NCBI GenBank assembly: GCA_001770725.1
Contig: MERU01000001.1
Coordinates: 186,001 to 250,000 of the forward strand
Length of the DNA stretch: 64,000 nt
Source: Burkholderiales bacterium RIFCSPHIGHO2_01_FULL_63_240
Lineage (GTDB): Bacteria; Pseudomonadota; Gammaproteobacteria; Burkholderiales; Burkholderiaceae_C
Reading direction: 5' to 3'
In this document: positions 1 to 64,000 of the stretch, one piece after another
How the letters are laid out: each line of letters begins with the position of its first letter
Numbering within the stretch: the stretch's first letter is position 1
Translations under genes and position numbers: made by a program
Notes under the pieces: generated by a model
The model's database searches: none
What the model was told of the DNA's origin: nothing
What the model saw: the letters and a program-made list of their open reading frames with translations, nothing else

Positions 1-682
1 ACTCCTCGCAGGCCCGCTCGCACATGGCCACCGTGACGGGGTTGGCCTGAGGCAGCCGCAAAGCCAGCAGCCTGCCATCGAATGACAAGCTGTTGCTGCG
101 GGCGCCGAATTCAGGTCGAACCCCCACCCCACGCACCAGGTGTTCGAGGCGGCCGACGCCGCGCTCGACGGTGTGCTGAAGGGTGAACCGAGACAAGACA
201 AACTCGGGGCCCAGCACCTCCTTCATGAGTCGGGCGGCCGCCGCCACATCTCGCTCGACCAGGAAGCGCTGCACCGCAGGCTCGACCTCGGGCGCCTCGA
301 AGCCCACGGTGTACACCTCGCCGTCCAGGGCACCCGATATGCGGCAGAACGCAAACGTCAGCGGAACGAACCGCAAGGCCAGCGCCATGGCCTCGCCAGC
401 GGTCGCGCTGCTGATCAAACCCAGCCCCCACAGCCCGTACGAGGCGAAGTTGTAGCGCATGCCCACTTCCAGCCCCAGTCCGGGCTGCCTGCACGCGCGG
501 ATGAGGTTGCCCACCACGCACAGCTCCTGGCTGGCATCGACTTCGATGGACAGGTCCGCCAGATCGGCTTCTTTCAGGCCCGAGCGAGCCAGGAGCTTGG
601 CGACGTCCAGGCCGCGTTCCTGTCCGAACTCGACCAGCAGCCTCACGCTCGCCGAACTGCGCTTGAAATCCCAGAAATTCAT
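1..682 (-). CDS. AraC-family regulator, VirS-like (partial, runs off the left edge)
   Basis: Reading the minus strand from an ATG at 682 gives an open frame to the window edge (227 codons), with no stop. The protein starts MNFWDFKRSSASVRLL and has the look of the N-terminal arabinose-binding-like domain (PF12625 type) of VirS/OruR-like AraC regulators, including a segment near YGLWGLGLISSATAGEAMAL. The C-terminal AraC helix-turn-helix must lie outside the window. An in-frame GTG eight codons upstream is an alternative start; neither has a clear ribosome site. It is divergent from the fused monooxygenase-esterase gene at 827, the usual position for a local activator of such genes. The DNA-binding domain is inferred, not seen. 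Confidence 0.8.
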   Translation of the reverse strand, partial: MNFWDFKRSSASVRLLVEFGQERGLDVAKLLARSGLKEADLADLSIEVDASQELCVVGNLIRACRQPGLGLEVGMRYNFASYGLWGLGLISSATAGEAMALALRFVPLTFAFCRISGALDGEVYTVGFEAPEVEPAVQRFLVERDVAAAARLMKEVLGPEFVLSRFTLQHTVERGVGRLEHLVRGVGVRPEFGARSNSLSFDGRLLALRLPQANPVTVAMCERACEE

Positions 683-735
683 GGAGGGCCGATGAAGGGT
701 GAACACCGATGCGTTTGGCCCAAATCATAAAGCGT

Positions 736-749
736 TTGACCTCAGTCAA
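736..749. promoter_or_regulatory. TTGAC-N4-GTCAA dyad in the araC/monooxygenase divergent region
   Basis: A perfect 5-bp inverted repeat, TTGAC (736-740) and GTCAA (745-749), lies in the 144-bp gap between the two divergent starts. The half-site also appears in the dyads upstream of the second monooxygenase at 4967-5012, so it may be a shared operator or a pair of overlapping -35 elements. Function is inferred. Confidence 0.35.
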
Positions 750-826
750 CATTCACGATGCCGGTGGGGGTGCGCATGATTCGCGCTCGACGAACAGACC
801 TTCGTCGCAACGTGAGGTTTCAAGAC

Positions 827-3304
827 ATGCAGCGAAAAGGCCCCGAGGGCAGCGCCCCCTTTCACACCATCATCATCGGCTCGGGCTTCGCCGGCATCGG
901 GATGGCCATCGCCTTGAAGAAGGCGGGGCTGGGCGATTTCCTCATCCTGGAAAAGCAGGGCGACGTGGGTGGCGTGTGGCGAGACAACACCTACCCAGGC
1001 GCCGCTTGCGACGTGCCCTCGCACCTGTACTCGTTCTCGTTCGAACCGAACCCGAACTGGTCACGGGTGTTTGCTCGTCAGGCCGAGATCCATCAATACC
1101 TGCAGCACTGCGCCCGCAAATACGACCTGCTGCCCTCCATTCGCTTTGGCTGCGAGGTGGCTGGGGCGAGCTTCAACGAAGGCCTCGCGCTGTGGACCGT
1201 GACCTTGACCAATGGCCAGGTGCTGCAAGCCCGTCATGTGGTCGCGGCCACCGGGCAACTCAGCCGCCCGGTTTACCCCAAGCTGGAAGGCATGGAGCAG
1301 TTCCAGGGCCACGTCTGCCACTCGGCCCTGTGGGACCACAGCCATGACCTGAGTGGCCAACGCGTCGCGGTGATCGGCACCGGCGCCTCGGCCATCCAGT
1401 TCGTGCCCGCCATCGCAGACCAGGTGAGCCAGCTGACGGTGTTCCAGCGCTCGGCTGCGTACATCCTGCCGCGCCCTGATGGCCCCTATGCAGGCTGGCG
1501 CAAGGCCTTGTTCAACGCCCTGCCCTGGACGATGAAGCTGCACCGCGCCCGCATCTACGCCCAGTACGAGAGCCGGGCCATCGGCTTCACGCGCATCAAG
1601 TCCGTGATGGAGCTCGCGGGGGGCCTGCCCTTCAGGGCGCTGCTGCGCAAGCAAGTGCAAGACCCGGCGCTGCGCGCGCAACTGACGCCCGACTACCCCA
1701 TCGGCTGCAAGCGCATCCTGCTGTCCAACGACTACCTGGCCACCATGGCCAGGCCCAACGTGAACCTGGTCACCCAAGGCATCCGCCGCATCACGGCCGA
1801 TGGCGTCGAGACGGTGGATGGGCAACACCACCCCTTTGATGCGATCGTCTACGGCACCGGCTTTGCGGCCACGGAGTTCCTGGCGCCGATGACGATCACG
1901 GGCCGAGGTGGGCTTGAGCTCAACGAGGCATGGCAAAAGGGCGCGCAAGCCTACCTGGGCATGACCGTGCCCGGCTTCCCCAACTTCTTCATGCTCTATG
2001 GCCCCAACACCAACCTGGGCCACAACTCCATCATCTACATGCTGGAGAGCCAGATCGCCCACGTGATGCGGTGCATGAAGGCCGCCGACAAGGCAGGCGC
2101 CAGCACGGTGGAAGTCGATGCACAGCGCCACACCCGCTTCAACAGCACCATCCAGGACCGCCTGCGGGCCACCGTCTGGCAAGGGTGCAAAAGCTGGTAC
2201 GTGGACGCCAACGGCCACAACAGCACCAACTGGCCGGGCTTCACCTTCGGCTACCGCTGGCTCACGCGTCACTCGTCGCTCAAGGCCTACCACTTCAGCA
2301 GCCCCGATCGCCGCGGCGGGCAGGTGGTGCGGCACGCCGAGCCATCGGGCTTGGTCGAGTCGGTCAGCGCGGGCGTGTTGAGGGCCTTGCTACGCCTGTC
2401 GTTCAAGACCCTGATTCGTCCCCCCTTCGGCGTCGGCACGCAGCGCTTCGTCGTGAGTGCCCTCGCGCGGCTGATGCCCGCGGTCGGTGGCGTGCACATC
2501 GAACGCCAATCGGTCGACGGCATGCCCGCGGAGGTGATCTCACGCCAGGAGGCCCCGGGCCAAGGCCCCGTGGTCCTCTACCTCCACGGTGGCGGCTTTT
2601 GCGTGGGAAGCGCCCGAACCCATCGCAGCGTGACGACCCGCCTGGCCGCTGCAGGCATGACCGTCTGGGTGCCGAACTACCGCCTTGCACCGGAACACCC
2701 TCACCCCGCTGCGCTGGAAGACGCGCTGTCTGGCTACCGTCACTTGCTTCGCCAAGGTGTGACACCTCAGCGGATCGTGGTCTGCGGCGATTCCGCTGGC
2801 GCAGGCCTGGCGCTGAGCCTGGCGTTGAAGCTGCGTGATGCGGGCGAGCCTTTGCCCGCAGGGCTGATGCTGCTGTCACCCTTCCTGGACACGAGCTTGT
2901 CGGGCGACACGGTCCGCTCCGCGTCGGCGCGTGATCCCATGCTCCACGTGGCTTGGCTGAAGCAGGCCGTTGGCTGGTATGCGCCGCCGAACGAACAACA
3001 GCTGCTGGACGCCGACCTTCAGGGCCTGCCACCCATGCTGATCCAGGTGGGGAGCGATGAGGTGCTGCGATCCGACTCGAGCCGGCTGTGCGCGCAGGCC
3101 ATGCACTGTGGCGTGCCCTGCGAGCTGGAGGTCTACGAGGGCCGCTGGCATGTGTTCCAGCTTCAAGCTGGCTTCCTCGCCTCGGCGACCCACGCCGTGA
3201 GCCGCCTGGTCGCCTTCGCCTTGCACAGGACGCGATGGCAACCTGCGCAACACCGCCCCCATCGGGTCGATGGCGATCCCGCCGCGCGGGCCATCGCGCA
3301 CTGA
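827..3304 (+). CDS. Fused flavin monooxygenase (Baeyer-Villiger type) and HSL-family esterase
   Basis: This 825-residue protein has two complete enzyme domains. Residues 1-520 are a flavin-containing monooxygenase: FAD-binding GSGFAG at 18-23, the BVMO-type fingerprint FxGxxxHxxxW at 159-169 (FQGHVCHSALW), and the NADPH Rossmann GTGASA at 184-189. Residues 530-825 are an alpha/beta-hydrolase of the hormone-sensitive-lipase family: oxyanion motif HGGG at 587-590 and nucleophile GDSAG with Ser656, followed by a plausible Asp (GSDEV) and His (RWHVF). Separate proteins encoded at 5044 and 6555 match the two halves in order. The start at 827 is chosen because GAGG lies 9 bases upstream; an upstream ATG at 758 lacks one. 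Expected chemistry is ketone to ester, then hydrolysis; the substrate is unknown. Confidence 0.85.
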   Translation: MQRKGPEGSAPFHTIIIGSGFAGIGMAIALKKAGLGDFLILEKQGDVGGVWRDNTYPGAACDVPSHLYSFSFEPNPNWSRVFARQAEIHQYLQHCARKYDLLPSIRFGCEVAGASFNEGLALWTVTLTNGQVLQARHVVAATGQLSRPVYPKLEGMEQFQGHVCHSALWDHSHDLSGQRVAVIGTGASAIQFVPAIADQVSQLTVFQRSAAYILPRPDGPYAGWRKALFNALPWTMKLHRARIYAQYESRAIGFTRIKSVMELAGGLPFRALLRKQVQDPALRAQLTPDYPIGCKRILLSNDYLATMARPNVNLVTQGIRRITADGVETVDGQHHPFDAIVYGTGFAATEFLAPMTITGRGGLELNEAWQKGAQAYLGMTVPGFPNFFMLYGPNTNLGHNSIIYMLESQIAHVMRCMKAADKAGASTVEVDAQRHTRFNSTIQDRLRATVWQGCKSWYVDANGHNSTNWPGFTFGYRWLTRHSSLKAYHFSSPDRRGGQVVRHAEPSGLVESVSAGVLRALLRLSFKTLIRPPFGVGTQRFVVSALARLMPAVGGVHIERQSVDGMPAEVISRQEAPGQGPVVLYLHGGGFCVGSARTHRSVTTRLAAAGMTVWVPNYRLAPEHPHPAALEDALSGYRHLLRQGVTPQRIVVCGDSAGAGLALSLALKLRDAGEPLPAGLMLLSPFLDTSLSGDTVRSASARDPMLHVAWLKQAVGWYAPPNEQQLLDADLQGLPPMLIQVGSDEVLRSDSSRLCAQAMHCGVPCELEVYEGRWHVFQLQAGFLASATHAVSRLVAFALHRTRWQPAQHRPHRVDGDPAARAIAH

Positions 3305-3345
3305 CCTCCCATTCGCTCGCATCCCCTGAATCACGGAAATCCAGC

Positions 3346-4263
3346 ATGAACCCTCGCCGCTACCCCAACACCTCGCATGTGCGCGTGCGCTCCATCAAGT
3401 CCACGTTCATGGCCGAGGGGGCCCTGTGCGCGGCCACGCTTCACCTGCCCCAGGACACCGCCCCAGATCAGCAGTTGCCCGCCATCCTCATGGTGGGCGG
3501 CTGGGGCAGCATCCAGATGGCCCTGACTTCTTCGTTCACCCACAGCTTTGTCGAGGCCGGCCATGCCGTCATGGAGTTCGACTACCCGGGCTGGGGCGAC
3601 AGCGGCGGCTTCCCGCGCCAAGGCATCAACCCCTGGCGCAGAACGCGCGTGGCCGACACGGCGCTGGTCCACCTGAAGTCGCAACAGCAGGTGCTGGCCC
3701 ATGACATCACACTGTGGGGCACGTCGTTCGGCGGCGGGCACGTGGTGGACCTGGCCACCCAGCACCCTGAACTCAAGGGCGCCATCGTCCAGGTGCCGAT
3801 GCTCGATGGCCTGGCGGCCACCTTCGCCACACCGCCGGGCAGGCTCATCAAGCTGATCGGGCTGGGTCTGATGGACCAGCTCAAACCGGGCGCCCCGATC
3901 ACCATCCCGACCCTGGGGCGCGAGGGTGATTTCGCCACGATGGACCGCGACGGAGGCTGGGACGCCATGGCGTCCGCCCTGGCCGCCTACCCGGATCACC
4001 GGTACGACAACCGCGTGGCGGCGAGGTCGGTGCTCACCATGCCGCTGTACCGTCCCTGGCTGCGCCTGAAAGACGTGCAGATCCCGATGCTGATGATCGG
4101 CGCCACGGGCGACACGGTGGCGCCCTTCGTGTCAGACAAGGTCAAGCGCGTGGGCAACCCGAACGTGCAGGTGATCGAGGTTGATGCCAACCACTTCGAC
4201 CCCTACTTTGACCCGCTGTTCCCGCAGATGCTGGCGCATCAGTTGGCGTTCTTGCGCCGGTGA
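3346..4263 (+). CDS. Alpha/beta-hydrolase
   Basis: A 305-residue alpha/beta-hydrolase fold protein. Visible are an early GGWGS loop after the first strands, the nucleophile elbow GTSFGGGH with Ser127, and a C-terminal DANHFDPYF segment that could supply the catalytic His. Its style is that of dienelactone-hydrolase or YcjY-like proteins rather than the HSL family next door. It starts 41 bases after the fused monooxygenase gene on the same strand, so it is probably cotranscribed and acts in the same pathway. No signal peptide is seen, so it should be cytoplasmic. The frame is open further upstream, but that part overlaps the previous gene and has atypical composition, so the ATG at 3346 is preferred. 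Confidence 0.8.
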   Translation: MNPRRYPNTSHVRVRSIKSTFMAEGALCAATLHLPQDTAPDQQLPAILMVGGWGSIQMALTSSFTHSFVEAGHAVMEFDYPGWGDSGGFPRQGINPWRRTRVADTALVHLKSQQQVLAHDITLWGTSFGGGHVVDLATQHPELKGAIVQVPMLDGLAATFATPPGRLIKLIGLGLMDQLKPGAPITIPTLGREGDFATMDRDGGWDAMASALAAYPDHRYDNRVAARSVLTMPLYRPWLRLKDVQIPMLMIGATGDTVAPFVSDKVKRVGNPNVQVIEVDANHFDPYFDPLFPQMLAHQLAFLRR

Positions 4264-4302
4264 GCCATCACCGCTTGGGCGCAAGCTCTCACAAAGGGGC
4301 GC

Positions 4303-4953
4303 TCAAGCCATCAGCTTGAGCAAGCCTTGATACGGCAGCAGGTTGGTCCGCACCACCTTGTCCAGCGGCTCCGCGAACCCGTCCTGCATCCAGCGCGCCG
4401 CCAGCAGCACGTTCAGGCCGATCATCCCGTCGGCCAGCAGGTCAAGGTTGACCTCGTCGGCGCGCGCAGCAGGCACCAGCAGGTGCAGGTGCTGGCGCAT
4501 CATGTTCGAGTAGTCGCGCGCGGTGGCGCCACTCAGCGCGGCCACCTCGTCGTTCACGCCCAATGAGTCGACCAGCATGATGCGGCCCCGGCGGGGGTCA
4601 TCGCGGATGAACTCCAGGAACACGCGAATCGCCGGCTCCAGCATGCCCAGCGGCGTGGGCTCGGCCTCTTTGAGCACCGCCAGGGTCTGCGACATGAGCT
4701 GGTCGCGCAGCTCGCCGTAGGTGGCCATGAACAGCTGCGGCAGCGTCTTGAACGACTCGTAGAAGTAGCGCTCGGTCAGGTGGGCGGCCACGCACACCTC
4801 GCGCACCGTGGCGGCGTGAAAGCCCTTGGTGCCAAACACCTCGACGGCGCCCTCGATGAGCTTGGCACGGCGAAGCCGCTGCCGCTCTTCGGGCAGGACC
4901 CCGCCATAGCGGCGGCGCGGGGACAGGGGCGAGGTTGGCGTCGGGGCTTCCAT
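4303..4953 (-). CDS. TetR-family transcriptional regulator
   Basis: A 216-residue TetR-type repressor. An N-terminal helix-turn-helix is visible near residues 30-75 (AVEVFGTKGFHAATVREVC, then LTERYFYESF), followed by a helical ligand-binding domain. The ATG at 4953 is chosen because AGGGA lies 6 bases upstream; longer in-frame starts would run through the operator region. It is divergent from the flavin monooxygenase at 5044 with two TTGACA-type dyads in the 90-bp gap, so it very likely represses that operon and itself. The ligand is unknown; a fatty-acid-like or ketone substrate of the operon would be a natural guess. Confidence 0.88.
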   Translation of the reverse strand: MEAPTPTSPLSPRRRYGGVLPEERQRLRRAKLIEGAVEVFGTKGFHAATVREVCVAAHLTERYFYESFKTLPQLFMATYGELRDQLMSQTLAVLKEAEPTPLGMLEPAIRVFLEFIRDDPRRGRIMLVDSLGVNDEVAALSGATARDYSNMMRQHLHLLVPAARADEVNLDLLADGMIGLNVLLAARWMQDGFAEPLDKVVRTNLLPYQGLLKLMA

Positions 4954-4966
4954 GGAGATCCCTATG

Positions 4967-5012
4967 TTGACATGGATCATTGTCAAAGTTATTCTGACAA
5001 GAATCTTTGTCA
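4967..5012. promoter_or_regulatory. Promoter with two tandem operator dyads (TetR / monooxygenase)
   Basis: Two inverted repeats lie in tandem: TTGACA (4967-4972) with TGTCAA (4981-4986), and TGACAA (4995-5000) with TTGTCA (5007-5012), centres 27 bp apart. On the plus strand TTGACA at 4967 is followed after 17 bases by TATTCT (4990-4995), a good sigma-70 promoter for the monooxygenase operon. The dyads therefore cover both the -35 and the -10 elements, as expected for repression by the adjacent TetR protein. Confidence 0.65.
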
Positions 5013-5043
5013 AAAGTCAAGGCATCTTCGGGGACAAGCCACC

Positions 5044-6558
5044 ATGAAACCGCAACACTTCCACTCTCCCGCCGCCGCCCAGGCCCCGGGTGGCGAAGGC
5101 GTCGAGCGCCACCGCATCATCGTCGTCGGCACCGGCTTTTCGGGGCTGTGCATGGGCGTCAAGCTGCGCGAACAGGGCGAAGAAGATTTCGTGCTGCTCG
5201 AACGCGCGGGCGACGTCGGCGGCACCTGGCGCGACAACACCTACCCTGGTTGCGCCTGCGACGTCGAGTCGCACCTGTATTCGTTCTCGTTCGAGCCCAA
5301 CCCGAACTGGTCGCGCCTGTACGCCCCGCAGCCCGAGATCTTCGCCTACCTCAAGCACGTCGCCACCAAGTACGACCTGCTGCGCCACATCCGCTTTCAC
5401 GCCAACCTCACCGGCGCGCGCTGGGACGAGGCCCGCAAGCTGTGGGTGGTCAAGGCCGAAGACGGCCGCGTCTTCGAAGGCGAGATCCTGGTCTCGGGCA
5501 TGGGCGGCCTGAGCAACCCGGCCTACCCCAACGTGCCCGGCATCGACAAGTTCGAAGGCCGCGCCTTCCACTCCGCCACCTGGGACCACGGGTTCGACCT
5601 GGAAGACAAGCGCGTGGCCGTGATCGGCAGCGGCGCCAGCGCCATCCAGTTCGTGCCCGCCATCGCGCCCAAGGTGGCCCACCTGACCTACTTCCAGCGC
5701 ACGCCGCCCTGGGTTGTGCCCAAGATGGACCGCCCCGTGCGCCCCGACGAGCGCGCCGACTTCGCCGCCAACCCCTGGCGCCAGCAACTGGCCCGCACCA
5801 AGCTGTACTGGATGCTGGAGGCGCGCTTTCTGGCCTTCAAGTTCAAGCCCGAATGGATGAACCTGGTGGCCAAGGTGGGCAAGCACCGCATCCGCAAGCA
5901 CATCAAGGACCCGGCCCTGCAGGCCAAGCTCACGCCCGACTACACGCCCGGCTGCAAGCGCCTGCTGATCTCCAACGAGTACTACCCAGCCCTCGCGCGC
6001 ACCAACGTCGAGGTGGTCACCGAGGGCATCAAGGAGGTCGTGCCCAAGGGCGTGGTCACCCAGGACGGCCAGTTCCACGAGGTCGATGCCATCATCTTCG
6101 GCACCGGCTTCAAGGTGCAGGACCCGATCCCCAAGGGCACTGTGCATGGCCGCAACGGTGCCGATTTGGCCGAGGTCTGGAAGCAAGGCGCCGAGGCCCA
6201 CATGGGCATCGCCGTGGCGGGCTTTCCCAACTTCTTCATGCTGATGGGGCCCAACACCGGCCTGGGCCACAACTCCATGGTTTTCATGATCGAATCGCAG
6301 GCGCACTACATCCTCGAGGCGATCAAGGCCATGAAGGAGCAGCGCATCCGCGCCCTCGACGTCAAACCCGAGGTGCAAAAGCAGTTCGTCGACGGGGTTC
6401 AGAAAGAGCTTGAACGCACCGTGTGGCAATCAGGCTGCAAGAGCTGGTACATCAATGAGCAGGGCCGCAACACGGCGGCGTGGCCCGGCTTCACCTTCGC
6501 CTACCGTCTCAAGACCCGCCGCTTCAAACTCAAGCAGTACCAGGCAGAACGCGCATGA
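5044..6558 (+). CDS. Flavin-containing monooxygenase (BVMO / MymA-AlmA-like)
   Basis: A 504-residue class B flavin monooxygenase. It has FAD-binding GTGFSG at 29-34, the fingerprint FEGRAFHSATW at 170-180 that fits FxGxxxHxxxW, and the second Rossmann motif GSGASA at 195-200. It is a full-length paralogue of the first half of the fused protein at 827; both contain NTYPG, SHLYSFSFEPNPNWS and GHNS stretches. Its stop overlaps the start of the next esterase gene (ATGA), and an SDR gene follows, giving a three-gene operon. Related proteins oxidise long-chain alkanes (AlmA), ketones, or mycolate precursors (MymA); the substrate here cannot be read from sequence. Confidence 0.88.
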   Translation: MKPQHFHSPAAAQAPGGEGVERHRIIVVGTGFSGLCMGVKLREQGEEDFVLLERAGDVGGTWRDNTYPGCACDVESHLYSFSFEPNPNWSRLYAPQPEIFAYLKHVATKYDLLRHIRFHANLTGARWDEARKLWVVKAEDGRVFEGEILVSGMGGLSNPAYPNVPGIDKFEGRAFHSATWDHGFDLEDKRVAVIGSGASAIQFVPAIAPKVAHLTYFQRTPPWVVPKMDRPVRPDERADFAANPWRQQLARTKLYWMLEARFLAFKFKPEWMNLVAKVGKHRIRKHIKDPALQAKLTPDYTPGCKRLLISNEYYPALARTNVEVVTEGIKEVVPKGVVTQDGQFHEVDAIIFGTGFKVQDPIPKGTVHGRNGADLAEVWKQGAEAHMGIAVAGFPNFFMLMGPNTGLGHNSMVFMIESQAHYILEAIKAMKEQRIRALDVKPEVQKQFVDGVQKELERTVWQSGCKSWYINEQGRNTAAWPGFTFAYRLKTRRFKLKQYQAERA

Positions 6559-7463
6559 GCATCCAGTCCTTCATCACCAACCTCGTCCTGCGTCACCAGT
6601 TCAAACGCCAGGGCCGCGGCAAGCTGGACGTGCACAAGGCGCGGCACATGGTCAACAAGATGGCCAAGCGCTACCCGCCGCCGCCGCGCGACATCGAGCA
6701 CCAGCCGGTGGCCGCCCGCCCCGAGCACAAGCTGTGCGCCGCCGAGTGGCTCAGCGTGGCCAACCCGCAGCGCACCATCGTGTACTTCCACGGTGGCGGC
6801 TACTTCTTCTGCGGCCTGGAGACCCACCGCCCCACCTGCGCCTACCTGGCCCGCACGGCCCAGGCCCGCGTGCTGTCGGTGGACTACCGCATGGCGCCTG
6901 AGCACGTCTACCCCGCCGCCGTCGACGACGCCGTCGCCTGGTGGTCCGAGCTGCTCAAGCAAGGCGTCGACCCGAAAAGCGTGCTGTTCGCCGGTGACTC
7001 CGCTGGTGGCGGCCTGACCCTGGCCTGCCTGGTGGCCTCGCGCGACCAGGGCCTGCCCCTGCCGGCCGGCGCCATCCTCTTCTCGCCCTGGAGCGACCTG
7101 TCGTGCTCGGGCGAGACGATGAAGACCCTGGCCGACGCCGACGTGATGTTCAACCCGCACTCGCTGCCCGAAGCCGCCGCGCTGTACCTGGCCGGCAAGC
7201 CCACCGACACGCCGCTGGCATCGCCGCTGTTTGCCGACCTGCGCGGCCTGCCACCGCTGATGATCCATGCCAGCAAGCACGAGATCCTGCTGGCCGACTC
7301 GACCCGCCTGCACGAGCGCGCCAAGGCCCAGGGCGTGACCAGCGAGCTGCACCTCAAAGCCAAGATGCCGCACGTGTGGCCCACCATGCTGATGCTGCCC
7401 GAGGCCCGCCAGACGCTCAAGGAATGCGGCGAGTTCGCCGTCCGCGTCACCGGCAAGCGCTGA
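6555..7463 (+). CDS. HSL-family alpha/beta-hydrolase (esterase, LipR-like)
   Basis: A 302-residue family IV (hormone-sensitive-lipase-like) esterase. The oxyanion motif HGGG is at 79-82, the nucleophile motif GDSAGGG has Ser149, and later segments HEILLADS and MPHVW carry the likely Asp/His partners. It overlaps the monooxygenase stop by four bases, so the two are translationally coupled. The equivalent domain is fused in frame in the paralogous gene at 827. In this context it likely hydrolyses the ester made by the monooxygenase. It is cytoplasmic as far as can be seen. Confidence 0.87.
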   Translation: MSIQSFITNLVLRHQFKRQGRGKLDVHKARHMVNKMAKRYPPPPRDIEHQPVAARPEHKLCAAEWLSVANPQRTIVYFHGGGYFFCGLETHRPTCAYLARTAQARVLSVDYRMAPEHVYPAAVDDAVAWWSELLKQGVDPKSVLFAGDSAGGGLTLACLVASRDQGLPLPAGAILFSPWSDLSCSGETMKTLADADVMFNPHSLPEAAALYLAGKPTDTPLASPLFADLRGLPPLMIHASKHEILLADSTRLHERAKAQGVTSELHLKAKMPHVWPTMLMLPEARQTLKECGEFAVRVTGKR

Positions 7464-7497
7464 TTCGCCCCGACTGAAAAGCCCCCCAGGAGACACC

Positions 7498-8379
7498 ATG
7501 AAAGACTTCAAGAACAAGGTCGCGGCCATCACCGGCGCCGCATCCGGCATGGGCCGCACGCTGGCCGTCGAGCTGGCCCGCCGCGGCTGCCACCTGGCGC
7601 TCAGCGACGTCAACGAAACCGAGCTGGTCAAGACGGCCGAGCTGGCTTCCAAGCATGGCGTGAAGGTCACCGTCAAAAAGGTGAACGTGGCCAGCCGCGA
7701 CGAGGTCTTCGCCTGGGCCGACGAGGCCGCGCGCGACCATGGCAAGGTCAACCTGGTGTTCAACAACGCCGGCGTGGCGCTCACCGCCACCGTCGAAGGC
7801 GTCAAGATCCAGGACTTCGAGTGGATCATGGGCATCAACTTCTGGGGCGTGGTGCACGGCACCCAGGCCTTCCTGCCCCACCTGAAGAAAAGCGGCGACG
7901 GCCACGTCGTCAACACCTCCAGCCTGTTCGGCCTGATGGCCGTGCCCACCCAGGGCACCTACAACGCCAGCAAGTTTGCCGTGCGCGGCTACACCGAGGC
8001 CCTGCGCATGGAGCTGGAGATGGAAGGCTGCGGCGTCAGCGCCACCTGCGTGCACCCGGGCGGCATCGCCACCAACATCGCCATGGCCGGCAAGATCGAC
8101 GAGTCGGTCACCGCCAAGACAGGCGTGAGCGAGGCCGACCACAAGCGCATGGCCAACAAGCTCATCAACGTGACGACCGCCGAGGCCGCCGCGCTGCAGA
8201 TCCTCAAGGCGGTGGAGAACAACGAGCGCCGCGTGCTGGTCGGCCCCGACGCCCGCTTCCTGGACAAGGTCGTGCGCCTGCTGGGCTCGACCTACCAGGT
8301 GCTGGTGATGAAGCAGGTGCGCAAGATGAACGGCGCCCGCCGCTCGTCGGCCCAGCAAGCAGCACGCAACGCCGGCTGA
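7498..8379 (+). CDS. Short-chain dehydrogenase/reductase (SDR)
   Basis: A 293-residue classical SDR. The nucleotide-binding motif TGAASGMG lies at 12-19, NNAG is present after strand 4, and the catalytic YxxxK is Tyr155-Lys159 (YNASK) with a Ser in NTSS upstream. It starts 34 bases after the esterase gene with a CCAGGAG-like ribosome site, so it is the third gene of the operon. It would oxidise an alcohol released by the esterase or reduce a carbonyl. Its position matches sadH in the mycobacterial mymA operon. Confidence 0.88.
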   Translation: MKDFKNKVAAITGAASGMGRTLAVELARRGCHLALSDVNETELVKTAELASKHGVKVTVKKVNVASRDEVFAWADEAARDHGKVNLVFNNAGVALTATVEGVKIQDFEWIMGINFWGVVHGTQAFLPHLKKSGDGHVVNTSSLFGLMAVPTQGTYNASKFAVRGYTEALRMELEMEGCGVSATCVHPGGIATNIAMAGKIDESVTAKTGVSEADHKRMANKLINVTTAEAAALQILKAVENNERRVLVGPDARFLDKVVRLLGSTYQVLVMKQVRKMNGARRSSAQQAARNAG

Positions 8380-8491
8380 CCTCGCCTGACAGGGGTTTCG
8401 CGGACAGGCGGTGAGGCCAGCCCGCGTCACTTGGTGACATCCCTCAAGCCGCGCGGCCCGAGCGCTGCAGGTTCCACGGCATGATGCGCGC

Positions 8492-9436
8492 ATGAATTGG
8501 CTGAAGCGATTGTGGTGGGCCGGCGTGCTCTTCGGGCTGGCGGTGGCGTTCACCGTCTGGGCCACGTGGGAGCCCGACCGCCAACTGGGCTCGCTGATGG
8601 CCCGGTGGGCGCCTGAGCCGTCGAGCTTCCTGGAGCTCGATGGCATGCAGGTGCACATCCGCGACACCGGCCCCCGCAACGACCCCACGCCCCTGGTGCT
8701 GCTGCACGGCATGGCGTCGAGCCTGCACACCTACGAGGGCTGGCAGACGGCCCTGCAGGGCGAGCACCGTGTCATCAGCGTCGACCTGCCCGGCTTCGGG
8801 CTGACCGGCCCCAGCCCTCAGGGCGACTACCGCATCGACGCCTACACCCGCTTCGTGCTGCGGCTGCTCGACACCCTCGGGGTCAAGCAGGTGGTGCTCG
8901 CGGGCAACGCGCTGGGCGGCGAAATCGCCTGGCAGACCGCGGTGCTCGCGCCCGACCGCGTGCGCAAGCTCGTGCTCATCGACTCGGACGGCTACCAACC
9001 CTCGGTGCTGTCCATGCCGATCGCCTTCCAGATCTCCAGCATGCGCGGCCTGCGCTGGGTGTCCGAGCGCATCCTGCCCAAAGCCATGGTGGCCTCGAGC
9101 GTGCGCAACGTCTTCGGTGACCCGGACAAGGTCACGCAGGACAAGATCGACCGCTACTTCGAGCTCAACCTGCGCGTGGGCAACCGCCGCGCGCTGTTCC
9201 AGCGCATGGACCAGGCCCAGTTCGGCGGCAACTCGACCTTGATCCGGCGCGTGTCGCAGCCCACCCTCGTGATGTGGGGCGAGCGCGACGAGATGATCTC
9301 GCCTGAACACGGCACGCTGTTCTGCCAGGACATCCAGCGCTGCAGGCTGGTCACCTACCCCAGCCTGGGCCACCTGCCCCAGGAAGAGGACCCAGAGGGC
9401 ACGCTGCCCGACCTGGAGTCCTTCCTGGCCAACTGA
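8492..9436 (+). CDS. Alpha/beta-hydrolase fold protein lacking the nucleophile Ser
   Basis: A 314-residue membrane-anchored or exported alpha/beta-hydrolase. Residues 1-25 form one hydrophobic segment (WWAGVLFGLAVAFTVW) after a Lys/Arg start. The oxyanion-side motif LLHGMASS and the fold of alpha/beta hydrolase fold-1 proteins are clear. At the nucleophile elbow, where relatives have G-N-S-x-G-G, this protein reads G-N-A-L-G-G with Ala140, although a C-terminal GHLPQEEDP still carries the usual His. It is probably catalytically dead in the ordinary sense or uses another nucleophile. A strong hairpin terminator follows at 9466. Confidence 0.8.
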   Translation: MNWLKRLWWAGVLFGLAVAFTVWATWEPDRQLGSLMARWAPEPSSFLELDGMQVHIRDTGPRNDPTPLVLLHGMASSLHTYEGWQTALQGEHRVISVDLPGFGLTGPSPQGDYRIDAYTRFVLRLLDTLGVKQVVLAGNALGGEIAWQTAVLAPDRVRKLVLIDSDGYQPSVLSMPIAFQISSMRGLRWVSERILPKAMVASSVRNVFGDPDKVTQDKIDRYFELNLRVGNRRALFQRMDQAQFGGNSTLIRRVSQPTLVMWGERDEMISPEHGTLFCQDIQRCRLVTYPSLGHLPQEEDPEGTLPDLESFLAN

Positions 9437-9465
9437 GCGCGGCAAGCACAAAAGAAAACGGCGGA

Positions 9466-9492
9466 AAACGGCGCCACCCTGGCGCCGTTTTT
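9466..9492. terminator. Hairpin terminator between convergent genes
   Basis: An 11-bp perfect stem (9466-9476 with 9480-9490) with a 3-base loop, flanked by A and T runs. It sits between the convergent hydrolase and FMN-reductase genes and could serve both. Confidence 0.8.
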
Positions 9493-9509
9493 CATGGCAC
9501 AAGCCTTGT

Positions 9510-10124
9510 TCAGGCCCCCGCGATGCGCCAGCGCGCCTGCTTGACCGCCGAAGCCACCACGCGGTCGAGCACCGCGTCCAGCTCGGGCTTGGCCAGGCGA
9601 TCGGGGCTGGTGAGCTGCTGGTCGGCCAGCGGCAGGGCCAGCTGCTCGGGCACCACCACCATCGCGAAGTTGGTGCTCAGGTAGGTGCGCACGATCGGCA
9701 AGGCACGGATGCCCCCCAGCGCACCAGGCGAAGCCGCCAGCAGGCCCACCGGCTTGCCCCCGGTAGCGCCGGTGCCCGATGGCTTGCCATCTTCGGCCGG
9801 GATCACCGACAGCCAGTCGAAGCTGTTGATGAACAAAGGCGTCGGCAGCGCGTTGTACTCCGGGCTCGACAGGATCAGGCCATCGTGCTCGGCGAACAGG
9901 TCGCGCAGCCGGCGTGCGCCCGCAGGCTTGCCGTGGGCGTGGGCCCAGTCTTCGTCATAGACCGGCAACTCCAGCGCACGCAAATCGACCACCGTCGTCT
10001 CGGCGCCCAGGGCCTGCGCCCTGCGAGAGGCCATCTCGGCGAGCTGGCGGTTGTACGAGCCGGTGCGGGCGCTGCCGGAAATCACCAGCAGGCGCGGGGC
10101 CCGCGCGGAAGCAGTTGCGGTCAT
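9510..10124 (-). CDS. NAD(P)H-dependent FMN reductase-type oxidoreductase
   Basis: A 204-residue flavodoxin-fold protein of the NADPH-dependent FMN reductase family (PF03358). The phosphate-binding loop is seen as SGSARTGSYNRQLA near residues 16-30, and the SPEYNALPTPLFINSFDW stretch matches the family's SPEYN motif. It reduces flavin or quinones with NAD(P)H. It lies 18 bases downstream of the flavodoxin-like gene at 10143 on the same strand, so the two probably form an operon. Confidence 0.87.
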   Translation of the reverse strand: MTATASARAPRLLVISGSARTGSYNRQLAEMASRRAQALGAETTVVDLRALELPVYDEDWAHAHGKPAGARRLRDLFAEHDGLILSSPEYNALPTPLFINSFDWLSVIPAEDGKPSGTGATGGKPVGLLAASPGALGGIRALPIVRTYLSTNFAMVVVPEQLALPLADQQLTSPDRLAKPELDAVLDRVVASAVKQARWRIAGA

Positions 10125-10142
10125 GAGGGAACTCCAGTCTGA

Positions 10143-10700
10143 TCAGGCGTTGAATTTTGCCGTCACTTCGGCCACGCGGGCGCCGAACAGGCGGGCCGTT
10201 TCCAGGTCACCGGGGAGCATTTCGTCCACGCTGGCGTCCGACGGGGTCGATGCCATGGCGCCACTGAACGAGGCCACGTAGTTGACGTCGTTGCGGGTGG
10301 CGGCCTTGCTGTTGCTCGGCATCAGGCCCGTGCCCACCCAGATCATGCTGTGCTGCTGCGACAGGGTGAACAGGTAGTGCAGGGTCGAGAGCTTGTCCCC
10401 GTTCATCGAAGCCGAGTTGGTGAAACCAGCGGCGATCTTGTCCTTCCACTGCTGGTGGTACCAGGGCTTGGACGAAGCGTCGATGAACTTCTTGTACTGC
10501 CAGGGCACGTTGCCCATGTAGGTGGGCGCGCCAAAAACGATGGCGTCGGCCGCGGCCAGCTGCTCCCAGCCGCCTTCGGGCAGGTTGCCCTCCTGGTCGA
10601 CGGCCAGCAGGCTGGCGCCCGCGCCTTGCGCCACGGCCTCGGCCATGCGCTTGGTGTGGCCGTAGCCGGAGAAGTACACGACAACGATTTGCTTGCTCAT
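10143..10700 (-). CDS. Flavodoxin-like NAD(P)H:quinone oxidoreductase (WrbA-like)
   Basis: A 185-residue flavodoxin-fold protein. The FMN phosphate loop SGYGHTKRMAEAV is at residues 10-22, and FGAPTYMGNVPWQYKKF matches the second FMN-binding loop seen in WrbA-like quinone reductases. It should perform two-electron reduction of quinones, limiting oxidative stress. The start ATG at 10700 has AAGGAAA upstream. It is the first gene of a two-gene operon with the FMN reductase and is divergent from rlmJ with only 44 bases between the starts, so their promoters overlap. Confidence 0.85.
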   Translation of the reverse strand: MSKQIVVVYFSGYGHTKRMAEAVAQGAGASLLAVDQEGNLPEGGWEQLAAADAIVFGAPTYMGNVPWQYKKFIDASSKPWYHQQWKDKIAAGFTNSASMNGDKLSTLHYLFTLSQQHSMIWVGTGLMPSNSKAATRNDVNYVASFSGAMASTPSDASVDEMLPGDLETARLFGARVAEVTAKFNA

Positions 10701-10744
10701 GGTGTTTCCTTTCAGTGGGACAAAAACCCGTTACCCTTGCGGGC

Positions 10745-11611
10745 ATGTTCAGTTATCGACACGGCTTCCACGCGGGCAACCACGCCGATGTGCTCAAGCA
10801 CATGGTGCTGGTGCAGGTGCTTGAGCACCTGCTGCAAAAGGACAAACCCTTCTGGGTGATCGACACCCACGCCGGCGGGGGCCTCTACGACCTCACCAGC
10901 AACTACGCCACCAAGAGCGGCGAGTTCGAAGGCGGCATCGGCCGCATCTGGCCCCTGCGCAAGGCGGCCGGCACGCCCGTGGCCGTCAAGGCCCTGCTCG
11001 ACCAGATCGCCGCGCTCAACAACGGCACGGACCTGCGCTGGTACCCCGGCTCGCCTCAGTTGGCCGCCCAGATGCTGCGCCAGGGCGACCACCTCAGGTT
11101 GTGCGAGCTGCACCCGACCGAGATCGGCCTGCTGCGCGACCACTTCGCGGGCGTCAAGCGCGGCGTCAGCATCGAACAGGTCGACGGTTTCACCGACCTG
11201 CCCAAGGTCTTGCCGCCACCGCCTCGCCGCGGGCTGGTCCACATCGACCCGCCCTACGAGATGAAGGAAGACTACAAAAAGGTCCTTCAAACCCTGCGCA
11301 CCGCCACCGAGCGCTTCGCCACTGGCACCTACGCCATCTGGTACCCCGAAGTCGCCCGCATGGAATCGCAGCAGTTCGGGGCCCAGCTCAAGCGCCTGGG
11401 CGGCTCGCTGGCCAAGGTCGACTGGGTGCACGCCACGCTGCGCGTCAAGGGCGCCGAAAAGGGCGGCCTGGGCCTGTACGGCAGCGGCATGTTCGTCATC
11501 AACCCGCCCTGGACGCTCTACGACCGCCTGGCCGAAGCGCTGCCATGGCTGGTCGAGACCATTGGCCTGGACGACTACGCCGCCTACACCCTCGAAGCGC
11601 AGCAGAGCTGA
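10745..11611 (+). CDS. rlmJ: 23S rRNA (adenine(2030)-N6)-methyltransferase RlmJ
   Basis: A 288-residue protein of the RlmJ family, which methylates N6 of A2030 in 23S rRNA. It begins with the typical MFSYRHGFHAGNHADVLKH, and the catalytic N6-adenine methyltransferase motif DPPY is present around residue 170. The ATG at 10745 is chosen over an upstream frame extension because that N-terminus is the conserved family start. Length is normal. Confidence 0.93.
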   Translation: MFSYRHGFHAGNHADVLKHMVLVQVLEHLLQKDKPFWVIDTHAGGGLYDLTSNYATKSGEFEGGIGRIWPLRKAAGTPVAVKALLDQIAALNNGTDLRWYPGSPQLAAQMLRQGDHLRLCELHPTEIGLLRDHFAGVKRGVSIEQVDGFTDLPKVLPPPPRRGLVHIDPPYEMKEDYKKVLQTLRTATERFATGTYAIWYPEVARMESQQFGAQLKRLGGSLAKVDWVHATLRVKGAEKGGLGLYGSGMFVINPPWTLYDRLAEALPWLVETIGLDDYAAYTLEAQQS

Positions 11612-11628
11612 CATGGCGCGCCCCTGGC

Positions 11629-12330
11629 TCAAGCCGCCAGGTCGAAGACCAGCACCTCGGCCTGCTGCCCATCGCTGAGCGCCAGGGCCGACTCGCCTTC
11701 GAGCTTGACCGCATCGCCCGCCTGCAGGGCCTGGCCGTTGACCGTGATCGCGCCACGGGCCACGTGCACATAGGCCTTGCGAGCCGGGTTCAAAGCCACC
11801 TCTGCGCGCTCATCGCCGTCGAACAGGCCCACGCTCAGCGAGGCGTCCGAATGGATCGTCACCGAGCCATCGCGGCCGTCCGGCGAGGCCACCAGGCGCA
11901 GACGCCCGCGCTTGTCGGCTTCACCGAAGTTCTTCTGCTCGTAGCCCGGGCGCAGGCCCTTCTCGGTCGGCTCGATCCAGATCTGCAGCAGGTGCACGCG
12001 GTCATGCAACGTGCGGTTGAACTCGCTGTGCATGATCCCCTGGCCGGCGGTCATGCGCTGCACGTCGCCCGGCAGGATGTCGGCGGTGTGGCCCAGGCTG
12101 TCCTGGTGGGTGAGCTTGCCTTCGAGCACGTAGGTCACGATCTCCATGTCGCGGTGGCCGTGCATGCCGAAGCCGCGGCCCGGCGCCACCACGTCGTCGT
12201 TGATGACGCGCAGGGGGCCGAAGCCCATGTGAGCCGGGTCGAAGTACTCGGAAAACGAGAAGCTGTGGAAGGACTGCAGCCAGCCGTGGTCGGCAAAGCC
12301 GCGTTCGTCGGATCGGCGCAGGGTCAGCAT
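11629..12330 (-). CDS. Pirin family protein (YhhW-like)
   Basis: A 233-residue bicupin protein of the pirin family. The N-terminal cupin shows the metal ligands in GFGMHGHRDMEIVTYV (His-x-His) and TAGQGIMHSEFN (Glu/His pair) typical of pirins; related bacterial proteins have quercetinase activity or act as regulators. AAGGAG lies 8 bases before the ATG at 12330. The gene is divergent from a LysR gene with a dyad in between, so it is probably the regulated target of that LysR protein. Confidence 0.9.
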   Translation of the reverse strand: MLTLRRSDERGFADHGWLQSFHSFSFSEYFDPAHMGFGPLRVINDDVVAPGRGFGMHGHRDMEIVTYVLEGKLTHQDSLGHTADILPGDVQRMTAGQGIMHSEFNRTLHDRVHLLQIWIEPTEKGLRPGYEQKNFGEADKRGRLRLVASPDGRDGSVTIHSDASLSVGLFDGDERAEVALNPARKAYVHVARGAITVNGQALQAGDAVKLEGESALALSDGQQAEVLVFDLAA

Positions 12331-12436
12331 GTGGGGCTCCTTCTTCGTGGGTTTCACGTTGGTGGCCACGTCGTGTGGCCATGGGTTCACTGTAGGGATC
12401 CAAGCCCGGTCGATGGCTGAGCCGCTCTGATGGCAT

Positions 12437-12455
12437 CATTCAAATGTTTTGAATG
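12437..12455. promoter_or_regulatory. LysR-type operator dyad
   Basis: A perfect 8-bp inverted repeat CATTCAAA (12437-12444) and TTTGAATG (12448-12455) with a 3-base centre lies 15 bases before the LysR start at 12470 in the pirin/LysR divergent region. AT-rich dyads in this position are typical autoregulatory sites of LysR proteins. It overlaps the alternative TTG start at 12449, which argues for the ATG at 12470. Confidence 0.55.
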
Positions 12456-12469
12456 ACCGAACGCCTGCC

Positions 12470-13411
12470 ATGGACCGCTTCCACGCCCTCTCGCCCGACG
12501 CCCTGCGCATGGTGGTGACCATCGCCCGCACGGGCAGCTTTGCCGCCGCGGCACGCGAGCTCGGCAAGGTGCCATCGGCGCTCACCTACAGCGTGCGCCA
12601 GCTCGAAGACGCGCTGGACGTGCTGCTGTTCGACCGCCGCAGCCGGCAGGCCAAGCTGACCGCCGCCGGTGAGGAGCTGCTGCGCGAGGGCCAGTTGCTG
12701 CTGCAGCAGCTCGACGCCGTGGCCAACCGGGTCAAGCGCGTGGCGTCGGGCTGGGAGACGGAGCTGACCGTGGTGGTGGACAAGGCGATCGCGCCCCACG
12801 CGGTGTTCGACCTGATGGAGGCCTTCCTGGCGCTCAAGCCGCCCACCCGGCTGAAGATGCGCAGCGAGGTGATGACCGGCACCTGGGAGCCGCTGCTGCA
12901 CGGCGAGGCCGACCTGGCCATCGGCATCTCCAGCGACCGGCTCAGCGCCCCCGACATCCGCTGCGAGCCCATCGGCCAGCACCATTTCGTGCTGGCGGTG
13001 GCCTCGCACCACCCGCTCGCCCAGGAGCCCGAGCCCTTGAGCCCGGCGACGGTGGCGCAGCACCGCATCATCGCGGTCGCCGATTCGGCCAAGCGCCTGC
13101 CCACGGCCACCACCGGCATCCTGCCCGGCCAGGACGTGCTCACCGTGCCCTCGATGGCCGCCAAACTCGAAGCCCAGTTGCGCGGCATGGGCATCGGCTA
13201 CCTGCCCGAACCCATGGTGCGCGCCCACGTGGCCGCCGGTCGCCTGGTGCGCAAGGAGGTGTCCGGGCCGCCCCGCGCCTTCGACACCCACTACGCGTGG
13301 CGCCAGGCCAGCAGCCAGCCCGGACTGGCGCTGACCTGGTGGCTGCACCAGCTCGCCAGCCCCCAAACCCGCCGAGCCCTGCTCGACCTGCACGAAGGCC
13401 TGGTGCTGTGA
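12470..13411 (+). CDS. LysR-family transcriptional regulator
   Basis: A 313-residue LysR-type regulator. The winged helix is at residues 8-65 ([31 protein letters not shown]), followed by a linker helix and a periplasmic-binding-protein-like effector domain. It resembles regulators seen next to pirin genes, and the shared gap holds a dyad, so regulation of the pirin gene is the simplest reading. Its TGA overlaps the GTG start of gluQ by two bases (translational coupling), an unusual pairing of a local regulator with a tRNA-modification gene. Confidence 0.9.
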
Positions 13412-14358
13412 ACCGCCCTGCGCCGCCTGCCTCCCCGGGGGGATACCGGGGCCGCTTCGCGCCTTCGCCCACGGGGCCGCTGCACGCCGGCTCGCTGGTG
13501 GCGGCGCTGGCCAGTTGGCTGGACGCCCGCGCCCACGGCGGCGCCTGGCTGGTGCGCATCGAGGACGTCGACACGCCCCGATGCGTGCCGGGCGCCGACG
13601 AAGTCATCCTTGGGCAACTGGCCGCATGTGGCCTCACACCCGACGAGCCCCCCGTGTGGCAAAGCCAGCGCGGCCACCTTTACCAGGCCGCGCTCGACCG
13701 CTTGCTCGCGCTGGATGGTGGCCACCGCTGGGCCTACCCTTGTGCCTGCAGCCGCGCCGACATCGCACGCGCCCACGAGCTGGCCGGCCACCCCAAGGCG
13801 CGCCACGGCGAGCTGGTCTACCCCGGCACTTGCCGACCTGAAAACGGCGGGCTGCACGGCCGCCCAGCCCGGGCCTGGCGCCTGCGCGTGCCCGATGGCC
13901 AGGCAGGCGTGATCACGTGGCACGACCGCCGCCTGGGCCTGCAGCAGCAGGCCTTGGGCACCGCCGTGGGCGACTTCGTCGTCAAACGCGCCGACGGCCT
14001 GTGGGCCTACCAGTTGGCCGTGGTGGTGGACGACGCCGAGCAGGGCATCACCGATGTCGTGCGCGGCGAAGACCTCACCGACAACACCCCGCGCCAGTTG
14101 CACCTGCAGCGGCTGCTGGGTTTGCCCGAACCGCGTTACCTGCACACCCCGCTGGTCAACGGCGACAACGGCGAGAAGCTCTCGAAACAGAACGGCGCCG
14201 CAGCGCTGGACCTCACGGACCCGGCGCGCACCGTGCGAACGGCGCTGATGGCCTTGGCGGCCTCGCTGCCAGGCTGGTCTCCCACCGACGGCGCCTCGCT
14301 GAGCGAGCTGCTGGCCTCGGCCGTGGCGGCCTGGCGCAACGGGCTCAACGCTCGATGA
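13408..14358 (+). CDS. gluQ: Glutamyl-Q tRNA(Asp) synthetase
   Basis: A 316-residue truncated glutamyl-tRNA synthetase paralogue that attaches glutamate to queuosine in tRNA-Asp. It has the HIGH-like [13 protein letters not shown] near residue 18, a zinc site CACS...YPGTC around 110-145, and the KMSKS-like EKLSKQNGA near 255; it lacks an anticodon-binding domain, as in the family. The start is a GTG overlapping the LysR stop; the frame is open upstream but that stretch is inside LysR. Its 3' end overlaps the convergent cupin gene by 14 bases. Confidence 0.92.
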
Positions 14359-14716
14359 CCACGAAGTGCTTGCGCACCGCCTCCACCACCTCGAAGGCGC
14401 CCACGAACCCGGCCGGTATCACCGCGCCTTCACCCGCGCGCACGTCCACCGCCAGGCCCGCCTCATCGTGCAGCCGCACGTGCCCTTCGAGCACAAAGAA
14501 GTACTCTTGCTTGCTCGGCGCGAACGCGATGCGCCACATCCCCGGCTCGCAAGCCCAGATGCCCACGCTGCTCACGCCGTCGCCCGACTCGTACAAAGAC
14601 CACGTCTGGCGGCGCGGGTTGCCTCGCACCAGCCGGTCGGGCCGGGGGTGATCGACCACGCCAGGCGCGTCAGGCTGCGCCACCTTCACGATGGCAGGTC
14701 GCGCCGACACCGCCAC
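14345..14716 (-). CDS. Cupin domain protein
   Basis: A 123-residue single-domain cupin of the DUF861/COG3450 type (ethanolamine utilisation EutQ-like cupins). Seen are W-x-x-Y-E-S-G, then [17 protein letters not shown] and [16 protein letters not shown], the two cupin motifs without an obvious full set of His ligands. Function is unknown. It follows orn by one base on the same strand, so it may be cotranscribed with it. Confidence 0.8.
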
Positions 14717-14717
14717 C

Positions 14718-15317
14718 TCACTTCACCAGGAAGTGCTCGCGGTAGTACGCCAGCTCGTCGATGGACTCGTGGATGTCGGCCAGCGCCGTGTGCTTTTGCG
14801 CCTTGCGAAAGCCTTCGGCCAGGCCCGGCTTCCAGCGCTTGGCCAGCTCCTTGAGCGTGCTCACGTCCAGGTTGCGGTAGTGGAAGAAGGCTTCCAGCTT
14901 GGGCATGTAGTTGGCCAGGAAGCGGCGGTCCTGGCAGATCGAGTTGCCGCACATGGGCGACTTGTTGGCCGGCACGTATTGCTTGAGGAAGTCGATCACC
15001 GCCTGGCTGGCCTCCTCTTCGGACACCGTCGAGGCCTTGACCCGGTCGATCAGGCCGCTGCGGCCATGGGTGCCCTTGTTCCAGGCGTCCATGAGGTTGA
15101 GCGTGGCGTCGCTCTGGTGCACGGCGAACACGGGGCCTTCGATGCGGTTGTTGAGCTGCGCGTCGGTCACCACCACGGCGATCTCGATGATGCGATCGCT
15201 CTCGGGCTTGAGGCCCGTCATCTCCAGGTCGATCCAGATCAGGTTCTGGTCGCTCTTGACCAGGGTGGGCGCCGGGGTCTCGGGGGCCTGCTCGGCGCCG
15301 GGGGTGGTTTCGCTCAT
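14718..15317 (-). CDS. orn: Oligoribonuclease
   Basis: A 199-residue DEDDh 3'-5' exonuclease that degrades short RNA oligomers, including pGpG. The exonuclease motifs are visible: WIDLEMTGL (DxE), [12 protein letters not shown], and [11 protein letters not shown] (HxAxxD). The third of three close ATGs is chosen because GAGG is 6 bases upstream of it; the others lack a spaced ribosome site. An N-terminal extension of about 20 residues (rich in Pro and Glu) precedes the core. Length fits the family otherwise. Confidence 0.94.
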
Positions 15318-15424
15318 CGACATCCTCATGTGCTGACAAAAGCCGCGCCGGCACCGTCCTGCTCACCAGGGTCTTGGCCGCGCAGCCGTGGTCGCGATTG
15401 TGCGGCAAACGTACACTCCCGGGC

Positions 15425-16723
15425 ATGCAAGCCAGCCTCGTCACCACGCTTTTCGTGAGCTTCGTCCTCGCCTCGGTGCTCGTGCGCCTGTGGCTCGACG
15501 GCCGTCAGGCCCGCCACGTCGCCCGCCACCGCGAAACCGTGCCCCAGCCTTTCGCCGACGCCATCACCCTGCGCAGCCACCAGCGCGCCGCCGACTACAC
15601 CCTCGACAAGCTGCGTTTCGGCATGGTGAGCACCCTGGTGGGCACCGCCGTGCTGCTGGGCTGGACGCTGCTGGGCGGGCTCGACGCCCTCAACACCGCC
15701 CTGCGCGACTGGCTGCTGCCGGTGGGCGGCGGCGAACGCGCCCACCCGCTGGTCTACCAACTGACGCTGCTGGGCGCCTTCACGCTGATCTCCGCCCTGG
15801 TCGACCTGCCCCTGGAGGCCTGGCACACCTTCCGCATCGAGCAGCGCCACGGCTTCAACCGCATGAAGTGGCCCATGTGGGTGGGCGACCAGCTCCGCCA
15901 GGGCCTGGTTGGCATCGTCATCGGCGGCCCCATCGCCGCGCTCATCCTCTGGCTCATGGGCGCCGCCGGCGACGCCTGGTGGCTGTGGGCATGGGGCGCC
16001 TGGGTGGGTTTTGCCTTGCTGATGATGATCGTCTTCCCCATCTTCATCGCGCCGCTGTTCAACAAGTTCGAGCCCCTGAAGGACCAGGCCCTGGCCGAGC
16101 GCGTGAAGGCCCTGATGGACCGCTGCGGCTTCACCGCCAAGGGCTTTTTCGTGATGGACGGCAGCCGCCGCTCGGCCCACGCCAACGCCTACTTCACCGG
16201 CCTGGGCCAGGGCAAGCGCGTGGTCTTCTACGACACCCTGCTGAGCAAGCTCAGCCATGGCGAGGTCGAAGCCGTGCTGGCCCACGAACTCGGCCACTTC
16301 AAGCACCGCCACGTGCTCAAGCGCATGGTCATGATGTTCGGCCTGAGCCTGCTGGCTTTTGCGCTGCTGGGCTGGCTGTCCCGCCAGGCCGATTTCTACC
16401 TGGGCCTGGGCGTGAGCCCCAACCTGAACGCCCCCAACGACGCGCTGGCGCTGCTGCTGCTCATGCTGGCGCTGCCGCCTTTCGCCTTCTTCATCGTGCC
16501 GCTGATGTCGGGCTTCTCGCGCCGCGACGAGTACGAGGCCGACGCCTACGCCTGCGCCCAGTCCAGCGGCCGTGACCTGGCCAATGCGCTGGTCAAGCTC
16601 TACCAGGACAACGCCTCCACGCTCACCCCCGACCCGCTGTACGTGCGCTTTCACTACTCGCACCCGCCTGCGCTGGAGCGGCTGGCCGCCATGCGCGCCA
16701 TCACCGTGCCCACCCCCGCGTGA
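15425..16723 (+). CDS. M48-family metallopeptidase (Ste24/CAAX protease-like)
   Basis: A 432-residue integral-membrane zinc protease of family M48. Several membrane segments surround the zinc motif HELGHF near residue 289, and a downstream ExxxxD (DEYEADAYA) supplies the third ligand. The N-terminus MQASLVTTLFVSFVLASVL is the first membrane helix. In Burkholderiales this gene sits beside phhB and rsgA, as here: the next gene starts 11 bases after the stop. Likely role is membrane protein quality control; bacterial substrates are not defined. Confidence 0.9.
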   Translation: MQASLVTTLFVSFVLASVLVRLWLDGRQARHVARHRETVPQPFADAITLRSHQRAADYTLDKLRFGMVSTLVGTAVLLGWTLLGGLDALNTALRDWLLPVGGGERAHPLVYQLTLLGAFTLISALVDLPLEAWHTFRIEQRHGFNRMKWPMWVGDQLRQGLVGIVIGGPIAALILWLMGAAGDAWWLWAWGAWVGFALLMMIVFPIFIAPLFNKFEPLKDQALAERVKALMDRCGFTAKGFFVMDGSRRSAHANAYFTGLGQGKRVVFYDTLLSKLSHGEVEAVLAHELGHFKHRHVLKRMVMMFGLSLLAFALLGWLSRQADFYLGLGVSPNLNAPNDALALLLLMLALPPFAFFIVPLMSGFSRRDEYEADAYACAQSSGRDLANALVKLYQDNASTLTPDPLYVRFHYSHPPALERLAAMRAITVPTPA

Positions 16724-16734
16724 GGAGCCCGACC

Positions 16735-17085
16735 ATGTACCCGACCACCCCGCCCGCAGCGCTGACCACCCTGCGCTGCAGCCACCAGACCGGCCCGGCC
16801 CTGAGCGACGAGCAAGCCGCCAAGCTGCTGGAGCAGCTCACGGCGTGGACCATCGAGCGCGAGGGCGACGCCGTGGTCCTCACCCGCACCCACAGCTTCC
16901 CTGACTTTCACCGCACCATGGCCTTTGTCAACGCCGTCGCCTGGATCGCCCACGAGCAAGACCACCACCCCGACCTGCTCGTGGCCTACAGCCGCTGCAC
17001 CGTGAACTGGTCCACCCACTCGGTCGGCGGCCTGTCGATCAACGATTTCATCTGCGCGGCCCGGGTCGACGCGCTGCTCGCATGA
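16735..17085 (+). CDS. phhB: Pterin-4a-carbinolamine dehydratase
   Basis: A 116-residue PCD/DCoH protein that dehydrates 4a-hydroxytetrahydrobiopterin. The family signature is visible as EQDHHPD, preceded by FPDFHRTMAFVNAVAWIA and followed by a C-terminal SINDFICAARVD. The ribosome site GAGG overlaps the preceding TGA. Its stop overlaps the rsgA start by four bases, so M48-phhB-rsgA form one tight operon. No phenylalanine hydroxylase gene is in the window. Confidence 0.9.
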   Translation: MYPTTPPAALTTLRCSHQTGPALSDEQAAKLLEQLTAWTIEREGDAVVLTRTHSFPDFHRTMAFVNAVAWIAHEQDHHPDLLVAYSRCTVNWSTHSVGGLSINDFICAARVDALLA

Positions 17086-18053
17086 AGCGCACACACGGCA
17101 GTGGCCGCCCCGCGCGCAGCAAAGACAAAGCCCCCAACACCGAAGGCGCCGAAAGCGGCCTGGTCGTGGCCACCCACGGCCGCCACGTCGTCGTCGAGAA
17201 CCCCGATGGCGAGCGCCTGATCTGCCACCCACGTGGCAAAAAGAGCGAAGCCGTGGTCGGCGACCGAGTGCGCTGGCAGCACATCGAGGGCGGCGACGAA
17301 GGCGTCATCGTCGCGGTCGACGAGCGCCGCAACCTGCTGTGGCGCCAGGACGAATGGCGCAGCAAGTCCTTCGCAGCCAACCTCGACCAGCTGCTGATGT
17401 GGATCGCGGTGGAGCCTGTCTTCAGCGAGATGCAGCTCACGCGCGCCCTGATCGCCGCGCGCTCGGCCGACATCCCCGTGACCATCGTGCTCAACAAGGT
17501 GGACCTGCCCGGCGCCGACACCGCCCGCCAGCGCCTGGCCCCCTACCGCGCCATGGGCTACAACGTGGTCGAACTCTCGCTCAAAGACAAAGGCCAGGGC
17601 GAAGGCGATGCCGCCCGCGAGCAGGTGCTGCCGATGTTGCAAGGCAAGGCCTCGCTGGTGCTGGGCCCTTCCGGCGCGGGCAAGAGCACGCTCATCAACA
17701 CCCTGCTGCCCGACGCCCGCGCCGAGGTCGGCGAGATCTCGCAGGCGCTCAATTCGGGCCGCCACACCACCACCTCCAGCCTCTGGTACTGGCTCGACGA
17801 CAGCCGCACCAGCGCCGTCATCGACTCGCCGGGCTTTCAGGAATTCGGACTGCACCACATTCAGCCGACCGAGCTCGTGCGCCTCATGCCCGACCTGTCC
17901 GCCCACTTCGCCGACTGCCGCTTCCACAACTGCACGCACCGGCAAGAGCCCGGCTGCGCGGTGCGCGCGGCGGTCGAGCGCGGCGAGGTCAGCCCCATCC
18001 GGCTGAGCCTGTACACCGACCTCTTCGAAGAACTGAGCCAGCCCCGCTGGTGA
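17082..18053 (+). CDS. rsgA: Small ribosomal subunit biogenesis GTPase RsgA
   Basis: A 323-residue circularly permuted GTPase for 30S maturation. An N-terminal OB domain (residues 20-95) is followed by NKVD (G4) before GPSGAGKST (G1) and DSPGF (G3), the permuted order of this family. A C-terminal zinc motif is seen as CRFHNCTHRQEPGC. It is coupled to phhB by an ATGA-type overlap. Confidence 0.95.
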   Translation: MKRTHGSGRPARSKDKAPNTEGAESGLVVATHGRHVVVENPDGERLICHPRGKKSEAVVGDRVRWQHIEGGDEGVIVAVDERRNLLWRQDEWRSKSFAANLDQLLMWIAVEPVFSEMQLTRALIAARSADIPVTIVLNKVDLPGADTARQRLAPYRAMGYNVVELSLKDKGQGEGDAAREQVLPMLQGKASLVLGPSGAGKSTLINTLLPDARAEVGEISQALNSGRHTTTSSLWYWLDDSRTSAVIDSPGFQEFGLHHIQPTELVRLMPDLSAHFADCRFHNCTHRQEPGCAVRAAVERGEVSPIRLSLYTDLFEELSQPRW

Positions 18054-18060
18054 CCGACGC

Positions 18061-18324
18061 ATGACCGACCGCCTCTCAGCCCTGCCCGCCACGCTCGACG
18101 CCTTCCGCCTGGGGCAACTGCCGCTCACCGAGCTGACCCGCACCTGGCGCGAAGCCGCACAAGGCCACGAGCCTGCCCTGCCGCAGCGCTACCACGACGT
18201 GCTCGAACGCGTGCTCAGCCAACTCGAGAGCGCAGCCCTGTTCACCGAAGAAAGTTGCTCGTTCAGCCAGGGCGACATGGTCGATGCCCTGGCCGACTGG
18301 CTGGCGCGCGCCCGCGCGCTCTGA
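18061..18324 (+). CDS. Small hypothetical protein after rsgA
   Basis: An 87-residue, mainly helical acidic protein without signal peptide or membrane segment. It starts 7 bases after rsgA and has the same codon use, so it is probably a real last gene of the operon. The family is not recognised. The sequence contains HDVLERVLSQLESAALF and ends DWLARARAL; nothing catalytic is evident. Confidence 0.65.
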   Translation: MTDRLSALPATLDAFRLGQLPLTELTRTWREAAQGHEPALPQRYHDVLERVLSQLESAALFTEESCSFSQGDMVDALADWLARARAL

Positions 18325-18339
18325 GCTCGACGCCGGGCC

Positions 18340-19332
18340 TCAGCCCACCAGGTTGGCCAGCGACAACAGCGCCAGCAGCAGCATCCAAAGCACCACCGAG
18401 CGCCAGATCAGGCCCACCACGCTGCGCAGGTGCGCGAGCATGGGAGGAGAGCCCTGGGTGCTGCCCTCGGCTTCGATGACGTCGGGTGAGTCGCCCTGGG
18501 ACATGGTGCGGCTGACATCGGGCGAGCCCGACACCGGGGCCACCTGACCGCCCAGGCGCACCCCGAGCGCCCCCGAGGCCGACGACAGGATCGCCCCCTC
18601 ATTGCGGCGCACCCACAGCGAAGCATGGCGGCGCCAGGCGTCGATCGCGTCCTCGAAGTTGCCCACCACCGCGAAACCGAAAGCGGTCATCCGGGCCGGC
18701 ACGTGGTCCAGCCAGGTGAACAGGGTCTGCGAGAGGTTCATCAGCCGGTCGTGCGTGGGCGTGCCCGTCACGCGGCTGCGGTAGGACCAGTAACGGCTGG
18801 CGAATTCGGAGAGTCGGTAGAGCACCGCACCAGCCGGCCCCAGGCCGACGGTCGACAGCGCCACGAACCAGAAGAACACGCCGAAGACATGGCGGTGCGC
18901 GGCCAGCAGGGAGTACTCCAGCACGTGTCGCAGGATCTCGGTGCGAGGCAGCTCGCTGGCGTCGAGGTTCTGCCAGTGGGCCAGCAACTCGCGAGCGCGG
19001 TCTTCGCGGCCGGCTTCCAGCGCATCGCGGATGTCGGTGAAGTGGTGGCTGAACTGGCGAAAGCCCAGCGTGAAGTACAGCACCGCCACATCGAAGATCA
19101 GCGACAGCACCGTGCTGTAGCGATCGATGAAGTAGTAGCTCACCGCCACCAGCGAAGCGGGCGCCAGCACCGTGATGGCCCACACCACGCGCGCGTGCAC
19201 GTCCGCACCCGCATCGAAATTGCGGCCAGCCCAACGCACCCAGGCCGCCAGCGCGTGGTGGATGGGGTTGAGGTTGGACAGGGGTTTGAGCTGCTCCGCC
19301 AGCAGGGCGAAGAGCACGGCGAAAAAGCTCAT
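18340..19332 (-). CDS. CobD/CbiB-like membrane protein
   Basis: A 330-residue membrane protein resembling CobD/CbiB (adenosylcobinamide-phosphate synthase). Hydrophobic segments occur near residues 1-15, 48-65, 75-95, 145-165 and 308-328. The conserved-looking motif VGNFEDAIDAWR recalls the GNPExAIEGW of CbiB. No other cobalamin gene is near, and in this order it commonly sits beside the CoA-pyrophosphatase gene, as it does here (66 bases upstream). A role outside cobalamin synthesis is possible. Confidence 0.72.
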   Translation of the reverse strand: MSFFAVLFALLAEQLKPLSNLNPIHHALAAWVRWAGRNFDAGADVHARVVWAITVLAPASLVAVSYYFIDRYSTVLSLIFDVAVLYFTLGFRQFSHHFTDIRDALEAGREDRARELLAHWQNLDASELPRTEILRHVLEYSLLAAHRHVFGVFFWFVALSTVGLGPAGAVLYRLSEFASRYWSYRSRVTGTPTHDRLMNLSQTLFTWLDHVPARMTAFGFAVVGNFEDAIDAWRRHASLWVRRNEGAILSSASGALGVRLGGQVAPVSGSPDVSRTMSQGDSPDVIEAEGSTQGSPPMLAHLRSVVGLIWRSVVLWMLLLALLSLANLVG

Positions 19333-19398
19333 GCGCCGATCATAGCGGCGGTGCCGCTGCCAAGCCCGCCGAATTGCCCGCGAGGGGGCCCGCCTGGC

Positions 19399-20088
19399 TC
19401 AGGCCGACAGGAAGCGGTATAAATTTCGCAACATCGCCGCCGTCGCACCCCAGATGAAGTATTCCTTGTCAGGCCGCGGCGACCAGGGCATCGCGAAGAA
19501 ATCGAGCTGGGTGCCCGACATGTCGAAGGCCCGCCTCTGGTGGTGGCGCGGGTCCATCAGGAAATCCAGCGGCACCTCGAAGGCCTCGGCCACCTCGCCC
19601 GGATCGGGCCGCATGATCAGCCCCTCGTGCTCATCGGCTTGTGGCGTGATCAGGCCCACCACGGGCGTGACGATGAAGCCGGTGCCGGTCGTGTAGGTGG
19701 GCAAGCTGCCCAGCACCTCGATGCGAGCGGGGTCCAGGCCCACCTCTTCCTGCGCCTCTCGCAGGGCCGCAGCCACCGGCCCCAGGTCCGAGGGCTCCAT
19801 GCGGCCGCCTGGAAAGCTGATCTGCCCGGCGTGCTTTTTCAGGTGGGCGGTGCGCTGGGTCAGCAGCACCGAGGCGCGGTCGCGCATGACCAGGGGCACC
19901 AGCACCGCCGCCTGAACGGGGTCGGGCGCCCGATACCACTTCTCGACCTCGATGTCCGGCTGCCAGATCGGCGGCGACGCAAAGCGCGCGCTCAAGGCCT
20001 GCCGTGAGAAACGATCAGGCGAGACGGGCGGCAGGTGAAGGTCGTGCCCCAGCAATTCGGCGGCACGCGGGTCGATGATCAGGGACAT
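19399..20088 (-). CDS. CoA pyrophosphatase (Nudix hydrolase)
   Basis: A 229-residue Nudix hydrolase of the CoA-pyrophosphatase (NudL/YeaB) type. The Nudix box is visible as GGRMEPSD...REAQEEVGL near residues 105-127, preceded by LTQRTAHLKKHAGQISFPGG, the characteristic UPF0035 motif of this subfamily. It cleaves CoA and its esters to 4'-phosphopantetheine and 3',5'-ADP. The start at 20088 follows directly on the T-run of the rplS-operon terminator, so either read-through or a promoter within the terminator region drives it. Confidence 0.9.
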   Translation of the reverse strand: MSLIIDPRAAELLGHDLHLPPVSPDRFSRQALSARFASPPIWQPDIEVEKWYRAPDPVQAAVLVPLVMRDRASVLLTQRTAHLKKHAGQISFPGGRMEPSDLGPVAAALREAQEEVGLDPARIEVLGSLPTYTTGTGFIVTPVVGLITPQADEHEGLIMRPDPGEVAEAFEVPLDFLMDPRHHQRRAFDMSGTQLDFFAMPWSPRPDKEYFIWGATAAMLRNLYRFLSA

Positions 20089-20095
20089 GCGCCAA

Positions 20096-20131
20096 TGATA
20101 AAAGCCGCCGTCGCGGAAGCGAGGGCGGCTT
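20096..20131 (-). terminator. Rho-independent terminator of the rpsP-rimM-trmD-rplS operon
   Basis: An 8-bp perfect stem AAGCCGCC (20102-20109) with GGCGGCTT (20124-20131), loop 14 bases. Read on the minus strand it is followed by TTTTATCATT. It lies 106 bases after the rplS stop and 13 bases before the next start. Confidence 0.75.
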
Positions 20132-20174
20132 GGGCAGTGTTGACTGCGGAAAGGCCAGCTTTTGCCTGCGGCGA

Positions 20175-20248
20175 AAGCTCGCTTGCCATGCTTTGCATGG
20201 CACCGCTCAGCCTGCGGCCGAGCGGCTTCGCTTCGCTCAGGCGAGCTT
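20175..20248. repeat. Nested palindromic element overlapping the rplS 3' end
   Basis: Several inverted repeats are nested: AAGCTCGC (20175-20182) with GCGAGCTT (20241-20248); GCCATGC (20185-20191) with GCATGGC (20195-20201) over a 3-base loop; and CCGCTC (20204-20209) with GAGCGG (20220-20225). The outer arm lies inside the last codons of rplS. This may be an mRNA 3'-end stabilising structure or a REP-like element. Confidence 0.5.
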
Positions 20249-20593
20249 TTCCTTGATGCGTGCCGACTTGCCGGAACGCTCGCGCAGGTAGTACAGCTTG
20301 GCGCGACGGACGTCACCGCGGCGCTTGACTTCGATCGAAGCGATCAGCGGGCTGTACAGCTGGAACGTGCGCTCCACGCCTTCGCCGCTGGAGATCTTGC
20401 GGACGATGAAGCTGGAGTTCAGGCCACGGTTGCGCTTGGCAATGACCACGCCTTCGTAGGCCTGGACACGCTTGCGGGTGCCTTCCACCACGTTGACGGA
20501 CACGATCACGGTGTCGCCAGGGGCGAAAGAGGGAATGGTCTTGTTCAGACGAGCGATTTCTTCTTGCTCGAGCTGCTGGATGATGTTGGACAT
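20237..20593 (-). CDS. rplS: 50S ribosomal protein L19
   Basis: A 118-residue L19 at the 30S-50S interface. Family stretches such as [29 protein letters not shown] and [20 protein letters not shown] are seen. GGAG stands 9 bases before the ATG at 20593; a TTG one codon earlier is a less likely start. It is the last gene of the ribosome-maturation operon but may also have its own promoter at 20704. Confidence 0.97.
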
Positions 20594-20703
20594 CAAAGGC
20601 TCCTTGATGATCGTGCCCGCGCGTTGAGAAATTGGCGCCAGCGCCTGCCTCGAAAACCCAAGGCGGCCCCAGCAAAGCCGGGCAGAGGATCGGAAAACCG
20701 CAG

Positions 20704-20709
20704 ATTATA
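20704..20709 (-). promoter_or_regulatory. -10 element before rplS, in a repeated promoter module
   Basis: On the minus strand TATAAT (20709-20704) is followed by CTGCGGTTTTCCG. The same TATAAT-NN-GCGGTTTTCCG module occurs before rpsP (22626) and, with GATAAT, before the PurM-like gene (23612). It overlaps the trmD stop codon. No convincing -35 was found at 16-18 bases. Confidence 0.5.
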
Positions 20710-21481
20710 GCGTCAATCCGCGAAGAAAGTCTTCGTCTTTTTTCGACAGCTCGCCACGGGCCCTCGCCGCCTCGATCAGGTCGGGCCGGCGGCGCGCGGT
20801 CAGGGCCAGTTGCTGCTCGCGACGCCAGCGCGCGATCTGCGCATGGTGGCCCGACATGAGCACTGGCGGCACCGCCTGGTCTGCGGCGCCCTGCACGCCC
20901 GGCAACACCTCCGGCCGGCTGTAATGCGGGCAGTCCAGCAGGCCGTCCGAGAAGCTGTCCTGCTCGTGCGAAGCCGCGTCGTGCAGCACGCCGGGTTGCA
21001 GGCGCGCCACCGCATCGATCAGCGTCAGCGCGGGCAGCTCGCCCCCCGAGAGCACGTAATCGCCCAGGCTGAGCTCTTCGTCGACATGGGAGTCGATGAA
21101 CCGCTGGTCCACGCCCTCGTAGCGGCCGCACACCAGCACGGCGCCCGGGCTGGCGGCCAATTGCTGCACGCGCTTTTGCGTCAGGCGCGGACCGGCGGGG
21201 CTGAACCAGATCACCGGCAGGCGCCCAGCGCCTTGTTCGGCCTGCTGCATGCGGATGGCGCCCAGGCAGCGCTCCAGGGGCTCGACCAGCATCACCATGC
21301 CCGGCCCGCCACCAAAGGGCCGGTCGTCCACGCGGCGGTAGACGCCCTCGGCGTGATCGCGCAGTTGCCACAGGCGCAGGTCGACCTGGCCCGATTCGAA
21401 AGCGCGGCGCGCCACCCCGGCCTGCTGGAAGGGTGCGAACAACTCGGGAAACAGGGTGATGACGTCGAAGCGAACGGCCAT
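20705..21481 (-). CDS. trmD: tRNA (guanine(37)-N1)-methyltransferase TrmD
   Basis: A 258-residue SPOUT-class methyltransferase that makes m1G37. The N-terminus RFDVITLFPELF, the GGGPGMVM loop near residue 60, and the knot region CGRYEGVDQRFID and LSLGDYVLSGGE are all present. It lies 36 bases downstream of rimM in the conserved rpsP-rimM-trmD-rplS order. Confidence 0.97.
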   Translation of the reverse strand: MAVRFDVITLFPELFAPFQQAGVARRAFESGQVDLRLWQLRDHAEGVYRRVDDRPFGGGPGMVMLVEPLERCLGAIRMQQAEQGAGRLPVIWFSPAGPRLTQKRVQQLAASPGAVLVCGRYEGVDQRFIDSHVDEELSLGDYVLSGGELPALTLIDAVARLQPGVLHDAASHEQDSFSDGLLDCPHYSRPEVLPGVQGAADQAVPPVLMSGHHAQIARWRREQQLALTARRRPDLIEAARARGELSKKDEDFLRGLTL

Positions 21482-21517
21482 GGTCAGCCTCCCCGGCGGT
21501 GCGCCGGCATCGGTGGC

Positions 21518-22168
21518 TCAGTAGTCGAGGCCCCAGTCGGCCACGATGAGCTTGTCGGCCAGGCTGACGCTCAGGATGTAGGCCGACACGAAGGGGATCA
21601 GGCGCTCGGCGGGCTTGCCGTCGGCGTCGGCGTATTCGCAACGCAGCACGCTTTGCGGGCCGGTGTCGAGCAAGTCGGCCACGCGCCCCAGGGCTTCGCC
21701 TTGCGGGTTGCGCACGTCCAGGCCAATCAGGTCGACCCAGTAGAACTCGCCTTCGTCGGGCGTCGGGAAAGCCGAGCGCGACACGAACACGCGCGCGCCC
21801 TTGAGCGCTTCGGCGGCGTTGCGATCGACCAGGTCATCGGCGGTGACCACGACCACATCGCCCTGCTCGCGGGCCGACTTGACCTGCAGGAAGCGGGGGC
21901 GGGCCAGCTTGGGCACGCCAGCGGTGGTCATGCCCGCAGCAGGCGAGGCCGCACCAGGACGAGAAACAGCGCCCGCGCTGGCTTCAGCGGGGCGCAGGAA
22001 CCATTTCTTCGTGCAGAAGAGGGCCTGGGGGTCGGAAGAAAAAGGCTGCACCTTGATGCCGCCCTTGACGCCCCAGGCGTCGACGACGCGCCCCACCTCC
22101 ACCGCGTCTTCGGGCCAGACGACACCGTCGTCCAGCACCGGCGATGTGCTCGGGGCGCGAACCGTCAT
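21518..22168 (-). CDS. rimM: Ribosome maturation factor RimM
   Basis: A 216-residue RimM, which binds S19 and assists 16S 3'-domain assembly. VGRVVDAWGVKGGIKVQPFS at the start of the N-terminal domain and GEFYWVDLIGLDV at the PRC-barrel are seen. It is longer than average because of an Ala/Gly/Pro-rich insertion around residues 60-85 (AEASAGAVSRPGAASPAAGM), common in this order. It starts 6 bases after the rpsP stop. Confidence 0.95.
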   Translation of the reverse strand: MTVRAPSTSPVLDDGVVWPEDAVEVGRVVDAWGVKGGIKVQPFSSDPQALFCTKKWFLRPAEASAGAVSRPGAASPAAGMTTAGVPKLARPRFLQVKSAREQGDVVVVTADDLVDRNAAEALKGARVFVSRSAFPTPDEGEFYWVDLIGLDVRNPQGEALGRVADLLDTGPQSVLRCEYADADGKPAERLIPFVSAYILSVSLADKLIVADWGLDY

Positions 22169-22174
22169 GCCCGA

Positions 22175-22432
22175 TCAGGCAGCGGGCTGGGCCTTGCCGG
22201 CTTCGCGCAGCAGGCGGGTCACGGCGGCGGAGGGCTGAGCGCCGCTTTCCACCCAGTGGTTCACGCGGTCGAGCGACAGGCGCAGGGTTTCGGCCTTGCC
22301 GGAAGCCACGGGGTTGTAAAAGCCCACGCGCTCCAGGAAGCGACCGTCACGACGGTTCTTCTGTTCGGCAACGACGATGTTGTAGAAAGGGCGCTTCTTG
22401 GAGCCGCCACGTGCAAGTCGAATCACGACCAT
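22175..22432 (-). CDS. rpsP: 30S ribosomal protein S16
   Basis: An 85-residue S16. The conserved start [20 protein letters not shown] and the motif [14 protein letters not shown] are present. First gene of the operon, with GAAGGACA before the ATG. The leader from the promoter at 22621 is about 180 bases long, long enough for feedback control by a ribosomal protein, though no specific structure is identified. Confidence 0.97.
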
Positions 22433-22620
22433 GATGTGTCCTTCAGATCAGTTGGCGGCCACCTCGCCCGGGAGACACTCGGGGATCGGTGGCCAGAGCA
22501 GGCACCGCTGCGTTCCATGAACGCAACCTGCCGGCGGATGGATTTCTCCGGGGCCGATTAGATACGCGCAGACCGGCCACTTTCAACGCGGCCAGCCCAG
22601 CTCGGGCCGGAAAACCGCGA

Positions 22621-22650
22621 ATTATAGTCTGAGGAGACGGGAATGCGCAA
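22621..22650 (-). promoter_or_regulatory. Promoter of the rpsP operon
   Basis: Minus-strand TTGCGC (22650-22645) and TATAAT (22626-22621) with an 18-base spacer, followed by TCGCGGTTTTCCG. The perfect -10 and position about 190 bases before rpsP support it. Same module as at 20704 and 23612. Confidence 0.65.
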
Positions 22651-22701
22651 AACCTGCCCTCCCTGCACCCGATCAGCCCCCTCAGAGCCCCCCAGAGCCC
22701 C

Positions 22702-23172
22702 ATGGCGACCACCACCCCGACCCGCACGCCCCGCTCCAAGACCCTGGCCACCTGGCTGGCCCTGCTTGGCGGCCCCCTCGGCCTGCACCGCTTCTACCTG
22801 CACGGCCTGGGCGACCTGCCAGGCTGGCTGCTGCCGGTGCCCACCGCCATCGGGCTGTGGGGGCTCAACCGGGTCGCGGAATTCGGCCAGGACGACCACC
22901 TGGCCTGGGTGCTGATCCCGGTGCTGGGCTTCACCGTGGCGGCCACGATGCTGCAGGCCATCCTCTACGGGCTGACGCCCGACGAGCGCTGGAACGCCCG
23001 CCACAACCCCGGCATCCCGGCCGAGCAGGCGCCCCAGGCCGGCTGGCCGGTGGTCATCGGCATCGCGCTGGCGCTGCTGGTCGGCGCGGGCGTGCTGATG
23101 GCCACCATTGCCTTTTCCGGACAGCGCTATTTCGAATACCAGATCGAAGAGGCGCGCAAGCTCAGCCAGTGA
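22702..23172 (+). CDS. TM2-domain-like membrane protein
   Basis: A 156-residue protein with three hydrophobic stretches. The N-terminal part KTLATWLALLGGPLGLHRFYLHGLGD matches the TM2 domain signature (G-x-H-R-F-Y), and a last membrane helix lies near residues 112-137. The function of TM2 proteins in bacteria is not defined. It is divergent from the rpsP operon and convergent with a small membrane gene. Confidence 0.75.
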   Translation: MATTTPTRTPRSKTLATWLALLGGPLGLHRFYLHGLGDLPGWLLPVPTAIGLWGLNRVAEFGQDDHLAWVLIPVLGFTVAATMLQAILYGLTPDERWNARHNPGIPAEQAPQAGWPVVIGIALALLVGAGVLMATIAFSGQRYFEYQIEEARKLSQ

Positions 23173-23184
23173 GCCCCGGCCCCT

Positions 23185-23547
23185 TCAGGCCCGGAACATG
23201 AAGTAGGCGGCGCCCACGAGGCACAGCGCCGCCCAGATGTAGTCCAGCTTGAAGGGCTGCCCCATGTAGAACACGGCAAAGGGCACGAACACGCTCAACG
23301 TGATCACCTCCTGCATGATCTTGAGCTGGGCCACGCTGAAGTGCTGGGCGCCGATGCGGTTGGCCGGCACCTGAAGCAGGTACTCGAACAGGGCGATGCC
23401 CCAGCTCACCAGCGCCGCCACCACCCAGGGCTTGTGCGACATGTTCTTGAGGTGCCCGTACCAGGCGAAGGTCATGAAGACGTTCGACAGGGTCAGCAGA
23501 CCGATGGTCTGCAGGGGGATGGGCAGCGAAGAGAAAAATCCGGTCAT
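23185..23547 (-). CDS. DMT-superfamily small membrane protein (DUF486)
   Basis: A 120-residue protein with four predicted membrane helices. TLSNVFMTFAWYGHLK is typical of the DUF486 family of the drug/metabolite transporter superfamily, and the C-terminus LVGAAYFMFRA is also characteristic. The ATG at 23547 gives the family length. The transported substrate is unknown. Confidence 0.8.
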   Translation of the reverse strand: MTGFFSSLPIPLQTIGLLTLSNVFMTFAWYGHLKNMSHKPWVVAALVSWGIALFEYLLQVPANRIGAQHFSVAQLKIMQEVITLSVFVPFAVFYMGQPFKLDYIWAALCLVGAAYFMFRA

Positions 23548-23611
23548 CGGGCACTCCAGGATGAGGGCCCGATTGTCGCCAAGGTGTCGCCACGGCGAGC
23601 GCCGCCTGCGG

Positions 23612-23634
23612 GATAATTGCGGGTTTTCCGCTCC
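23612..23634 (+). promoter_or_regulatory. Promoter module before the PurM-like gene
   Basis: GATAAT (23612-23617) followed by TGCGGGTTTTCCG, close to the TATAAT-NN-GCGGTTTTCCG module seen at 20704 and 22621 on the other strand. It is 34 bases before the PurM-like start. No clear -35 is visible. Confidence 0.45.
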
Positions 23635-23650
23635 ACGACGACGCCCGCCC

Positions 23651-24778
23651 ATGACCGCCGCCACGCCCCCGAACCACCAAGCCCCCCTCACCTACGACCA
23701 GGCCGGCGTCAACTACGACCTGATCGACCCGCTGAAGGTGGCCGCGCAGCGTGCCGCCGCCGCCACGGGCAGCCACCTGGCCAGCCATGGTTTCAGCGAG
23801 GTGCTGGCCTCGCGCGGCGAGTCGGCCTACGTGGTCGATGTGGGCCCGATGTACCTGGCCTCCATCGTCGAGTGCCTGGGCACCAAGACGCTGGTGGCCG
23901 ACGACATGGCCAAGCTCACGGGCAAAAGCTACTACGACGGCATCGCGCAGGACACCATCGCCATGGCGGTCAACGACCTGATCACCGTGGGCGCCACGCC
24001 CCTGGTGGTGCAGGCTTACTGGGCTGCTGGCGGCTCCGACTGGTTCGGCGACAAGGTGCGCGCCAACGCCCTGGTGGCCGGCTGGAAGAAGGCCTGCGAG
24101 GTCTGCAACGTGGCCTGGGGTGGCGGCGAGACCCCGGCGCTGGCCGGCATCGTGGCCGACGGCCGCGTCGACCTGGCGGCTTCGTGCACCGGCATCATCA
24201 GCCCCAAGGAACGCCTGTCGGTGGGCGACAAGCTGGGCGCCGGCGACGCCATCGTCTTCCTGGCTTCCAGCGGCATCCACGCCAACGGCCTGTCGCTGGC
24301 GCGCAAGCTGGCCGAGCGCCTGCCCCAGGGCTACCTGACCGACATCGGCAACGGCCAGAGCTACGGCGAGGCCCTGCTGGCGCCCACCACGCTGTACTCG
24401 CCCGTGACCGAGGCCCTGGCCAAGGAAGGCATCATCCCCAACTACTGCGCCAACGTCACCGGCCACGGCTGGCGCAAGCTGCTGCGCCATCCCAAGCAGC
24501 TGACCTACCGCATCACCACCGTGCCGCCCAAGACCCCGGTGCTGGCCTTCATGCAGAAGGAATGCGGACTGGACGACCACGAGGCCTACGGCACGCTGAA
24601 CATGGGCGCCGGCTTCGCGCTGTACGTCTCGGCCGAGCACGCCGAGCGCGTGGTGGCGGTGTCGAAGTCCCTGGGCATCGACGCCTGGGTGGCCGGCCGA
24701 GTGGAAGACGGCCCCAAGCAGGTCGTCATCGAACCGCTGGGCGTGACCTACGGCGCAGAGGAGCTGCAACTGCGCTGA
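23651..24778 (+). CDS. PurM-like AIR-synthase-related protein
   Basis: A 375-residue protein of the PurM/AIR synthase fold. It keeps LTYDQAGVNYD near the start, AMAVNDLITVGATPLV, GGGETPALAGI, SSGIHANGLSLARKL and a C-terminal LNMGAGFALYV, which align in order with phosphoribosylformylglycinamidine cyclo-ligase. It lacks the canonical SGTDGVGTK loop of PurM: the corresponding region reads VDVGPMYLASIVECLGTKT. The usual HITGGG is replaced by NVTGHG. It is therefore either a divergent PurM or an AIR-synthase-related paralogue of unknown substrate. The start ATG at 23651 is the first Met matching family length. Confidence 0.75.
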   Translation: MTAATPPNHQAPLTYDQAGVNYDLIDPLKVAAQRAAAATGSHLASHGFSEVLASRGESAYVVDVGPMYLASIVECLGTKTLVADDMAKLTGKSYYDGIAQDTIAMAVNDLITVGATPLVVQAYWAAGGSDWFGDKVRANALVAGWKKACEVCNVAWGGGETPALAGIVADGRVDLAASCTGIISPKERLSVGDKLGAGDAIVFLASSGIHANGLSLARKLAERLPQGYLTDIGNGQSYGEALLAPTTLYSPVTEALAKEGIIPNYCANVTGHGWRKLLRHPKQLTYRITTVPPKTPVLAFMQKECGLDDHEAYGTLNMGAGFALYVSAEHAERVVAVSKSLGIDAWVAGRVEDGPKQVVIEPLGVTYGAEELQLR

Positions 24779-24783
24779 AACCG

Positions 24784-24803
24784 ACCGAGGGTGATCCCTC
24801 GGT
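24784..24803 (+). terminator. Terminator-like hairpin after the PurM-like gene
   Basis: Perfect 8-bp stem ACCGAGGG (24784-24791) with CCCTCGGT (24796-24803) and a TGAT loop, 6 bases after the stop. There is no immediate T-run, so termination strength is uncertain. Confidence 0.55.
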
Positions 24804-24808
24804 TCGCA

Positions 24809-24835
24809 TTCAGTTTGCCCCTGAACGTCCGATAA
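24809..24835 (+). promoter_or_regulatory. Sigma-28 (FliA) promoter of the chemoreceptor gene
   Basis: TTCAGTTT (24809-24816), 11 bases, then TCCGATAA (24828-24835). Against the consensus TAAAGTTT-N11-GCCGATAA it matches 6 of 8 and 7 of 8 with exact spacing. It is 96 bases before the chemoreceptor start. Confidence 0.7.
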
Positions 24836-24931
24836 GGCGCTCATCCGTGATGGATTTCACCGGCTTTGCCATGCGCGAAAAGGTGAGCATCCGTAACGGA
24901 GGGCGCCTTTCGCATTTCCTGGGCAAACCAC

Positions 24932-26488
24932 ATGATCAACATCCGCAACATCCGCATTGGTCAACGCCTGACGATCGGCTTCGGCCTCGTGATCGCCTTG
25001 ATGGTTTTGCTGGCCGGCCTGGCCCTGACCCGCATCCAGGGCCTGAGCCACGAGACCACGGAGATCGTCAGCGGCACCTACCCTCAGACGGTGACCGCCA
25101 ACCGGATGAAGGCCAACCTCAACGAGATTTCCCGCAGCATGCTCAGCGTGCTGGTGATGAGCGACGACGAGCAGATCAAGGGTGAACTGACCAACATCGC
25201 CAAGTACGAAAAGCTCAACGTCGACCTGGCCGCCGAGGTGGAAAAGGCCCTGCCCGACGAAGCCGACAAGGAACTGCTGGCCAACCTGACCAAGTACCGC
25301 GAGCGCTCGGGCAAGGCGCAAAAGGCCTTTGTGGACCTGATCCAGGGCGGCCAGAAAGAAGAGGCGCTGACCAAGTTCCTGTTCTCGGTTCGCTCGACGC
25401 ACACCAAGTACTTCGAGGCCCTGGAGCAGCTCAACACCCGCCAGCACGCCCTGATGGAAGCCGCCGGCAACCGCTCGGCGGAGACCGCGCGCAACACCAC
25501 CGTCTTCATCCTGGGCCTGGCCGCGGCCATCGTCGCTGTCAGCGTCGGCGTGGCCCTGTTCTCCACCCGCAGCATCACCCGCCCGCTCACGCGCGCCGTC
25601 TCGCTGGCCAAGCAGGTGGCCGGTGGCGACCTCAGCGCCTCGATCCAGAGCGAAAGCCAGGACGAGACGGGTGAGCTCATGCGCGCCCTCGACGAAATGA
25701 ACCGCAGCCTGCAGCGCATCGTGGGCGATGTGCGCCAGGGCACCGTGGCCATCGCCTCGGCGTCCTCGGAGATTGCCTCGGGCAACTCGGACCTGTCGGT
25801 GCGCACCGAAGAGCAGGCCTCTTCGCTGGCCCAGACCTCATCGGCCATGAACGAGCTCACGCGCATCGTGCGCCAGAACGCCGAGAGCGCGAGCCAGGCC
25901 AACCAGCTCGCGTCCGCCGCCTCGCAGGTGGCGGCCCAGGGCGGCGAGGTCGTGGCCCAGGTGGTCGACACCATGGGCGCGATCAACGCCTCGTCGCGCA
26001 AGATCGTCGACATCATCAGCGTGATCGATGGCATTGCCTTCCAGACCAACATCCTGGCGCTGAACGCGGCCGTCGAGGCCGCCCGAGCTGGCGAGCAGGG
26101 CCGCGGCTTCGCCGTGGTGGCAGGCGAGGTGCGCACGCTGGCCCAGCGCTCGGCCACCGCCGCCAAGGAGATCAAGTCGCTGATCAACGAGTCGGTGGAC
26201 AAGGTCGAACAAGGCAGCAAGCTGGTCAGCGATGCCGGCCAGACCATGGACAACGTGGTCTCCAGCGTGCAGCGCGTGACCGACATCATCGGCGAGATCA
26301 CCGCCGCCTCGCGCTCGCAGAGCGACGGCATCGAGGAGGTCACCCGCAGCATCCACAAGATGGATGGCGTGACCCAGCAGAACGCCGCCCTCGTCGAGCA
26401 GGCCGCCGCCGCGGCCGAATCCATGCAGAACCAGGCGCACAACCTGGCTGCGGTGGTCAGCGTGTTCAAGCTGGATTCGAACACCTGA
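24932..26488 (+). CDS. Methyl-accepting chemotaxis protein
   Basis: A 518-residue chemoreceptor. One membrane helix at about residues 10-32, a four-helix-type ligand domain to about 185 (opening with [11 protein letters not shown] and containing [13 protein letters not shown]), a second membrane helix near 188-208, then HAMP and the methylation/signalling region. The highly conserved hairpin tip is seen as [20 protein letters not shown]. It ends SVFKLDSNT, without an NWETF-type CheR tether. The sigma-28 promoter upstream puts it in the flagellar late regulon, though no other che gene is in the window. Confidence 0.93.
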
Positions 26489-26536
26489 TCGCCTTCCCCT
26501 TGTCAGCACCCCGATCCGATCCAAAAGGACATTCAG

Positions 26537-27118
26537 ATGAAAGCTCACCTCACCGCTGTGATGACCGCCGCCGCCCTGACCCTGGGCTCGCTGTCCACCG
26601 CCCAGGCTGTTGAAGTCCAGGGCGCCAAGATCGAAGACACCGCCACCGTGGCGGGCAAGACCCTGGTGCTCAATGGCGCTGGCGCGCGCATCAAGGCCGT
26701 GTTCAAGATCTACGCCATCGGCCTGTACCTGACCGAGAAGAAGACCAACGCCGCCGACGTGCTGGCCCTGAACGGCCCCAAGCGTTTCAAGATCGTCTTC
26801 CTGCGGGACCTGACCTCCGAAGAGTTCGGCTCTGCTTTCCTGGCCGGCATCAACAAGAACCTGGAAAAAGACGAGAAGACCAAGTACGTCAACCAGATCA
26901 CCAAGTTCGGCGACCTGTTCACCGAGTTCGAAGGCGTCAAGAAGGGCGAGGTGATCATCGGCGACTACAACCCCGCCGTGGGCACCACCATCACGCTCAA
27001 TGGCAAGCAACTGGGCTCGGCGCTGCCCGACATCGGCTTCTACAACGCCATCCTGCGCATCTGGATCGGCGCCAACCCGGCCGACAACCTGCTCAAGCCC
27101 GCGCTGCTGGGCGAGTGA
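26537..27118 (+). CDS. Exported chalcone-isomerase-like protein
   Basis: A 193-residue protein with a clear Sec signal peptide: MKAHLTAVMTAAALTLGSLSTAQA with cleavage after AQA at about 24. The mature part has VEVQGAKIEDTATVAGKTLVLNG and KIYAIGLYL, typical of the bacterial chalcone-isomerase-like family (PF16036 type). Bacterial members are periplasmic and of unknown function, probably ligand binding. AAGGAC precedes the ATG. Confidence 0.85.
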   Translation: MKAHLTAVMTAAALTLGSLSTAQAVEVQGAKIEDTATVAGKTLVLNGAGARIKAVFKIYAIGLYLTEKKTNAADVLALNGPKRFKIVFLRDLTSEEFGSAFLAGINKNLEKDEKTKYVNQITKFGDLFTEFEGVKKGEVIIGDYNPAVGTTITLNGKQLGSALPDIGFYNAILRIWIGANPADNLLKPALLGE

Positions 27119-27129
27119 TTTCGCCCTCG

Positions 27130-27152
27130 GAGGCCCGCACGTGCCGGGCCTC
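27130..27152 (+). terminator. Terminator-like hairpin after the chalcone-isomerase-like gene
   Basis: Perfect 8-bp GC-rich stem, GAGGCCCG (27130-27137) with CGGGCCTC (27145-27152), 11 bases after the stop. No T-run follows; the ffs promoter begins directly after it. Confidence 0.55.
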
Positions 27153-27155
27153 GCG

Positions 27156-27161
27156 TACAAT
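27156..27161 (+). promoter_or_regulatory. -10 element of the SRP RNA gene
   Basis: TACAAT lies 5 bases before the first base of the inferred 4.5S RNA, the right distance for a start at about 27167. No good -35 is visible because the hairpin at 27130-27152 occupies that region. Confidence 0.5.
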
Positions 27162-27165
27162 GGTC

Positions 27166-27267
27166 GGTGACGGGCCTCCCTGCATGGAGGCGCGGCCAAC
27201 CGGGTCAGATCGGGAACGAAGCAGCCCCAACCGTTAGCCGCCAGTGCCAGGGTCAAGGCTCGTCACC
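27166..27267 (+). ncRNA. ffs: 4.5S signal recognition particle RNA
   Basis: About 102 bases. The universally conserved SRP domain IV is visible around 27203-27226: GGTCAGATCGGGAACGAAGC, followed by AGCC, matching the Ffh-binding loop (GGTCAG...GGAA...AGCAGCC). The 3' part contains GCCAGGGT. The two ends pair: GGTGACG at 27166-27172 with CGTCACC at 27261-27267. Length and order fit the small bacterial SRP RNA. No protein-coding gene overlaps it. Confidence 0.93.
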
Positions 27268-27356
27268 CCCTACTCCCTGGATGCCCCTCGCATCGCGGCC
27301 AGGTCCGAACTTCCGCAACGTTCGGGGCACCTGTTGACCCCAACCGCAGCGACCCG

Positions 27357-28484
27357 ATGGCATCCGCTCCCTCCCCCGCACGCTTGGCCGATGCCGGCCA
27401 CACCATCGTCCCCATCGACCTGGGCGATCGCAGCTACGACATCCTGATCGGTGGCGGCCTGATGAAGGCCGAGAGCTTCGCCGGGCTGCCCAAGTCATCG
27501 AAGGCGCTGATCGTCACCAACACGACGGTGGGGCCGCTCTACACGGCCAAGCTGCGCGCGGCCATCGCCTCGCTGCACAAAGAAGTGCTGGACGTCGAGC
27601 TGCCCGATGGCGAGCAGTACAAGGACTGGCCCGCGCTCAACCAGGTCTTCACCAAGCTGCTGGAAGAAGCCGCCGACCGCAAAACGGTGCTGTACGCGCT
27701 GGGCGGCGGCGTGGTGGGCGACATGACCGGGTTCGCTGCGGCCTGCTACATGCGCGGCGTGCCCTTCGTGCAGGTGCCCACCACCTTGCTGGCCCAGGTC
27801 GATTCGAGCGTGGGCGGCAAGACGGCCATCAACCACCCCGCCGGCAAGAACATGATCGGGGCCTTCTACCAACCGCTGCGAGTGGTCTGCGACCTCGACT
27901 CGCTGGGCACCCTGCCCCAGCGCGAGCTCCTGGCCGGCCTGGCCGAGGTCATCAAGTACGGCCCCATCGCCGACGCCGAGTTCCTCGCCTGGCTGGAAGC
28001 CAACCTGGACAAGCTGCTGGCACGCGACCGCGAAGCCCTGATCCACGCCGTGCGCCGCTCGTGCGAGATCAAGGCCTGGGTGGTCGGGCAGGACGAGAAA
28101 GAATCGGGCCTGCGCGCCATCCTGAACTACGGTCACACCTTCGGCCACGCCATCGAGGCGGGCATGGGCTACGGCGCCTGGCTGCATGGCGAGGCCGTGG
28201 CCTGCGGCATGGTCATGGCCGCCGACCTGTCGGCCCGCCTGGGCCTGATCGACGCCAGCACCTCCCAGCGCATCAAGGCCCTGATCGAGCGCGCCGGGCT
28301 GCCTGTGGTGGGTCCGGACCTGGGCGCCGACCGCTACCTGGAGCTCATGCAGGTCGACAAGAAGGCCGAAGGCGGGCAGATCCGCTTCGTGGTGATCGGG
28401 CCGCTGGGCCAGGCCAGCATGCAGGCAGCGCCCGAAAACGTGGTGCGCGACGTGATCGCCGCCAACGTGGCCAAGCAGGCCTGA
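27357..28484 (+). CDS. aroB: 3-dehydroquinate synthase
   Basis: A 375-residue DHQ synthase, second step of the shikimate pathway, NAD- and metal-dependent. Motifs: PDGEQYKDW near residue 82, [15 protein letters not shown] near 116, and [22 protein letters not shown] near 138; the zinc ligands are in [20 protein letters not shown] and LHGEAVACG. No aroK lies upstream in this window; the SRP RNA gene does. It is followed by dgt 46 bases later, a common pairing in Burkholderiales. Confidence 0.96.
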
Positions 28485-28530
28485 GGCCACAGCTGAACCC
28501 ACCACTGAAGCCCCCGCGCCCGATCCGAGC

Positions 28531-29658
28531 ATGACGACCACCCCCTGCGCCAGCCAGCCCGATCGTTCGCGAGGGCGGCGCCACGCCGAGCCCTCCGCGC
28601 CCACACGCAGCGACTTCCAGCGCGACCGCGACCGCATCGTGCACTGCACGGCGTTCAGGCGCCTGGTCTACAAGACCCAGGTCTTCCTCAACCACGAGGG
28701 CGACCTGTTCCGCACGCGGCTGACGCACTCGCTGGAGGTGGCGCAATTGGGCCGCTCCATCGCCCGCTCGCTGGGCCTGAACGAAGACCTGGTCGAAGCC
28801 GTGGCGCTGGCCCACGACCTGGGACACACGCCCTTTGGCCACGCCGGCCAGGACGTGCTCAACGAATGCATGGCCGAGCACGGCGGCTTCGAGCACAACC
28901 TGCAGTCGCTGCGCGTGATCGACGAGTTGGAGGAGCGCTACCTGCCCTTCAATGGCCTGAACCTGACCTTCGAGACCCGCGAAGGCGTGCTCAAGCACTG
29001 CTCCAGGCGCAACGCCGAACTGCTGGAAGCGGCCGAGCCCGGCGGCGTGGGCCGGCGCTTCATCGAAGGCACCCAGCCCAGCCTGGAAGCCCAGCTGTGC
29101 AACCTGGCCGACGAGATCGCCTACAACGCCCACGACATCGACGACGGCGTGCGCTCGGGCCTGATCACGCTGGAGCAGCTCGAGGCGGTGCCGCTGTTCA
29201 CCCGCTTTCGTGACGAGACGCTGGCCGAGTTCCCCGGCGCCACGGGCCGCCGCCTGCTGTTCGACAGCATCCGCCGCATGCTCTCGCAGCAGGTCTACGA
29301 CGTGATCGACGCCACGCGGGCGAACCTGGCAGAGCACCGCCCGGCCGATGCCGACGAGGCCCGTCGCTGCCCGCCCCTGGTGCGCTTCAGCCCCGAGATG
29401 CGCGAGGCCAGCACCCAGCTCAAGCGCTTCCTGTTCAAGGAGCTGTACCGGCATCCGCAGGTCAACGAGACCACGGCGCGGGCCAAACAGGTGCTGACCG
29501 AGCTGTTCCATGCCTACGTGGCGGCCCCCTCGGAGATGAAGGCCGCTTACGCGCAGCGCGATGACCGCCACCGGGCCGTGGCCGACTACATCTCGGGCAT
29601 GACCGACCGCTTTGCGGTGCGCGAACACGAGCGTTTGAGCGGGCAGCGGATTTTTTGA
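28531..29658 (+). CDS. dgt: Deoxyguanosinetriphosphate triphosphohydrolase-like protein
   Basis: A 375-residue HD-domain dNTP triphosphohydrolase. Metal-binding residues appear as RLTHSLEVAQ near residue 68 and AHDLGHTPFGHAG near 91, with a later NLADEIAYNAHDIDDG supplying the last Asp. It hydrolyses dNTPs to nucleoside and triphosphate. It ends the aroB unit; the convergent glycosylation island begins 18 bases after its stop. Confidence 0.93.
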   Translation: MTTTPCASQPDRSRGRRHAEPSAPTRSDFQRDRDRIVHCTAFRRLVYKTQVFLNHEGDLFRTRLTHSLEVAQLGRSIARSLGLNEDLVEAVALAHDLGHTPFGHAGQDVLNECMAEHGGFEHNLQSLRVIDELEERYLPFNGLNLTFETREGVLKHCSRRNAELLEAAEPGGVGRRFIEGTQPSLEAQLCNLADEIAYNAHDIDDGVRSGLITLEQLEAVPLFTRFRDETLAEFPGATGRRLLFDSIRRMLSQQVYDVIDATRANLAEHRPADADEARRCPPLVRFSPEMREASTQLKRFLFKELYRHPQVNETTARAKQVLTELFHAYVAAPSEMKAAYAQRDDRHRAVADYISGMTDRFAVREHERLSGQRIF

Positions 29659-29676
29659 TCTGCAGAAAGCATCAAC

Positions 29677-30489
29677 TCATGCCTGGTTGACGCCGAGCTG
29701 CGTGGCCAGGCGCTTGTATTTCTCCAGGGACAAGGACGATATGCCACGTTCCTGGAACTGCTCCTCCCGGAACATGCCCGTGGCGCGCACCCTGATGCCG
29801 CGCTCAGTCATGAACCGATCAAAAGCCACGCCATTGCGCATGCAGGCCCACAGCAAAAGGCGTTCGGCCTGGATGGCTTCGTCGGTGTGCGCGCAAAAAT
29901 CAAGAATCTGCTCGAATCTCTTGGCGAACGCGGCTGCGGCAGAAGGGGTGCAGATCGCCAGGCGATCATTGAGCCCTCCCCACTGCTGCCAAAGCGGCGT
30001 CAGGGCCCGACAACCGCGCAGGTCGCCCAAGTCACGCACCATCCTGAAAGCGTCGAACCGATCGATGTAGAACAGGTCTGGCCGCACGAACAAGACATAG
30101 TCATGATCGGCATCGAGGGTCGCCAGTTCATGCACTTTGTTCAAGGCGTGCAGAGAGCGAAAGATGTTCTTTGTGCTGCTGTGACCATCCTTGTAGTAAT
30201 CGGGGATGATGGCCAGGGTTCGATCAAGGTCTGCGGCCACGTCGAATGCGTCCTGATCGATCAAGGTGATTTGCTCGAACGGCAGCAATCTCAGCGATTC
30301 CGACTCGGTGGCAACGCCCACTTCCGATGAACGTGGATTGTTCAGCCCCGATCTGGGCTGCAGGAATGCGCCATACAGCCTGACCTCACCGATCTCAGAC
30401 CAAGGCGCCACCACCTGATCGATGATCGAGCGATGGGTCACGGAGAGCGACCGGTTGACGCCGTGCAAACAAACAGCCACTCGTTTCAT
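29677..30489 (-). CDS. Putative glycosyltransferase-like protein, glycosylation island
   Basis: A 270-residue protein without signal peptide. It begins MKRVAVCLHGVNRSLS and contains DADHDYVLFVRPDLFYID, a layout seen in proteins annotated as glycosyltransferase-like that act on surface glycans; the family is not certain. Base composition is visibly lower in GC than neighbours, with codons such as TCA, AAA and ATA. It is the last gene of a four-gene minus-strand run that ends beside dgt and begins beside flagellin, so a role in modifying flagellin is inferred from context. Confidence 0.6.
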   Translation of the reverse strand: MKRVAVCLHGVNRSLSVTHRSIIDQVVAPWSEIGEVRLYGAFLQPRSGLNNPRSSEVGVATESESLRLLPFEQITLIDQDAFDVAADLDRTLAIIPDYYKDGHSSTKNIFRSLHALNKVHELATLDADHDYVLFVRPDLFYIDRFDAFRMVRDLGDLRGCRALTPLWQQWGGLNDRLAICTPSAAAAFAKRFEQILDFCAHTDEAIQAERLLLWACMRNGVAFDRFMTERGIRVRATGMFREEQFQERGISSLSLEKYKRLATQLGVNQA

Positions 30490-30507
30490 GCGTTGCCCCC
30501 TGGACGA

Positions 30508-31131
30508 TCAAAACTCGCCGTCCACAGCGATCTTCTGATAGAAGTCAATCAGGCCTTGCAAGCGTTCATCGAAGCGCTGCTGGGCATCCAAAGAGGCGGA
30601 TCGCCCCAGACCGAAGAACAGCAGGTCGGCATGAGAGCAGTCGGTGAAGAAAGCATGCCGCGAGAAAAACCTGTCCAGGTTGACGAAGCGGAAGTCGTCA
30701 GCGGCCAAGTTCTTGTAATAGTCCTGCCCCATCTGAAGGGTCAGGGGAGATGACCTCGGGTCACTCTTGCGAGTGCCATGTTGCCTGCGGCCCAGGGTTG
30801 CGCAAGTCATCACCATCAACCCATCATCCTTGAGCAGACGGATCATGTTCAGCCATGTTTTTTCGTAACCGGGGTTGTGCTCCATGCACTCGCATGAAAT
30901 GACCACGTCGAACGAGTTGGCCTCGCCAGGGAAGTTCTCGCCCTTGCATGCTTGATCAACGCCTCGCCCCAGTGCAACGTCGATTCCGATGTAATCACAC
31001 TCATCAAAGAAAGTTCGAGCGCTACCGTTGATGTCCAGCGAGCCGACTTCGAGGCACCGCATCCCTGAAAAGTACTCAGGAAGAACCTCTTTGACAAACC
31101 CGATGAACCTGTTTTGCTGCATGTGAGCCAT
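30508..31131 (-). CDS. SAM-dependent methyltransferase, class I
   Basis: A 207-residue class I methyltransferase. The SAM motif I is seen as CLEVGSLDINGSA near residue 26, an acidic residue at the end of strand 2 in YIGIDVALG, and the motif after strand 4 as FDVVISCECMEHN. The C-terminal part contains a DDFRFVNLDRFF segment. It lies between two glycosyltransferase-like genes, so it probably methylates a sugar in the same glycan. Spacing is 18 bases to the next gene. Confidence 0.8.
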   Translation of the reverse strand: MAHMQQNRFIGFVKEVLPEYFSGMRCLEVGSLDINGSARTFFDECDYIGIDVALGRGVDQACKGENFPGEANSFDVVISCECMEHNPGYEKTWLNMIRLLKDDGLMVMTCATLGRRQHGTRKSDPRSSPLTLQMGQDYYKNLAADDFRFVNLDRFFSRHAFFTDCSHADLLFFGLGRSASLDAQQRFDERLQGLIDFYQKIAVDGEF

Positions 31132-31168
31132 GGGTGAATCCTTTCAGGTAGATGTTGAAAGCTGCCGC

Positions 31169-32569
31169 TCAACTGCGAACGTGCAAAACGCCCGCAGAGG
31201 GCGAACTCACCAACAGCATTGGCAAGCTCTCGCCGATTTCTTCATGGGCGATCTGGATCTCATCAGCGCTCATGCCGCTCATCCAGACGCTGAAATTGTT
31301 CTGATCCATGTAGGGCGCCAGCGCGGCCAAAGCGATGACAGCGGAACGCCCCTTGCCCCATGCAGATGCGTCAATGAGCACCAGACCGAATTGGCTGGAC
31401 GCAGGAAGCAGGTCCAACTGCGGCAAGTAGCAAACCTGCCCAGACATCTCGTACTCCGCCCAAGGTGTTCGCACCACATTCACCTCGCCGCGGGTCACCT
31501 CGGGCACATCGTTGCCACTTGCCATCACCAGCAATGGCGCCCTCACATGCTGGGCAATGCACTCCAGCATCACCGAGTTTTCACCGTAGCCGAGCAGCAA
31601 GGTATTGCAACGTGAGTCCTGCCTCAACAGCTGCAGCCAGGCGAATCCCATCAGCGCATCGAGGCGGACCAGCTCGCTGACATCGAAGCGCTCCAGCAAG
31701 CGGGGCATCGATGCCGCGAGATGGGCCGCAACAGCAGTGACCCAGCCCTGCGCACCGGATGTCTCAAACACCTTGGACCCTGACGCGGCGCTCGCCATCA
31801 TCGGCCTGGCGCGCTTGGGGATGTCCAGTCGAGGCAATGGTGCCTTGGCACGGACGATGGAGGCGCAACTCCTTTGACGCGGCGAAGACAAGTCATTGCC
31901 CATGTTCGCCATGTTGTGATGGGAGTTCGGGTTGGTTTCCGTGTAGCAATACGCGGGCTTGGGGATGAACTCATACCGTCTTGTTTGATCCAGTATCGGA
32001 TATGCGATGGCGAAATCGCATGCGGCATCCAGCCAACGCCCATCAGGGTACTGGAAATAGCTTTCAGGAACGCTCAACAGAAGGCTGGCCCTGAAGGTGA
32101 AGAAATGACTGCTGCGCCAAGCTTGCGCTCTAGGAGATATCTCCAGGCTCAAGGGGCCATTGCCTCCCAGCCGCTCTCGATCCGTCATGAAGTTGGTCCA
32201 GACAACGTCCTTGCCTGCCTCATAGGACAGCATCATCTGCCTGATGATGTTGGGATCGATCAACCTGTCGTCCGCATCAAGAATCGCGATGACGTCATGC
32301 TCCCCGGCCACCGCGCGCAGGTGCGTCGATGCACTGAATGCCTTGCCCATGCGCTCGTTGTTCCTGACCAGGGTGTGGCGACCGGGCAGCATCTCGTTGA
32401 GCAGTCGCGCAGCCAGTTCATGGCTGCCATCGTCCGACGCATCATCGACATACAGAACTGTCGCTTTCTGATGGCTTTGCTCAACCACCGAAGCGATCGC
32501 TCGCTTGATGTAGTCCTGGCAGTTGCGTCCTGTCATGAAGATCAGGACGCTGAGATCATTTCCGTTCAT
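31169..32569 (-). CDS. Family 2 glycosyltransferase with an extra C-terminal domain
   Basis: A 466-residue protein. Residues 5-130 are a GT-A family 2 glycosyltransferase: LSVLIFMTGRNCQDYIKRAIASV, the nucleotide-binding YVDDASDDGS, and the DxD-type ILDADDR. Residues 290-466 form a separate domain with LLLGYGENSVMLECIA, then VLIDASAWGKG, which resembles a Rossmann fold of a SAM-binding protein, but this is tentative. The ATG at 32569 is preferred to an upstream in-frame Met because it starts exactly at the GT2 domain. Cytoplasmic. Confidence 0.78.
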   Translation of the reverse strand: MNGNDLSVLIFMTGRNCQDYIKRAIASVVEQSHQKATVLYVDDASDDGSHELAARLLNEMLPGRHTLVRNNERMGKAFSASTHLRAVAGEHDVIAILDADDRLIDPNIIRQMMLSYEAGKDVVWTNFMTDRERLGGNGPLSLEISPRAQAWRSSHFFTFRASLLLSVPESYFQYPDGRWLDAACDFAIAYPILDQTRRYEFIPKPAYCYTETNPNSHHNMANMGNDLSSPRQRSCASIVRAKAPLPRLDIPKRARPMMASAASGSKVFETSGAQGWVTAVAAHLAASMPRLLERFDVSELVRLDALMGFAWLQLLRQDSRCNTLLLGYGENSVMLECIAQHVRAPLLVMASGNDVPEVTRGEVNVVRTPWAEYEMSGQVCYLPQLDLLPASSQFGLVLIDASAWGKGRSAVIALAALAPYMDQNNFSVWMSGMSADEIQIAHEEIGESLPMLLVSSPSAGVLHVRS

Positions 32570-32604
32570 GACAATCAATCTCCTTGTTGCACAAAGCCCG
32601 CTGA

Positions 32605-34524
32605 TCAAGCAGACAGGTGTGTTGGCTGCATGCCAGTGCGCATGCGTTCAATCATGCGCACCATCAAAGCTTCGTAATCGCGGGTAAAGCGCTCGCTGTC
32701 GAACAGGGGGCTGTCTTCTCGAGCCTGGTCCAGTCGCTCGCGCAGCGCCTGGCGACGTGCCGGATCACGAGCAATTTCCACAATGGTTCGGCGGTACTGC
32801 CGCACGTCCGTGCAGATCAGCTCTGGCAGGCCAACAGCGTTGAGCAAGCTGCCCGCAACCCGCGAGGCGAAGGTTTCCCCCATCAACGAAACGACGGGCA
32901 AGCCTGCCCAAAGCGCATCGCTGGCCGTGGTGTGGGCGTTGCAAGGCCAGGTGTCGATGAACAGATCGGCCAGGCGCACGCGACTGATGTGTTTCCCCAG
33001 GTCCCAGCGAGGGGCCCAGAACACGCGCTCGGCACCGATGCCTCGCTTGGCCAGCTCTTGCAGCAAGTGGGGCTTGGCCTGACCATGCCAGTCCAGCAGC
33101 CAAAGCACAGCCTCGGGCAGGTCGTTGAGCACGTCCACCCAGGCATCGAGAACATCTGGGGTGATCTTGTAGGCCTGGTTGAAGCCACACAGCACCACCG
33201 CGTTTTCGGGCAGGCCCACTTCGGCGCGGGTCATGGGCTGCGGGCGTGGCCGTTGGCGATCGTTGGGCTGGTAGCACAGCGGCATCTGGGCGATGTGCTC
33301 GGAGAAATAGGCCGCGTGCGAAAGCGGCGTGACCAATGGGTCGCCCACGATGTAGTCGATGAAGGGCGCGCCCGTGGTACCCGGAAAGCCCAGGAAAGCG
33401 GCCTGCAGCGGCGCGGGCCTTCGGGCCAGCACGCCCATGCGGTTGCCGGCGGTGTAGCCCTTGAGGTCGATCAGCAGGTCAAGGTCGTCGTCGGCGATGC
33501 GCTGGGCGATCTGGTGATCGGGCTTGCCCTGCAGGTCCACGAAGTGCTCGACCGCCTTGATGACGCGACGGCGCATGGCCGTGCCGTCGTCGCGACCGGT
33601 GGAATAGGCAAAGACCTCGAAGCGATCGCGGTCATGGTGCTCGAAGACCTCGCACATCAGCACGCAGGTGGCGTGCTGGTGCAGGTCGTTGGAGAGGTAG
33701 CCCACGCGCAGGCGCTGCGGGTTGCCCGTGCGGTTGGGCCGCACCACGGGCTTGAGGTCCAGCCATGTGTTGGACATCAGCGTACACGCCTTGAGCTGGT
33801 GCAGCGGATCGTCCGTCAAGGTGATGTGGGCGAAAGGAGCCGTGATGATGCGGGCGTTGTTTGGCGCCGCGCTCACCAAGCTGCGCAGCTGGGCCTCCTG
33901 CTCGGCAGCCTGCGGCCAGCGGCAGTTCTCACGTTCGGCGTAGGCCAGCATGCCGTGAACGTGCAGGGCGTTGTGCCCCAGGCCCAGGAGCAGGCCGGTG
34001 CGGAAGCACTCCGAGGCCTCTTCCTTGAGCTCCAGCTCATAAAAGGAGATGCCCATGCGGTAGTGCGACAGGGCGTCATCCATGCTGAACATCAAAGCGT
34101 CCATGAAGGCCTGGATGGCTTCCTGGTGTCTGCCGGTGTTTTGCAGCGCGCAGCCCTTGGCCACCCAGTACTCGCGCGAGTTGCGCTGCGCTTCGGGCAT
34201 GGCCGCCAGCACCTGCAGGATCTCGGCGTTGCGATGCAGCCGATGCATGGCCCGCACGCGCATGAAGGCCGCCACCTCGGAGCCCGGCTCCAGCTCGGCT
34301 GCGCGGTCCGCGTGCACCAGGGCCTCTTCGAAGCGAGCGAGCTCCAGGCAGCAGCGCGCCGCGTTCAATCTGTACAGAGGGTCGTTCGGCTGCAGCTTGA
34401 CCGCGGCATCGAAGGACTGAAAAGCCGCCGCCCACTCTTTGACCTTGAGCTTGGTCACCCCGCGCTCCCAATGCTGGTGGGCCTTCTGGGCTGATGCGGA
34501 CTTGGGCTTGCTGACGACTTTCAT
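32605..34524 (-). CDS. TPR-containing SPINDLY-family O-GlcNAc-type transferase
   Basis: A 639-residue protein. Residues 10-190 are tetratricopeptide repeats (for example WAAAFQSFDAAVKLQPNDPLY, then FEEALVHADRAAELEPGSE). Residues 265-639 are the SPINDLY/OGT catalytic region (PF13844 type): RLRVGYLSNDLHQHA, DLLIDLKGYTAGNR, AAFLGFPGTTGAPFIDYIVGD, CGFNQAYKITP and LFIDTWPCNAHTTASDALWAGLPVVSL. Such enzymes transfer sugar from a UDP- or GDP-sugar to Ser/Thr. It is divergent from the tandem flagellin genes, so flagellins are the likely substrates. Confidence 0.87.
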   Translation of the reverse strand: MKVVSKPKSASAQKAHQHWERGVTKLKVKEWAAAFQSFDAAVKLQPNDPLYRLNAARCCLELARFEEALVHADRAAELEPGSEVAAFMRVRAMHRLHRNAEILQVLAAMPEAQRNSREYWVAKGCALQNTGRHQEAIQAFMDALMFSMDDALSHYRMGISFYELELKEEASECFRTGLLLGLGHNALHVHGMLAYAERENCRWPQAAEQEAQLRSLVSAAPNNARIITAPFAHITLTDDPLHQLKACTLMSNTWLDLKPVVRPNRTGNPQRLRVGYLSNDLHQHATCVLMCEVFEHHDRDRFEVFAYSTGRDDGTAMRRRVIKAVEHFVDLQGKPDHQIAQRIADDDLDLLIDLKGYTAGNRMGVLARRPAPLQAAFLGFPGTTGAPFIDYIVGDPLVTPLSHAAYFSEHIAQMPLCYQPNDRQRPRPQPMTRAEVGLPENAVVLCGFNQAYKITPDVLDAWVDVLNDLPEAVLWLLDWHGQAKPHLLQELAKRGIGAERVFWAPRWDLGKHISRVRLADLFIDTWPCNAHTTASDALWAGLPVVSLMGETFASRVAGSLLNAVGLPELICTDVRQYRRTIVEIARDPARRQALRERLDQAREDSPLFDSERFTRDYEALMVRMIERMRTGMQPTHLSA

Positions 34525-34916
34525 GGGCTTCCTTGTTTGGCAACGGTGTGGGCACACCTCGCCACGAGACGCTTCACGGGGCTTTACGAAGTCTAGGAAA
34601 AAGACACCCTAAAGATCCCGGCAAAAGGGCCGAAAAGGGTCTGCATTTCCCGGACACGTCAAGCGGGCGCTGTGCAAAGACCCGAGCAAAACGAGAAAAA
34701 AGACACTCAAGAACGCGCCAGATCGGGTCGATACACAAGCCAACGGGATCGAAAGGTTTCGGGGTCCGGTTAGCCGGCCAGAGCACTGAGTGGACTCACC
34801 ACGAAGGCGAATGGGCTGACTAGCGTCGGGCAGGTCAATCTGGAGAGTCGAAAGACAGCCAGCACTTGTTCGCCGGCGCTATCGCCGGGTAGTAAACATC
34901 GCCAAAGGAACTCATC
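34525..34916. other. 392-bp intergenic region between the OGT gene and flagellin
   Basis: No gene is supported here. It holds the sigma-28 promoter at 34610-34636, a long (about 270-base) flagellin leader, a small hairpin CCGGCG (34873-34878) with CGCCGG (34883-34888) just before the ribosome site, and A-rich runs at 34596-34603 and 34693-34701. Confidence 0.7.
34610..34636 (+). promoter_or_regulatory. Sigma-28 promoter of the first flagellin gene
   Basis: TAAAGATC (34610-34617), 11 bases, GCCGAAAA (34629-34636). It matches TAAAGTTT-N11-GCCGATAA at 6 and 7 of 8 positions with exact spacing. The start point would be about 34643, leaving a leader near 270 bases. Confidence 0.7.
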
Positions 34917-35855
34917 ATGGGCAATTCAGTCAACACCAACGTCGTCGCTCTGAACGCACAACGCAACCTGAGCACTTCTCAATCCAGCCTGTCTCAATCG
35001 ATGCAGCGCCTGTCGTCCGGTCTGCGCGTCAACAGCGCACGTGACGACGCCGCCGGCCTGGCCATCGCAGAGCGCATGAGCGCTCAGATCAAGGGCATGA
35101 ACGTCGCGGTGCGCAACGCCAACGACGGCATCTCCCTGGCTCAAACCGCTGAAGGCGCGCTGGGCAAGATCGGCGACAACCTGCAGCGCATGCGTGAACT
35201 GGCTGTCCAGTCGCGTAACGCCACCAACAGCGACGGCGACCGCGCCAACCTGCAAAAGGAATTCAAGCAGCTGCAGCAGGAAATCGACCGCACGGTCAAG
35301 GGCACCAAGTTCAACGGCACCGCCCTGTTCGCCTCCGGCGCCTCCACCACCCTGTCCTTCCAGGTGGGTGCCGGCACCGACGCCACCGACCGCATCGACA
35401 TCGACGGCGCCGTGCTGGGTGGCGGCACCGCCGGCACCGCCACCGTGGTCGACTCGACCGCTGCCACCGCTGACGCCGACCTGCTGGCCACCGTCACCTC
35501 CAACTGGGACGGCACCAACGGCATCGCCATCGGCGGCGGCGCATCCGGCGCAGCCACCAACATCGCCACGACCTCGCAGATCGACGACGCCATCAACGTC
35601 ATCGACAAGGCCCTGGACACCATCAACGACAAGCGTGCCGCCTTCGGTGCCTCGCAGAACCGCTTCGAGGCCGTGATCTCGAACCTGCAGACCAACATCG
35701 AAAACCAGACCGCTTCCCGCGGCCGGATCGTGGACGCAGACTTCGCCACGGAAACCGCCAACCTGTCTCGCTCGCAGATCCTGCAGCAGGCCGGCACCGC
35801 GATGGTCGCCCAGGCCAACCAGCTGCCCCAGCAGGTCCTGTCCCTCCTGCGCTGA
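34917..35855 (+). CDS. fliC: Flagellin (first copy)
   Basis: A 312-residue flagellin. The N-terminal D0/D1 part (residues 1-140) has NTNVVALNAQRNLSTSQ, QRLSSGLRVNSARDDAAGLAIAERM and the C-terminal D1/D0 (230-312) has ATSQIDD-like and SRSQILQQAGTAMVAQANQLPQQVLSLLR. The central variable domain is short and Thr/Ala/Gly-rich, with many Thr and Ser that could be O-glycosylated. AAAGGAAC stands before the ATG. It is closely similar to the second copy and ends with a strong terminator. Confidence 0.96.
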   Translation: MGNSVNTNVVALNAQRNLSTSQSSLSQSMQRLSSGLRVNSARDDAAGLAIAERMSAQIKGMNVAVRNANDGISLAQTAEGALGKIGDNLQRMRELAVQSRNATNSDGDRANLQKEFKQLQQEIDRTVKGTKFNGTALFASGASTTLSFQVGAGTDATDRIDIDGAVLGGGTAGTATVVDSTAATADADLLATVTSNWDGTNGIAIGGGASGAATNIATTSQIDDAINVIDKALDTINDKRAAFGASQNRFEAVISNLQTNIENQTASRGRIVDADFATETANLSRSQILQQAGTAMVAQANQLPQQVLSLLR

Positions 35856-35896
35856 TCTCCAGCCAGGACACGCCAGCCACCGTGCTGGCGTCCTCG

Positions 35897-35932
35897 AAAA
35901 GCCGCCCTGCCGCTCTGGTGGGGCGGCTTTTT
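35897..35932 (+). terminator. Rho-independent terminator of the first flagellin gene
   Basis: Stem AAAAGCCGCCC (35897-35907) with GGGCGGCTTTT (35921-35931), followed by T residues. Located 42 bases after the stop; a smaller hairpin (35871-35877 with 35884-35890) precedes it. Confidence 0.85.
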
Positions 35933-35962
35933 CCATGTCGTGACCAAGAAAAGGAACTGAGG

Positions 35963-35991
35963 GCAAAAACGCCTTCACATCGGGTTTTTGC
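35963..35991. promoter_or_regulatory. Inverted repeat between the flagellin genes
   Basis: Perfect 8-bp inverted repeat GCAAAAAC (35963-35970) and GTTTTTGC (35984-35991) in the 260-bp gap between the two flagellin genes. It could be a regulatory hairpin or operator for the second copy. No convincing sigma-28 promoter was found in this gap. Confidence 0.4.
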
Positions 35992-36115
35992 TGCACCCCG
36001 AACTGGCCGAACATCAGGGCACAGGTCAGAGGTAATCCGAAAGCATCTTTGGCCAGCTTTGTAAGAAAGCCGGCCGGCGTGAGCCGGGACTATCTCGATT
36101 CTTTAGGAGTGCAAC

Positions 36116-37057
36116 ATGCCCCAAACGATCAACACGAACATCGTTTCGATGAACGCACAGCGAAACCTGAACATGTCTCAGACGTCGCTGGCCACTTCGA
36201 TGCAACGCCTGTCTTCCGGGCTGCGCGTGAACTCCGCCAAGGACGACGCAGCAGGCCTGGCGATTGCCGAACGCATGAACACCCAGGTGCGCGGCATGAA
36301 TGTCGCCATCCGCAATGCCAACGACGGCATCTCGCTGGCGCAGACCGCAGAAGGCGCGCTCGGCAAGATCGGCGACAACCTGCAGCGCATGCGTGAGCTG
36401 GCCGTCCAGTCGCGCAACTCCACCAACAGCGATGGCGACCGCGCCAACCTGCAAAAGGAGTTCGTGCAACTGCAGGATGAAATCTCCCGCACCATCGGCG
36501 GCGCCCGCTTCAACGGCAAGCCGCTGTTCGCCTCCGGCGCCCCCACCACCCTGTCGTTCCAGGTGGGTGCCGGCACCGACGTGACCGACCGCATCGACAT
36601 CGACGGCGCCCTCCTGGGCGGCGGCACCGCCGGCACCGCCACCGTGGTCGACTCCACGGCCGCCACCGCCGCGCAGGACCTGCTGGCGACGATCACCGCC
36701 CGCTGGGACGGCACCAACGGCATGGCCATCGGCGGCGCAGCGTCCGGGGTGGCCACCAACATTGCATCGACCACGCAGATCGACGACGCCATCAACGTCA
36801 TCGACGCAGCGCTGGACGTGATCAACGACAAACGTGCGTCCTTCGGTGCCTCGCAGAACCGCTTCGAAGCCGTGATCGCCAACCTGCAGGTCAGCGTCGA
36901 AAACCAGGCCGCCGCCCGCGGCCGGATCATGGACGCGGACTTCGCGGCGGAGACCGCCAACCTGTCGCGAGCGCAGATCCTTCAGCAAGCTGGCACGGCG
37001 ATGGTGGCGCAGGCCAACCAGCTGCCACAGCAGGTGTTGAGCCTCCTGGGCCGCTGA
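36116..37057 (+). CDS. fliC: Flagellin (second copy)
   Basis: A 313-residue flagellin paralogue, starting MPQTINTNIVSMNAQRNL. The D0/D1 parts and much of the central part are the same as in the first copy (shared TLSFQVGAGTD, DRIDIDGA, GGGTAGTATVVDSTAAT). Differences cluster in the DNA of residues 110-140 and 170-205. TTTAGGAG lies before the ATG. Tandem flagellins often form a filament of two subunits; which is major cannot be told from sequence, but only the first copy has a visible sigma-28 promoter. Confidence 0.96.
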   Translation: MPQTINTNIVSMNAQRNLNMSQTSLATSMQRLSSGLRVNSAKDDAAGLAIAERMNTQVRGMNVAIRNANDGISLAQTAEGALGKIGDNLQRMRELAVQSRNSTNSDGDRANLQKEFVQLQDEISRTIGGARFNGKPLFASGAPTTLSFQVGAGTDVTDRIDIDGALLGGGTAGTATVVDSTAATAAQDLLATITARWDGTNGMAIGGAASGVATNIASTTQIDDAINVIDAALDVINDKRASFGASQNRFEAVIANLQVSVENQAAARGRIMDADFAAETANLSRAQILQQAGTAMVAQANQLPQQVLSLLGR

Positions 37058-37093
37058 TTCCGCTCTTTTTTCACGCTCGGACCCGACACAGCA

Positions 37094-37120
37094 TCAAGTT
37101 TTCGTGTCAGTCACCGATGA
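37094..37120 (+). promoter_or_regulatory. Sigma-28 promoter of fliD
   Basis: TCAAGTTT (37094-37101), 11 bases, ACCGATGA (37113-37120): 7 and 6 of 8 matches to TAAAGTTT-N11-GCCGATAA with exact spacing, 60 bases before fliD. Confidence 0.7.
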
Positions 37121-37180
37121 GCACGGCGTCCGGGTGGCCAAAAGTGCCTTCCGGGCGCTTGTGCATTGAGAGGAAACATC

Positions 37181-38626
37181 ATGGCCTCACTCAGTTCAGT
37201 TGGCGTCAGTGGCACTGGCCTGGACGAATCCGTCATCACCAAACTGGTGGCGATCGAAAAGCAACCCGCAGACGCCCTCACCACCAAGAACACCACGCTG
37301 CAAACCAAGGTTTCCACGTGGGGAAAAATCCAGAGCGCCTTTTCCTCCCTGAAGGACGCGGCCAACAAACTGACACAGTCCGAGTTCTGGAATGGCACCA
37401 CCGCCACGTCCAGCAACGACACGGCGGTCAGCGTGAGCACCACTTCCAGCGCGGCCGCGAGCTCTTACGCCGTGACGGTCTCCCAACTGGCGCAAGGCCA
37501 GATGGTGGCCACCTCGGCCTTCGCCAGCAAGACCACCGCCGTCGGTGAGGGCACGCTGCGCATCCAGCTCGGCACCTACGTGACCGACAACTCGGTCGCG
37601 CCCCCTGCTGTCACCTTCAACGCGAAAGCCGCTGCTTCGGCGGTGGACATCGCCATCGGCCCCGGCGACAACACACTGGAAAAGATCCGCGACCGCATCA
37701 ACAGCTCGAACGCCGGCATCACCGCCTCGATCGTCAACGACGCCTCGGGCAGCCGCCTGGTCATGCGCGGCGCCAATGGCGAGACCAACGCCTTCAAGGT
37801 GTCGGTGACCGAAAACGGCGCCGTGCCGGGCCTGTCCGCCCTGGCCTACGACGGCACCACCGGTGGCACCTCGTCCATGACGCGCACCCAGGCCGCCCAG
37901 AACGCCAAGGCCACCATCAACGGCCTGGCGGTCTCGTCCGAGTCCAACACCCTCAGCGACGTCGTCGACGGTGTCACCCTGACGCTCAAGCAGGCCACCG
38001 CCACGCCGGCCAACATCACCGTGGCACAGGACACCGCCTCCATCAGCAAGGGCGTGAGCGACTTCATCTCGGCCTACAACAACGTGGTCAGCACCATCCG
38101 CGTGCAGACGCTGTACGACGAGGCCTCCAAGACCGCCGGCCCGCTGCAAGGCGACTCCACCGCGCGCGGCCTGCTCAGCCAGATGCGCAACCTCATCACC
38201 AGCGACTCGACCGCGACAGCCTCGTTCTCGCGGCTGTTCGACATGGGCATCGTGACCAACACGGACGGCACGCTGAAGATGACGTCCAGCAAGTTCAACG
38301 ATGCGATGGGCACCAAGCTGGCCGACATGCAGAAGTACTTCGCCAACAGCGACGACGTGGTGGCCTCCAAGAACGGCATGGGCCAGCGCATCAAGAACCT
38401 CGCCTCGCAGATCCTGGACACCAACGGAGCGATTGCCAACAGCACCGACGGGCTCAAGGCGACGATCAAGCGCAACACGACCAAGATCGACAGCATCAAC
38501 GACCGCGCCGGCCTGTACGAAGCCCGCTTGCGCCAGCAGTACACCGCCCTGGACGCCAGCTACAGCAAGCTCAGCGGCCTGCAGAGCTACGTGTCTGCCC
38601 AGCTGGCCGCGCTGAACAAATCCTGA
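37181..38626 (+). CDS. fliD: Flagellar filament cap protein FliD
   Basis: A 481-residue hook-associated protein 2 that caps the filament and helps flagellin insertion. The N-terminus SSVGVSGTGLDESVITKLVAIEK and the WGKIQSAFSSLKDAANKL coiled region are typical; the C-terminal DSINDRAGLYEARLRQQYTALD ends in YVSAQLAALNKS. AGAGGAAA precedes the ATG at 37181. It has its own sigma-28 promoter. Confidence 0.95.
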   Translation: MASLSSVGVSGTGLDESVITKLVAIEKQPADALTTKNTTLQTKVSTWGKIQSAFSSLKDAANKLTQSEFWNGTTATSSNDTAVSVSTTSSAAASSYAVTVSQLAQGQMVATSAFASKTTAVGEGTLRIQLGTYVTDNSVAPPAVTFNAKAAASAVDIAIGPGDNTLEKIRDRINSSNAGITASIVNDASGSRLVMRGANGETNAFKVSVTENGAVPGLSALAYDGTTGGTSSMTRTQAAQNAKATINGLAVSSESNTLSDVVDGVTLTLKQATATPANITVAQDTASISKGVSDFISAYNNVVSTIRVQTLYDEASKTAGPLQGDSTARGLLSQMRNLITSDSTATASFSRLFDMGIVTNTDGTLKMTSSKFNDAMGTKLADMQKYFANSDDVVASKNGMGQRIKNLASQILDTNGAIANSTDGLKATIKRNTTKIDSINDRAGLYEARLRQQYTALDASYSKLSGLQSYVSAQLAALNKS

Positions 38627-38666
38627 ACTGAGGCCTGGATAGGCACTTCTTCCCGGGTCTGAGGAA

Positions 38667-38693
38667 TCAAGGTTTGGCAGCAAACGTCGATAA
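38667..38693 (+). promoter_or_regulatory. Sigma-28 promoter of fliS
   Basis: TCAAGGTT (38667-38674), 11 bases, GTCGATAA (38686-38693): 6 and 7 of 8 matches with exact spacing, 35 bases before fliS. Confidence 0.65.
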
Positions 38694-38728
38694 CTCAATC
38701 AACACGGACCAACCCGCAGAGTTTGAAG

Positions 38729-39196
38729 ATGTACGCACCTGCCAGCCCCTTCTCCCGCCCCATTCCCGCCGGTGATCGCTCGATGTCTGGCCTGTACCGC
38801 CAGGTGGGTGTCGAGACCAGCATCAGCAGCGCCTCGCCGCATCAACTGGTCAAGCTGCTGCTCGACGGCTTCTTCGATGCCGTCGCCGAAAGCCGCGGTC
38901 ACATGCGCAAGAAGGATGTGGAAGCCAAGGCCAAGGCCATCACCCGCGCCATCCGCATCGTCGATGAAGGCCTCAAGGCCAGCCTGGACTCCAAGGCAGG
39001 CGGCGAGCTGGCCAACAACCTGCACGGCCTCTACACCTACGTCTGCCTGCGCCTGACCCAGGCCAACCTGGCCAACGACGAATCGGCCCTCGACGAATGC
39101 GTCAGCCTGATGGAGCCGATCCGCGAAGCCTGGAGCGCCATCACCCCCGCCAACAACGGCGAGGTGGTTCGCGCAGCGATGGAGGTGCGAGCATGA
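38729..39196 (+). CDS. fliS: Flagellar export chaperone FliS
   Basis: A 155-residue FliS, the cytoplasmic chaperone that binds the flagellin C-terminus. Typical features are GLYRQVGVETSISSASPHQLVKLLLDGFFDAV and LHGLYTYVCLRLTQANLANDE. The ATG at 38729 is used; a TTG two codons earlier is possible. Its stop overlaps the fliT start (ATGA). Confidence 0.93.
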   Translation: MYAPASPFSRPIPAGDRSMSGLYRQVGVETSISSASPHQLVKLLLDGFFDAVAESRGHMRKKDVEAKAKAITRAIRIVDEGLKASLDSKAGGELANNLHGLYTYVCLRLTQANLANDESALDECVSLMEPIREAWSAITPANNGEVVRAAMEVRA

Positions 39197-39540
39197 ATGC
39201 CCCCGAACTGATCACCGCCCCCGACGAGGAAGTGGTGGCCGGCAACCTGCTGAGCTACTACGAGGCCATCGAGAACGCCAGCCTGGGCATGCTCGAAGCC
39301 GCTCGCACCGGCGACTGGGACCGCGTCGTCAAGCTCGAAGGCGCTTGCGCCGTGCTGATCGCCCGCCTCAAGCATGCCTCGGCCGACCACCCGATGGGCC
39401 CGACCGAGCAGGCGCTGAAGTCGCGCATCATGCAGCGCATCCTCGTCAACGACGCAGAGATCCGCAACCTGGCCGAGCCCTGGATCAACGAACTCGGTTC
39501 GATGATGAACGGTGGCACCGACCCCGACAAAATGCACTGA
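39193..39540 (+). CDS. fliT: FliT-like flagellar chaperone
   Basis: A 115-residue helical protein coupled to fliS by a four-base overlap, the usual position of fliT. It has YYEAIENASLGMLEAARTGDWDRVVKLE, matching FliT family proteins that bind FliD and influence FlhDC. The start is the ATG at 39193; a longer frame would lie inside fliS. The sequence is divergent, as is normal for FliT, so assignment leans on context. Confidence 0.85.
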   Translation: MNAPELITAPDEEVVAGNLLSYYEAIENASLGMLEAARTGDWDRVVKLEGACAVLIARLKHASADHPMGPTEQALKSRIMQRILVNDAEIRNLAEPWINELGSMMNGGTDPDKMH

Positions 39541-39552
39541 GCCCACACCAAC

Positions 39553-40284
39553 ATGCAGATGTCCCGAGCCAGTCAGGCCAGCCTCGACGACTTCCGCCTC
39601 TCGTCCAGCTCCGAGGTCGAGGCCATGCTCCAGCGCATGGAGGCCGAGCGTTGCCTCGTCACGCTCAGCACCCCCGACGGCCTGACCTTCACCACGCTGC
39701 TGTGGGGCATCGACGCCCCCCGCGGCCTGATCTCCTTCAGCGGCGACAGCACCGACACCTCGCTGCGCAGCCTGCTCGAAAGCGACGAGATCGTTGCCGT
39801 CGTCTACCTCGACCGCATCAAGGTGCAGTTCGACGTGGAAGACCTCGTGCAGGTCAAGGGCCAGCAGCACGATGTGCTCAACGCCCGCATGCCAAGCGAG
39901 CTGTTCCGCTTTCAGCGCCGCTCGGCCTTTCGGGTCGAGCCCTTCGCGCAGCACGGCCCGACCGCGACCTTCCGCCACCCGGCCCTGCCCGACATGAAGG
40001 TCAGCCTGCGCGTGCTGGACGTCAGCCTCAGCGGTGTGGCCCTGTTCCTGCCCGAGAACGTCCCGGCCATCGAAGCCGGCGTGCAAGTCAACGACTGCAT
40101 GCTGCACTTCGATGGCGAGACCGAGCTCGAAGTCAACCTGCTGATCCACTACCGCACCGCCCTGCACCCGGACACCCGAGGCGCGCGCCTGGGCTGCGAG
40201 TTCGTGCGCATCAACGGGCAGGACCGCGCTCTGCAGCACTACATCAACCAGACGCAGAAGCGGCGCATCGTGCTGGCCAGCTGA
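39553..40284 (+). CDS. ycgR: PilZ-domain flagellar brake protein (YcgR-like)
   Basis: A 243-residue protein with an N-terminal YcgR domain (residues 10-110) and a C-terminal PilZ domain. The c-di-GMP signature is seen as FQRRSAFRVEPF (RxxxR) and later DVSLSGVALFLP (D-x-S-x-x-G). It should slow or stop the flagellar motor when c-di-GMP is high. It begins 12 bases after fliT and ends the flagellar run. Confidence 0.9.
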   Translation: MQMSRASQASLDDFRLSSSSEVEAMLQRMEAERCLVTLSTPDGLTFTTLLWGIDAPRGLISFSGDSTDTSLRSLLESDEIVAVVYLDRIKVQFDVEDLVQVKGQQHDVLNARMPSELFRFQRRSAFRVEPFAQHGPTATFRHPALPDMKVSLRVLDVSLSGVALFLPENVPAIEAGVQVNDCMLHFDGETELEVNLLIHYRTALHPDTRGARLGCEFVRINGQDRALQHYINQTQKRRIVLAS

Positions 40285-40328
40285 GGGCAAGGGCCCTCGG
40301 CGCTTGCCGGCGCTGATAGCATCGGCGG

Positions 40329-41282
40329 ATGTCTTCCGCTCCCGCCTCCTTCGCTCCCTGGGTCATCGCCACCCGTGAAAGCCGCCTCGCCCTCTGGCAG
40401 GCCGAACACGTGCGCGACCTGCTGCAACGCCAATTCGGCCGCCAGGTCGACCTGCTGGGCATGACCACCCAGGGCGACCAGATCCTCGACCGCGCGCTCT
40501 CCAAGGTGGGCGGCAAGGGCCTTTTCGTCAAGGAACTCGAAGTCGCCCTCGAAGCTGGCCGCGCCGACCTGGCCGTGCACTCGCTCAAGGACGTGCCCAT
40601 GGAACTGCCCGAGGGCTTCGTGCTGGCCGCCGTGCTCGAGCGCGAAGACCCGCGTGACGCGTTGGTCTCCCCCCGCTTCGAATCGCTCGATGCCCTGCCC
40701 CAAGGGGCCGTGGTGGGCACCTCCAGCCTGCGCCGCCTGTCGCAATTGCGGGCCCTGCGGCCCGACCTGCGCATCGAACCCCTGCGCGGCAACCTCGACA
40801 CGCGCCTGCGCAAGCTCGACGAAGGCCAATACGACGCCATCGTGCTGGCGGCCGCCGGCCTCAAGCGCCTGGGCCTGGCCGAGCGCATCCGCCAGGTGAT
40901 CGACCCCGAGGTGATGCTGCCGGCCGCCGGGCAAGGCGCCCTGGGCCTGGAGATCCGCGCCGTGCACTCCGAGCTGCCCGCCGCATTGGCCCAGCTCGCC
41001 CACCAGCCCACCTGGCTGGCCACCGCGGCCGAACGCGCCGTCTCGCGCGCCCTCGGTGGCAGTTGCTCCATGCCCCTGGCCGCCCACGGCGACTGGCACC
41101 ATGCCGCGGGCCAGGCCACCTTGCGCCTGCGCGGCCGCCTTGGCCACCCCGCCGACGGCAGGCTGGTGGCCGCCCACAAGCAAGGGCCCATCACCACCCT
41201 GGCCGAAGCCGAGGCCATGGGCCAGGCGGTGGCCGCCGAGCTGCAGGCGGCCGCCGGCCCCGAGTGGCTGGCCGCGCTCTGA
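40329..41282 (+). CDS. hemC: Porphobilinogen deaminase (hydroxymethylbilane synthase)
   Basis: A 317-residue HemC that joins four porphobilinogen molecules into hydroxymethylbilane. [16 protein letters not shown] near residue 14, [15 protein letters not shown] near 57, VHSLKDVPM near 83, and [14 protein letters not shown] near 155 are present; the cofactor Cys is in [13 protein letters not shown] near residue 247. It starts the haem-synthesis run hemC-D-X-Y. Confidence 0.97.
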
Positions 41283-41308
41283 GCGCGCGCCCCCACACTG
41301 CCCCAGGC

Positions 41309-42115
41309 ATGGTCCTGCTGGTCACCCGCCCCGAACCCCAGGCCTCGGCCTGGGCGCAAGCGTTGCGGCAGGCCGGCGTGCCGGCCCAGGCCCTGCCCCT
41401 GATCGCCATCACCGCGCCGCCCCGGCCTGACGAGGTCGCCCGACTGTGGCAGCAACTGGCGGGGCACCGCGCCCTGATGTTCGTCAGCCCCGCGTCCGTG
41501 GAAGGCTTCTTTCGGTTGCGCCCCGAGGGCTGCAACTGGCCGCTGGGCACGCTCGCCGCCGCCCCGGGGCCTGGCACCGCCCAGGTCCTGCTTCAGGCCG
41601 GTGCCCCGGCTGGCCTGCGCGAAGACCAGGTCGTCTCGCCCGCGGCCGATGCCGAACAGTTCGACTCCGAACACCTCTGGCCCCTGCTCGCAGCAATGGA
41701 CTGGCAAGGCCGCCGCGTGACGATCGTCAGCGGTGGCGACGCATCAGGCGCCCAGGGTCGCACCTGGCTGACCGAGCGCTGGCACGATGCAGGAGCCGAA
41801 GTCGAAACGGTGCAGGCCTACCAGCGCGGCCCCGGCGACTGGACGCCCGGGCAGGCCACGCTGGCCCGCGAGGCCCTGGCCAGCCCCGACGCCACCTGGC
41901 TGCTCAGCAGCTCGCAGGCCCTGGACTTCCTGCTCGACCACCACCTGCCTCGCCTGGGGCCCGCGCACTGGCAGCCCGATCGCGCCGCAGACCTGCGCCT
42001 GCTGTGCACGCACCCCCGCATCGCCGAACACGCGGCCCTGCGCGGCATCCACCAAACCGGGCGCTGCGCGCCCACGCTGGCCTCAGTGGTGCAGGCACGA
42101 CGTTCGAGCGCTTGA
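41309..42115 (+). CDS. hemD: Uroporphyrinogen-III synthase
   Basis: A 268-residue HemD, which cyclises hydroxymethylbilane with inversion of ring D. The family is poorly conserved; VLLVTRPEPQASAWAQAL at the N-terminus, LMFVSPASVEGFF, and a late WLLSSSQALDFL segment fit. The start at 41309 is the first ATG after hemC; the frame extends upstream but inside hemC. Assignment rests on these and on position. Confidence 0.9.
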   Translation: MVLLVTRPEPQASAWAQALRQAGVPAQALPLIAITAPPRPDEVARLWQQLAGHRALMFVSPASVEGFFRLRPEGCNWPLGTLAAAPGPGTAQVLLQAGAPAGLREDQVVSPAADAEQFDSEHLWPLLAAMDWQGRRVTIVSGGDASGAQGRTWLTERWHDAGAEVETVQAYQRGPGDWTPGQATLAREALASPDATWLLSSSQALDFLLDHHLPRLGPAHWQPDRAADLRLLCTHPRIAEHAALRGIHQTGRCAPTLASVVQARRSSA

Positions 42116-42196
42116 TGCGGCCCTCTTTGGCGCCTGATTGCCGCCGACCCGACACAGCGCCCCACCATCGCCGAGGCGCCTCGATACAATGAATTC

Positions 42197-43372
42197 GTGA
42201 GCGACCCCTCCTCCCCCCTCCCCGCCAACCCGGCGCCGCCGCCCGAGGCCGACTTGCCGGCCCCCACCCACCACCTGCCGCACGACGGTGAACCGAGTGG
42301 CTGGGTGCGCTACGCCATCGTCATCCTGAGCGTGGCCGTGGCCGCGGCAGGATGGCAGGCTTGGCAGGCCGGCAAGCGCGTGCAAAGCCTGGAAAAGGAA
42401 CTGGTGCGCCGCCAGCAGGACAGCCAGGGCCAGGCCACCGAAGCCCGCGTCCTGGCCAAGCAGGCCGAAGAGCTCTCGCGCGAAGCCGCCGCCCGGGCCA
42501 CCCTGCTCGAGACCCGCCTCACCGAGATCGCCCTGCAGCGCAGCCAGGTCGAAGACCTGATCAAGAACCTGAGCCTTTCGCGCGACGAGAACCTGGTCTT
42601 CGACATCGAGTCCAGCCTGCGCGTGGCCGCCCAGCAAGCGGCGCTGACCGGCAGCGCCGAGCCCCTCATCGTCGCCATGCAGTCGGCCGACGAACGCTTG
42701 ACCCGCGCCAAACAGCCGCGCCTGGACAACATCCGCCGCGCGCTCGCCAAGGACCTCGACCGCGCCCGCGCCACGCGCGTCGCCGACATCAACACCCTGG
42801 CCATCCGCCTTGACGAAGCCGCGCGCCTGGTCGACGAGGTGCCCTTGCTCAGCCAGCCGGACACCGGCCCCACCGGCCCCACCGCGCCACGAGCCAGCAC
42901 CCCGGCGAAGGACCGCAGCGCCGCGGCGAACAAGGCCGCGGCCGTCGCCTCGGCCGCCTCCGCGCCTGAGGCCGAAACCGGCTGGCGCTCGGCCCTGCTG
43001 GGATGGGGCAAGGACGCTGCCCAGACCGTCTGGACCGAAACCCGCGGCCTCATCCGCCTGACCCGCATCGCCCAGCCCGAGGCCATGCTGCTTGCGCCTG
43101 ACCAGGCCTTCTTCCTGCGCGAAAACATCAAGCTGCGCCTGCTCAATGCGCGCCTGGCCCTGATGAGCCGACAGCCCGCGCAGGCCGCGGCCGACCTGCG
43201 TCAGATCGAACGCCTGCTGCCGCGCTACTTCGATGCGCAGTCGCGCAAAACCCAGTTGCTGCAGTCCATGGTGACCGACGCCATCGCACAAAGCCAGCTG
43301 ACCCAGGTGCCCCGTCCCGACGACACCCTGGCCGCGCTGGCCACCGTGGCCGCCGCGGCAGGCACCCGCTGA
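42197..43372 (+). CDS. hemX: HemX-like membrane protein
   Basis: A 391-residue protein of the HemX/uroporphyrinogen-III methyltransferase-like family (no methyltransferase domain). A Pro-rich N-terminus is followed by one membrane helix at about residues 36-58, a long coiled coil (60-110) and a periplasmic helical domain; the linker near 225-265 is rich in Pro, Thr and Ala. The start is a GTG at 42197 (an ATG 8 bases upstream is out of frame). Its role in haem synthesis is unknown. Confidence 0.85.
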   Translation: MSDPSSPLPANPAPPPEADLPAPTHHLPHDGEPSGWVRYAIVILSVAVAAAGWQAWQAGKRVQSLEKELVRRQQDSQGQATEARVLAKQAEELSREAAARATLLETRLTEIALQRSQVEDLIKNLSLSRDENLVFDIESSLRVAAQQAALTGSAEPLIVAMQSADERLTRAKQPRLDNIRRALAKDLDRARATRVADINTLAIRLDEAARLVDEVPLLSQPDTGPTGPTAPRASTPAKDRSAAANKAAAVASAASAPEAETGWRSALLGWGKDAAQTVWTETRGLIRLTRIAQPEAMLLAPDQAFFLRENIKLRLLNARLALMSRQPAQAAADLRQIERLLPRYFDAQSRKTQLLQSMVTDAIAQSQLTQVPRPDDTLAALATVAAAAGTR

Positions 43373-43386
43373 CCGGAGGCCCGCGC

Positions 43387-44643
43387 GTGCAAGGCATCGT
43401 CTGGATCCTGCTGCTGGCCGTGGCGGCCGTGGTTGGCGCCACCGCCCTGGGGGCCAACGACGGCCTCGTGACCCTGTTCTGGATGGGCTGGCGGGTTGAC
43501 TTCTCGCTCAACCTCTTCCTGCTCGGCCTGCTCGTCTTCATCCTGGCCGTGTACTCGCTGGTGCGCGGCCTCGACGGCCTGCTCAACCTGCCCGAGCGCG
43601 CGCGCCGCTGGCGCATCACCCAGCGCGACCGCCTGGCCCAGGCCGCCCTGCGCGAAGGCCTGGCCCTGTACATGGCCGGTCGCTACACCCGCGCCCACAA
43701 GGCCTGCCAGCGCGCCATCGCCATCCAGGCCGACACGCCCGAGCTCGCGCTCGACGCCGAATTCACCTCGCTGGCCCACCTGCTGTCGGCTGGCAGCCTG
43801 CACCGCCTGCAGGACCGCGCCCGCCGCGACGAGCACCTGCAACGCGCCATCGAGCTCTCGCAGCTCACGCGCAAGCCGCGCGCCACCGAAGAAGGCGCCC
43901 GCCTGCTGGCCGCCGAATGCGCCCTGGAAGACCGCGATGCCGGCCGCGCCCTGCGTGACCTGGCCGAGCTGCCCCCCGGCGTGGCGCGCCGCACCCAGGC
44001 GCTGCGCCTGAAGCTGCAGGCCACCCGGCTGGCGCGCCAGCCGATGGAAGCGCTCAAGACCGCGCGCCTGCTGGCCAAGCACCAGGGCTTCACCGCTGGC
44101 GCCGCCGAAGGCCTGCTCCGATCGCTGGCCAGCGAGGCCCTGGGGGCCGCACGCGACGTCGACCAGTTGCGCGCCCTGTGGAACACGCTCGATGCCAGCG
44201 ACCGCCGCGACCCGCTGGTGGCCGCCCGCGCCGCGCGCCGCATGGCCGACCTGGGTGCGCCGCAAGAGGCCCGTCAGTGGATCGCACCGCTGTGGGACCA
44301 GATCGGCCGACTGACGATGGAGCAATCGACCGCGCTGGCCACCGCGCTGCGCCACGCCCTGCTTGACCTGGAAGCCGAGTGGCTGCCCCGCCTGGACGCC
44401 ACCACCCAGGCCGCCTTGCGCAACCCGCACCTGGCGCTCGCGCTGGGCATGGCACTGGCCGAACGCCAGCTCTGGGGCAAGGCCCGCGGCATGCTGCTGT
44501 CGGCGGCCAACGACCTGGACCTCGACGCCGACGGCCGCCGTCAGGCGTGGGCCCGACTGGGCCAGCTGGCCGAGCAGGAACAGCGCCACGACGAAGCGGC
44601 CCGCTTCTTCCGCCTGGCCGCGCTGCTGGAATCGGGTCGCTGA
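43387..44643 (+). CDS. hemY: HemY protein
   Basis: A 418-residue inner-membrane protein of the HemY (PF07219) family: two membrane helices at about residues 1-22 and 40-65, followed by tetratricopeptide-like repeats in the cytoplasm or periplasm. GANDGLVTLFWMGWRVDFSLNLFLL is the family's characteristic start. The start codon is GTG. It is unrelated to oxygen-dependent protoporphyrinogen oxidase despite the shared symbol. The hemX-hemY gap is 14 bases. Confidence 0.9.
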   Translation: MQGIVWILLLAVAAVVGATALGANDGLVTLFWMGWRVDFSLNLFLLGLLVFILAVYSLVRGLDGLLNLPERARRWRITQRDRLAQAALREGLALYMAGRYTRAHKACQRAIAIQADTPELALDAEFTSLAHLLSAGSLHRLQDRARRDEHLQRAIELSQLTRKPRATEEGARLLAAECALEDRDAGRALRDLAELPPGVARRTQALRLKLQATRLARQPMEALKTARLLAKHQGFTAGAAEGLLRSLASEALGAARDVDQLRALWNTLDASDRRDPLVAARAARRMADLGAPQEARQWIAPLWDQIGRLTMEQSTALATALRHALLDLEAEWLPRLDATTQAALRNPHLALALGMALAERQLWGKARGMLLSAANDLDLDADGRRQAWARLGQLAEQEQRHDEAARFFRLAALLESGR

Positions 44644-44700
44644 CCCCAGCCAGCGGCGCCCCTCGCCACACAGTCGCAATCACGCGACGGGCCCCAATCC

Positions 44701-44730
44701 TTGATTCGTGTCGTCAAAACATGCTATAGT
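44701..44730 (+). promoter_or_regulatory. Promoter of the tRNA-Arg pair
   Basis: TTGATT (44701-44706) and TATAGT (44725-44730) with 18 bases between, ending 13 bases before the mature tRNA. Confidence 0.6.
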
Positions 44731-44743
44731 CTCGCTTCTCTCG

Positions 44744-44820
44744 GCGGCTGTAGCTCAGTTGGATAGAGTACTTGGCTACGAACCAAGGGGTCGTGGGTTC
44801 GAATCCTGCCAGCCGCACCA
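44744..44820 (+). tRNA. tRNA-Arg (anticodon ACG), copy 1
   Basis: 77 bases with encoded CCA. The acceptor stem GCGGCTG (44744-44750) pairs with CAGCCGC before ACCA; the anticodon stem CTTGG/CCAAG closes loop CTACGAA with anticodon ACG; the T loop reads TTCGAAT. A34 is normally edited to inosine by TadA to read CGU, CGC and CGA. Confidence 0.97.
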
Positions 44821-44865
44821 GAGAAACCCGTTCAACATGCGCTCGTTGCATGCTTGGACAACAAT

Positions 44866-44942
44866 GCGGCTGTAGCTCAGTTGGATAGAGTACTTGGCTA
44901 CGAACCAAGGGGTCGTGGGTTCGAATCCTGCCAGCCGCACCA
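44866..44942 (+). tRNA. tRNA-Arg (anticodon ACG), copy 2
   Basis: Identical over all 77 bases to the copy 46 bases upstream, including encoded CCA. Same acceptor and anticodon stems and the ACG anticodon. One transcript probably carries both, ended by the terminator that follows. Confidence 0.97.
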
Positions 44943-44949
44943 ACATCCA

Positions 44950-44981
44950 AACCCACAGGTCACACGGCCTGTGGGTTTTTT
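44950..44981 (+). terminator. Rho-independent terminator of the tRNA-Arg operon
   Basis: Perfect 10-bp stem AACCCACAGG (44950-44959) with CCTGTGGGTT (44968-44977), 8-base loop, followed by a run of six T. A textbook terminator 8 bases after the second tRNA. Confidence 0.92.
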
Positions 44982-45022
44982 GTTGCCTGCACCGCAGGGC
45001 GCCCACCCCGCTCAGGCGCCCT

Positions 45023-45760
45023 TCACACGGGCCGGCGAGCCATGTAGCGCTTGAACCACCACAGAGCCAGCACCGTCACCACCGCCCAGATGGCCGCGAC
45101 CGCATAGGTGCTCGCATCCGGGTTGCGCCAGGCCTCCTTGAGCTGCTCCAAAAAGAGGGACAACACCACCGCGCCAGGCAGAAGTCCGAAGAAGGTGCCC
45201 AGCACGTAATCGCGCAGGCGCACGCGCAGGGCTCCAGCTGCCAAGTTGACCACCATGAACGGCGCCACCGGCATGAAGCGCACCAGCGCGATGGTGATCA
45301 GGCCTCGCTGCTTGAGGTGTGCGTCAAGCAGGCTCAGCCGCCCTTGTGCGAAACGGTCCATGCCGCGCGCACCGGTGAAACGCCCGAAACCATAGGCCAC
45401 CGTGGCCCCCGCCACCATGCCCAGCAGCGAATACGCCATGCCCGGCCAGGGCCCGAAAACCAGCGTGCCCACGGTGATCAAGGCCAGCACCGGAACCGCC
45501 ATCAGCACCATGAGCACATAGCCGCCGATGACGGCCACAGGCCCCAGTGGTTGCGCCAGCAGCCAGGCGCCATGCCGGCTCAGGGCCTGGGGGGACATGT
45601 GCTGCTGCCAATCCGGGTCCTGCCAGGCCAGCATCAAAGCGACCAGCACAACGCCATAGGCACCCAGCAACAGCCAGCGCACCCACGGGATGGGGCGACT
45701 GGATTCTTCGACACGCACTTCCTGACTCCGGCAAGGGGCGGCCCGATCCGCCCCGATCAC
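45023..45760 (-). CDS. TVP38/TMEM64 (DedA-like SNARE) family membrane protein
   Basis: A 245-residue membrane protein of the VTT/SNARE-associated family. Membrane segments are near residues 28-45, 75-110, 115-135, 165-195 and 215-235. The conserved re-entrant motif is seen as FGPWPGMAYSLLGMVAGATVAY and the second as RFMPVAPFMVVNLAAGALRV. Related proteins move phospholipids or undecaprenyl phosphate across the membrane. The start is uncertain: a GTG at 45715 would trim about 15 polar residues. Confidence 0.85.
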   Translation of the reverse strand: MIGADRAAPCRSQEVRVEESSRPIPWVRWLLLGAYGVVLVALMLAWQDPDWQQHMSPQALSRHGAWLLAQPLGPVAVIGGYVLMVLMAVPVLALITVGTLVFGPWPGMAYSLLGMVAGATVAYGFGRFTGARGMDRFAQGRLSLLDAHLKQRGLITIALVRFMPVAPFMVVNLAAGALRVRLRDYVLGTFFGLLPGAVVLSLFLEQLKEAWRNPDASTYAVAAIWAVVTVLALWWFKRYMARRPV

Positions 45761-45869
45761 TCAACACCTTCGGGATGTCGGATCTTGAACCACTTGGCGC
45801 GCGGCGTCAGCCGGGGTGCCCCGCAGTCGCCGTCTGCACCCCTTCATTCCAGGGGGCGTTCAACGTCAA

Positions 45870-48614
45870 TCAGGTCACCTCGATGGCGTCCGCGCTGGCG
45901 ACGATCCCCGCTGGCGCCGTCAGGGCCGGCAACCACAGCGTCACCGTGGTGCCCACACCATGCTCGCTGCTCACCCCCACCTGGCCACCGTGCAACTCGA
46001 CGATCTCCTTGACGATGGTCATCCCCAGGCCCGTGCCAGGGATCTTGCCCGAGGTGTCTGCCCGGAAAAACCGGTCGAAGACTTTCTCGAGCTGCTGCGG
46101 CGTCATGCCCAGGCCCTGGTCGGTCACGCGGATGCCGCATTCCAGCCTGCCCAGGCGGTCCCGCCAGACCAGGTCCAGCGCGATGTCCCCGCCATCGGGA
46201 GAGTACTTGTAGGCGTTCGACAGCACGTTGGTGACGGCCAGCGACAGCTTCTCGCGATCGGCATCGACCAGGATGGGCTCCCCCGGCAGCGACACATCGA
46301 CCTTGCGCGCATCGTTGTGCATCAGCAGACCGGCCACGGTGGCCTCGATGATCGGCTGCAGCTGCAGGCGTTCGCGCCTGAAGTCCTTGCCGCGCCGGGA
46401 CTCGATGCGCGCCAGGTCCAGCAGCTCGTTGACCAGGTTGATGAGCACCGAGGCCTGGCGATGGATGGTCGAGAGCATGTCGTTGCGACGCTCGTCGCTG
46501 AACTGTCGTTTGAGCAGCAGCTCCGTGAACCCGAAGATGCTGACCATGGGCGTGCGCAACTCGTGCGCGGCCATGGCCAGGAACTCGCTCTTCATGCGAT
46601 CGACTTCCTGCTCGTGCGTGATGTCCCGGAAGTACATCACCGTTTCATTGTCATGGCCCCCGTGGCGAACACGGCGCAACAGCGTGCGCGCGCAGGGGGT
46701 GTGCAGGTGCAACACCTCGCGGGTGGCAGCCGGACCGGACTCGGCCTCGGGCCCCGCCGAGCCCCCTGCGTCGCCCTCCTGCACCTCGCGGGATTTGCAC
46801 CGCTCGAGCAGTTGCTCTTCCAGCGCCGGCAAGGACTGCCCCACCAGGTCGGCCGCCAGCAAGCCGGTCATGCGCTCGAACGCCGGGTTGACGATGCTGA
46901 CCTCGCCACGCTTGTCCAGCACCACGAAACCGTCCGGGCTCAAATCGAACACGGCGTTGAGCCGCTCGGTTCGCAGGTGCAGCACCTGCTCCGCGGCGAT
47001 GCGGTCGGTGATGTCGGTGGCGACGCCGACGTAGTGCGTCAGCACGCCATCTGTCCCCAGCACAGGCGAAATCGCCAGGTCGTTGTAGAACAGCTGGCCA
47101 TTCTTGCGGTAGTTGCGAACCACGACCTGGCAAGCGCGACCTTCCCGCACGGCTTCGCGCATGCTGGTGATGCCAGGCTGGCCCACGTCATCGCGCTGCA
47201 GCATGCGGCAGTTGAAGCCAAGCAGCTCGTGGGTCTCGTAGCCCGTGATCTGCTCGAAGGCATGGTTGACGTAGATCATGGGCTGGTTGGGCAGCGTCAT
47301 CGAGACGATGATCACGCCATCGGCGGACGATGCCAGCGCCCGATCGCGCAGCAGCAGCTCCTGCTCGGCCCACTTGGCATCGGTGGTGTCGCGAACGATG
47401 AAAGTCTGGATGAGTTCGTTGTCCACCGTCGCCCGACTGGCCGACACGGCGACCGGAAAGCGCACCCCTTCGTTGCGACACCCCACGCTTTCGTGCCCGA
47501 TGACCCGGCCCGAGAAACCACAGGTGTTGAACCAGTCATCGAGGCTGCCTTCCCCCAGGTTCGGCAACACCGCCTGGATCGGCTGACCAACCAGCGACTC
47601 GACAGGCTGCCCGAAGATGCTCGTGACCGCCTGGTTGCACCAACGCACGAGCCCCTCGCCGTCAACCATCAGGATGGCGTCGGGTGCGGTGTCCATGATC
47701 GCCTGATGGCGCGATTGCGTGCGTTGCAGGGCCATGCCCATGTCGCGAGCCATCTCTCGCGCGCGCACACGGGTCGAGATCAGCATCAGATAGCCATGCA
47801 AGGCCGCCAGCGTGAACAGCAGCCCCGCGACACAGGCGATCCAGATGCCGGCCTGCCGCCCGATGACCTCGTGCCACGGCAGGCTGACGGAGTCGGCCCG
47901 AACGCGCAGTTGCAAGGTGCCACCACCCGCTTCGACCGGCACCTGCGCGATCAGGCCACCCGCATCTTCGGGAACCCGAGCCATCGACCCGTCCAGCGAC
48001 AGTTGCAACTCGCCGCTGTTGCTGCCGTCCGTGCCCCCCCCCAGCAGCCAGCTTCGCGAGACCGGCATGAGCACCCACCCCCGCGCCGGAAGCGCCAGCC
48101 GAGTGGCCAGCAACCAGCCACCCATGAAGTCGCCCGACTGGGCCACCGGACAAAGTGCGTGCCGCGCCGTCGCGGGCATCCTGTGCAGGCACTCGGCGCC
48201 AACGCGCGCCTGCGCGTCATCGAGGTCGAGCCGACCGGAGATCATGTCGGCGTCCACGTCCTCGGTGCGCAGAACCGTCACCCCGCCCACCGACCAGGTG
48301 CCGTTGAGCACACCCGACAGGCGGACCTGCTCGCCAGTCCAATGGGCGACCTGATCGACCAGGGCCTGTTGCTGATCGAGCCTGGTCTGCACCACCATCT
48401 GCTGTTGATGCACCAGGGTCTGGAAGACGCTCCACTGGCGGTTTCTCTCGACCCACCAGACCAGGCTGCCCGCCAGGCACGTCATCAGCAGCCCGATCAG
48501 CACGATGGCCATGACCGCGTGGGAGCGTGGGATGCGCCCCGTCCACCGCTCCAGGCGCTCAAGCGCCTTGAGCACCGGCGCGGGCAGGGGCTGGTTGCCA
48601 GGTTGTTCGGTCAT
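45870..48614 (-). CDS. Membrane histidine kinase with PAS, LOV-like and PAS domains
   Basis: A 914-residue sensor kinase. Membrane helices at about 33-54 and 257-280 enclose a periplasmic sensor; PAS at 305-415; a LOV-like domain at 420-540; PAS at 550-660 interrupted by an acidic/Gly stretch; DHp with AHELRTPM (His684); HATPase with NAYKYS near 800 and GTGLGMTIV near 868. The LOV-like domain has GFNCRMLQ with Cys469, the photoactive Cys of GxNCRFLQ, plus NYRKNGQLFYND, but the signal-transmitting Gln of the last strand (GVQ in LOV) is Ala (GVATD). It could sense blue light via flavin, but this is inference. The receiver at 48646 is 31 bases upstream. Confidence 0.87.
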   Translation of the reverse strand: MTEQPGNQPLPAPVLKALERLERWTGRIPRSHAVMAIVLIGLLMTCLAGSLVWWVERNRQWSVFQTLVHQQQMVVQTRLDQQQALVDQVAHWTGEQVRLSGVLNGTWSVGGVTVLRTEDVDADMISGRLDLDDAQARVGAECLHRMPATARHALCPVAQSGDFMGGWLLATRLALPARGWVLMPVSRSWLLGGGTDGSNSGELQLSLDGSMARVPEDAGGLIAQVPVEAGGGTLQLRVRADSVSLPWHEVIGRQAGIWIACVAGLLFTLAALHGYLMLISTRVRAREMARDMGMALQRTQSRHQAIMDTAPDAILMVDGEGLVRWCNQAVTSIFGQPVESLVGQPIQAVLPNLGEGSLDDWFNTCGFSGRVIGHESVGCRNEGVRFPVAVSASRATVDNELIQTFIVRDTTDAKWAEQELLLRDRALASSADGVIIVSMTLPNQPMIYVNHAFEQITGYETHELLGFNCRMLQRDDVGQPGITSMREAVREGRACQVVVRNYRKNGQLFYNDLAISPVLGTDGVLTHYVGVATDITDRIAAEQVLHLRTERLNAVFDLSPDGFVVLDKRGEVSIVNPAFERMTGLLAADLVGQSLPALEEQLLERCKSREVQEGDAGGSAGPEAESGPAATREVLHLHTPCARTLLRRVRHGGHDNETVMYFRDITHEQEVDRMKSEFLAMAAHELRTPMVSIFGFTELLLKRQFSDERRNDMLSTIHRQASVLINLVNELLDLARIESRRGKDFRRERLQLQPIIEATVAGLLMHNDARKVDVSLPGEPILVDADREKLSLAVTNVLSNAYKYSPDGGDIALDLVWRDRLGRLECGIRVTDQGLGMTPQQLEKVFDRFFRADTSGKIPGTGLGMTIVKEIVELHGGQVGVSSEHGVGTTVTLWLPALTAPAGIVASADAIEVT

Positions 48615-48645
48615 GGCGACCCCTTTCCTGCCGCGTTGCGCGGTC

Positions 48646-49023
48646 TCAGGCCGCCGCGCTCACCATGGCCTCGACACGCTCGATCAACTCCAGCGGGCTG
48701 AACGGTTTGACCAGGTAGGCGTCGGCACCGGCGGCCTCGCCAGCGGCGAGGTCGGAGGCCTGGCCACGCGCCGTGAGCATGACCACCTGGATCGAGCTCA
48801 GGGCAGGGTCTTGCTTGATGCGCGCACAGACCTGGTAGCCATCGAGCAGCCCCGGCATCATGACGTCGAGCAGCATGATGGCCGGCTTGATGGCGCGGGC
48901 CATGTTCAGGCCATTCTCGCCATCGTTGGCCTCGTGGATCTCGAAGTCCCCGAACTCCAGGGTCATGCGGATGAGCTTGCAGATGTCGGGCTGGTCTTCG
49001 ACGATGAGGATGCGGTGGGCCAT
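48646..49023 (-). CDS. Single-domain response regulator (CheY-like)
   Basis: A 125-residue receiver only. Acidic residues Glu9/Asp10 (ILIVEDQPD), phospho-acceptor Asp53 (MLLDVMMPG) and Lys106 (YLVKPFSP) are all in place, with a Thr in LTARG. It carries no output domain, so it acts by protein binding or phosphotransfer. It sits between the LOV-like kinase and the His-less kinase and is the only fully canonical receiver in the cluster. Confidence 0.93.
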   Translation of the reverse strand: MAHRILIVEDQPDICKLIRMTLEFGDFEIHEANDGENGLNMARAIKPAIMLLDVMMPGLLDGYQVCARIKQDPALSSIQVVMLTARGQASDLAAGEAAGADAYLVKPFSPLELIERVEAMVSAAA

Positions 49024-49090
49024 GGTGTGCTCCGAGGTGTCCGGTGATGTCGGTCTTGCTGACAGGTTGCCAACAGGACAGCCGCGGGAT

Positions 49091-50230
49091 TCAACGCGCC
49101 GCGGGGGCGTCTGTCACGGAGGCAGGTGCCGTGTCGCCACCTTTGGCCCGGCGGGCCATGCTGCGAGTCAGCAGCTCAGACATGTCGCGGGCGTAGCGGT
49201 GGGCCTGCTCGACCGACAGCTGAGCATCCTGGGTGTTCGGGGCCCCGGCCGGCAACTCCAGCACGAAGTCCACTGAATCGAACTCGTCCTCGATGCGCAC
49301 ACAACCGCCATGCTGCTCCAGGATGCGCTGGCTCAGCGCCAGGCCGATGCCCTGGCGCGCCTCCCCTGGCTTGCCTGTGTCGCCCACACCGAACGGCACG
49401 AACGCACCGCGCCGCTCGTGATGGGACACGAACAGGCCCTGGTTGCGCGCTCGCACGTTGACGCGTGCGCCCACGGCCTGGATCGACAGCTCGATCAGGT
49501 CGCCCGACTGCGCGCTGCGCACCGACTGCTCCAGGTACTCCGACATGGCCTTGCTCAGCCAGTGGCTGCTGCCATAGACGGCTGGCAGGTCGTCGCTCAG
49601 GCCATGGGCCGACAGGGTGATGTTGCGCGCCCGAGCCGCCGGCATGACCTCACCCAGGGCGTGACGCAACAGGTCGGACAGCAGGATGCGCTCGTCACGC
49701 TGGATGGCGCTTTTGCCAAACACCGACACCAGGTCCCGCAGCTTGCCCAGCTTCACCGACAGGCTGCTGGCATCTTCGACGAGGCATGCCAGCTCGCCCA
49801 TGGCGCCTTGCTGCTGAACGATCCGCGCGATCTGGGGTAGCTTCTGGGCCAGGGCCTCGATGGGTTTCGCCATCTCGGCCTCGATGTAGCCGACGAGGTT
49901 CTCCAGTGCCTGCGAGTACCAGCGTTCTTCCGAAACATTGTTGAGCACGACCATCAGGTCGTTGCCCACCGGCGCGCCAATGAGCACCGCGCGGATGCAG
50001 TCAGGGTGGGCCTCCTGGGTGGTCAACTCAAACTGGAAAGGCAGCTTCAGCATGCCCTGAGCCCCCGCCTTGACCGTGCGCTCGGCCACGGGGTCCATCA
50101 TGGCCTGCCCGAGCATGACGGGCGTCATCTGCACAGCTGCCTTGTTGGCGTAACGCACGATGCCATCGCGCTGAACCCAGACCACGCCACTCTTGACCTG
50201 GTCGAACAACTGTCTGAAGGCTTCGTTCAT
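49091..50230 (-). CDS. PAS-HATPase kinase-like protein lacking the phospho-acceptor His
   Basis: A 379-residue cytoplasmic protein. A PAS domain (residues 5-105, starting LFDQVKSGVVWVQRDGIVRYANKAA) is followed by a DHp-like helix, then an HATPase-type domain with GIGLALSQRIL. At the H box, where SHEMRTP stands in normal kinases, the sequence reads EAEMAKP, with Ala118 in the place of His. The N-box region (KAMSEYLEQSVRSA) also lacks the usual Asn. No other His lies in the DHp. It probably does not autophosphorylate; it may regulate by binding. Neighbours are a receiver and an HTH pseudo-receiver. Confidence 0.8.
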   Translation of the reverse strand: MNEAFRQLFDQVKSGVVWVQRDGIVRYANKAAVQMTPVMLGQAMMDPVAERTVKAGAQGMLKLPFQFELTTQEAHPDCIRAVLIGAPVGNDLMVVLNNVSEERWYSQALENLVGYIEAEMAKPIEALAQKLPQIARIVQQQGAMGELACLVEDASSLSVKLGKLRDLVSVFGKSAIQRDERILLSDLLRHALGEVMPAARARNITLSAHGLSDDLPAVYGSSHWLSKAMSEYLEQSVRSAQSGDLIELSIQAVGARVNVRARNQGLFVSHHERRGAFVPFGVGDTGKPGEARQGIGLALSQRILEQHGGCVRIEDEFDSVDFVLELPAGAPNTQDAQLSVEQAHRYARDMSELLTRSMARRAKGGDTAPASVTDAPAAR

Positions 50231-50254
50231 GGTGCGCTCCTTGGCGCGATGGGT

Positions 50255-50947
50255 TCACGACACCCGCTGATGCAGCAGCCATCGACCCACGCGCACGGCA
50301 ACGCCCTCGGGAGAGACGGGCAGTTGCATCAATTCGACGCTGGCCGGCAGGCCACCACGTCGCCTCAATTCGGCCTCGTCGAGGTGGCTCAGCGCCAGGA
50401 TGCGCATGCCCGCGATCGACTCGCACCTCTCCAGGGTGCGCAACATCGCCAGGCCATCCATGCCGGGCAATTCGAGGTTGGTGATGAGCAGGTCGGGCGC
50501 CTTCTGGCCGATCTGCAGCAGCGCGAGGTAGCCGGTCTCGGCAAAGCGCAGCTGAATGTTCGGCAGGAACGGCGACAACGCCTGTTCGCAGCGCACCTGC
50601 CAGATGGGGTTGTCGGCCACGAGCAGCACATCGAGTGGACCAGGGCCCGCGCCGACCGAAGCGTGCTTCGCCGGGGGCCGCTCCTCTGGCGCCTCTGCCT
50701 CATGCGACCTGGGGCGCGATGCCCGGCCGGATCGGGCCTGCAGCTCGCCCCCCAGCCCGGTCGACAAAGCCAGGGCCTCGACCGCGTTGTGAGGGATGCG
50801 CCGGTGCCCGCCCGGGGTGCGCGCCGCCGGCAGGATGTCGGCTTCCACCCAAAGCTGCACCGTCCGCAGAGACACACCCAGCCGCTGCGCGGCTTCGCGG
50901 GTGGTGAGCATGCGGGCGCCAGGGCCCAGGGGGATCACTTGGGACAT
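50255..50947 (-). CDS. MerR/excisionase-type HTH protein with a pseudo-receiver
   Basis: A 230-residue protein. Residues 13-60 are a MerR/excisionase-like helix-turn-helix (MLTTREAAQRLGVSLRTVQLWVEADILPAARTPGGHRRI). A Pro/Glu linker leads to a receiver-fold domain (105-225). Its active site is altered: the acidic pair reads ADN instead of DD, the acceptor Asp is Asn157 (LLITNLELPGMDG), and the conserved Lys is Leu209 (LMQLPVSP). It should bind DNA in a phosphorylation-independent way. It is the first gene of the signalling run and divergent from greB, 193 bases apart. Confidence 0.82.
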   Translation of the reverse strand: MSQVIPLGPGARMLTTREAAQRLGVSLRTVQLWVEADILPAARTPGGHRRIPHNAVEALALSTGLGGELQARSGRASRPRSHEAEAPEERPPAKHASVGAGPGPLDVLLVADNPIWQVRCEQALSPFLPNIQLRFAETGYLALLQIGQKAPDLLITNLELPGMDGLAMLRTLERCESIAGMRILALSHLDEAELRRRGGLPASVELMQLPVSPEGVAVRVGRWLLHQRVS

Positions 50948-51140
50948 CTTCAGGGGACTCCGGAAGCGTTTGTTGCCAACTGACCTTGATATCGGCAGCC
51001 GGTTTCATTTTTGCAAGTTGAGTCTCGCAATGACAGCCCCGAACGCGCACAAACATGGGGTCGCCGTGAACAAATGACGCTACCGGCTCAAGTCACCCGA
51101 CGCTGGCCTGGCTGGCGGGGATTCGGCACAATCGCCGCCC

Positions 51141-51704
51141 ATGAGCAAGGCTTTCACCAAGGAACCCGAAGGCGAGGACGACGACGACCTCGCCCTGCCC
51201 CCGCTGCCTGCGGGCACGCGCAACTACATGACGCCGCAGGGCTACCAGCGCCTGCGCACCGAGCTGCTCAACCTGATCGACATCGAGCGCCCCAAGGTCG
51301 TCGAGATCGTGCACTGGGCCGCCTCCAACGGCGACCGCTCGGAAAACGGCGACTACATCTACGGCAAGAAGCGCCTGCGCGAGATCGACCGCCGCATCCG
51401 GTTCCTGACCAAGCGTCTGGACATCGCCGAGGTGGCCGACCCCAGCCAGCACCATGGCCGCGACCAGGTCTTCTTCGGCGCCACCGTCACCTACGAAAAC
51501 CAGGAAGGCGTGGCTCGCACCATCACCATCAAGGGCATCGACGAGGCCGATGCCCTGCAAGGCGAGGTCAGCTGGGTGTCACCGATCGCTCGGGCGCTGC
51601 TCAAGTCGCGCGAGGGCGACGAGGTGACGCTGATGACGCCGGGCGGCGTCGAGAAGATCGAAGTGATCGAGGTTCGCTACCCCAAGCCGGAGACGGCGCA
51701 CTGA
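51141..51704 (+). CDS. greB: Transcription elongation factor GreB
   Basis: A 187-residue GreB that stimulates RNA cleavage in backtracked RNA polymerase. The N-terminal coiled-coil has NYMTPQGYQRLRTEL and DRSENGDYIYGKKRLREIDRRIRFL, which contains the acidic tip; the C-terminal FKBP-like domain ends GVEKIEVIEV. An acidic N-terminal extension (EPEGEDDDD) is typical in this order. Its usual partner spoT is convergent here. Confidence 0.95.
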   Translation: MSKAFTKEPEGEDDDDLALPPLPAGTRNYMTPQGYQRLRTELLNLIDIERPKVVEIVHWAASNGDRSENGDYIYGKKRLREIDRRIRFLTKRLDIAEVADPSQHHGRDQVFFGATVTYENQEGVARTITIKGIDEADALQGEVSWVSPIARALLKSREGDEVTLMTPGGVEKIEVIEVRYPKPETAH

Positions 51705-51731
51705 CCCACCGGCCCACGCTCAGGCCCACGC

Positions 51732-53936
51732 TCAAGGGCAGACGCGGTCCACCTTGAGCACCACCGGGCAGCGGCGCAGGGTGCGCATCACGTCGGTGAG
51801 GTGGTCGGTGTCGCGCACGGCCACGGTGAGCTTGAGCTCGGCCGTCTCGCCCAGGCGCTCGTCGCCCATCTCGATGTGGGTGATGTCGGTCTCGGCGCTG
51901 CTGATGGACGCCGCCACCTGCGCCAGCACGCCCTTGCCGTTGGTGACCAGCACCTTGATGACGGTCTCGAACAGGCGCGTGGGCTCGTCGGACCAGCTCA
52001 CGTCGATCCAGCGCTCGCTGTCGCGCTCGAACAGGCGTTTGCCCACGCCACAGACCTGGGTGTGCACCACCAGGCCTTCGCCTCGACCCAGGTAACCCGC
52101 GATCGGGTCGCCGGGCACCGGGCAACAACAGGGCGCCAGTTGCACCGTGGCGCCCTCGGTGCCGTCGATGACCACGGCCGCATTGGTGGGGCCTTCGTCG
52201 GAGAAGCGGCCCAGCGTCAGCGTCAGCGCATCGGGGCGCTCGCCCTGCTCGACCATGGCCTGCGCCAGTCGCTTGGCCACCATCGTGGCGATCTTGCGGC
52301 CCAGGCCGATGTCGGCGAGCAGCTCGTCGCGGGTGCGGTTGCCACCCCAGCGCGTGAGCGACTGCCACAGCGCGCCAGCATCGCCTTCGCTCTCTTCGCT
52401 GCCCGCGGGCATCGACAGGCCTTCGGCACGCAGGGCCTGGCTGAGCAGCTTCTCGCCCAGGGCCAGCGACTCTTCGGCCTCCATGTTCTTGAGGTAGCTG
52501 CGGATCTTGGAGCGGGCCCGGCCCGTGCGCACGAAGTTCAGCCAGCCCGGGTTCGGGCGCGCGCTCGGTGCGGTGACGATTTCGACCACGTCACCCGAGC
52601 GCAGCTCGGTGCGCAGCGCCACCGCCTCGCCATTGACCTTGGCCGAGACGCAGCGGTCACCGACACCCGAGTGGATGGCGTAAGCGAAGTCGACAGGCGT
52701 CGCGCCCTTGGGCAGGGCCACGATGCGCGACTTGGGCGTGAGCACGTAGACCGACTCGGGGAACAGGTCGATCTTGAGGTGTTCGAGGAACTCGGCCGAA
52801 TCGCGCGTCTCGTGCTGGATGTCGATGAGCGACTGCAGCCACACGGCGCCTTCCTGCGGCGACGCCAGCACGTCGGTGCCGTCATTTTCCTTGTACATCC
52901 AGTGCGCGGCGATGCCCTTCTCGGCCACCGCGTGCATGGCCTGCGAACGGATCTGGAACTCCACCGCCGTGCCCACCGGGTTCACCAGCGTGGTGTGCAA
53001 GGACTGGTAGCCGTTGGCCTTGGGGATGGCGATGTAGTCCTTGAAGCGGCCCGGCAGCGGCTTGTAGAGCTGGTGCAGCACGCCCAGGGCGCGGTAGCAG
53101 TCGAGCAGCTCGCGCGTGACGATGCGAAAGCCGAAGATGTCGCTGACCTGGGCAAAGCTCAGGCGCTTTTCGACCATCTTGTTGTAGATGGAAAAAATGG
53201 TCTTTTCGCGGCCGAAGACCTCGACGTGCATCTCGGCATCAGAGAAGGCGGCATCGACGTCCTTGCGGATGCGCTCGACCAGGTCACGCCGGTTGCCGCG
53301 GGTTTTCTTGACCGCCTTGGCCAGCACCCCGTAGCGCCAGGGGTTGATGTACTGGAAGGACAGCTCCTGCAGCTCGCGGTAGGTCTGGTTCAGGCCCAGG
53401 CGGTGCGCGATGGGCACGTAGATGTCGAGCGTCTCGCGGGCGATGCGGGCGCGTTTGTGCGCGGCCATGGCGTCCATGGTGCGCATGTTGTGCAGGCGAT
53501 CGGCCAGCTTGATGAGGATGACGCGCACGTCGCGCGCCATCGCCAACAGCATCTTGCGGAAGGACTCGGCCTGCGACTCTTCCTTGGTCGAGAACTGCAG
53601 CTTGTCCAGCTTGGTCAGGCCATCGACGATCTCGGCCGTGGGGGCCCCGAAACGCTCGATCAGCTCGATCTTGGTGACGCCGCAGTCTTCCATGGCGTCG
53701 TGCATGAGCGCGGCCATGATGGCCTGGGCATCGAGCTTCCAGTCGGCGCACAGGCCGGCCACCGCGATCGGGTGGGTGATGTAGGGCTCGCCACTGGCGC
53801 GAAATTGCCCCAGGTGGGCCTCGTCGGCGAAGCGGTAGGCGTCACGCACCCGGCGGATGTCCGCCTCGTCGAGGTAATCGAGCTTGTGGGTGAGCGCGGC
53901 AAAAGAAGCAGCTGCCGCATCGGTGACGGTGTTCAT
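51732..53936 (-). CDS. spoT: Bifunctional (p)ppGpp synthetase/hydrolase
   Basis: A 734-residue Rel/Spo protein. HD hydrolase residues 40-180 with THPIAVAGL and ALMHDAMEDC intact; synthetase with GRFKDYIAIPKANGYQSLHT, whose RFKD is the bifunctional type; TGS at about 400-460 (VYVLTPKSRIVALPKGATPVDFAYAIH); C-terminal CC motif PCCCPVPGD and an ACT domain. The ATG at 53936 gives family length. It adjusts the stringent response. Upstream lies the SMR/TetR cassette, which separates it from rpoZ, its usual neighbour. Confidence 0.95.
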   Translation of the reverse strand: MNTVTDAAAASFAALTHKLDYLDEADIRRVRDAYRFADEAHLGQFRASGEPYITHPIAVAGLCADWKLDAQAIMAALMHDAMEDCGVTKIELIERFGAPTAEIVDGLTKLDKLQFSTKEESQAESFRKMLLAMARDVRVILIKLADRLHNMRTMDAMAAHKRARIARETLDIYVPIAHRLGLNQTYRELQELSFQYINPWRYGVLAKAVKKTRGNRRDLVERIRKDVDAAFSDAEMHVEVFGREKTIFSIYNKMVEKRLSFAQVSDIFGFRIVTRELLDCYRALGVLHQLYKPLPGRFKDYIAIPKANGYQSLHTTLVNPVGTAVEFQIRSQAMHAVAEKGIAAHWMYKENDGTDVLASPQEGAVWLQSLIDIQHETRDSAEFLEHLKIDLFPESVYVLTPKSRIVALPKGATPVDFAYAIHSGVGDRCVSAKVNGEAVALRTELRSGDVVEIVTAPSARPNPGWLNFVRTGRARSKIRSYLKNMEAEESLALGEKLLSQALRAEGLSMPAGSEESEGDAGALWQSLTRWGGNRTRDELLADIGLGRKIATMVAKRLAQAMVEQGERPDALTLTLGRFSDEGPTNAAVVIDGTEGATVQLAPCCCPVPGDPIAGYLGRGEGLVVHTQVCGVGKRLFERDSERWIDVSWSDEPTRLFETVIKVLVTNGKGVLAQVAASISSAETDITHIEMGDERLGETAELKLTVAVRDTDHLTDVMRTLRRCPVVLKVDRVCP

Positions 53937-53984
53937 TGCACAAACTGTAGCGCGGATGCAAGGCCCTGGAGGCCACGAGGCGCA

Positions 53985-54023
53985 AATGCGCACTCAATGC
54001 GCACTCAATGCGCACTCAATGCG
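53985..54023. repeat. Tandem repeat, three 11-bp units plus a partial
   Basis: The unit AATGCGCACTC is repeated at 53985, 53996 and 54007 with a partial fourth copy at 54018. It lies between the spoT start and the SMR gene, and the last units include the SMR stop codon. Copy number could vary between strains. Confidence 0.85.
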
Positions 54024-54333
54024 CGAGCTTGAGCGTGACCACGCCCGAGACGATCAGCAGCACGCCGGCATACCGCAGCAAGGAACTCGGGTCGCCATAG
54101 AAGAACACGCCGACCAGGAAGGTGCCCGCCGCGCCGATGCCAGTCCAGACCGCGTAGGCCGTGCCCATGGGCACGTGTCGCTGCGCCAGCCAGAGCAAGG
54201 TGCCGCTCACCCCCATGAAGAACACCGCGATCGCCACGCCCAACCAGCGTGTCGAAGGCTCCTGAGCCATCTTCAGCCCCACCGGCCAGCCGATTTCAAA
54301 CAGCCCGGCCAGGACCAGGTAAACCCAACTCAT
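54016..54333 (-). CDS. SMR-family efflux protein (SugE/Gdx-like)
   Basis: A 105-residue four-helix small multidrug resistance protein. The coupling residue Glu13 is in LAGLFEIGWPVGLK, and GTAYAVWTGIGAAGTFL is the signature of the SugE/Gdx (guanidinium exporter) branch. It is preceded by a TetR gene on the same strand, 70 bases away. No guanidine riboswitch was seen; the TetR protein is the likely control. The 3' end lies in the tandem repeat. Confidence 0.88.
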   Translation of the reverse strand: MSWVYLVLAGLFEIGWPVGLKMAQEPSTRWLGVAIAVFFMGVSGTLLWLAQRHVPMGTAYAVWTGIGAAGTFLVGVFFYGDPSSLLRYAGVLLIVSGVVTLKLAH

Positions 54334-54403
54334 GTGATCGCTCCTTCGCCTGCCACCCCATCACCCGTTCACCCCAGCCCATCGAGGGCCCGGCCGGACG
54401 TGA

Positions 54404-54937
54404 TCACTTCAGCAGGACGTTCTCGACATCCGTGAAAAACCCGTCCCACGCCGCCTGGTCGATGTCGGCCAGCCCGAGGTAGCGCAGCAGGAAGATGCCT
54501 TCCGTGGCGAAGAAGGCCAGGCGCGCACGGCGCCCCTGGTCGGTCTGCAGCTCGAAGCCTTCGGCGTGCCTGGCGTACCAGTCACGCGTGAAAGCCAGCT
54601 GCTCCTTGGACTGCATCAGCGCGGCCAGCAGGCTCGCCGACCTGGCATTGAGGTCGTGCGAGACGGCCGTCAGGCGCACGTGGTCCTTCGCGTCCTGGAA
54701 CGGGCCAGCCGCCCCCGGCAGTTGCCGAACCGCCTCGCCGTAGTTCTCGCCCCAGCGCTTGAGCATCGCCGTGACCAGGCCTTCCTTGGTGCCAAAGCAC
54801 GACTGGATGCCGCCCTTGGTGACGCCCACCTCGCGGGAGACGGACTCGAAGGTCAGGTGGCTGGCGCCCTGCTCGGCGACGATTCGCTCCGCCGCGTCCA
54901 GGACGAGCCCCCGGTCGATGGACTTGGGTCGGCTCAT
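54404..54937 (-). CDS. TetR-family regulator of the SMR transporter
   Basis: A 177-residue TetR regulator. The helix-turn-helix lies near residues 9-55 (LVLDAAERIVAEQGASHLTFESVSREVGVTKGGIQSCF), then a short helical ligand domain. The ATG at 54937 is chosen, as it starts at the family's MSRPKS-type N-terminus. The SMR gene follows; the dyad at 54968 upstream is a likely operator. It was probably acquired with the SMR gene. Confidence 0.87.
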   Translation of the reverse strand: MSRPKSIDRGLVLDAAERIVAEQGASHLTFESVSREVGVTKGGIQSCFGTKEGLVTAMLKRWGENYGEAVRQLPGAAGPFQDAKDHVRLTAVSHDLNARSASLLAALMQSKEQLAFTRDWYARHAEGFELQTDQGRRARLAFFATEGIFLLRYLGLADIDQAAWDGFFTDVENVLLK

Positions 54938-54967
54938 GTGCGTTGGCGCCAAGGCGCCCATTCATTC

Positions 54968-54981
54968 AATACGTATGTATT
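54968..54981. promoter_or_regulatory. Likely TetR operator
   Basis: AATAC-N4-GTATT (read on the minus strand), an AT-rich inverted repeat 31 bases upstream of the TetR start in otherwise GC-rich DNA. Position and symmetry fit autoregulation. Confidence 0.55.
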
Positions 54982-55042
54982 TTAATGAGGCCGCCTGACC
55001 CGGTCAAGTCGGTGCCCGTGCACAAATCAACAAACGCCAACA

Positions 55043-55071
55043 CAAAAACAAAAGCCCGCACAAGGCGGGCT
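55043..55071 (-). terminator. Rho-independent terminator after rpoZ
   Basis: On the minus strand a 7-bp stem AGCCCGC / GCGGGCT (55071-55065 with 55059-55053) is followed by TTTTGTTTTTG. It lies between rpoZ and the TetR-SMR cassette, so spoT is not simply cotranscribed with gmk-rpoZ. Confidence 0.85.
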
Positions 55072-55136
55072 GATGCAGGGTGCCGGGACCCGGCCGGCGC
55101 GAACGCGATGGCCGATCCGGGGCGGGACTCAAGCGC

Positions 55137-55340
55137 TCAGGTCGGGACCTTGCGCAGCATCTCCACGCCCACCTGGCCGGCGGCGATTTCACGCAGGGCA
55201 GTCACGCTGGGCTTGTTGCGCGATTCGATCTTGGGGGTGTGACCCTGGCTCAGCATGCGGGCGCGGTAGGTCGCGGCCAGCACCAGCTGGAAGCGGTTGG
55301 GGATCTTTTGCAGGCAGTCTTCGACGGTGATGCGGGCCAT
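55137..55340 (-). CDS. rpoZ: RNA polymerase omega subunit
   Basis: A 67-residue omega subunit: [21 protein letters not shown] and [10 protein letters not shown] are family hallmarks, as is the downstream [10 protein letters not shown]. It is a structural chaperone for beta' and part of the ppGpp-binding site, in keeping with linkage to spoT. It lies 35 bases after gmk with CAGGAGG-like signal upstream. Confidence 0.96.
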
Positions 55341-55375
55341 GTCAACTCCAGGAGGTGAACTCAGGTGGGGCCTGG

Positions 55376-55996
55376 TCAGACCAGGTGGAGAGCGCGGAAC
55401 ACGGCAGACTTGTTCCGGCGCTGAGCAGCGTATTTTAACCGCTGCGAGTGAACAATCGCCTTCAAATCGAACAAAGCCGACTCAAACAGCGCATTGACCA
55501 CGATGAAATCGAAATGCTGGGCCTGCTCGACCTCGACGCGGGCATTGGCCATGCGCACCTCGATCACGTCGGCCGTGTCCTCGCCGCGGCGGTGCAAGCG
55601 CTGCAGCAGCTCCTCGTAGCTGGGTGGCAGGATGAACACCAGCACCGCATAGGGGAAGGTGTCCTTCATCTGCAGCGCGCCCTGCCAGTCGATCTCGAGC
55701 ACGACGTCTTCGCCGCCCTTGATGCGCTCCTCGATGGCCTGGCGCGAGGTGCCGTAGTGGTTGCCATGGACCTCGGCGTGCTCGAAGAAGTCGCCTCGGT
55801 CGATCATGGCCTGGAATTCGTCCTTGGAGACGAACCAGTACTCGCGCCCGTGCTGCTCCTGCCCGCGCGGCTGGCGCGTGGTGTGCGAGACGCTGACTTG
55901 CAGGCGCGAGTCGAGCTCGAGCAGCGCCTTCACGAGGCTGGATTTGCCAGTGCCGCTGGGCGCGGACACCACGAAGAGGTTGCCGGGATAGTCCAT
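55376..55996 (-). CDS. gmk: Guanylate kinase
   Basis: A 206-residue GMP kinase. P-loop [16 protein letters not shown] near residue 11; GMP-binding [20 protein letters not shown] and [13 protein letters not shown]. It converts GMP to GDP. In this order gmk usually follows yicC directly, but here a 724-codon gene lies between them. Confidence 0.96.
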
Positions 55997-56076
55997 CGAA
56001 GAACGAGTTCAGGGGCTGGGAGCCCGCGAAGTCTACCCGCAACCGCCCTCGCGCGGGCCCGGTTGCGCCACCCGAC

Positions 56077-58251
56077 TCAGGGCGCGGGCGGGAAAATGCC
56101 CGGCCAACCACCCATCCAGTGCACACCCAGCACCACCCCAGCGACCAGGGCCAGCATCAGCACATAGGCCCTCCAGGGCGAGCGCTTTTCGGCATAAGGG
56201 TCGGTGAGCGCACGCTCGGCGCCCTCGGGCAGTTTCGCCAGCTGAGTCAGCGCCGCCCCGAACGGGATGTTGATGCGCGCGCGGGTGTTCACCGCCCAGC
56301 CGTTGGCATCCAGGATCGGGCCCAGGTTGCGGTTGCGCAACTTGAAAAAAGCCATGGCCATGGAGGGCCCCGAGATCAGCAGCATCAGGCCAAACAGCGC
56401 CAGCGGCATCTGCCAGGCAGACAGGCCCAGGAAGCCGGTGACCACGGCCGCCAGCGCCGTGCCGATGGCCCCGATGGCCAGGCCCACGGCCGCGAAGATG
56501 CCGGCGAACTTGGCGGCATCCACGGGCGCAGGTGGTGATGGGGGCGCAGCAGGGGTCGCCGAAGCGGTTGCTCCGGCGGCGACCTTTTCACCGGCTTTGG
56601 CGACCGCCTGCGAGGTGAAGTCGGTGGAGGCCTGCGCCTTGCTGGCCGCGAACTTCTGAACCTGCTCGCCGATCAGGCGCGAGACCTTCTTGTAAGGCGT
56701 CCAGAAGGCCTGGCGGATGCTGATCGGGTGATCGACGATCTTCACCACGGTGGCGTCCCAGTCGCGGCCCAGGCGGTCGTAGAAGACGCCGTTGCGGCCC
56801 ACCATGAGCTGGTCGGCATCGCCCGCCGTGACGGCCGCGGCGATGGTCAGCTTCTCGCCGGGGCGGCTGCACTCGCAGTACGCCAGGTAGACGCCCGAGA
56901 GCGTGGCCAGCGTCGCGTGCTTGCCCGCGTCCAGCACCTTCACGCACAGGTCGCTGCTGCGGCCGTCGATGTAGAGGGTGCCGGCCTGGAAGCTGGCCTT
57001 GTCGCGGCGCGTGTAGAAGTCGGTGAAGGCCACAAAGTTGTGCGCCAGCTTGGCCAGGTCGCGCACATAGCGCACCAGTCGCTCGACGTCGCCGATCAGC
57101 GCGGCCTCTTCGGCGGCGGCTTCGTCCTGGGTGACGAGGTCGAGCAGGCGCGCTTGGGCATCACCGGCCAGCAGCGCCGACAGGGCGTCGGCATCGAGCT
57201 GATCGAGCGGGGTCTCGGGGCGTGCGGCGCTCCAGGCCTCGAAGTCGGCGAAGCGCGCGACCAGGGCGCGCCACTCGTCCTCGCTCAACTCGGAGCGCTC
57301 GCCCAGCAGGGGCTGCACCACCTGGGCAGCGAAGGCCTGCATCGCGCCCGTCCACGCGGGGTTGAGCCGGTCGCTCAGGGGCAGGCTGGCGCCGCTGCGC
57401 ACGTAGGCCAGCGGCAGCGTGGCGACGTCCTGGCTGCCGGCCCCCCCACTGAGCAATTGCGAGCCGATGCGCTTGAGGTCGTCTTCGCTGCCGTTGAGCA
57501 GGTTGGCTGCGCGCGGATCGAACGCGGCCAGGTGGCAGCGCTGGAAGAAGTCGTCGACCTTCTCGCGCACGGCCTGCAGCGCAGCGAAGGCATCGGGGGC
57601 GCTGGCGCCTTCGGGCAGGCCGCTGACGGCCGCGCGCGCATCCTGGCGCCAGGCCTGCAGCGCGGCGCCTTCCTCGAAGAAGCGCTCGACCGTGGCGCGG
57701 TTGACGCCGGGCTCGCCACCGCGATCGGTCACCGGGCCCAGCCGGTCGATGAGCGTGGCGATGGCGGCCTGCAGGTCCTCGCTCAGGCCCTTGGCCGAGA
57801 TGACGCCGTCGCCGTTGAAGGGCATGCCACCGAAGATGCGGCCGATGTCGGTGCAATCGTCGACGCTGATGTGCGTGGCGTCGGCCTTGCCCAGGCTGGC
57901 CAGGATGCGGCGGGTGGCGGCCAGCAGGCGCTGGTTGTCATCGCTGTCGTCGCGGATGTCGGCCAGCGCGAGCGCACCCGCGCGGATCAGCACGTCGGGC
58001 GAGCGCAGGCGGGCGATCGCCCAGTCGATGGCAGCGATGAGTTCGGGCGCACGCAAGTGGCCGTCGGCATCGGTGTCGACCAGGGCCAGCGTGGCGGCAT
58101 CGAGTTCCACGCCCTGAGTCGGGCAGGACAGGGCCACCCAGAGCTTCTGGTCGAGCTCGGCCAGGTGGGCCAGGTCGGCCCCCGTGTCCAGGCGCACCTG
58201 GTCGAAGCCACCGGCTCTGAAAAATCGCCAACGATGCGTGCTTGATGTCAT
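56077..58251 (-). CDS. Large EF-hand-containing membrane protein of unknown function
   Basis: A 724-residue protein not assigned to a family. Residues 59-70 form a perfect EF-hand loop (DTDADGHLRAPE), D-x-D-x-D-G with Glu at position 12; a second Asn-Gly-Asp-Gly stretch occurs near 145. The middle contains an Ala/Asp-rich helical part, and the C-terminus has membrane segments near 585-610, 615-640 and 695-715, with an Ala/Pro-rich linker at 565-580. The N-terminal half is thus probably a soluble calcium-responsive domain. It lies between gmk and yicC. The role is unknown; calcium or scaffold functions are inference. Confidence 0.7.
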   Translation of the reverse strand: MTSSTHRWRFFRAGGFDQVRLDTGADLAHLAELDQKLWVALSCPTQGVELDAATLALVDTDADGHLRAPELIAAIDWAIARLRSPDVLIRAGALALADIRDDSDDNQRLLAATRRILASLGKADATHISVDDCTDIGRIFGGMPFNGDGVISAKGLSEDLQAAIATLIDRLGPVTDRGGEPGVNRATVERFFEEGAALQAWRQDARAAVSGLPEGASAPDAFAALQAVREKVDDFFQRCHLAAFDPRAANLLNGSEDDLKRIGSQLLSGGAGSQDVATLPLAYVRSGASLPLSDRLNPAWTGAMQAFAAQVVQPLLGERSELSEDEWRALVARFADFEAWSAARPETPLDQLDADALSALLAGDAQARLLDLVTQDEAAAEEAALIGDVERLVRYVRDLAKLAHNFVAFTDFYTRRDKASFQAGTLYIDGRSSDLCVKVLDAGKHATLATLSGVYLAYCECSRPGEKLTIAAAVTAGDADQLMVGRNGVFYDRLGRDWDATVVKIVDHPISIRQAFWTPYKKVSRLIGEQVQKFAASKAQASTDFTSQAVAKAGEKVAAGATASATPAAPPSPPAPVDAAKFAGIFAAVGLAIGAIGTALAAVVTGFLGLSAWQMPLALFGLMLLISGPSMAMAFFKLRNRNLGPILDANGWAVNTRARINIPFGAALTQLAKLPEGAERALTDPYAEKRSPWRAYVLMLALVAGVVLGVHWMGGWPGIFPPAP

Positions 58252-58336
58252 GGGTCAGGCTGGAGGTTGGTGAAGGAATGCGCACATTCTCCACCGACCT
58301 GCGTGCGCGGCGCCATACGCCATTGGCACCGATGCG

Positions 58337-59275
58337 TCACTCGATGTTCTGCACCTGCTCGCGCATCTGCTCGATCAGCACCTTCATGTCCACCGAAATC
58401 TGGGTCAGCTCCAGCGCGGCGGCCTTGGAGCCCAGGGTGTTGGCCTCGCGGTGCAGCTCCTGGATCAGGAAGTCCAGGCGCTTGCCGACCTCGCCGCCCT
58501 TTTTCAGCAGGCGGCCGATCTCGTCGAGGTGGGCTTTGAGGCGCTGCAGCTCTTCATCGACGTCGATGCGCAGGGCGTAGGCAGCGGCTTCCTGCAGCGC
58601 GCGCTCTTGCGCGGCTTCAGGCGTGACGCTTCCGCCCACGGCCTGCAGGGCCTCGGTGTACTTCTGAACGAAGCGCTCCTGCTGGCGCTGCACGGCCTGG
58701 GGCACCAGGGGCTGGGCCTGCTCGGCCAGGGCCTTCAGGCCGGTGAGCTTGTCCTTGAGGACACCGACCAGGCGGGCGCCCTCGCGCTCGCGGGCTTCGA
58801 TCAGGGCGGCGATCGCCTGGCGGGTGGCCTCCAGGGCCGCGTCTTCCAGGCGCACCGAGGGGGCGGCCGCACGACACCAGTTCAGCACCTCGTTGACCGA
58901 CAGCGGCTGCGACTTGGGCAGCCAGTTCTGCACGGTGCCTTCCAGGCGGGCCAGGGTGTGGAGCTGTTCGGGCTGAGGCTGCGGCCAGCCGGCGTCGGCG
59001 GCGCGCTGGGGCTGCATGCGCAGCTCGATCTTGCCGCGCTTGAAGGCGGCGGTCAGCAGGTCGCGCAGGGCGGGCTCCAGGGCGCGGAACTCGTCGGCCA
59101 GCTTGAAGCTCAGGTCCAGGAAGCGGCTGTTGACGGAGCGCAACTCCGCGCTCACCGCCCCCGATGCCGTCTTGCGTGACGCATTCGACGCTTCCGAGTC
59201 GTCCGTGTTTTCACCGACGTGGTCGGGTGCCGACGCGACCGCGCTGGCAAAGCCGGTCATGGAGTAGACTGACAT
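58337..59275 (-). CDS. yicC: YicC-family endoribonuclease
   Basis: A 312-residue YicC protein. YSMTGFA at residue 4 and C-terminal stretches (EVGKRLDFLIQELHREANTLGSKA) are typical; YicC-like proteins were shown to be endoribonucleases that influence sRNA turnover. An Ser/Asp/Glu-rich insertion around residues 17-38 (GENTDDSEASNASRK) makes it slightly longer than average. It is divergent from the kinase gene at 59306 with a 30-base gap. Confidence 0.92.
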   Translation of the reverse strand: MSVYSMTGFASAVASAPDHVGENTDDSEASNASRKTASGAVSAELRSVNSRFLDLSFKLADEFRALEPALRDLLTAAFKRGKIELRMQPQRAADAGWPQPQPEQLHTLARLEGTVQNWLPKSQPLSVNEVLNWCRAAAPSVRLEDAALEATRQAIAALIEAREREGARLVGVLKDKLTGLKALAEQAQPLVPQAVQRQQERFVQKYTEALQAVGGSVTPEAAQERALQEAAAYALRIDVDEELQRLKAHLDEIGRLLKKGGEVGKRLDFLIQELHREANTLGSKAAALELTQISVDMKVLIEQMREQVQNIE

Positions 59276-59305
59276 GGATCTTTTTCACCCAGATAAAGCA
59301 CGATT

Positions 59306-60274
59306 ATGTCAAAGCCGAAACCCGCTCCGTTGCCCTCGGGCACCGTCGTGGGCGGCTACCAGATCGTCAAGAAGCTTGCCGCTGGCGGTTTCGGCGTCGT
59401 CTACCTCGCTGAAGACCCGGAAAAGCGCCTGGTCGCCCTCAAAGAGTACCTGCCCGCATCGCTGGCCGAACGTTCGGCCGGTGAGCTCATCCCGCGCGTC
59501 AAGCCCGACAAGCAGCCACTCTACCGCCTGGGGCTGAAAAGCTTCTTCGAAGAAGGCCGCTCGCTGGCCCAGATCGCCCACCCGAGTGTGGTGTCGGTGC
59601 TGAACTTCTTCCGCGAGAACGAAACCGTCTACATGGTGATGAACTACCTCCAGGGCGACACCCTGCAGGACTTCATCGTCACCGCGCGCGACCTGAAACG
59701 CGACAAGGTCTTTCGCGAGTCCACCATCCGCAGCCTCTTCGACGAGATCCTGCGCGGCCTGCGCATCGTGCACCAGCACAAGATGCTGCACCTGGACATC
59801 AAGCCGGCCAACATCTTCATCACCAACGACAACAAGGCCGTGCTGCTGGACTTCGGCGCCGCCCGCGAGGTGCTGAGCAAGGAAGGCAACTTCATCCGCC
59901 CGATGTACACGCCGGGTTTCGCCGCCCCCGAGATGTACCGCCGCGACGGCTCGCTGGGCCCCTGGACGGACATCTACGCCATTGGCGCGTGCATCTACGC
60001 CTGCATGCAGGGCTACCCGCCCAACGACGCGCCCCAGCGCCTCGAAAAGGACCGCTTGAGCCTGTCGCTCTCGCGCCTGCGCAACGTGTACTCGGACAAC
60101 CTCATCGAGGTCACCGAGTGGTGCATGTCCCTTGACCCGCTGGCCCGTCCGCAGAGCGTCTTCGCGCTGCAGAAGGAGCTGGCGCGCGAAACCGAACGCC
60201 GCTACTCCAAGCTCACCTTCTCCGAGCGCGTGAAGCTGCAACTCGAAAACCTCAAGTCCGGTGCGAAGGCATGA
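59306..60274 (+). CDS. Serine/threonine protein kinase (Hanks type)
   Basis: A 322-residue cytoplasmic kinase. The Gly-rich loop (KKLAAGGFGVVYLAED, residues 22-37), ATP-binding Lys (VALKEYLP), catalytic HLDIKPANIF near residue 160, DFGAA and APEMY are all present. There is no PASTA or membrane domain. It overlaps the PP2C gene by four bases, making a writer-eraser pair. Genes of this pair sit beside yicC-rph-rdgB in Burkholderiales and in some type VI loci; no T6SS is seen here. Target unknown. Confidence 0.93.
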   Translation: MSKPKPAPLPSGTVVGGYQIVKKLAAGGFGVVYLAEDPEKRLVALKEYLPASLAERSAGELIPRVKPDKQPLYRLGLKSFFEEGRSLAQIAHPSVVSVLNFFRENETVYMVMNYLQGDTLQDFIVTARDLKRDKVFRESTIRSLFDEILRGLRIVHQHKMLHLDIKPANIFITNDNKAVLLDFGAAREVLSKEGNFIRPMYTPGFAAPEMYRRDGSLGPWTDIYAIGACIYACMQGYPPNDAPQRLEKDRLSLSLSRLRNVYSDNLIEVTEWCMSLDPLARPQSVFALQKELARETERRYSKLTFSERVKLQLENLKSGAKA

Positions 60275-61215
60275 GATTCTCCGTCTACCAGATCAGCCGC
60301 AAGGGCGGCCGTGAAAAGAACGAAGACCGCATGGGCTACTGCTACACGCGGGACTCGGGGTTGTTCGCCCTCGCCGACGGCATGGGTGGCCACCCGGAGG
60401 GCGAGATGGCCTCCCAGCTCGCCCTGCAGACCATGGCGGCCCTGTACCAGCGTGACGCCAAGCCCCGCCTGGCCGACCCCATCCGCTTCCTGCAGGACGC
60501 CATCATGGCGGGCCACCACCAGCTGCTGCGCTACGCCAGCGAGCGCGGCCTGATGGACACGCCCCGCACCACCATCGTCGCCTGCATCATGCAGGGCAAC
60601 ACGGCCTACTGGGCCCACTGTGGTGACTCGCGCCTGTACTTCGTGCGTGGCGACAAGCTCATCGCCCGCACGCGCGATCACTCCTACTCCGAGCTGCAAA
60701 ACACGCTGTCGTCGGTGGTGCCCCTCAACGAGCGCTACAACCGCAACGTGCTCTTCACCTGCCTGGGCAGCCCGGGCAAGCCGGTGGTCGACACGGCCGG
60801 CCCCTTGCTGCTGCAAGAAGGCGACCGCATCATGCTGTGCTCCGACGGCCTGTGGGGCACGGTCGAAGACGATGCCATCACCCAGAACCTGGCCACGCGC
60901 ACCATCTCCGATGCCGTGCCCGAGCTCGTCGAGATGGCCCTGCGCAACGGCGGCGCCAAGTGCGACAACGTGACCGTGCTGGCCATGGAGTGGGAGTCGG
61001 CCGCCAACGACGAACAACCTGGCGTGAGCACCGACAGCCTGGGCGACGAGGTCTTTGCCTCGACCATCCAGGCCAGCGTGGGCAACACCGGCTCGCCCGG
61101 CGACAATGTCGAGGTCGACGACCTGGACGAGGCCGAGATCGAGCGATCCATCCGCGAGATCAACGAGGCCATCCGCCGGTCGTCGGCCAGCGCCGCCGCC
61201 AAGAAGACGACCTGA
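60271..61215 (+). CDS. PP2C-family protein serine/threonine phosphatase
   Basis: A 314-residue PPM/PP2C phosphatase. Metal-binding motifs are seen as NEDRMGYC near 16, [15 protein letters not shown] near 32, and CSDGLWGTV near 190, with [13 protein letters not shown] near 230. The acidic C-terminal tail is helical. The start overlaps the kinase stop (ATGA). It should reverse the kinase's phosphorylation. Confidence 0.94.
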
Positions 61216-61276
61216 TCGAGGCCTGTTTTCGCCCTGAACATCGGCAGCCCTTCACACGGCCGCCGCCTGAACCACC

Positions 61277-61308
61277 GGCCCGGGCACCTGCTCCGGGCCT
61301 TTGCTTTT
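61277..61308 (+). terminator. Terminator after the kinase-phosphatase pair
   Basis: Stem GGCCCGG (61277-61283) with CCGGGCC (61293-61299), followed by TTTGCTTTT. It lies between the phosphatase and rph, so rph needs its own promoter. Confidence 0.75.
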
Positions 61309-61337
61309 CACCGTCACCCCTTTTCACGGACCCCACC

Positions 61338-62072
<735 letters not shown>

Positions 62073-62116
62073 CCACGCTCGCCCCACGAGCCCTGCACGC
62101 ATCGAAAGCCCCGAGC

Positions 62117-62806
62117 ATGAGCAAGCGACTGATCCTCGCATCCAACAACGCCAAGAAGCTCAAGGAGCTGCAGGCGCTGATCGCCCCGCTCGGGGTCGAG
62201 CTGGTCACCCAAGGCAGCCTGGGCATCCCAGAGGCCGAAGAGCCGCACATCACCTTCATCGAGAACGCCCTGGCCAAGGCCCGCCACGCCGCGGCGGCCG
62301 CGGGCGGCCCGGCCCTGGCCGACGACTCCGGCCTGTGCGTCGACGCGCTGGGTGGCGCCCCAGGTGTGCGCTCGGCCCGCCATGCCGTGGACGCCGGCCG
62401 CATCGCCGAAGGCCTGCCGCGCGAGCAGATCGACCAGGCCAACAACGAGTGGCTGCTCACGCAGATGAAGGGCCAGGCGCAGCGCGGCGCCCACTTCACC
62501 TGCCTGCTGGTGGCCGTGCGGCATGCAGAAGACCCGGAGCCCCTGATCGCCGAGGGCCAGTGGTGCGGTGAGCTGCTCGACGCCCCGCAAGGCGCCCACG
62601 GCTTCGGCTACGACCCGCTGCTGTGGATCGCCACGCATGGCCGCAGCGCCGCCGAACTCGACCCGATCATCAAGAACGCCATCAGCCACCGCGCGCTGGC
62701 CTGTCAGCAACTGTTGGCGCTGATGCGTGCGCGCTGGGGCCTCGGCAACACCGCTGACGCCGACGCCGCCACGGCCATGACCAGCGGCTGGCCCTGGCAG
62801 CACTGA
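62117..62806 (+). CDS. rdgB: dITP/XTP pyrophosphatase
   Basis: A 229-residue RdgB/HAM1 protein that hydrolyses dITP and XTP to monophosphates, preventing their incorporation. ILASNNAKKLKEL near residue 6, ADDSGLCVDAL near 72 and GFGYDPLLWI near 168 are the family motifs; the C-terminal NAISHRALA is also typical. It precedes hemW by 18 bases. Confidence 0.95.
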   Translation: MSKRLILASNNAKKLKELQALIAPLGVELVTQGSLGIPEAEEPHITFIENALAKARHAAAAAGGPALADDSGLCVDALGGAPGVRSARHAVDAGRIAEGLPREQIDQANNEWLLTQMKGQAQRGAHFTCLLVAVRHAEDPEPLIAEGQWCGELLDAPQGAHGFGYDPLLWIATHGRSAAELDPIIKNAISHRALACQQLLALMRARWGLGNTADADAATAMTSGWPWQH

Positions 62807-62824
62807 GCCAACAGGCGCCCCACC

Positions 62825-64000
62825 ATGATCACCCTGCAACGCCCTGGCGCACTGACGGCCCTGCCCCCGCTGTCGCTGTACGTGCACCTGCCCTGGTGCC
62901 TCAAGAAGTGCCCTTACTGCGACTTCAACTCCCACGAAGCGCCCCCCAAGACGCCTGGTGCCTCACGCCTCGGCGCTGAGAAGGAAGCCGCCTACCTCGA
63001 CGCCCTGCGCGCCGACCTCGAAGCCGCGCTGCCCCAGATCTGGGGCCGCCGCGTGCACACCATCTTCATCGGTGGCGGCACGCCCAGCCTGTTCTCGCCC
63101 GAGGCCATCGACCGCCTGCTGGCCGACATCCGCGCCCGACTGCCACTGGAGCCAGGCTGCGAGGTCACACTTGAGGCCAACCCCGGCACCTTCGAGCGCG
63201 ACCGCTTCAAGGCCTTCCGCGACGCTGGCGTCACGCGGCTGTCCATCGGCGTGCAAAGCTTCGACGACACCAAGCTCAAGGCCCTGGGCCGCGTGCACGA
63301 CCGCGCACAGGCCCTGGCCGCCGTCGAAGAAGCCCAACGCTGCTTCGACACCTTCAACCTCGACCTGATGTACGCCCTGCCCGGCCAGACCATGGCCGAG
63401 TTGCAGGCCGACCTCGACCAGGCCCTGGCCTTCGCGCCGCCGCACCTCTCGCTCTATCACCTCACGATGGAGCCCAACACCGTCTTCGGCAACCGCCCGC
63501 CGGCCAACCTGCCCGACGAGGACACCGCCTTCGACATGCTTGACCTGCTGACCGCAGGCACCACCGCCGCCGGCCTGCAGCGCTACGAGGTCTCGGCCTA
63601 CGCACGCCCCGGCCACCACTGCGAACACAACCTCAACTACTGGCAGTTCGGCGACTACCTGGGCATCGGCGCGGGCGCCCACAGCAAGATCAGCTTCCCG
63701 GACCGCATCGTGCGGCAGGTGCGCTGGCGCGAACCCGGCACCTACATGGACAAGGCCGTGCAGGGCCAGGCAACCTCGAACGAAAACGAGGTCGGCCTGT
63801 CGGCGCGCCCCTTCGAGTTCATGATGAACGCCCTGCGCCTCAAAGACGGCTTCGAGCTGCAGCGCTTTGCCGAGCGCACGGGCCTGACGCTGGCCAGCAT
63901 CCAGAAACCGCTGGCCGAAGCCGAGGCCAAAGGCCTGCTGCAACGCGACCTCGCGCGCGCCTGGCCCACCGACAAGGGCTTCGACTTCCTGAGCGACCTG
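62825..64000 (+). CDS. hemW: Haem chaperone HemW (partial, runs off the right edge)
   Basis: An open frame of 392 codons that continues beyond the window. The radical SAM motif CLKKCPYC is near residue 25 (CxxxCxxC), and IFIGGGTPSLFS and LSIGVQSFDD follow. It belongs to the HemW/HemN-like family; HemW lacks the extra Cys of true HemN and binds haem. C-terminal residues at the window end include a wing-helix-like LSARPFEFMMNALRL. Only a short C-terminal part is missing. Confidence 0.93.
   Translation, partial: MITLQRPGALTALPPLSLYVHLPWCLKKCPYCDFNSHEAPPKTPGASRLGAEKEAAYLDALRADLEAALPQIWGRRVHTIFIGGGTPSLFSPEAIDRLLADIRARLPLEPGCEVTLEANPGTFERDRFKAFRDAGVTRLSIGVQSFDDTKLKALGRVHDRAQALAAVEEAQRCFDTFNLDLMYALPGQTMAELQADLDQALAFAPPHLSLYHLTMEPNTVFGNRPPANLPDEDTAFDMLDLLTAGTTAAGLQRYEVSAYARPGHHCEHNLNYWQFGDYLGIGAGAHSKISFPDRIVRQVRWREPGTYMDKAVQGQATSNENEVGLSARPFEFMMNALRLKDGFELQRFAERTGLTLASIQKPLAEAEAKGLLQRDLARAWPTDKGFDFLSDL

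Follow-up and report, generated by a model that had tools for sequence, protein, structure and literature searches.

A single-chain Baeyer–Villiger monooxygenase–esterase in Burkholderiales: a predicted ketone-cleaving enzyme with a probable single origin and probable repeated loss of its esterase half

Baeyer–Villiger monooxygenases (BVMOs) convert ketones to esters, and esterases of the HSL family hydrolyse esters. The window analysed here, a 64,000-nucleotide stretch of Burkholderiales DNA whose genus is judged from named relatives to be Aquabacterium, contains a gene on the forward strand (827–3304) in which enzymes of both types appear to be joined head to tail, which raises the questions of whether the fusion is genuine, from which genes it arose and what its product might do. 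The answer that we consider probable is that the gene encodes a bifunctional ketone-cleaving enzyme, that fusion in this order (BVMO first, esterase second; the forward fusion) occurred once, and that the esterase part was subsequently lost several times within the genus and separated again in one other lineage (G284). To our knowledge, no enzyme of the forward-fusion clade has been assayed, and we infer both catalytic activities, the substrate and any coupling between the two steps from sequence.

Positions 827–3304 form an uninterrupted frame of 825 codons plus a stop, encoding a protein of 825 residues and 90.1 kDa. An alternative in-frame ATG lies upstream at 758 and would yield 848 residues; the start at 827 is favoured because a GAGG sequence (814–817, forward strand), a probable ribosome-binding site by match to the consensus only, lies 9 nt upstream of it. 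The type I BVMO domain (about residues 1–490; 827–2296, forward strand) has an FAD-site Rossmann motif (GSGFAG at residue 18) and a second Rossmann motif (GTGAS at residue 184) on either side of the type I fingerprint FxGxxxHxxxW(P/D), which occurs as FQGHVCHSALWD at residue 159 followed by Asp. A GCKR motif begins at residue 293; its Arg296, which we take to be the active-site arginine of type I BVMOs, aligns with the steroid monooxygenase motif GAKR and does not vary among 17 aligned sequences. A linker (about residues 491–512; 2297–2362, forward strand), whose limits are estimates from alignment with split enzymes, leads to the HSL-family (type IV) esterase domain (about residues 513–800; 2363–3226, forward strand). 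This domain contains the oxyanion motif HGGG at residue 587, the nucleophile elbow GDSAG at residue 654 (with Ser656), a putative acid residue, Glu745, which aligns with a Glu of EstD11 (consensus of the aligned rows, VGxxExL), and WHVF at residue 774, which includes His775. A tail of 25 residues (801–825; 3227–3301, forward strand) completes the chain. The single frame with BVMO and HSL-esterase motifs described by the sequence-only reading is thus present, with all of the motifs located.

Pfam models agree with this division, assigning Pyr_redox_3 and FMO-like families to the N-terminal half and Abhydrolase_3 to residues 583–778 of the C-terminal half (E 1.8e-50). The best NCBIfam matches of the two halves, PtlE (220.7 of 1100 bits) and GESAG_HSLs (222.7 of 430 bits), both missed the curated cut-offs, and the fusion is not assignable to either family. 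The GC content along the gene is 0.63–0.69, and that of third codon positions is 0.77–0.95. An AlphaFold2 model of the whole chain, built with 17 sequences, has a mean pLDDT of 63.5 and a pTM of 0.47, which is too poor to judge contact between the domains.

The same two-domain frame was found by protein search at 19 other loci, in the Aquabacterium group, Burkholderia, Hydrocarboniphaga and other genomes, so the full-length single-chain relatives proposed as a check on the fusion do exist. All 20 forward fusions checked are single frames, which rules out a sequencing artefact or a lost stop codon; these 19 further loci, together with purifying selection on both domains (see below), indicate that the fusion is not an artefact. 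Forward fusions occur in at least 6 of 299 genomes of the family (G000, G159, G194, G153, G015 and G026), and one more (G315) was found among 369 genomes of the class (E 1e-130). Among 21 loci of named relatives, nine are fused, namely those of five Aquabacterium MAGs and one each of a Leptothrix MAG, a Comamonadaceae bacterium, a Proteobacteria MAG and a Hydrocarboniphaga MAG. Plasmids also carry the fusion, including those of B. glumae, B. stagnalis, B. cenocepacia and B. arboris: 58 plasmid records matched at 1e-140, of which 55 are from Burkholderia and 53 cover at least 80% of the query. A looser plasmid search gave 80% coverage in one place in 109 of 1487 records, in which a place may join neighbouring genes. 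The B. glumae BGR1 fusion is annotated as an alpha/beta hydrolase fold domain-containing protein; the corresponding locus on a B. glumae BGR49S plasmid is annotated as two reading frames, in contrast to the single one of BGR1.

Both halves of the protein appear to be kept for function, as judged from low dN/dS values in comparisons with five fused relatives (BVMO, 0.13–0.19; esterase, 0.20–0.24). The linker gives 0.19–0.38, and the weakly constrained last 25 residues give 0.66–1.66 over the four comparisons for which a value was obtained. By pattern matching, the BVMO fingerprint, the second Rossmann motif, GCKR, HGG[GA], GDSAG and WHVF are present in all 20 forward fusions (the oxyanion motif being HGGG in 11 and HGGA in 9); GxGxxG, a narrow pattern, matched 16 of the 20, and the acid pattern matched only the window's own row. 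Evolutionary distances of the two domains agree closely (Mantel r 0.891 over 20 rows, with 0 of 9999 permutations as high), and the esterase domain differs more than the BVMO domain (slope 1.36). The idea of the esterase half as a dead passenger is not supported by its conserved motifs and dN/dS. It has also been considered that this half serves mainly to stabilize or regulate the BVMO, or has unrelated esters as its substrates, with fusion merely fixing a 1:1 ratio. Its greater divergence and its absence from many relatives would suit such a role, but the conservation of its catalytic motifs in every fused copy, the purifying selection acting on it, and the recurrence of BVMO and esterase both as neighbours and as fusions in either order make that role decidedly unlikely.

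The trees of the two domains bear on the history of the fusion. A careful tree of 53 esterase rows unites all 20 forward-fused esterases, together with the split esterase of G284, in one clade (100/99), and because all of the fused esterases fall together, they are most simply explained by one ancient fusion. The 46 rows of the careful BVMO tree include one clade of 40 (100/100), made up of the 20 fused rows, 19 rows consisting of a BVMO only and the split G284 BVMO, in which fused and BVMO-only rows are interleaved. Placement of the fused rows in a single clade is rejected (p-AU 6e-10), as is that of the nine core fused rows of the genus (p-AU 1.2e-5). The fused/unfused label needs 10 changes on this tree, at least seven of which are forced by well-supported branches; a quick BVMO tree of 71 rows needs nine, four of them forced. 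Under the simplest reading, one fusion would have been followed by repeated loss of the esterase, a direction that counts of changes cannot prove. Some BVMO-only rows (G139, G674 and the G000-C13 group) lie deep in the BVMO clade, and the BVMO-only state could therefore be old there; recombination could also have interleaved the two states.

Within the genus, 26 of 42 genomes have a match at 1e-190 or better, and these comprise 10 with a fusion and 16 with a BVMO only; the other 16 genomes have no match at that threshold. Two of the ten fused genomes (G000 and G682) have a BVMO-only copy besides the fusion. Identity between BVMO-only genes and the BVMO half of the window protein reaches 91% (in A. 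parvum). Two BVMO-only copies (L054 and L114) have an early in-frame stop and may be broken genes or assembly faults. In the window, the fusion is followed by a second alpha/beta hydrolase gene, which is not of the HSL type (3346–4263, forward strand), and is preceded by a divergent AraC-type regulator gene (Arabinose_bd and HTH_18 domains) that runs off the window (1–706, reverse strand). When 22 of the 26 genomes (G000, G670, G684 and G697 being left out) were searched for the downstream hydrolase, its coordinates placed it directly beside the gene in all nine fused genomes and in 10 of the 13 BVMO-only ones; the remaining three (G671, G666 and G674) lack it. In addition, 20 of 21 Aquabacterium-group loci have an AraC-type gene upstream, no more than about 2 kb away, the exception being L055. 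These shared neighbours indicate that fused and BVMO-only genes are largely one locus, with or without the esterase part. The hydrolase is distantly related to the UilS lactonase (92.7 of 400 bits); as a guess, it might replace the lost esterase in BVMO-only species.

Traces of a missing esterase part are kept in two lineages only. The end of the BVMO-only gene of G241 (L013, 2926–3051) resembles the extreme C-terminus of the fused protein: the DNA match scores 41, compared with 25 for the next place in the gene and at most 37 for codon shuffles, 0 of 2000 of which scored as high. This match is likely to be a deletion scar. At the start of its linker, the same gene showed no clear similarity in DNA to the fused linker (score 18, compared with 22 at other places), so only the C-terminal end is counted as a trace. 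In the A. olei plasmid pTB101 (L101, 7523–7609), a fragment matching the middle of the esterase is present in another frame at the end of the BVMO-only gene; it is short, with 13 of 29 residues identical to the window protein. Because this stretch is identical in A. olei and G669, the two count as one lineage. Of 13 BVMO-only loci searched for esterase remnants, that of A. olei alone gave a distinct match (E 3e-5; the strongest of the remaining 12 reached 0.014). The remnants suggest that the esterase part may have been lost repeatedly, with the BVMO remaining at the locus. They also bear on the opposite history, in which BVMO-only genes came first in the genus and gained the esterase by repeated insertion, or recombination spread fused alleles. 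The roughly ten state changes on the BVMO tree are blind to gain and loss and so fit this history equally, as do the deep BVMO-only rows, but it would leave unaccounted for the traces in G241 and A. olei/G669, the single clade of fused esterases with distances that track those of the BVMO, and the fusions outside the genus that share this clade. We regard it as unlikely, and one fusion followed by several losses remains the preferred account.

Regarding the source of the fusion, the window itself offers a candidate. A separate BVMO gene (5044–6558, forward strand) and a separate HSL-type esterase gene (6555–7463, forward strand) encode the two enzymes individually, with the ATGA overlap that the sequence-only reading had pointed out. 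They are flanked by a divergent TetR-type regulator gene (4303–5013, reverse strand) and by a short-chain dehydrogenase (SDR) gene (7498–8379, forward strand). That the fusion arose by local joining of this pair, or of its duplicate, is suggested by the matching enzyme types and gene order, the overlap and a distance of 1.7 kb, but it is extremely improbable on the sequences: the pair is only 48% (BVMO) and 36% (esterase) identical to the fused halves, compared with 52–58% and 41–47% for nine pairs of other families. A tree that unites its BVMO with the fused clade is rejected (p-AU 0.0005), and its esterase falls with G108 and others, outside a clade of 42 rows that holds the fused esterases, although the deepest split is weak (75/33). 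In the phylogeny of each domain, then, both halves of the pair belong elsewhere and the pair is not the parent of the fusion. The earlier proposal that the window holds both the ancestral-like and the fused states is accordingly not upheld; what stands of it is the genuine single chain of both enzyme types and the existence, elsewhere, of overlapping split pairs. The window's own genome (C6) also carries a TetR–SDR–esterase cluster (L091, 3946–6874), in which the SDR and TetR are 76% and 42% like those of the window's second cluster and the esterase is 44% like the fused one.

The nine pairs mentioned above come from an esterase search of 398 genomes of the phylum, in which at least nine of the loci listed have a BVMO gene just upstream of the esterase gene (eight in family f161 and one, G878, in f198). 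At all nine, the esterase gene has an in-frame ATG that, if it is the real start, would give an overlap of 17 nt. The quick BVMO tree has these pairs as a branch of an unresolved fork to which the fused clade belongs as well. The esterase tree places the f161 pairs next to a group (99/94) made up of the fused clade and four esterases of the genus, three of these having no BVMO match beside them; the G878 esterase adjoins esterases of the reverse order (see below). An overlapping BVMO–esterase pair of the f161/f198 kind is therefore a plausible ancestor. The forward fusion would have arisen once, probably from adjacent overlapping genes of this type, such as other families of the class still possess.

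In the split pair of G284, a possible TTG start of the esterase gene overlaps the BVMO stop by 4 nt. Because its BVMO is nested beside that of Hydrocarboniphaga (99/95), the two enzymes were probably separated again in this lineage; a tree in which the G284 esterase lies apart from the fused rows is, however, not rejected (p-AU 0.073).

Fusions in the opposite order, with the esterase first and the BVMO second, are also present. Among the matches listed for the 299-genome family sample, to which this count refers (the class search having been run at a stricter cut-off), eight genomes have such a fusion in one frame (G202, G007, G091, G025, G276, G152, G103 and G163); G050 has one with a partial BVMO match, and G063 is alike as judged from the match table only. 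The corresponding loci are L031, L032, L033, L034, L035, L037, L135 and L138, with L137 partial. On named plasmids, 11 records matched the reverse fusion at 1e-100, none over more than 80% of the query. Reverse fusions form a separate clade in both the BVMO tree (7 rows, 100) and the esterase tree (8 rows, 100/99). A common origin of the two orders, with forward and reverse fusions as one clade, is contradicted by the esterase tree (p-AU 0.0076), and the BVMO tree leaves room for it (p-AU 0.088); the opposite domain order by itself needs a separate event or a permutation. Seven genes neighbouring reverse fusions were sampled (at L092, L093, L096 and L098): an alpha/beta hydrolase, a DCC1/COQ7 gene, a response regulator, two redoxin-like genes and two without a family; a shared ketone pathway was not seen among them. 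It is possible, and we put it forward tentatively, that a two-step ketone-cleaving chain was built at least twice in one family, in opposite orders, and that tethering hands the ester over faster than diffusion would. If so, the benefit would be proximity rather than a dedicated tunnel, given that the domains occur in either order and that a gene can do without the esterase.

The neighbours of the forward fusions point to a putative role in ketone catabolism. In B. glumae, the order is AraC, aldehyde dehydrogenase, GMC oxidoreductase and fusion, and a GMC gene lies directly upstream of the fusion also in Hydrocarboniphaga, G153, G026, B. stagnalis, B. cenocepacia and B. arboris; the surroundings of the G194, G015 and G315 fusions gave no GMC match. 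An AMP-binding gene is located by the G284 pair, an acyl-CoA dehydrogenase gene by the G315 fusion, and SDR genes by those of G153 and L041. The AraC type of regulator, frequent beside these genes, is also that of VirS of M. tuberculosis. In the pathway that we propose, an alcohol would be oxidized to a ketone by a GMC oxidoreductase or an SDR, and the N-terminal BVMO would use FAD, NADPH and O2 to convert the ketone to an ester or lactone, a product that the esterase tethered at the C-terminal end would hydrolyse to an acid and an alcohol.

Pairing of these enzymes is known from separate genes in ketone pathways and proposed alkane pathways. The acmA–acmB operon of Gordonia sp. TY-5 encodes a BVMO that makes methyl acetate and an esterase that hydrolyses it (PMC6215540), which by description is the enzyme pair of the window fusion, but as two proteins. 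The mymA locus of M. tuberculosis, likewise compared by description, combines the regulator VirS with the MymA monooxygenase, the probable esterase LipR and the acyl-CoA synthase FadD13 (PMC10272862); a regulator thus stands beside a monooxygenase and an esterase as in the window, but the proteins are separate and are implicated in cell-envelope lipids. For Thalassolituus oleivorans, a subterminal alkane oxidation has been proposed with the BVMO TOL_0709 and the esterase TOL_0906, following the same sequence of secondary alcohol, ketone, ester, and acid plus alcohol; the evidence for this is proteomic, with metabolite data, and the genes are separate, with distant locus numbers (PMC6304351). 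By sequence, the best solved relatives of the N-terminal half are the steroid, cyclohexanone and phenylacetone monooxygenases (PDB 4AP3, 5M0Z and 1W4X), which lack an esterase part, the best match spanning the half in two stretches with 255 bits; those of the C-terminal half are EstD11 (PDB 7AT3) and the esterase 9IZT, chains of 296–297 residues without a monooxygenase.

Chemists make artificial BVMO fusions, and natural ones with an esterase are now seen. The engineered alcohol dehydrogenase–cyclohexanone monooxygenase fusions join the BVMO to the preceding step and not to an esterase (PMC5624969). No description of a natural BVMO–esterase fusion was found in the literature searched, from which most subscription papers were out of reach. 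The genes found here comprise natural fusions in both orders, a locus that is fused in some members of a genus and esterase-less in others, and split pairs among relatives. With them, any advantage of tethering consecutive enzymes can be tested directly, and the fusions would offer templates for turning ketones into acid and alcohol with a single chain. A further run of BVMO, lipase and dehydrogenase genes is present in a record labelled as Acinetobacter phage (CAKLQF020000036.1, 9224–12483), which looks like bacterial DNA.
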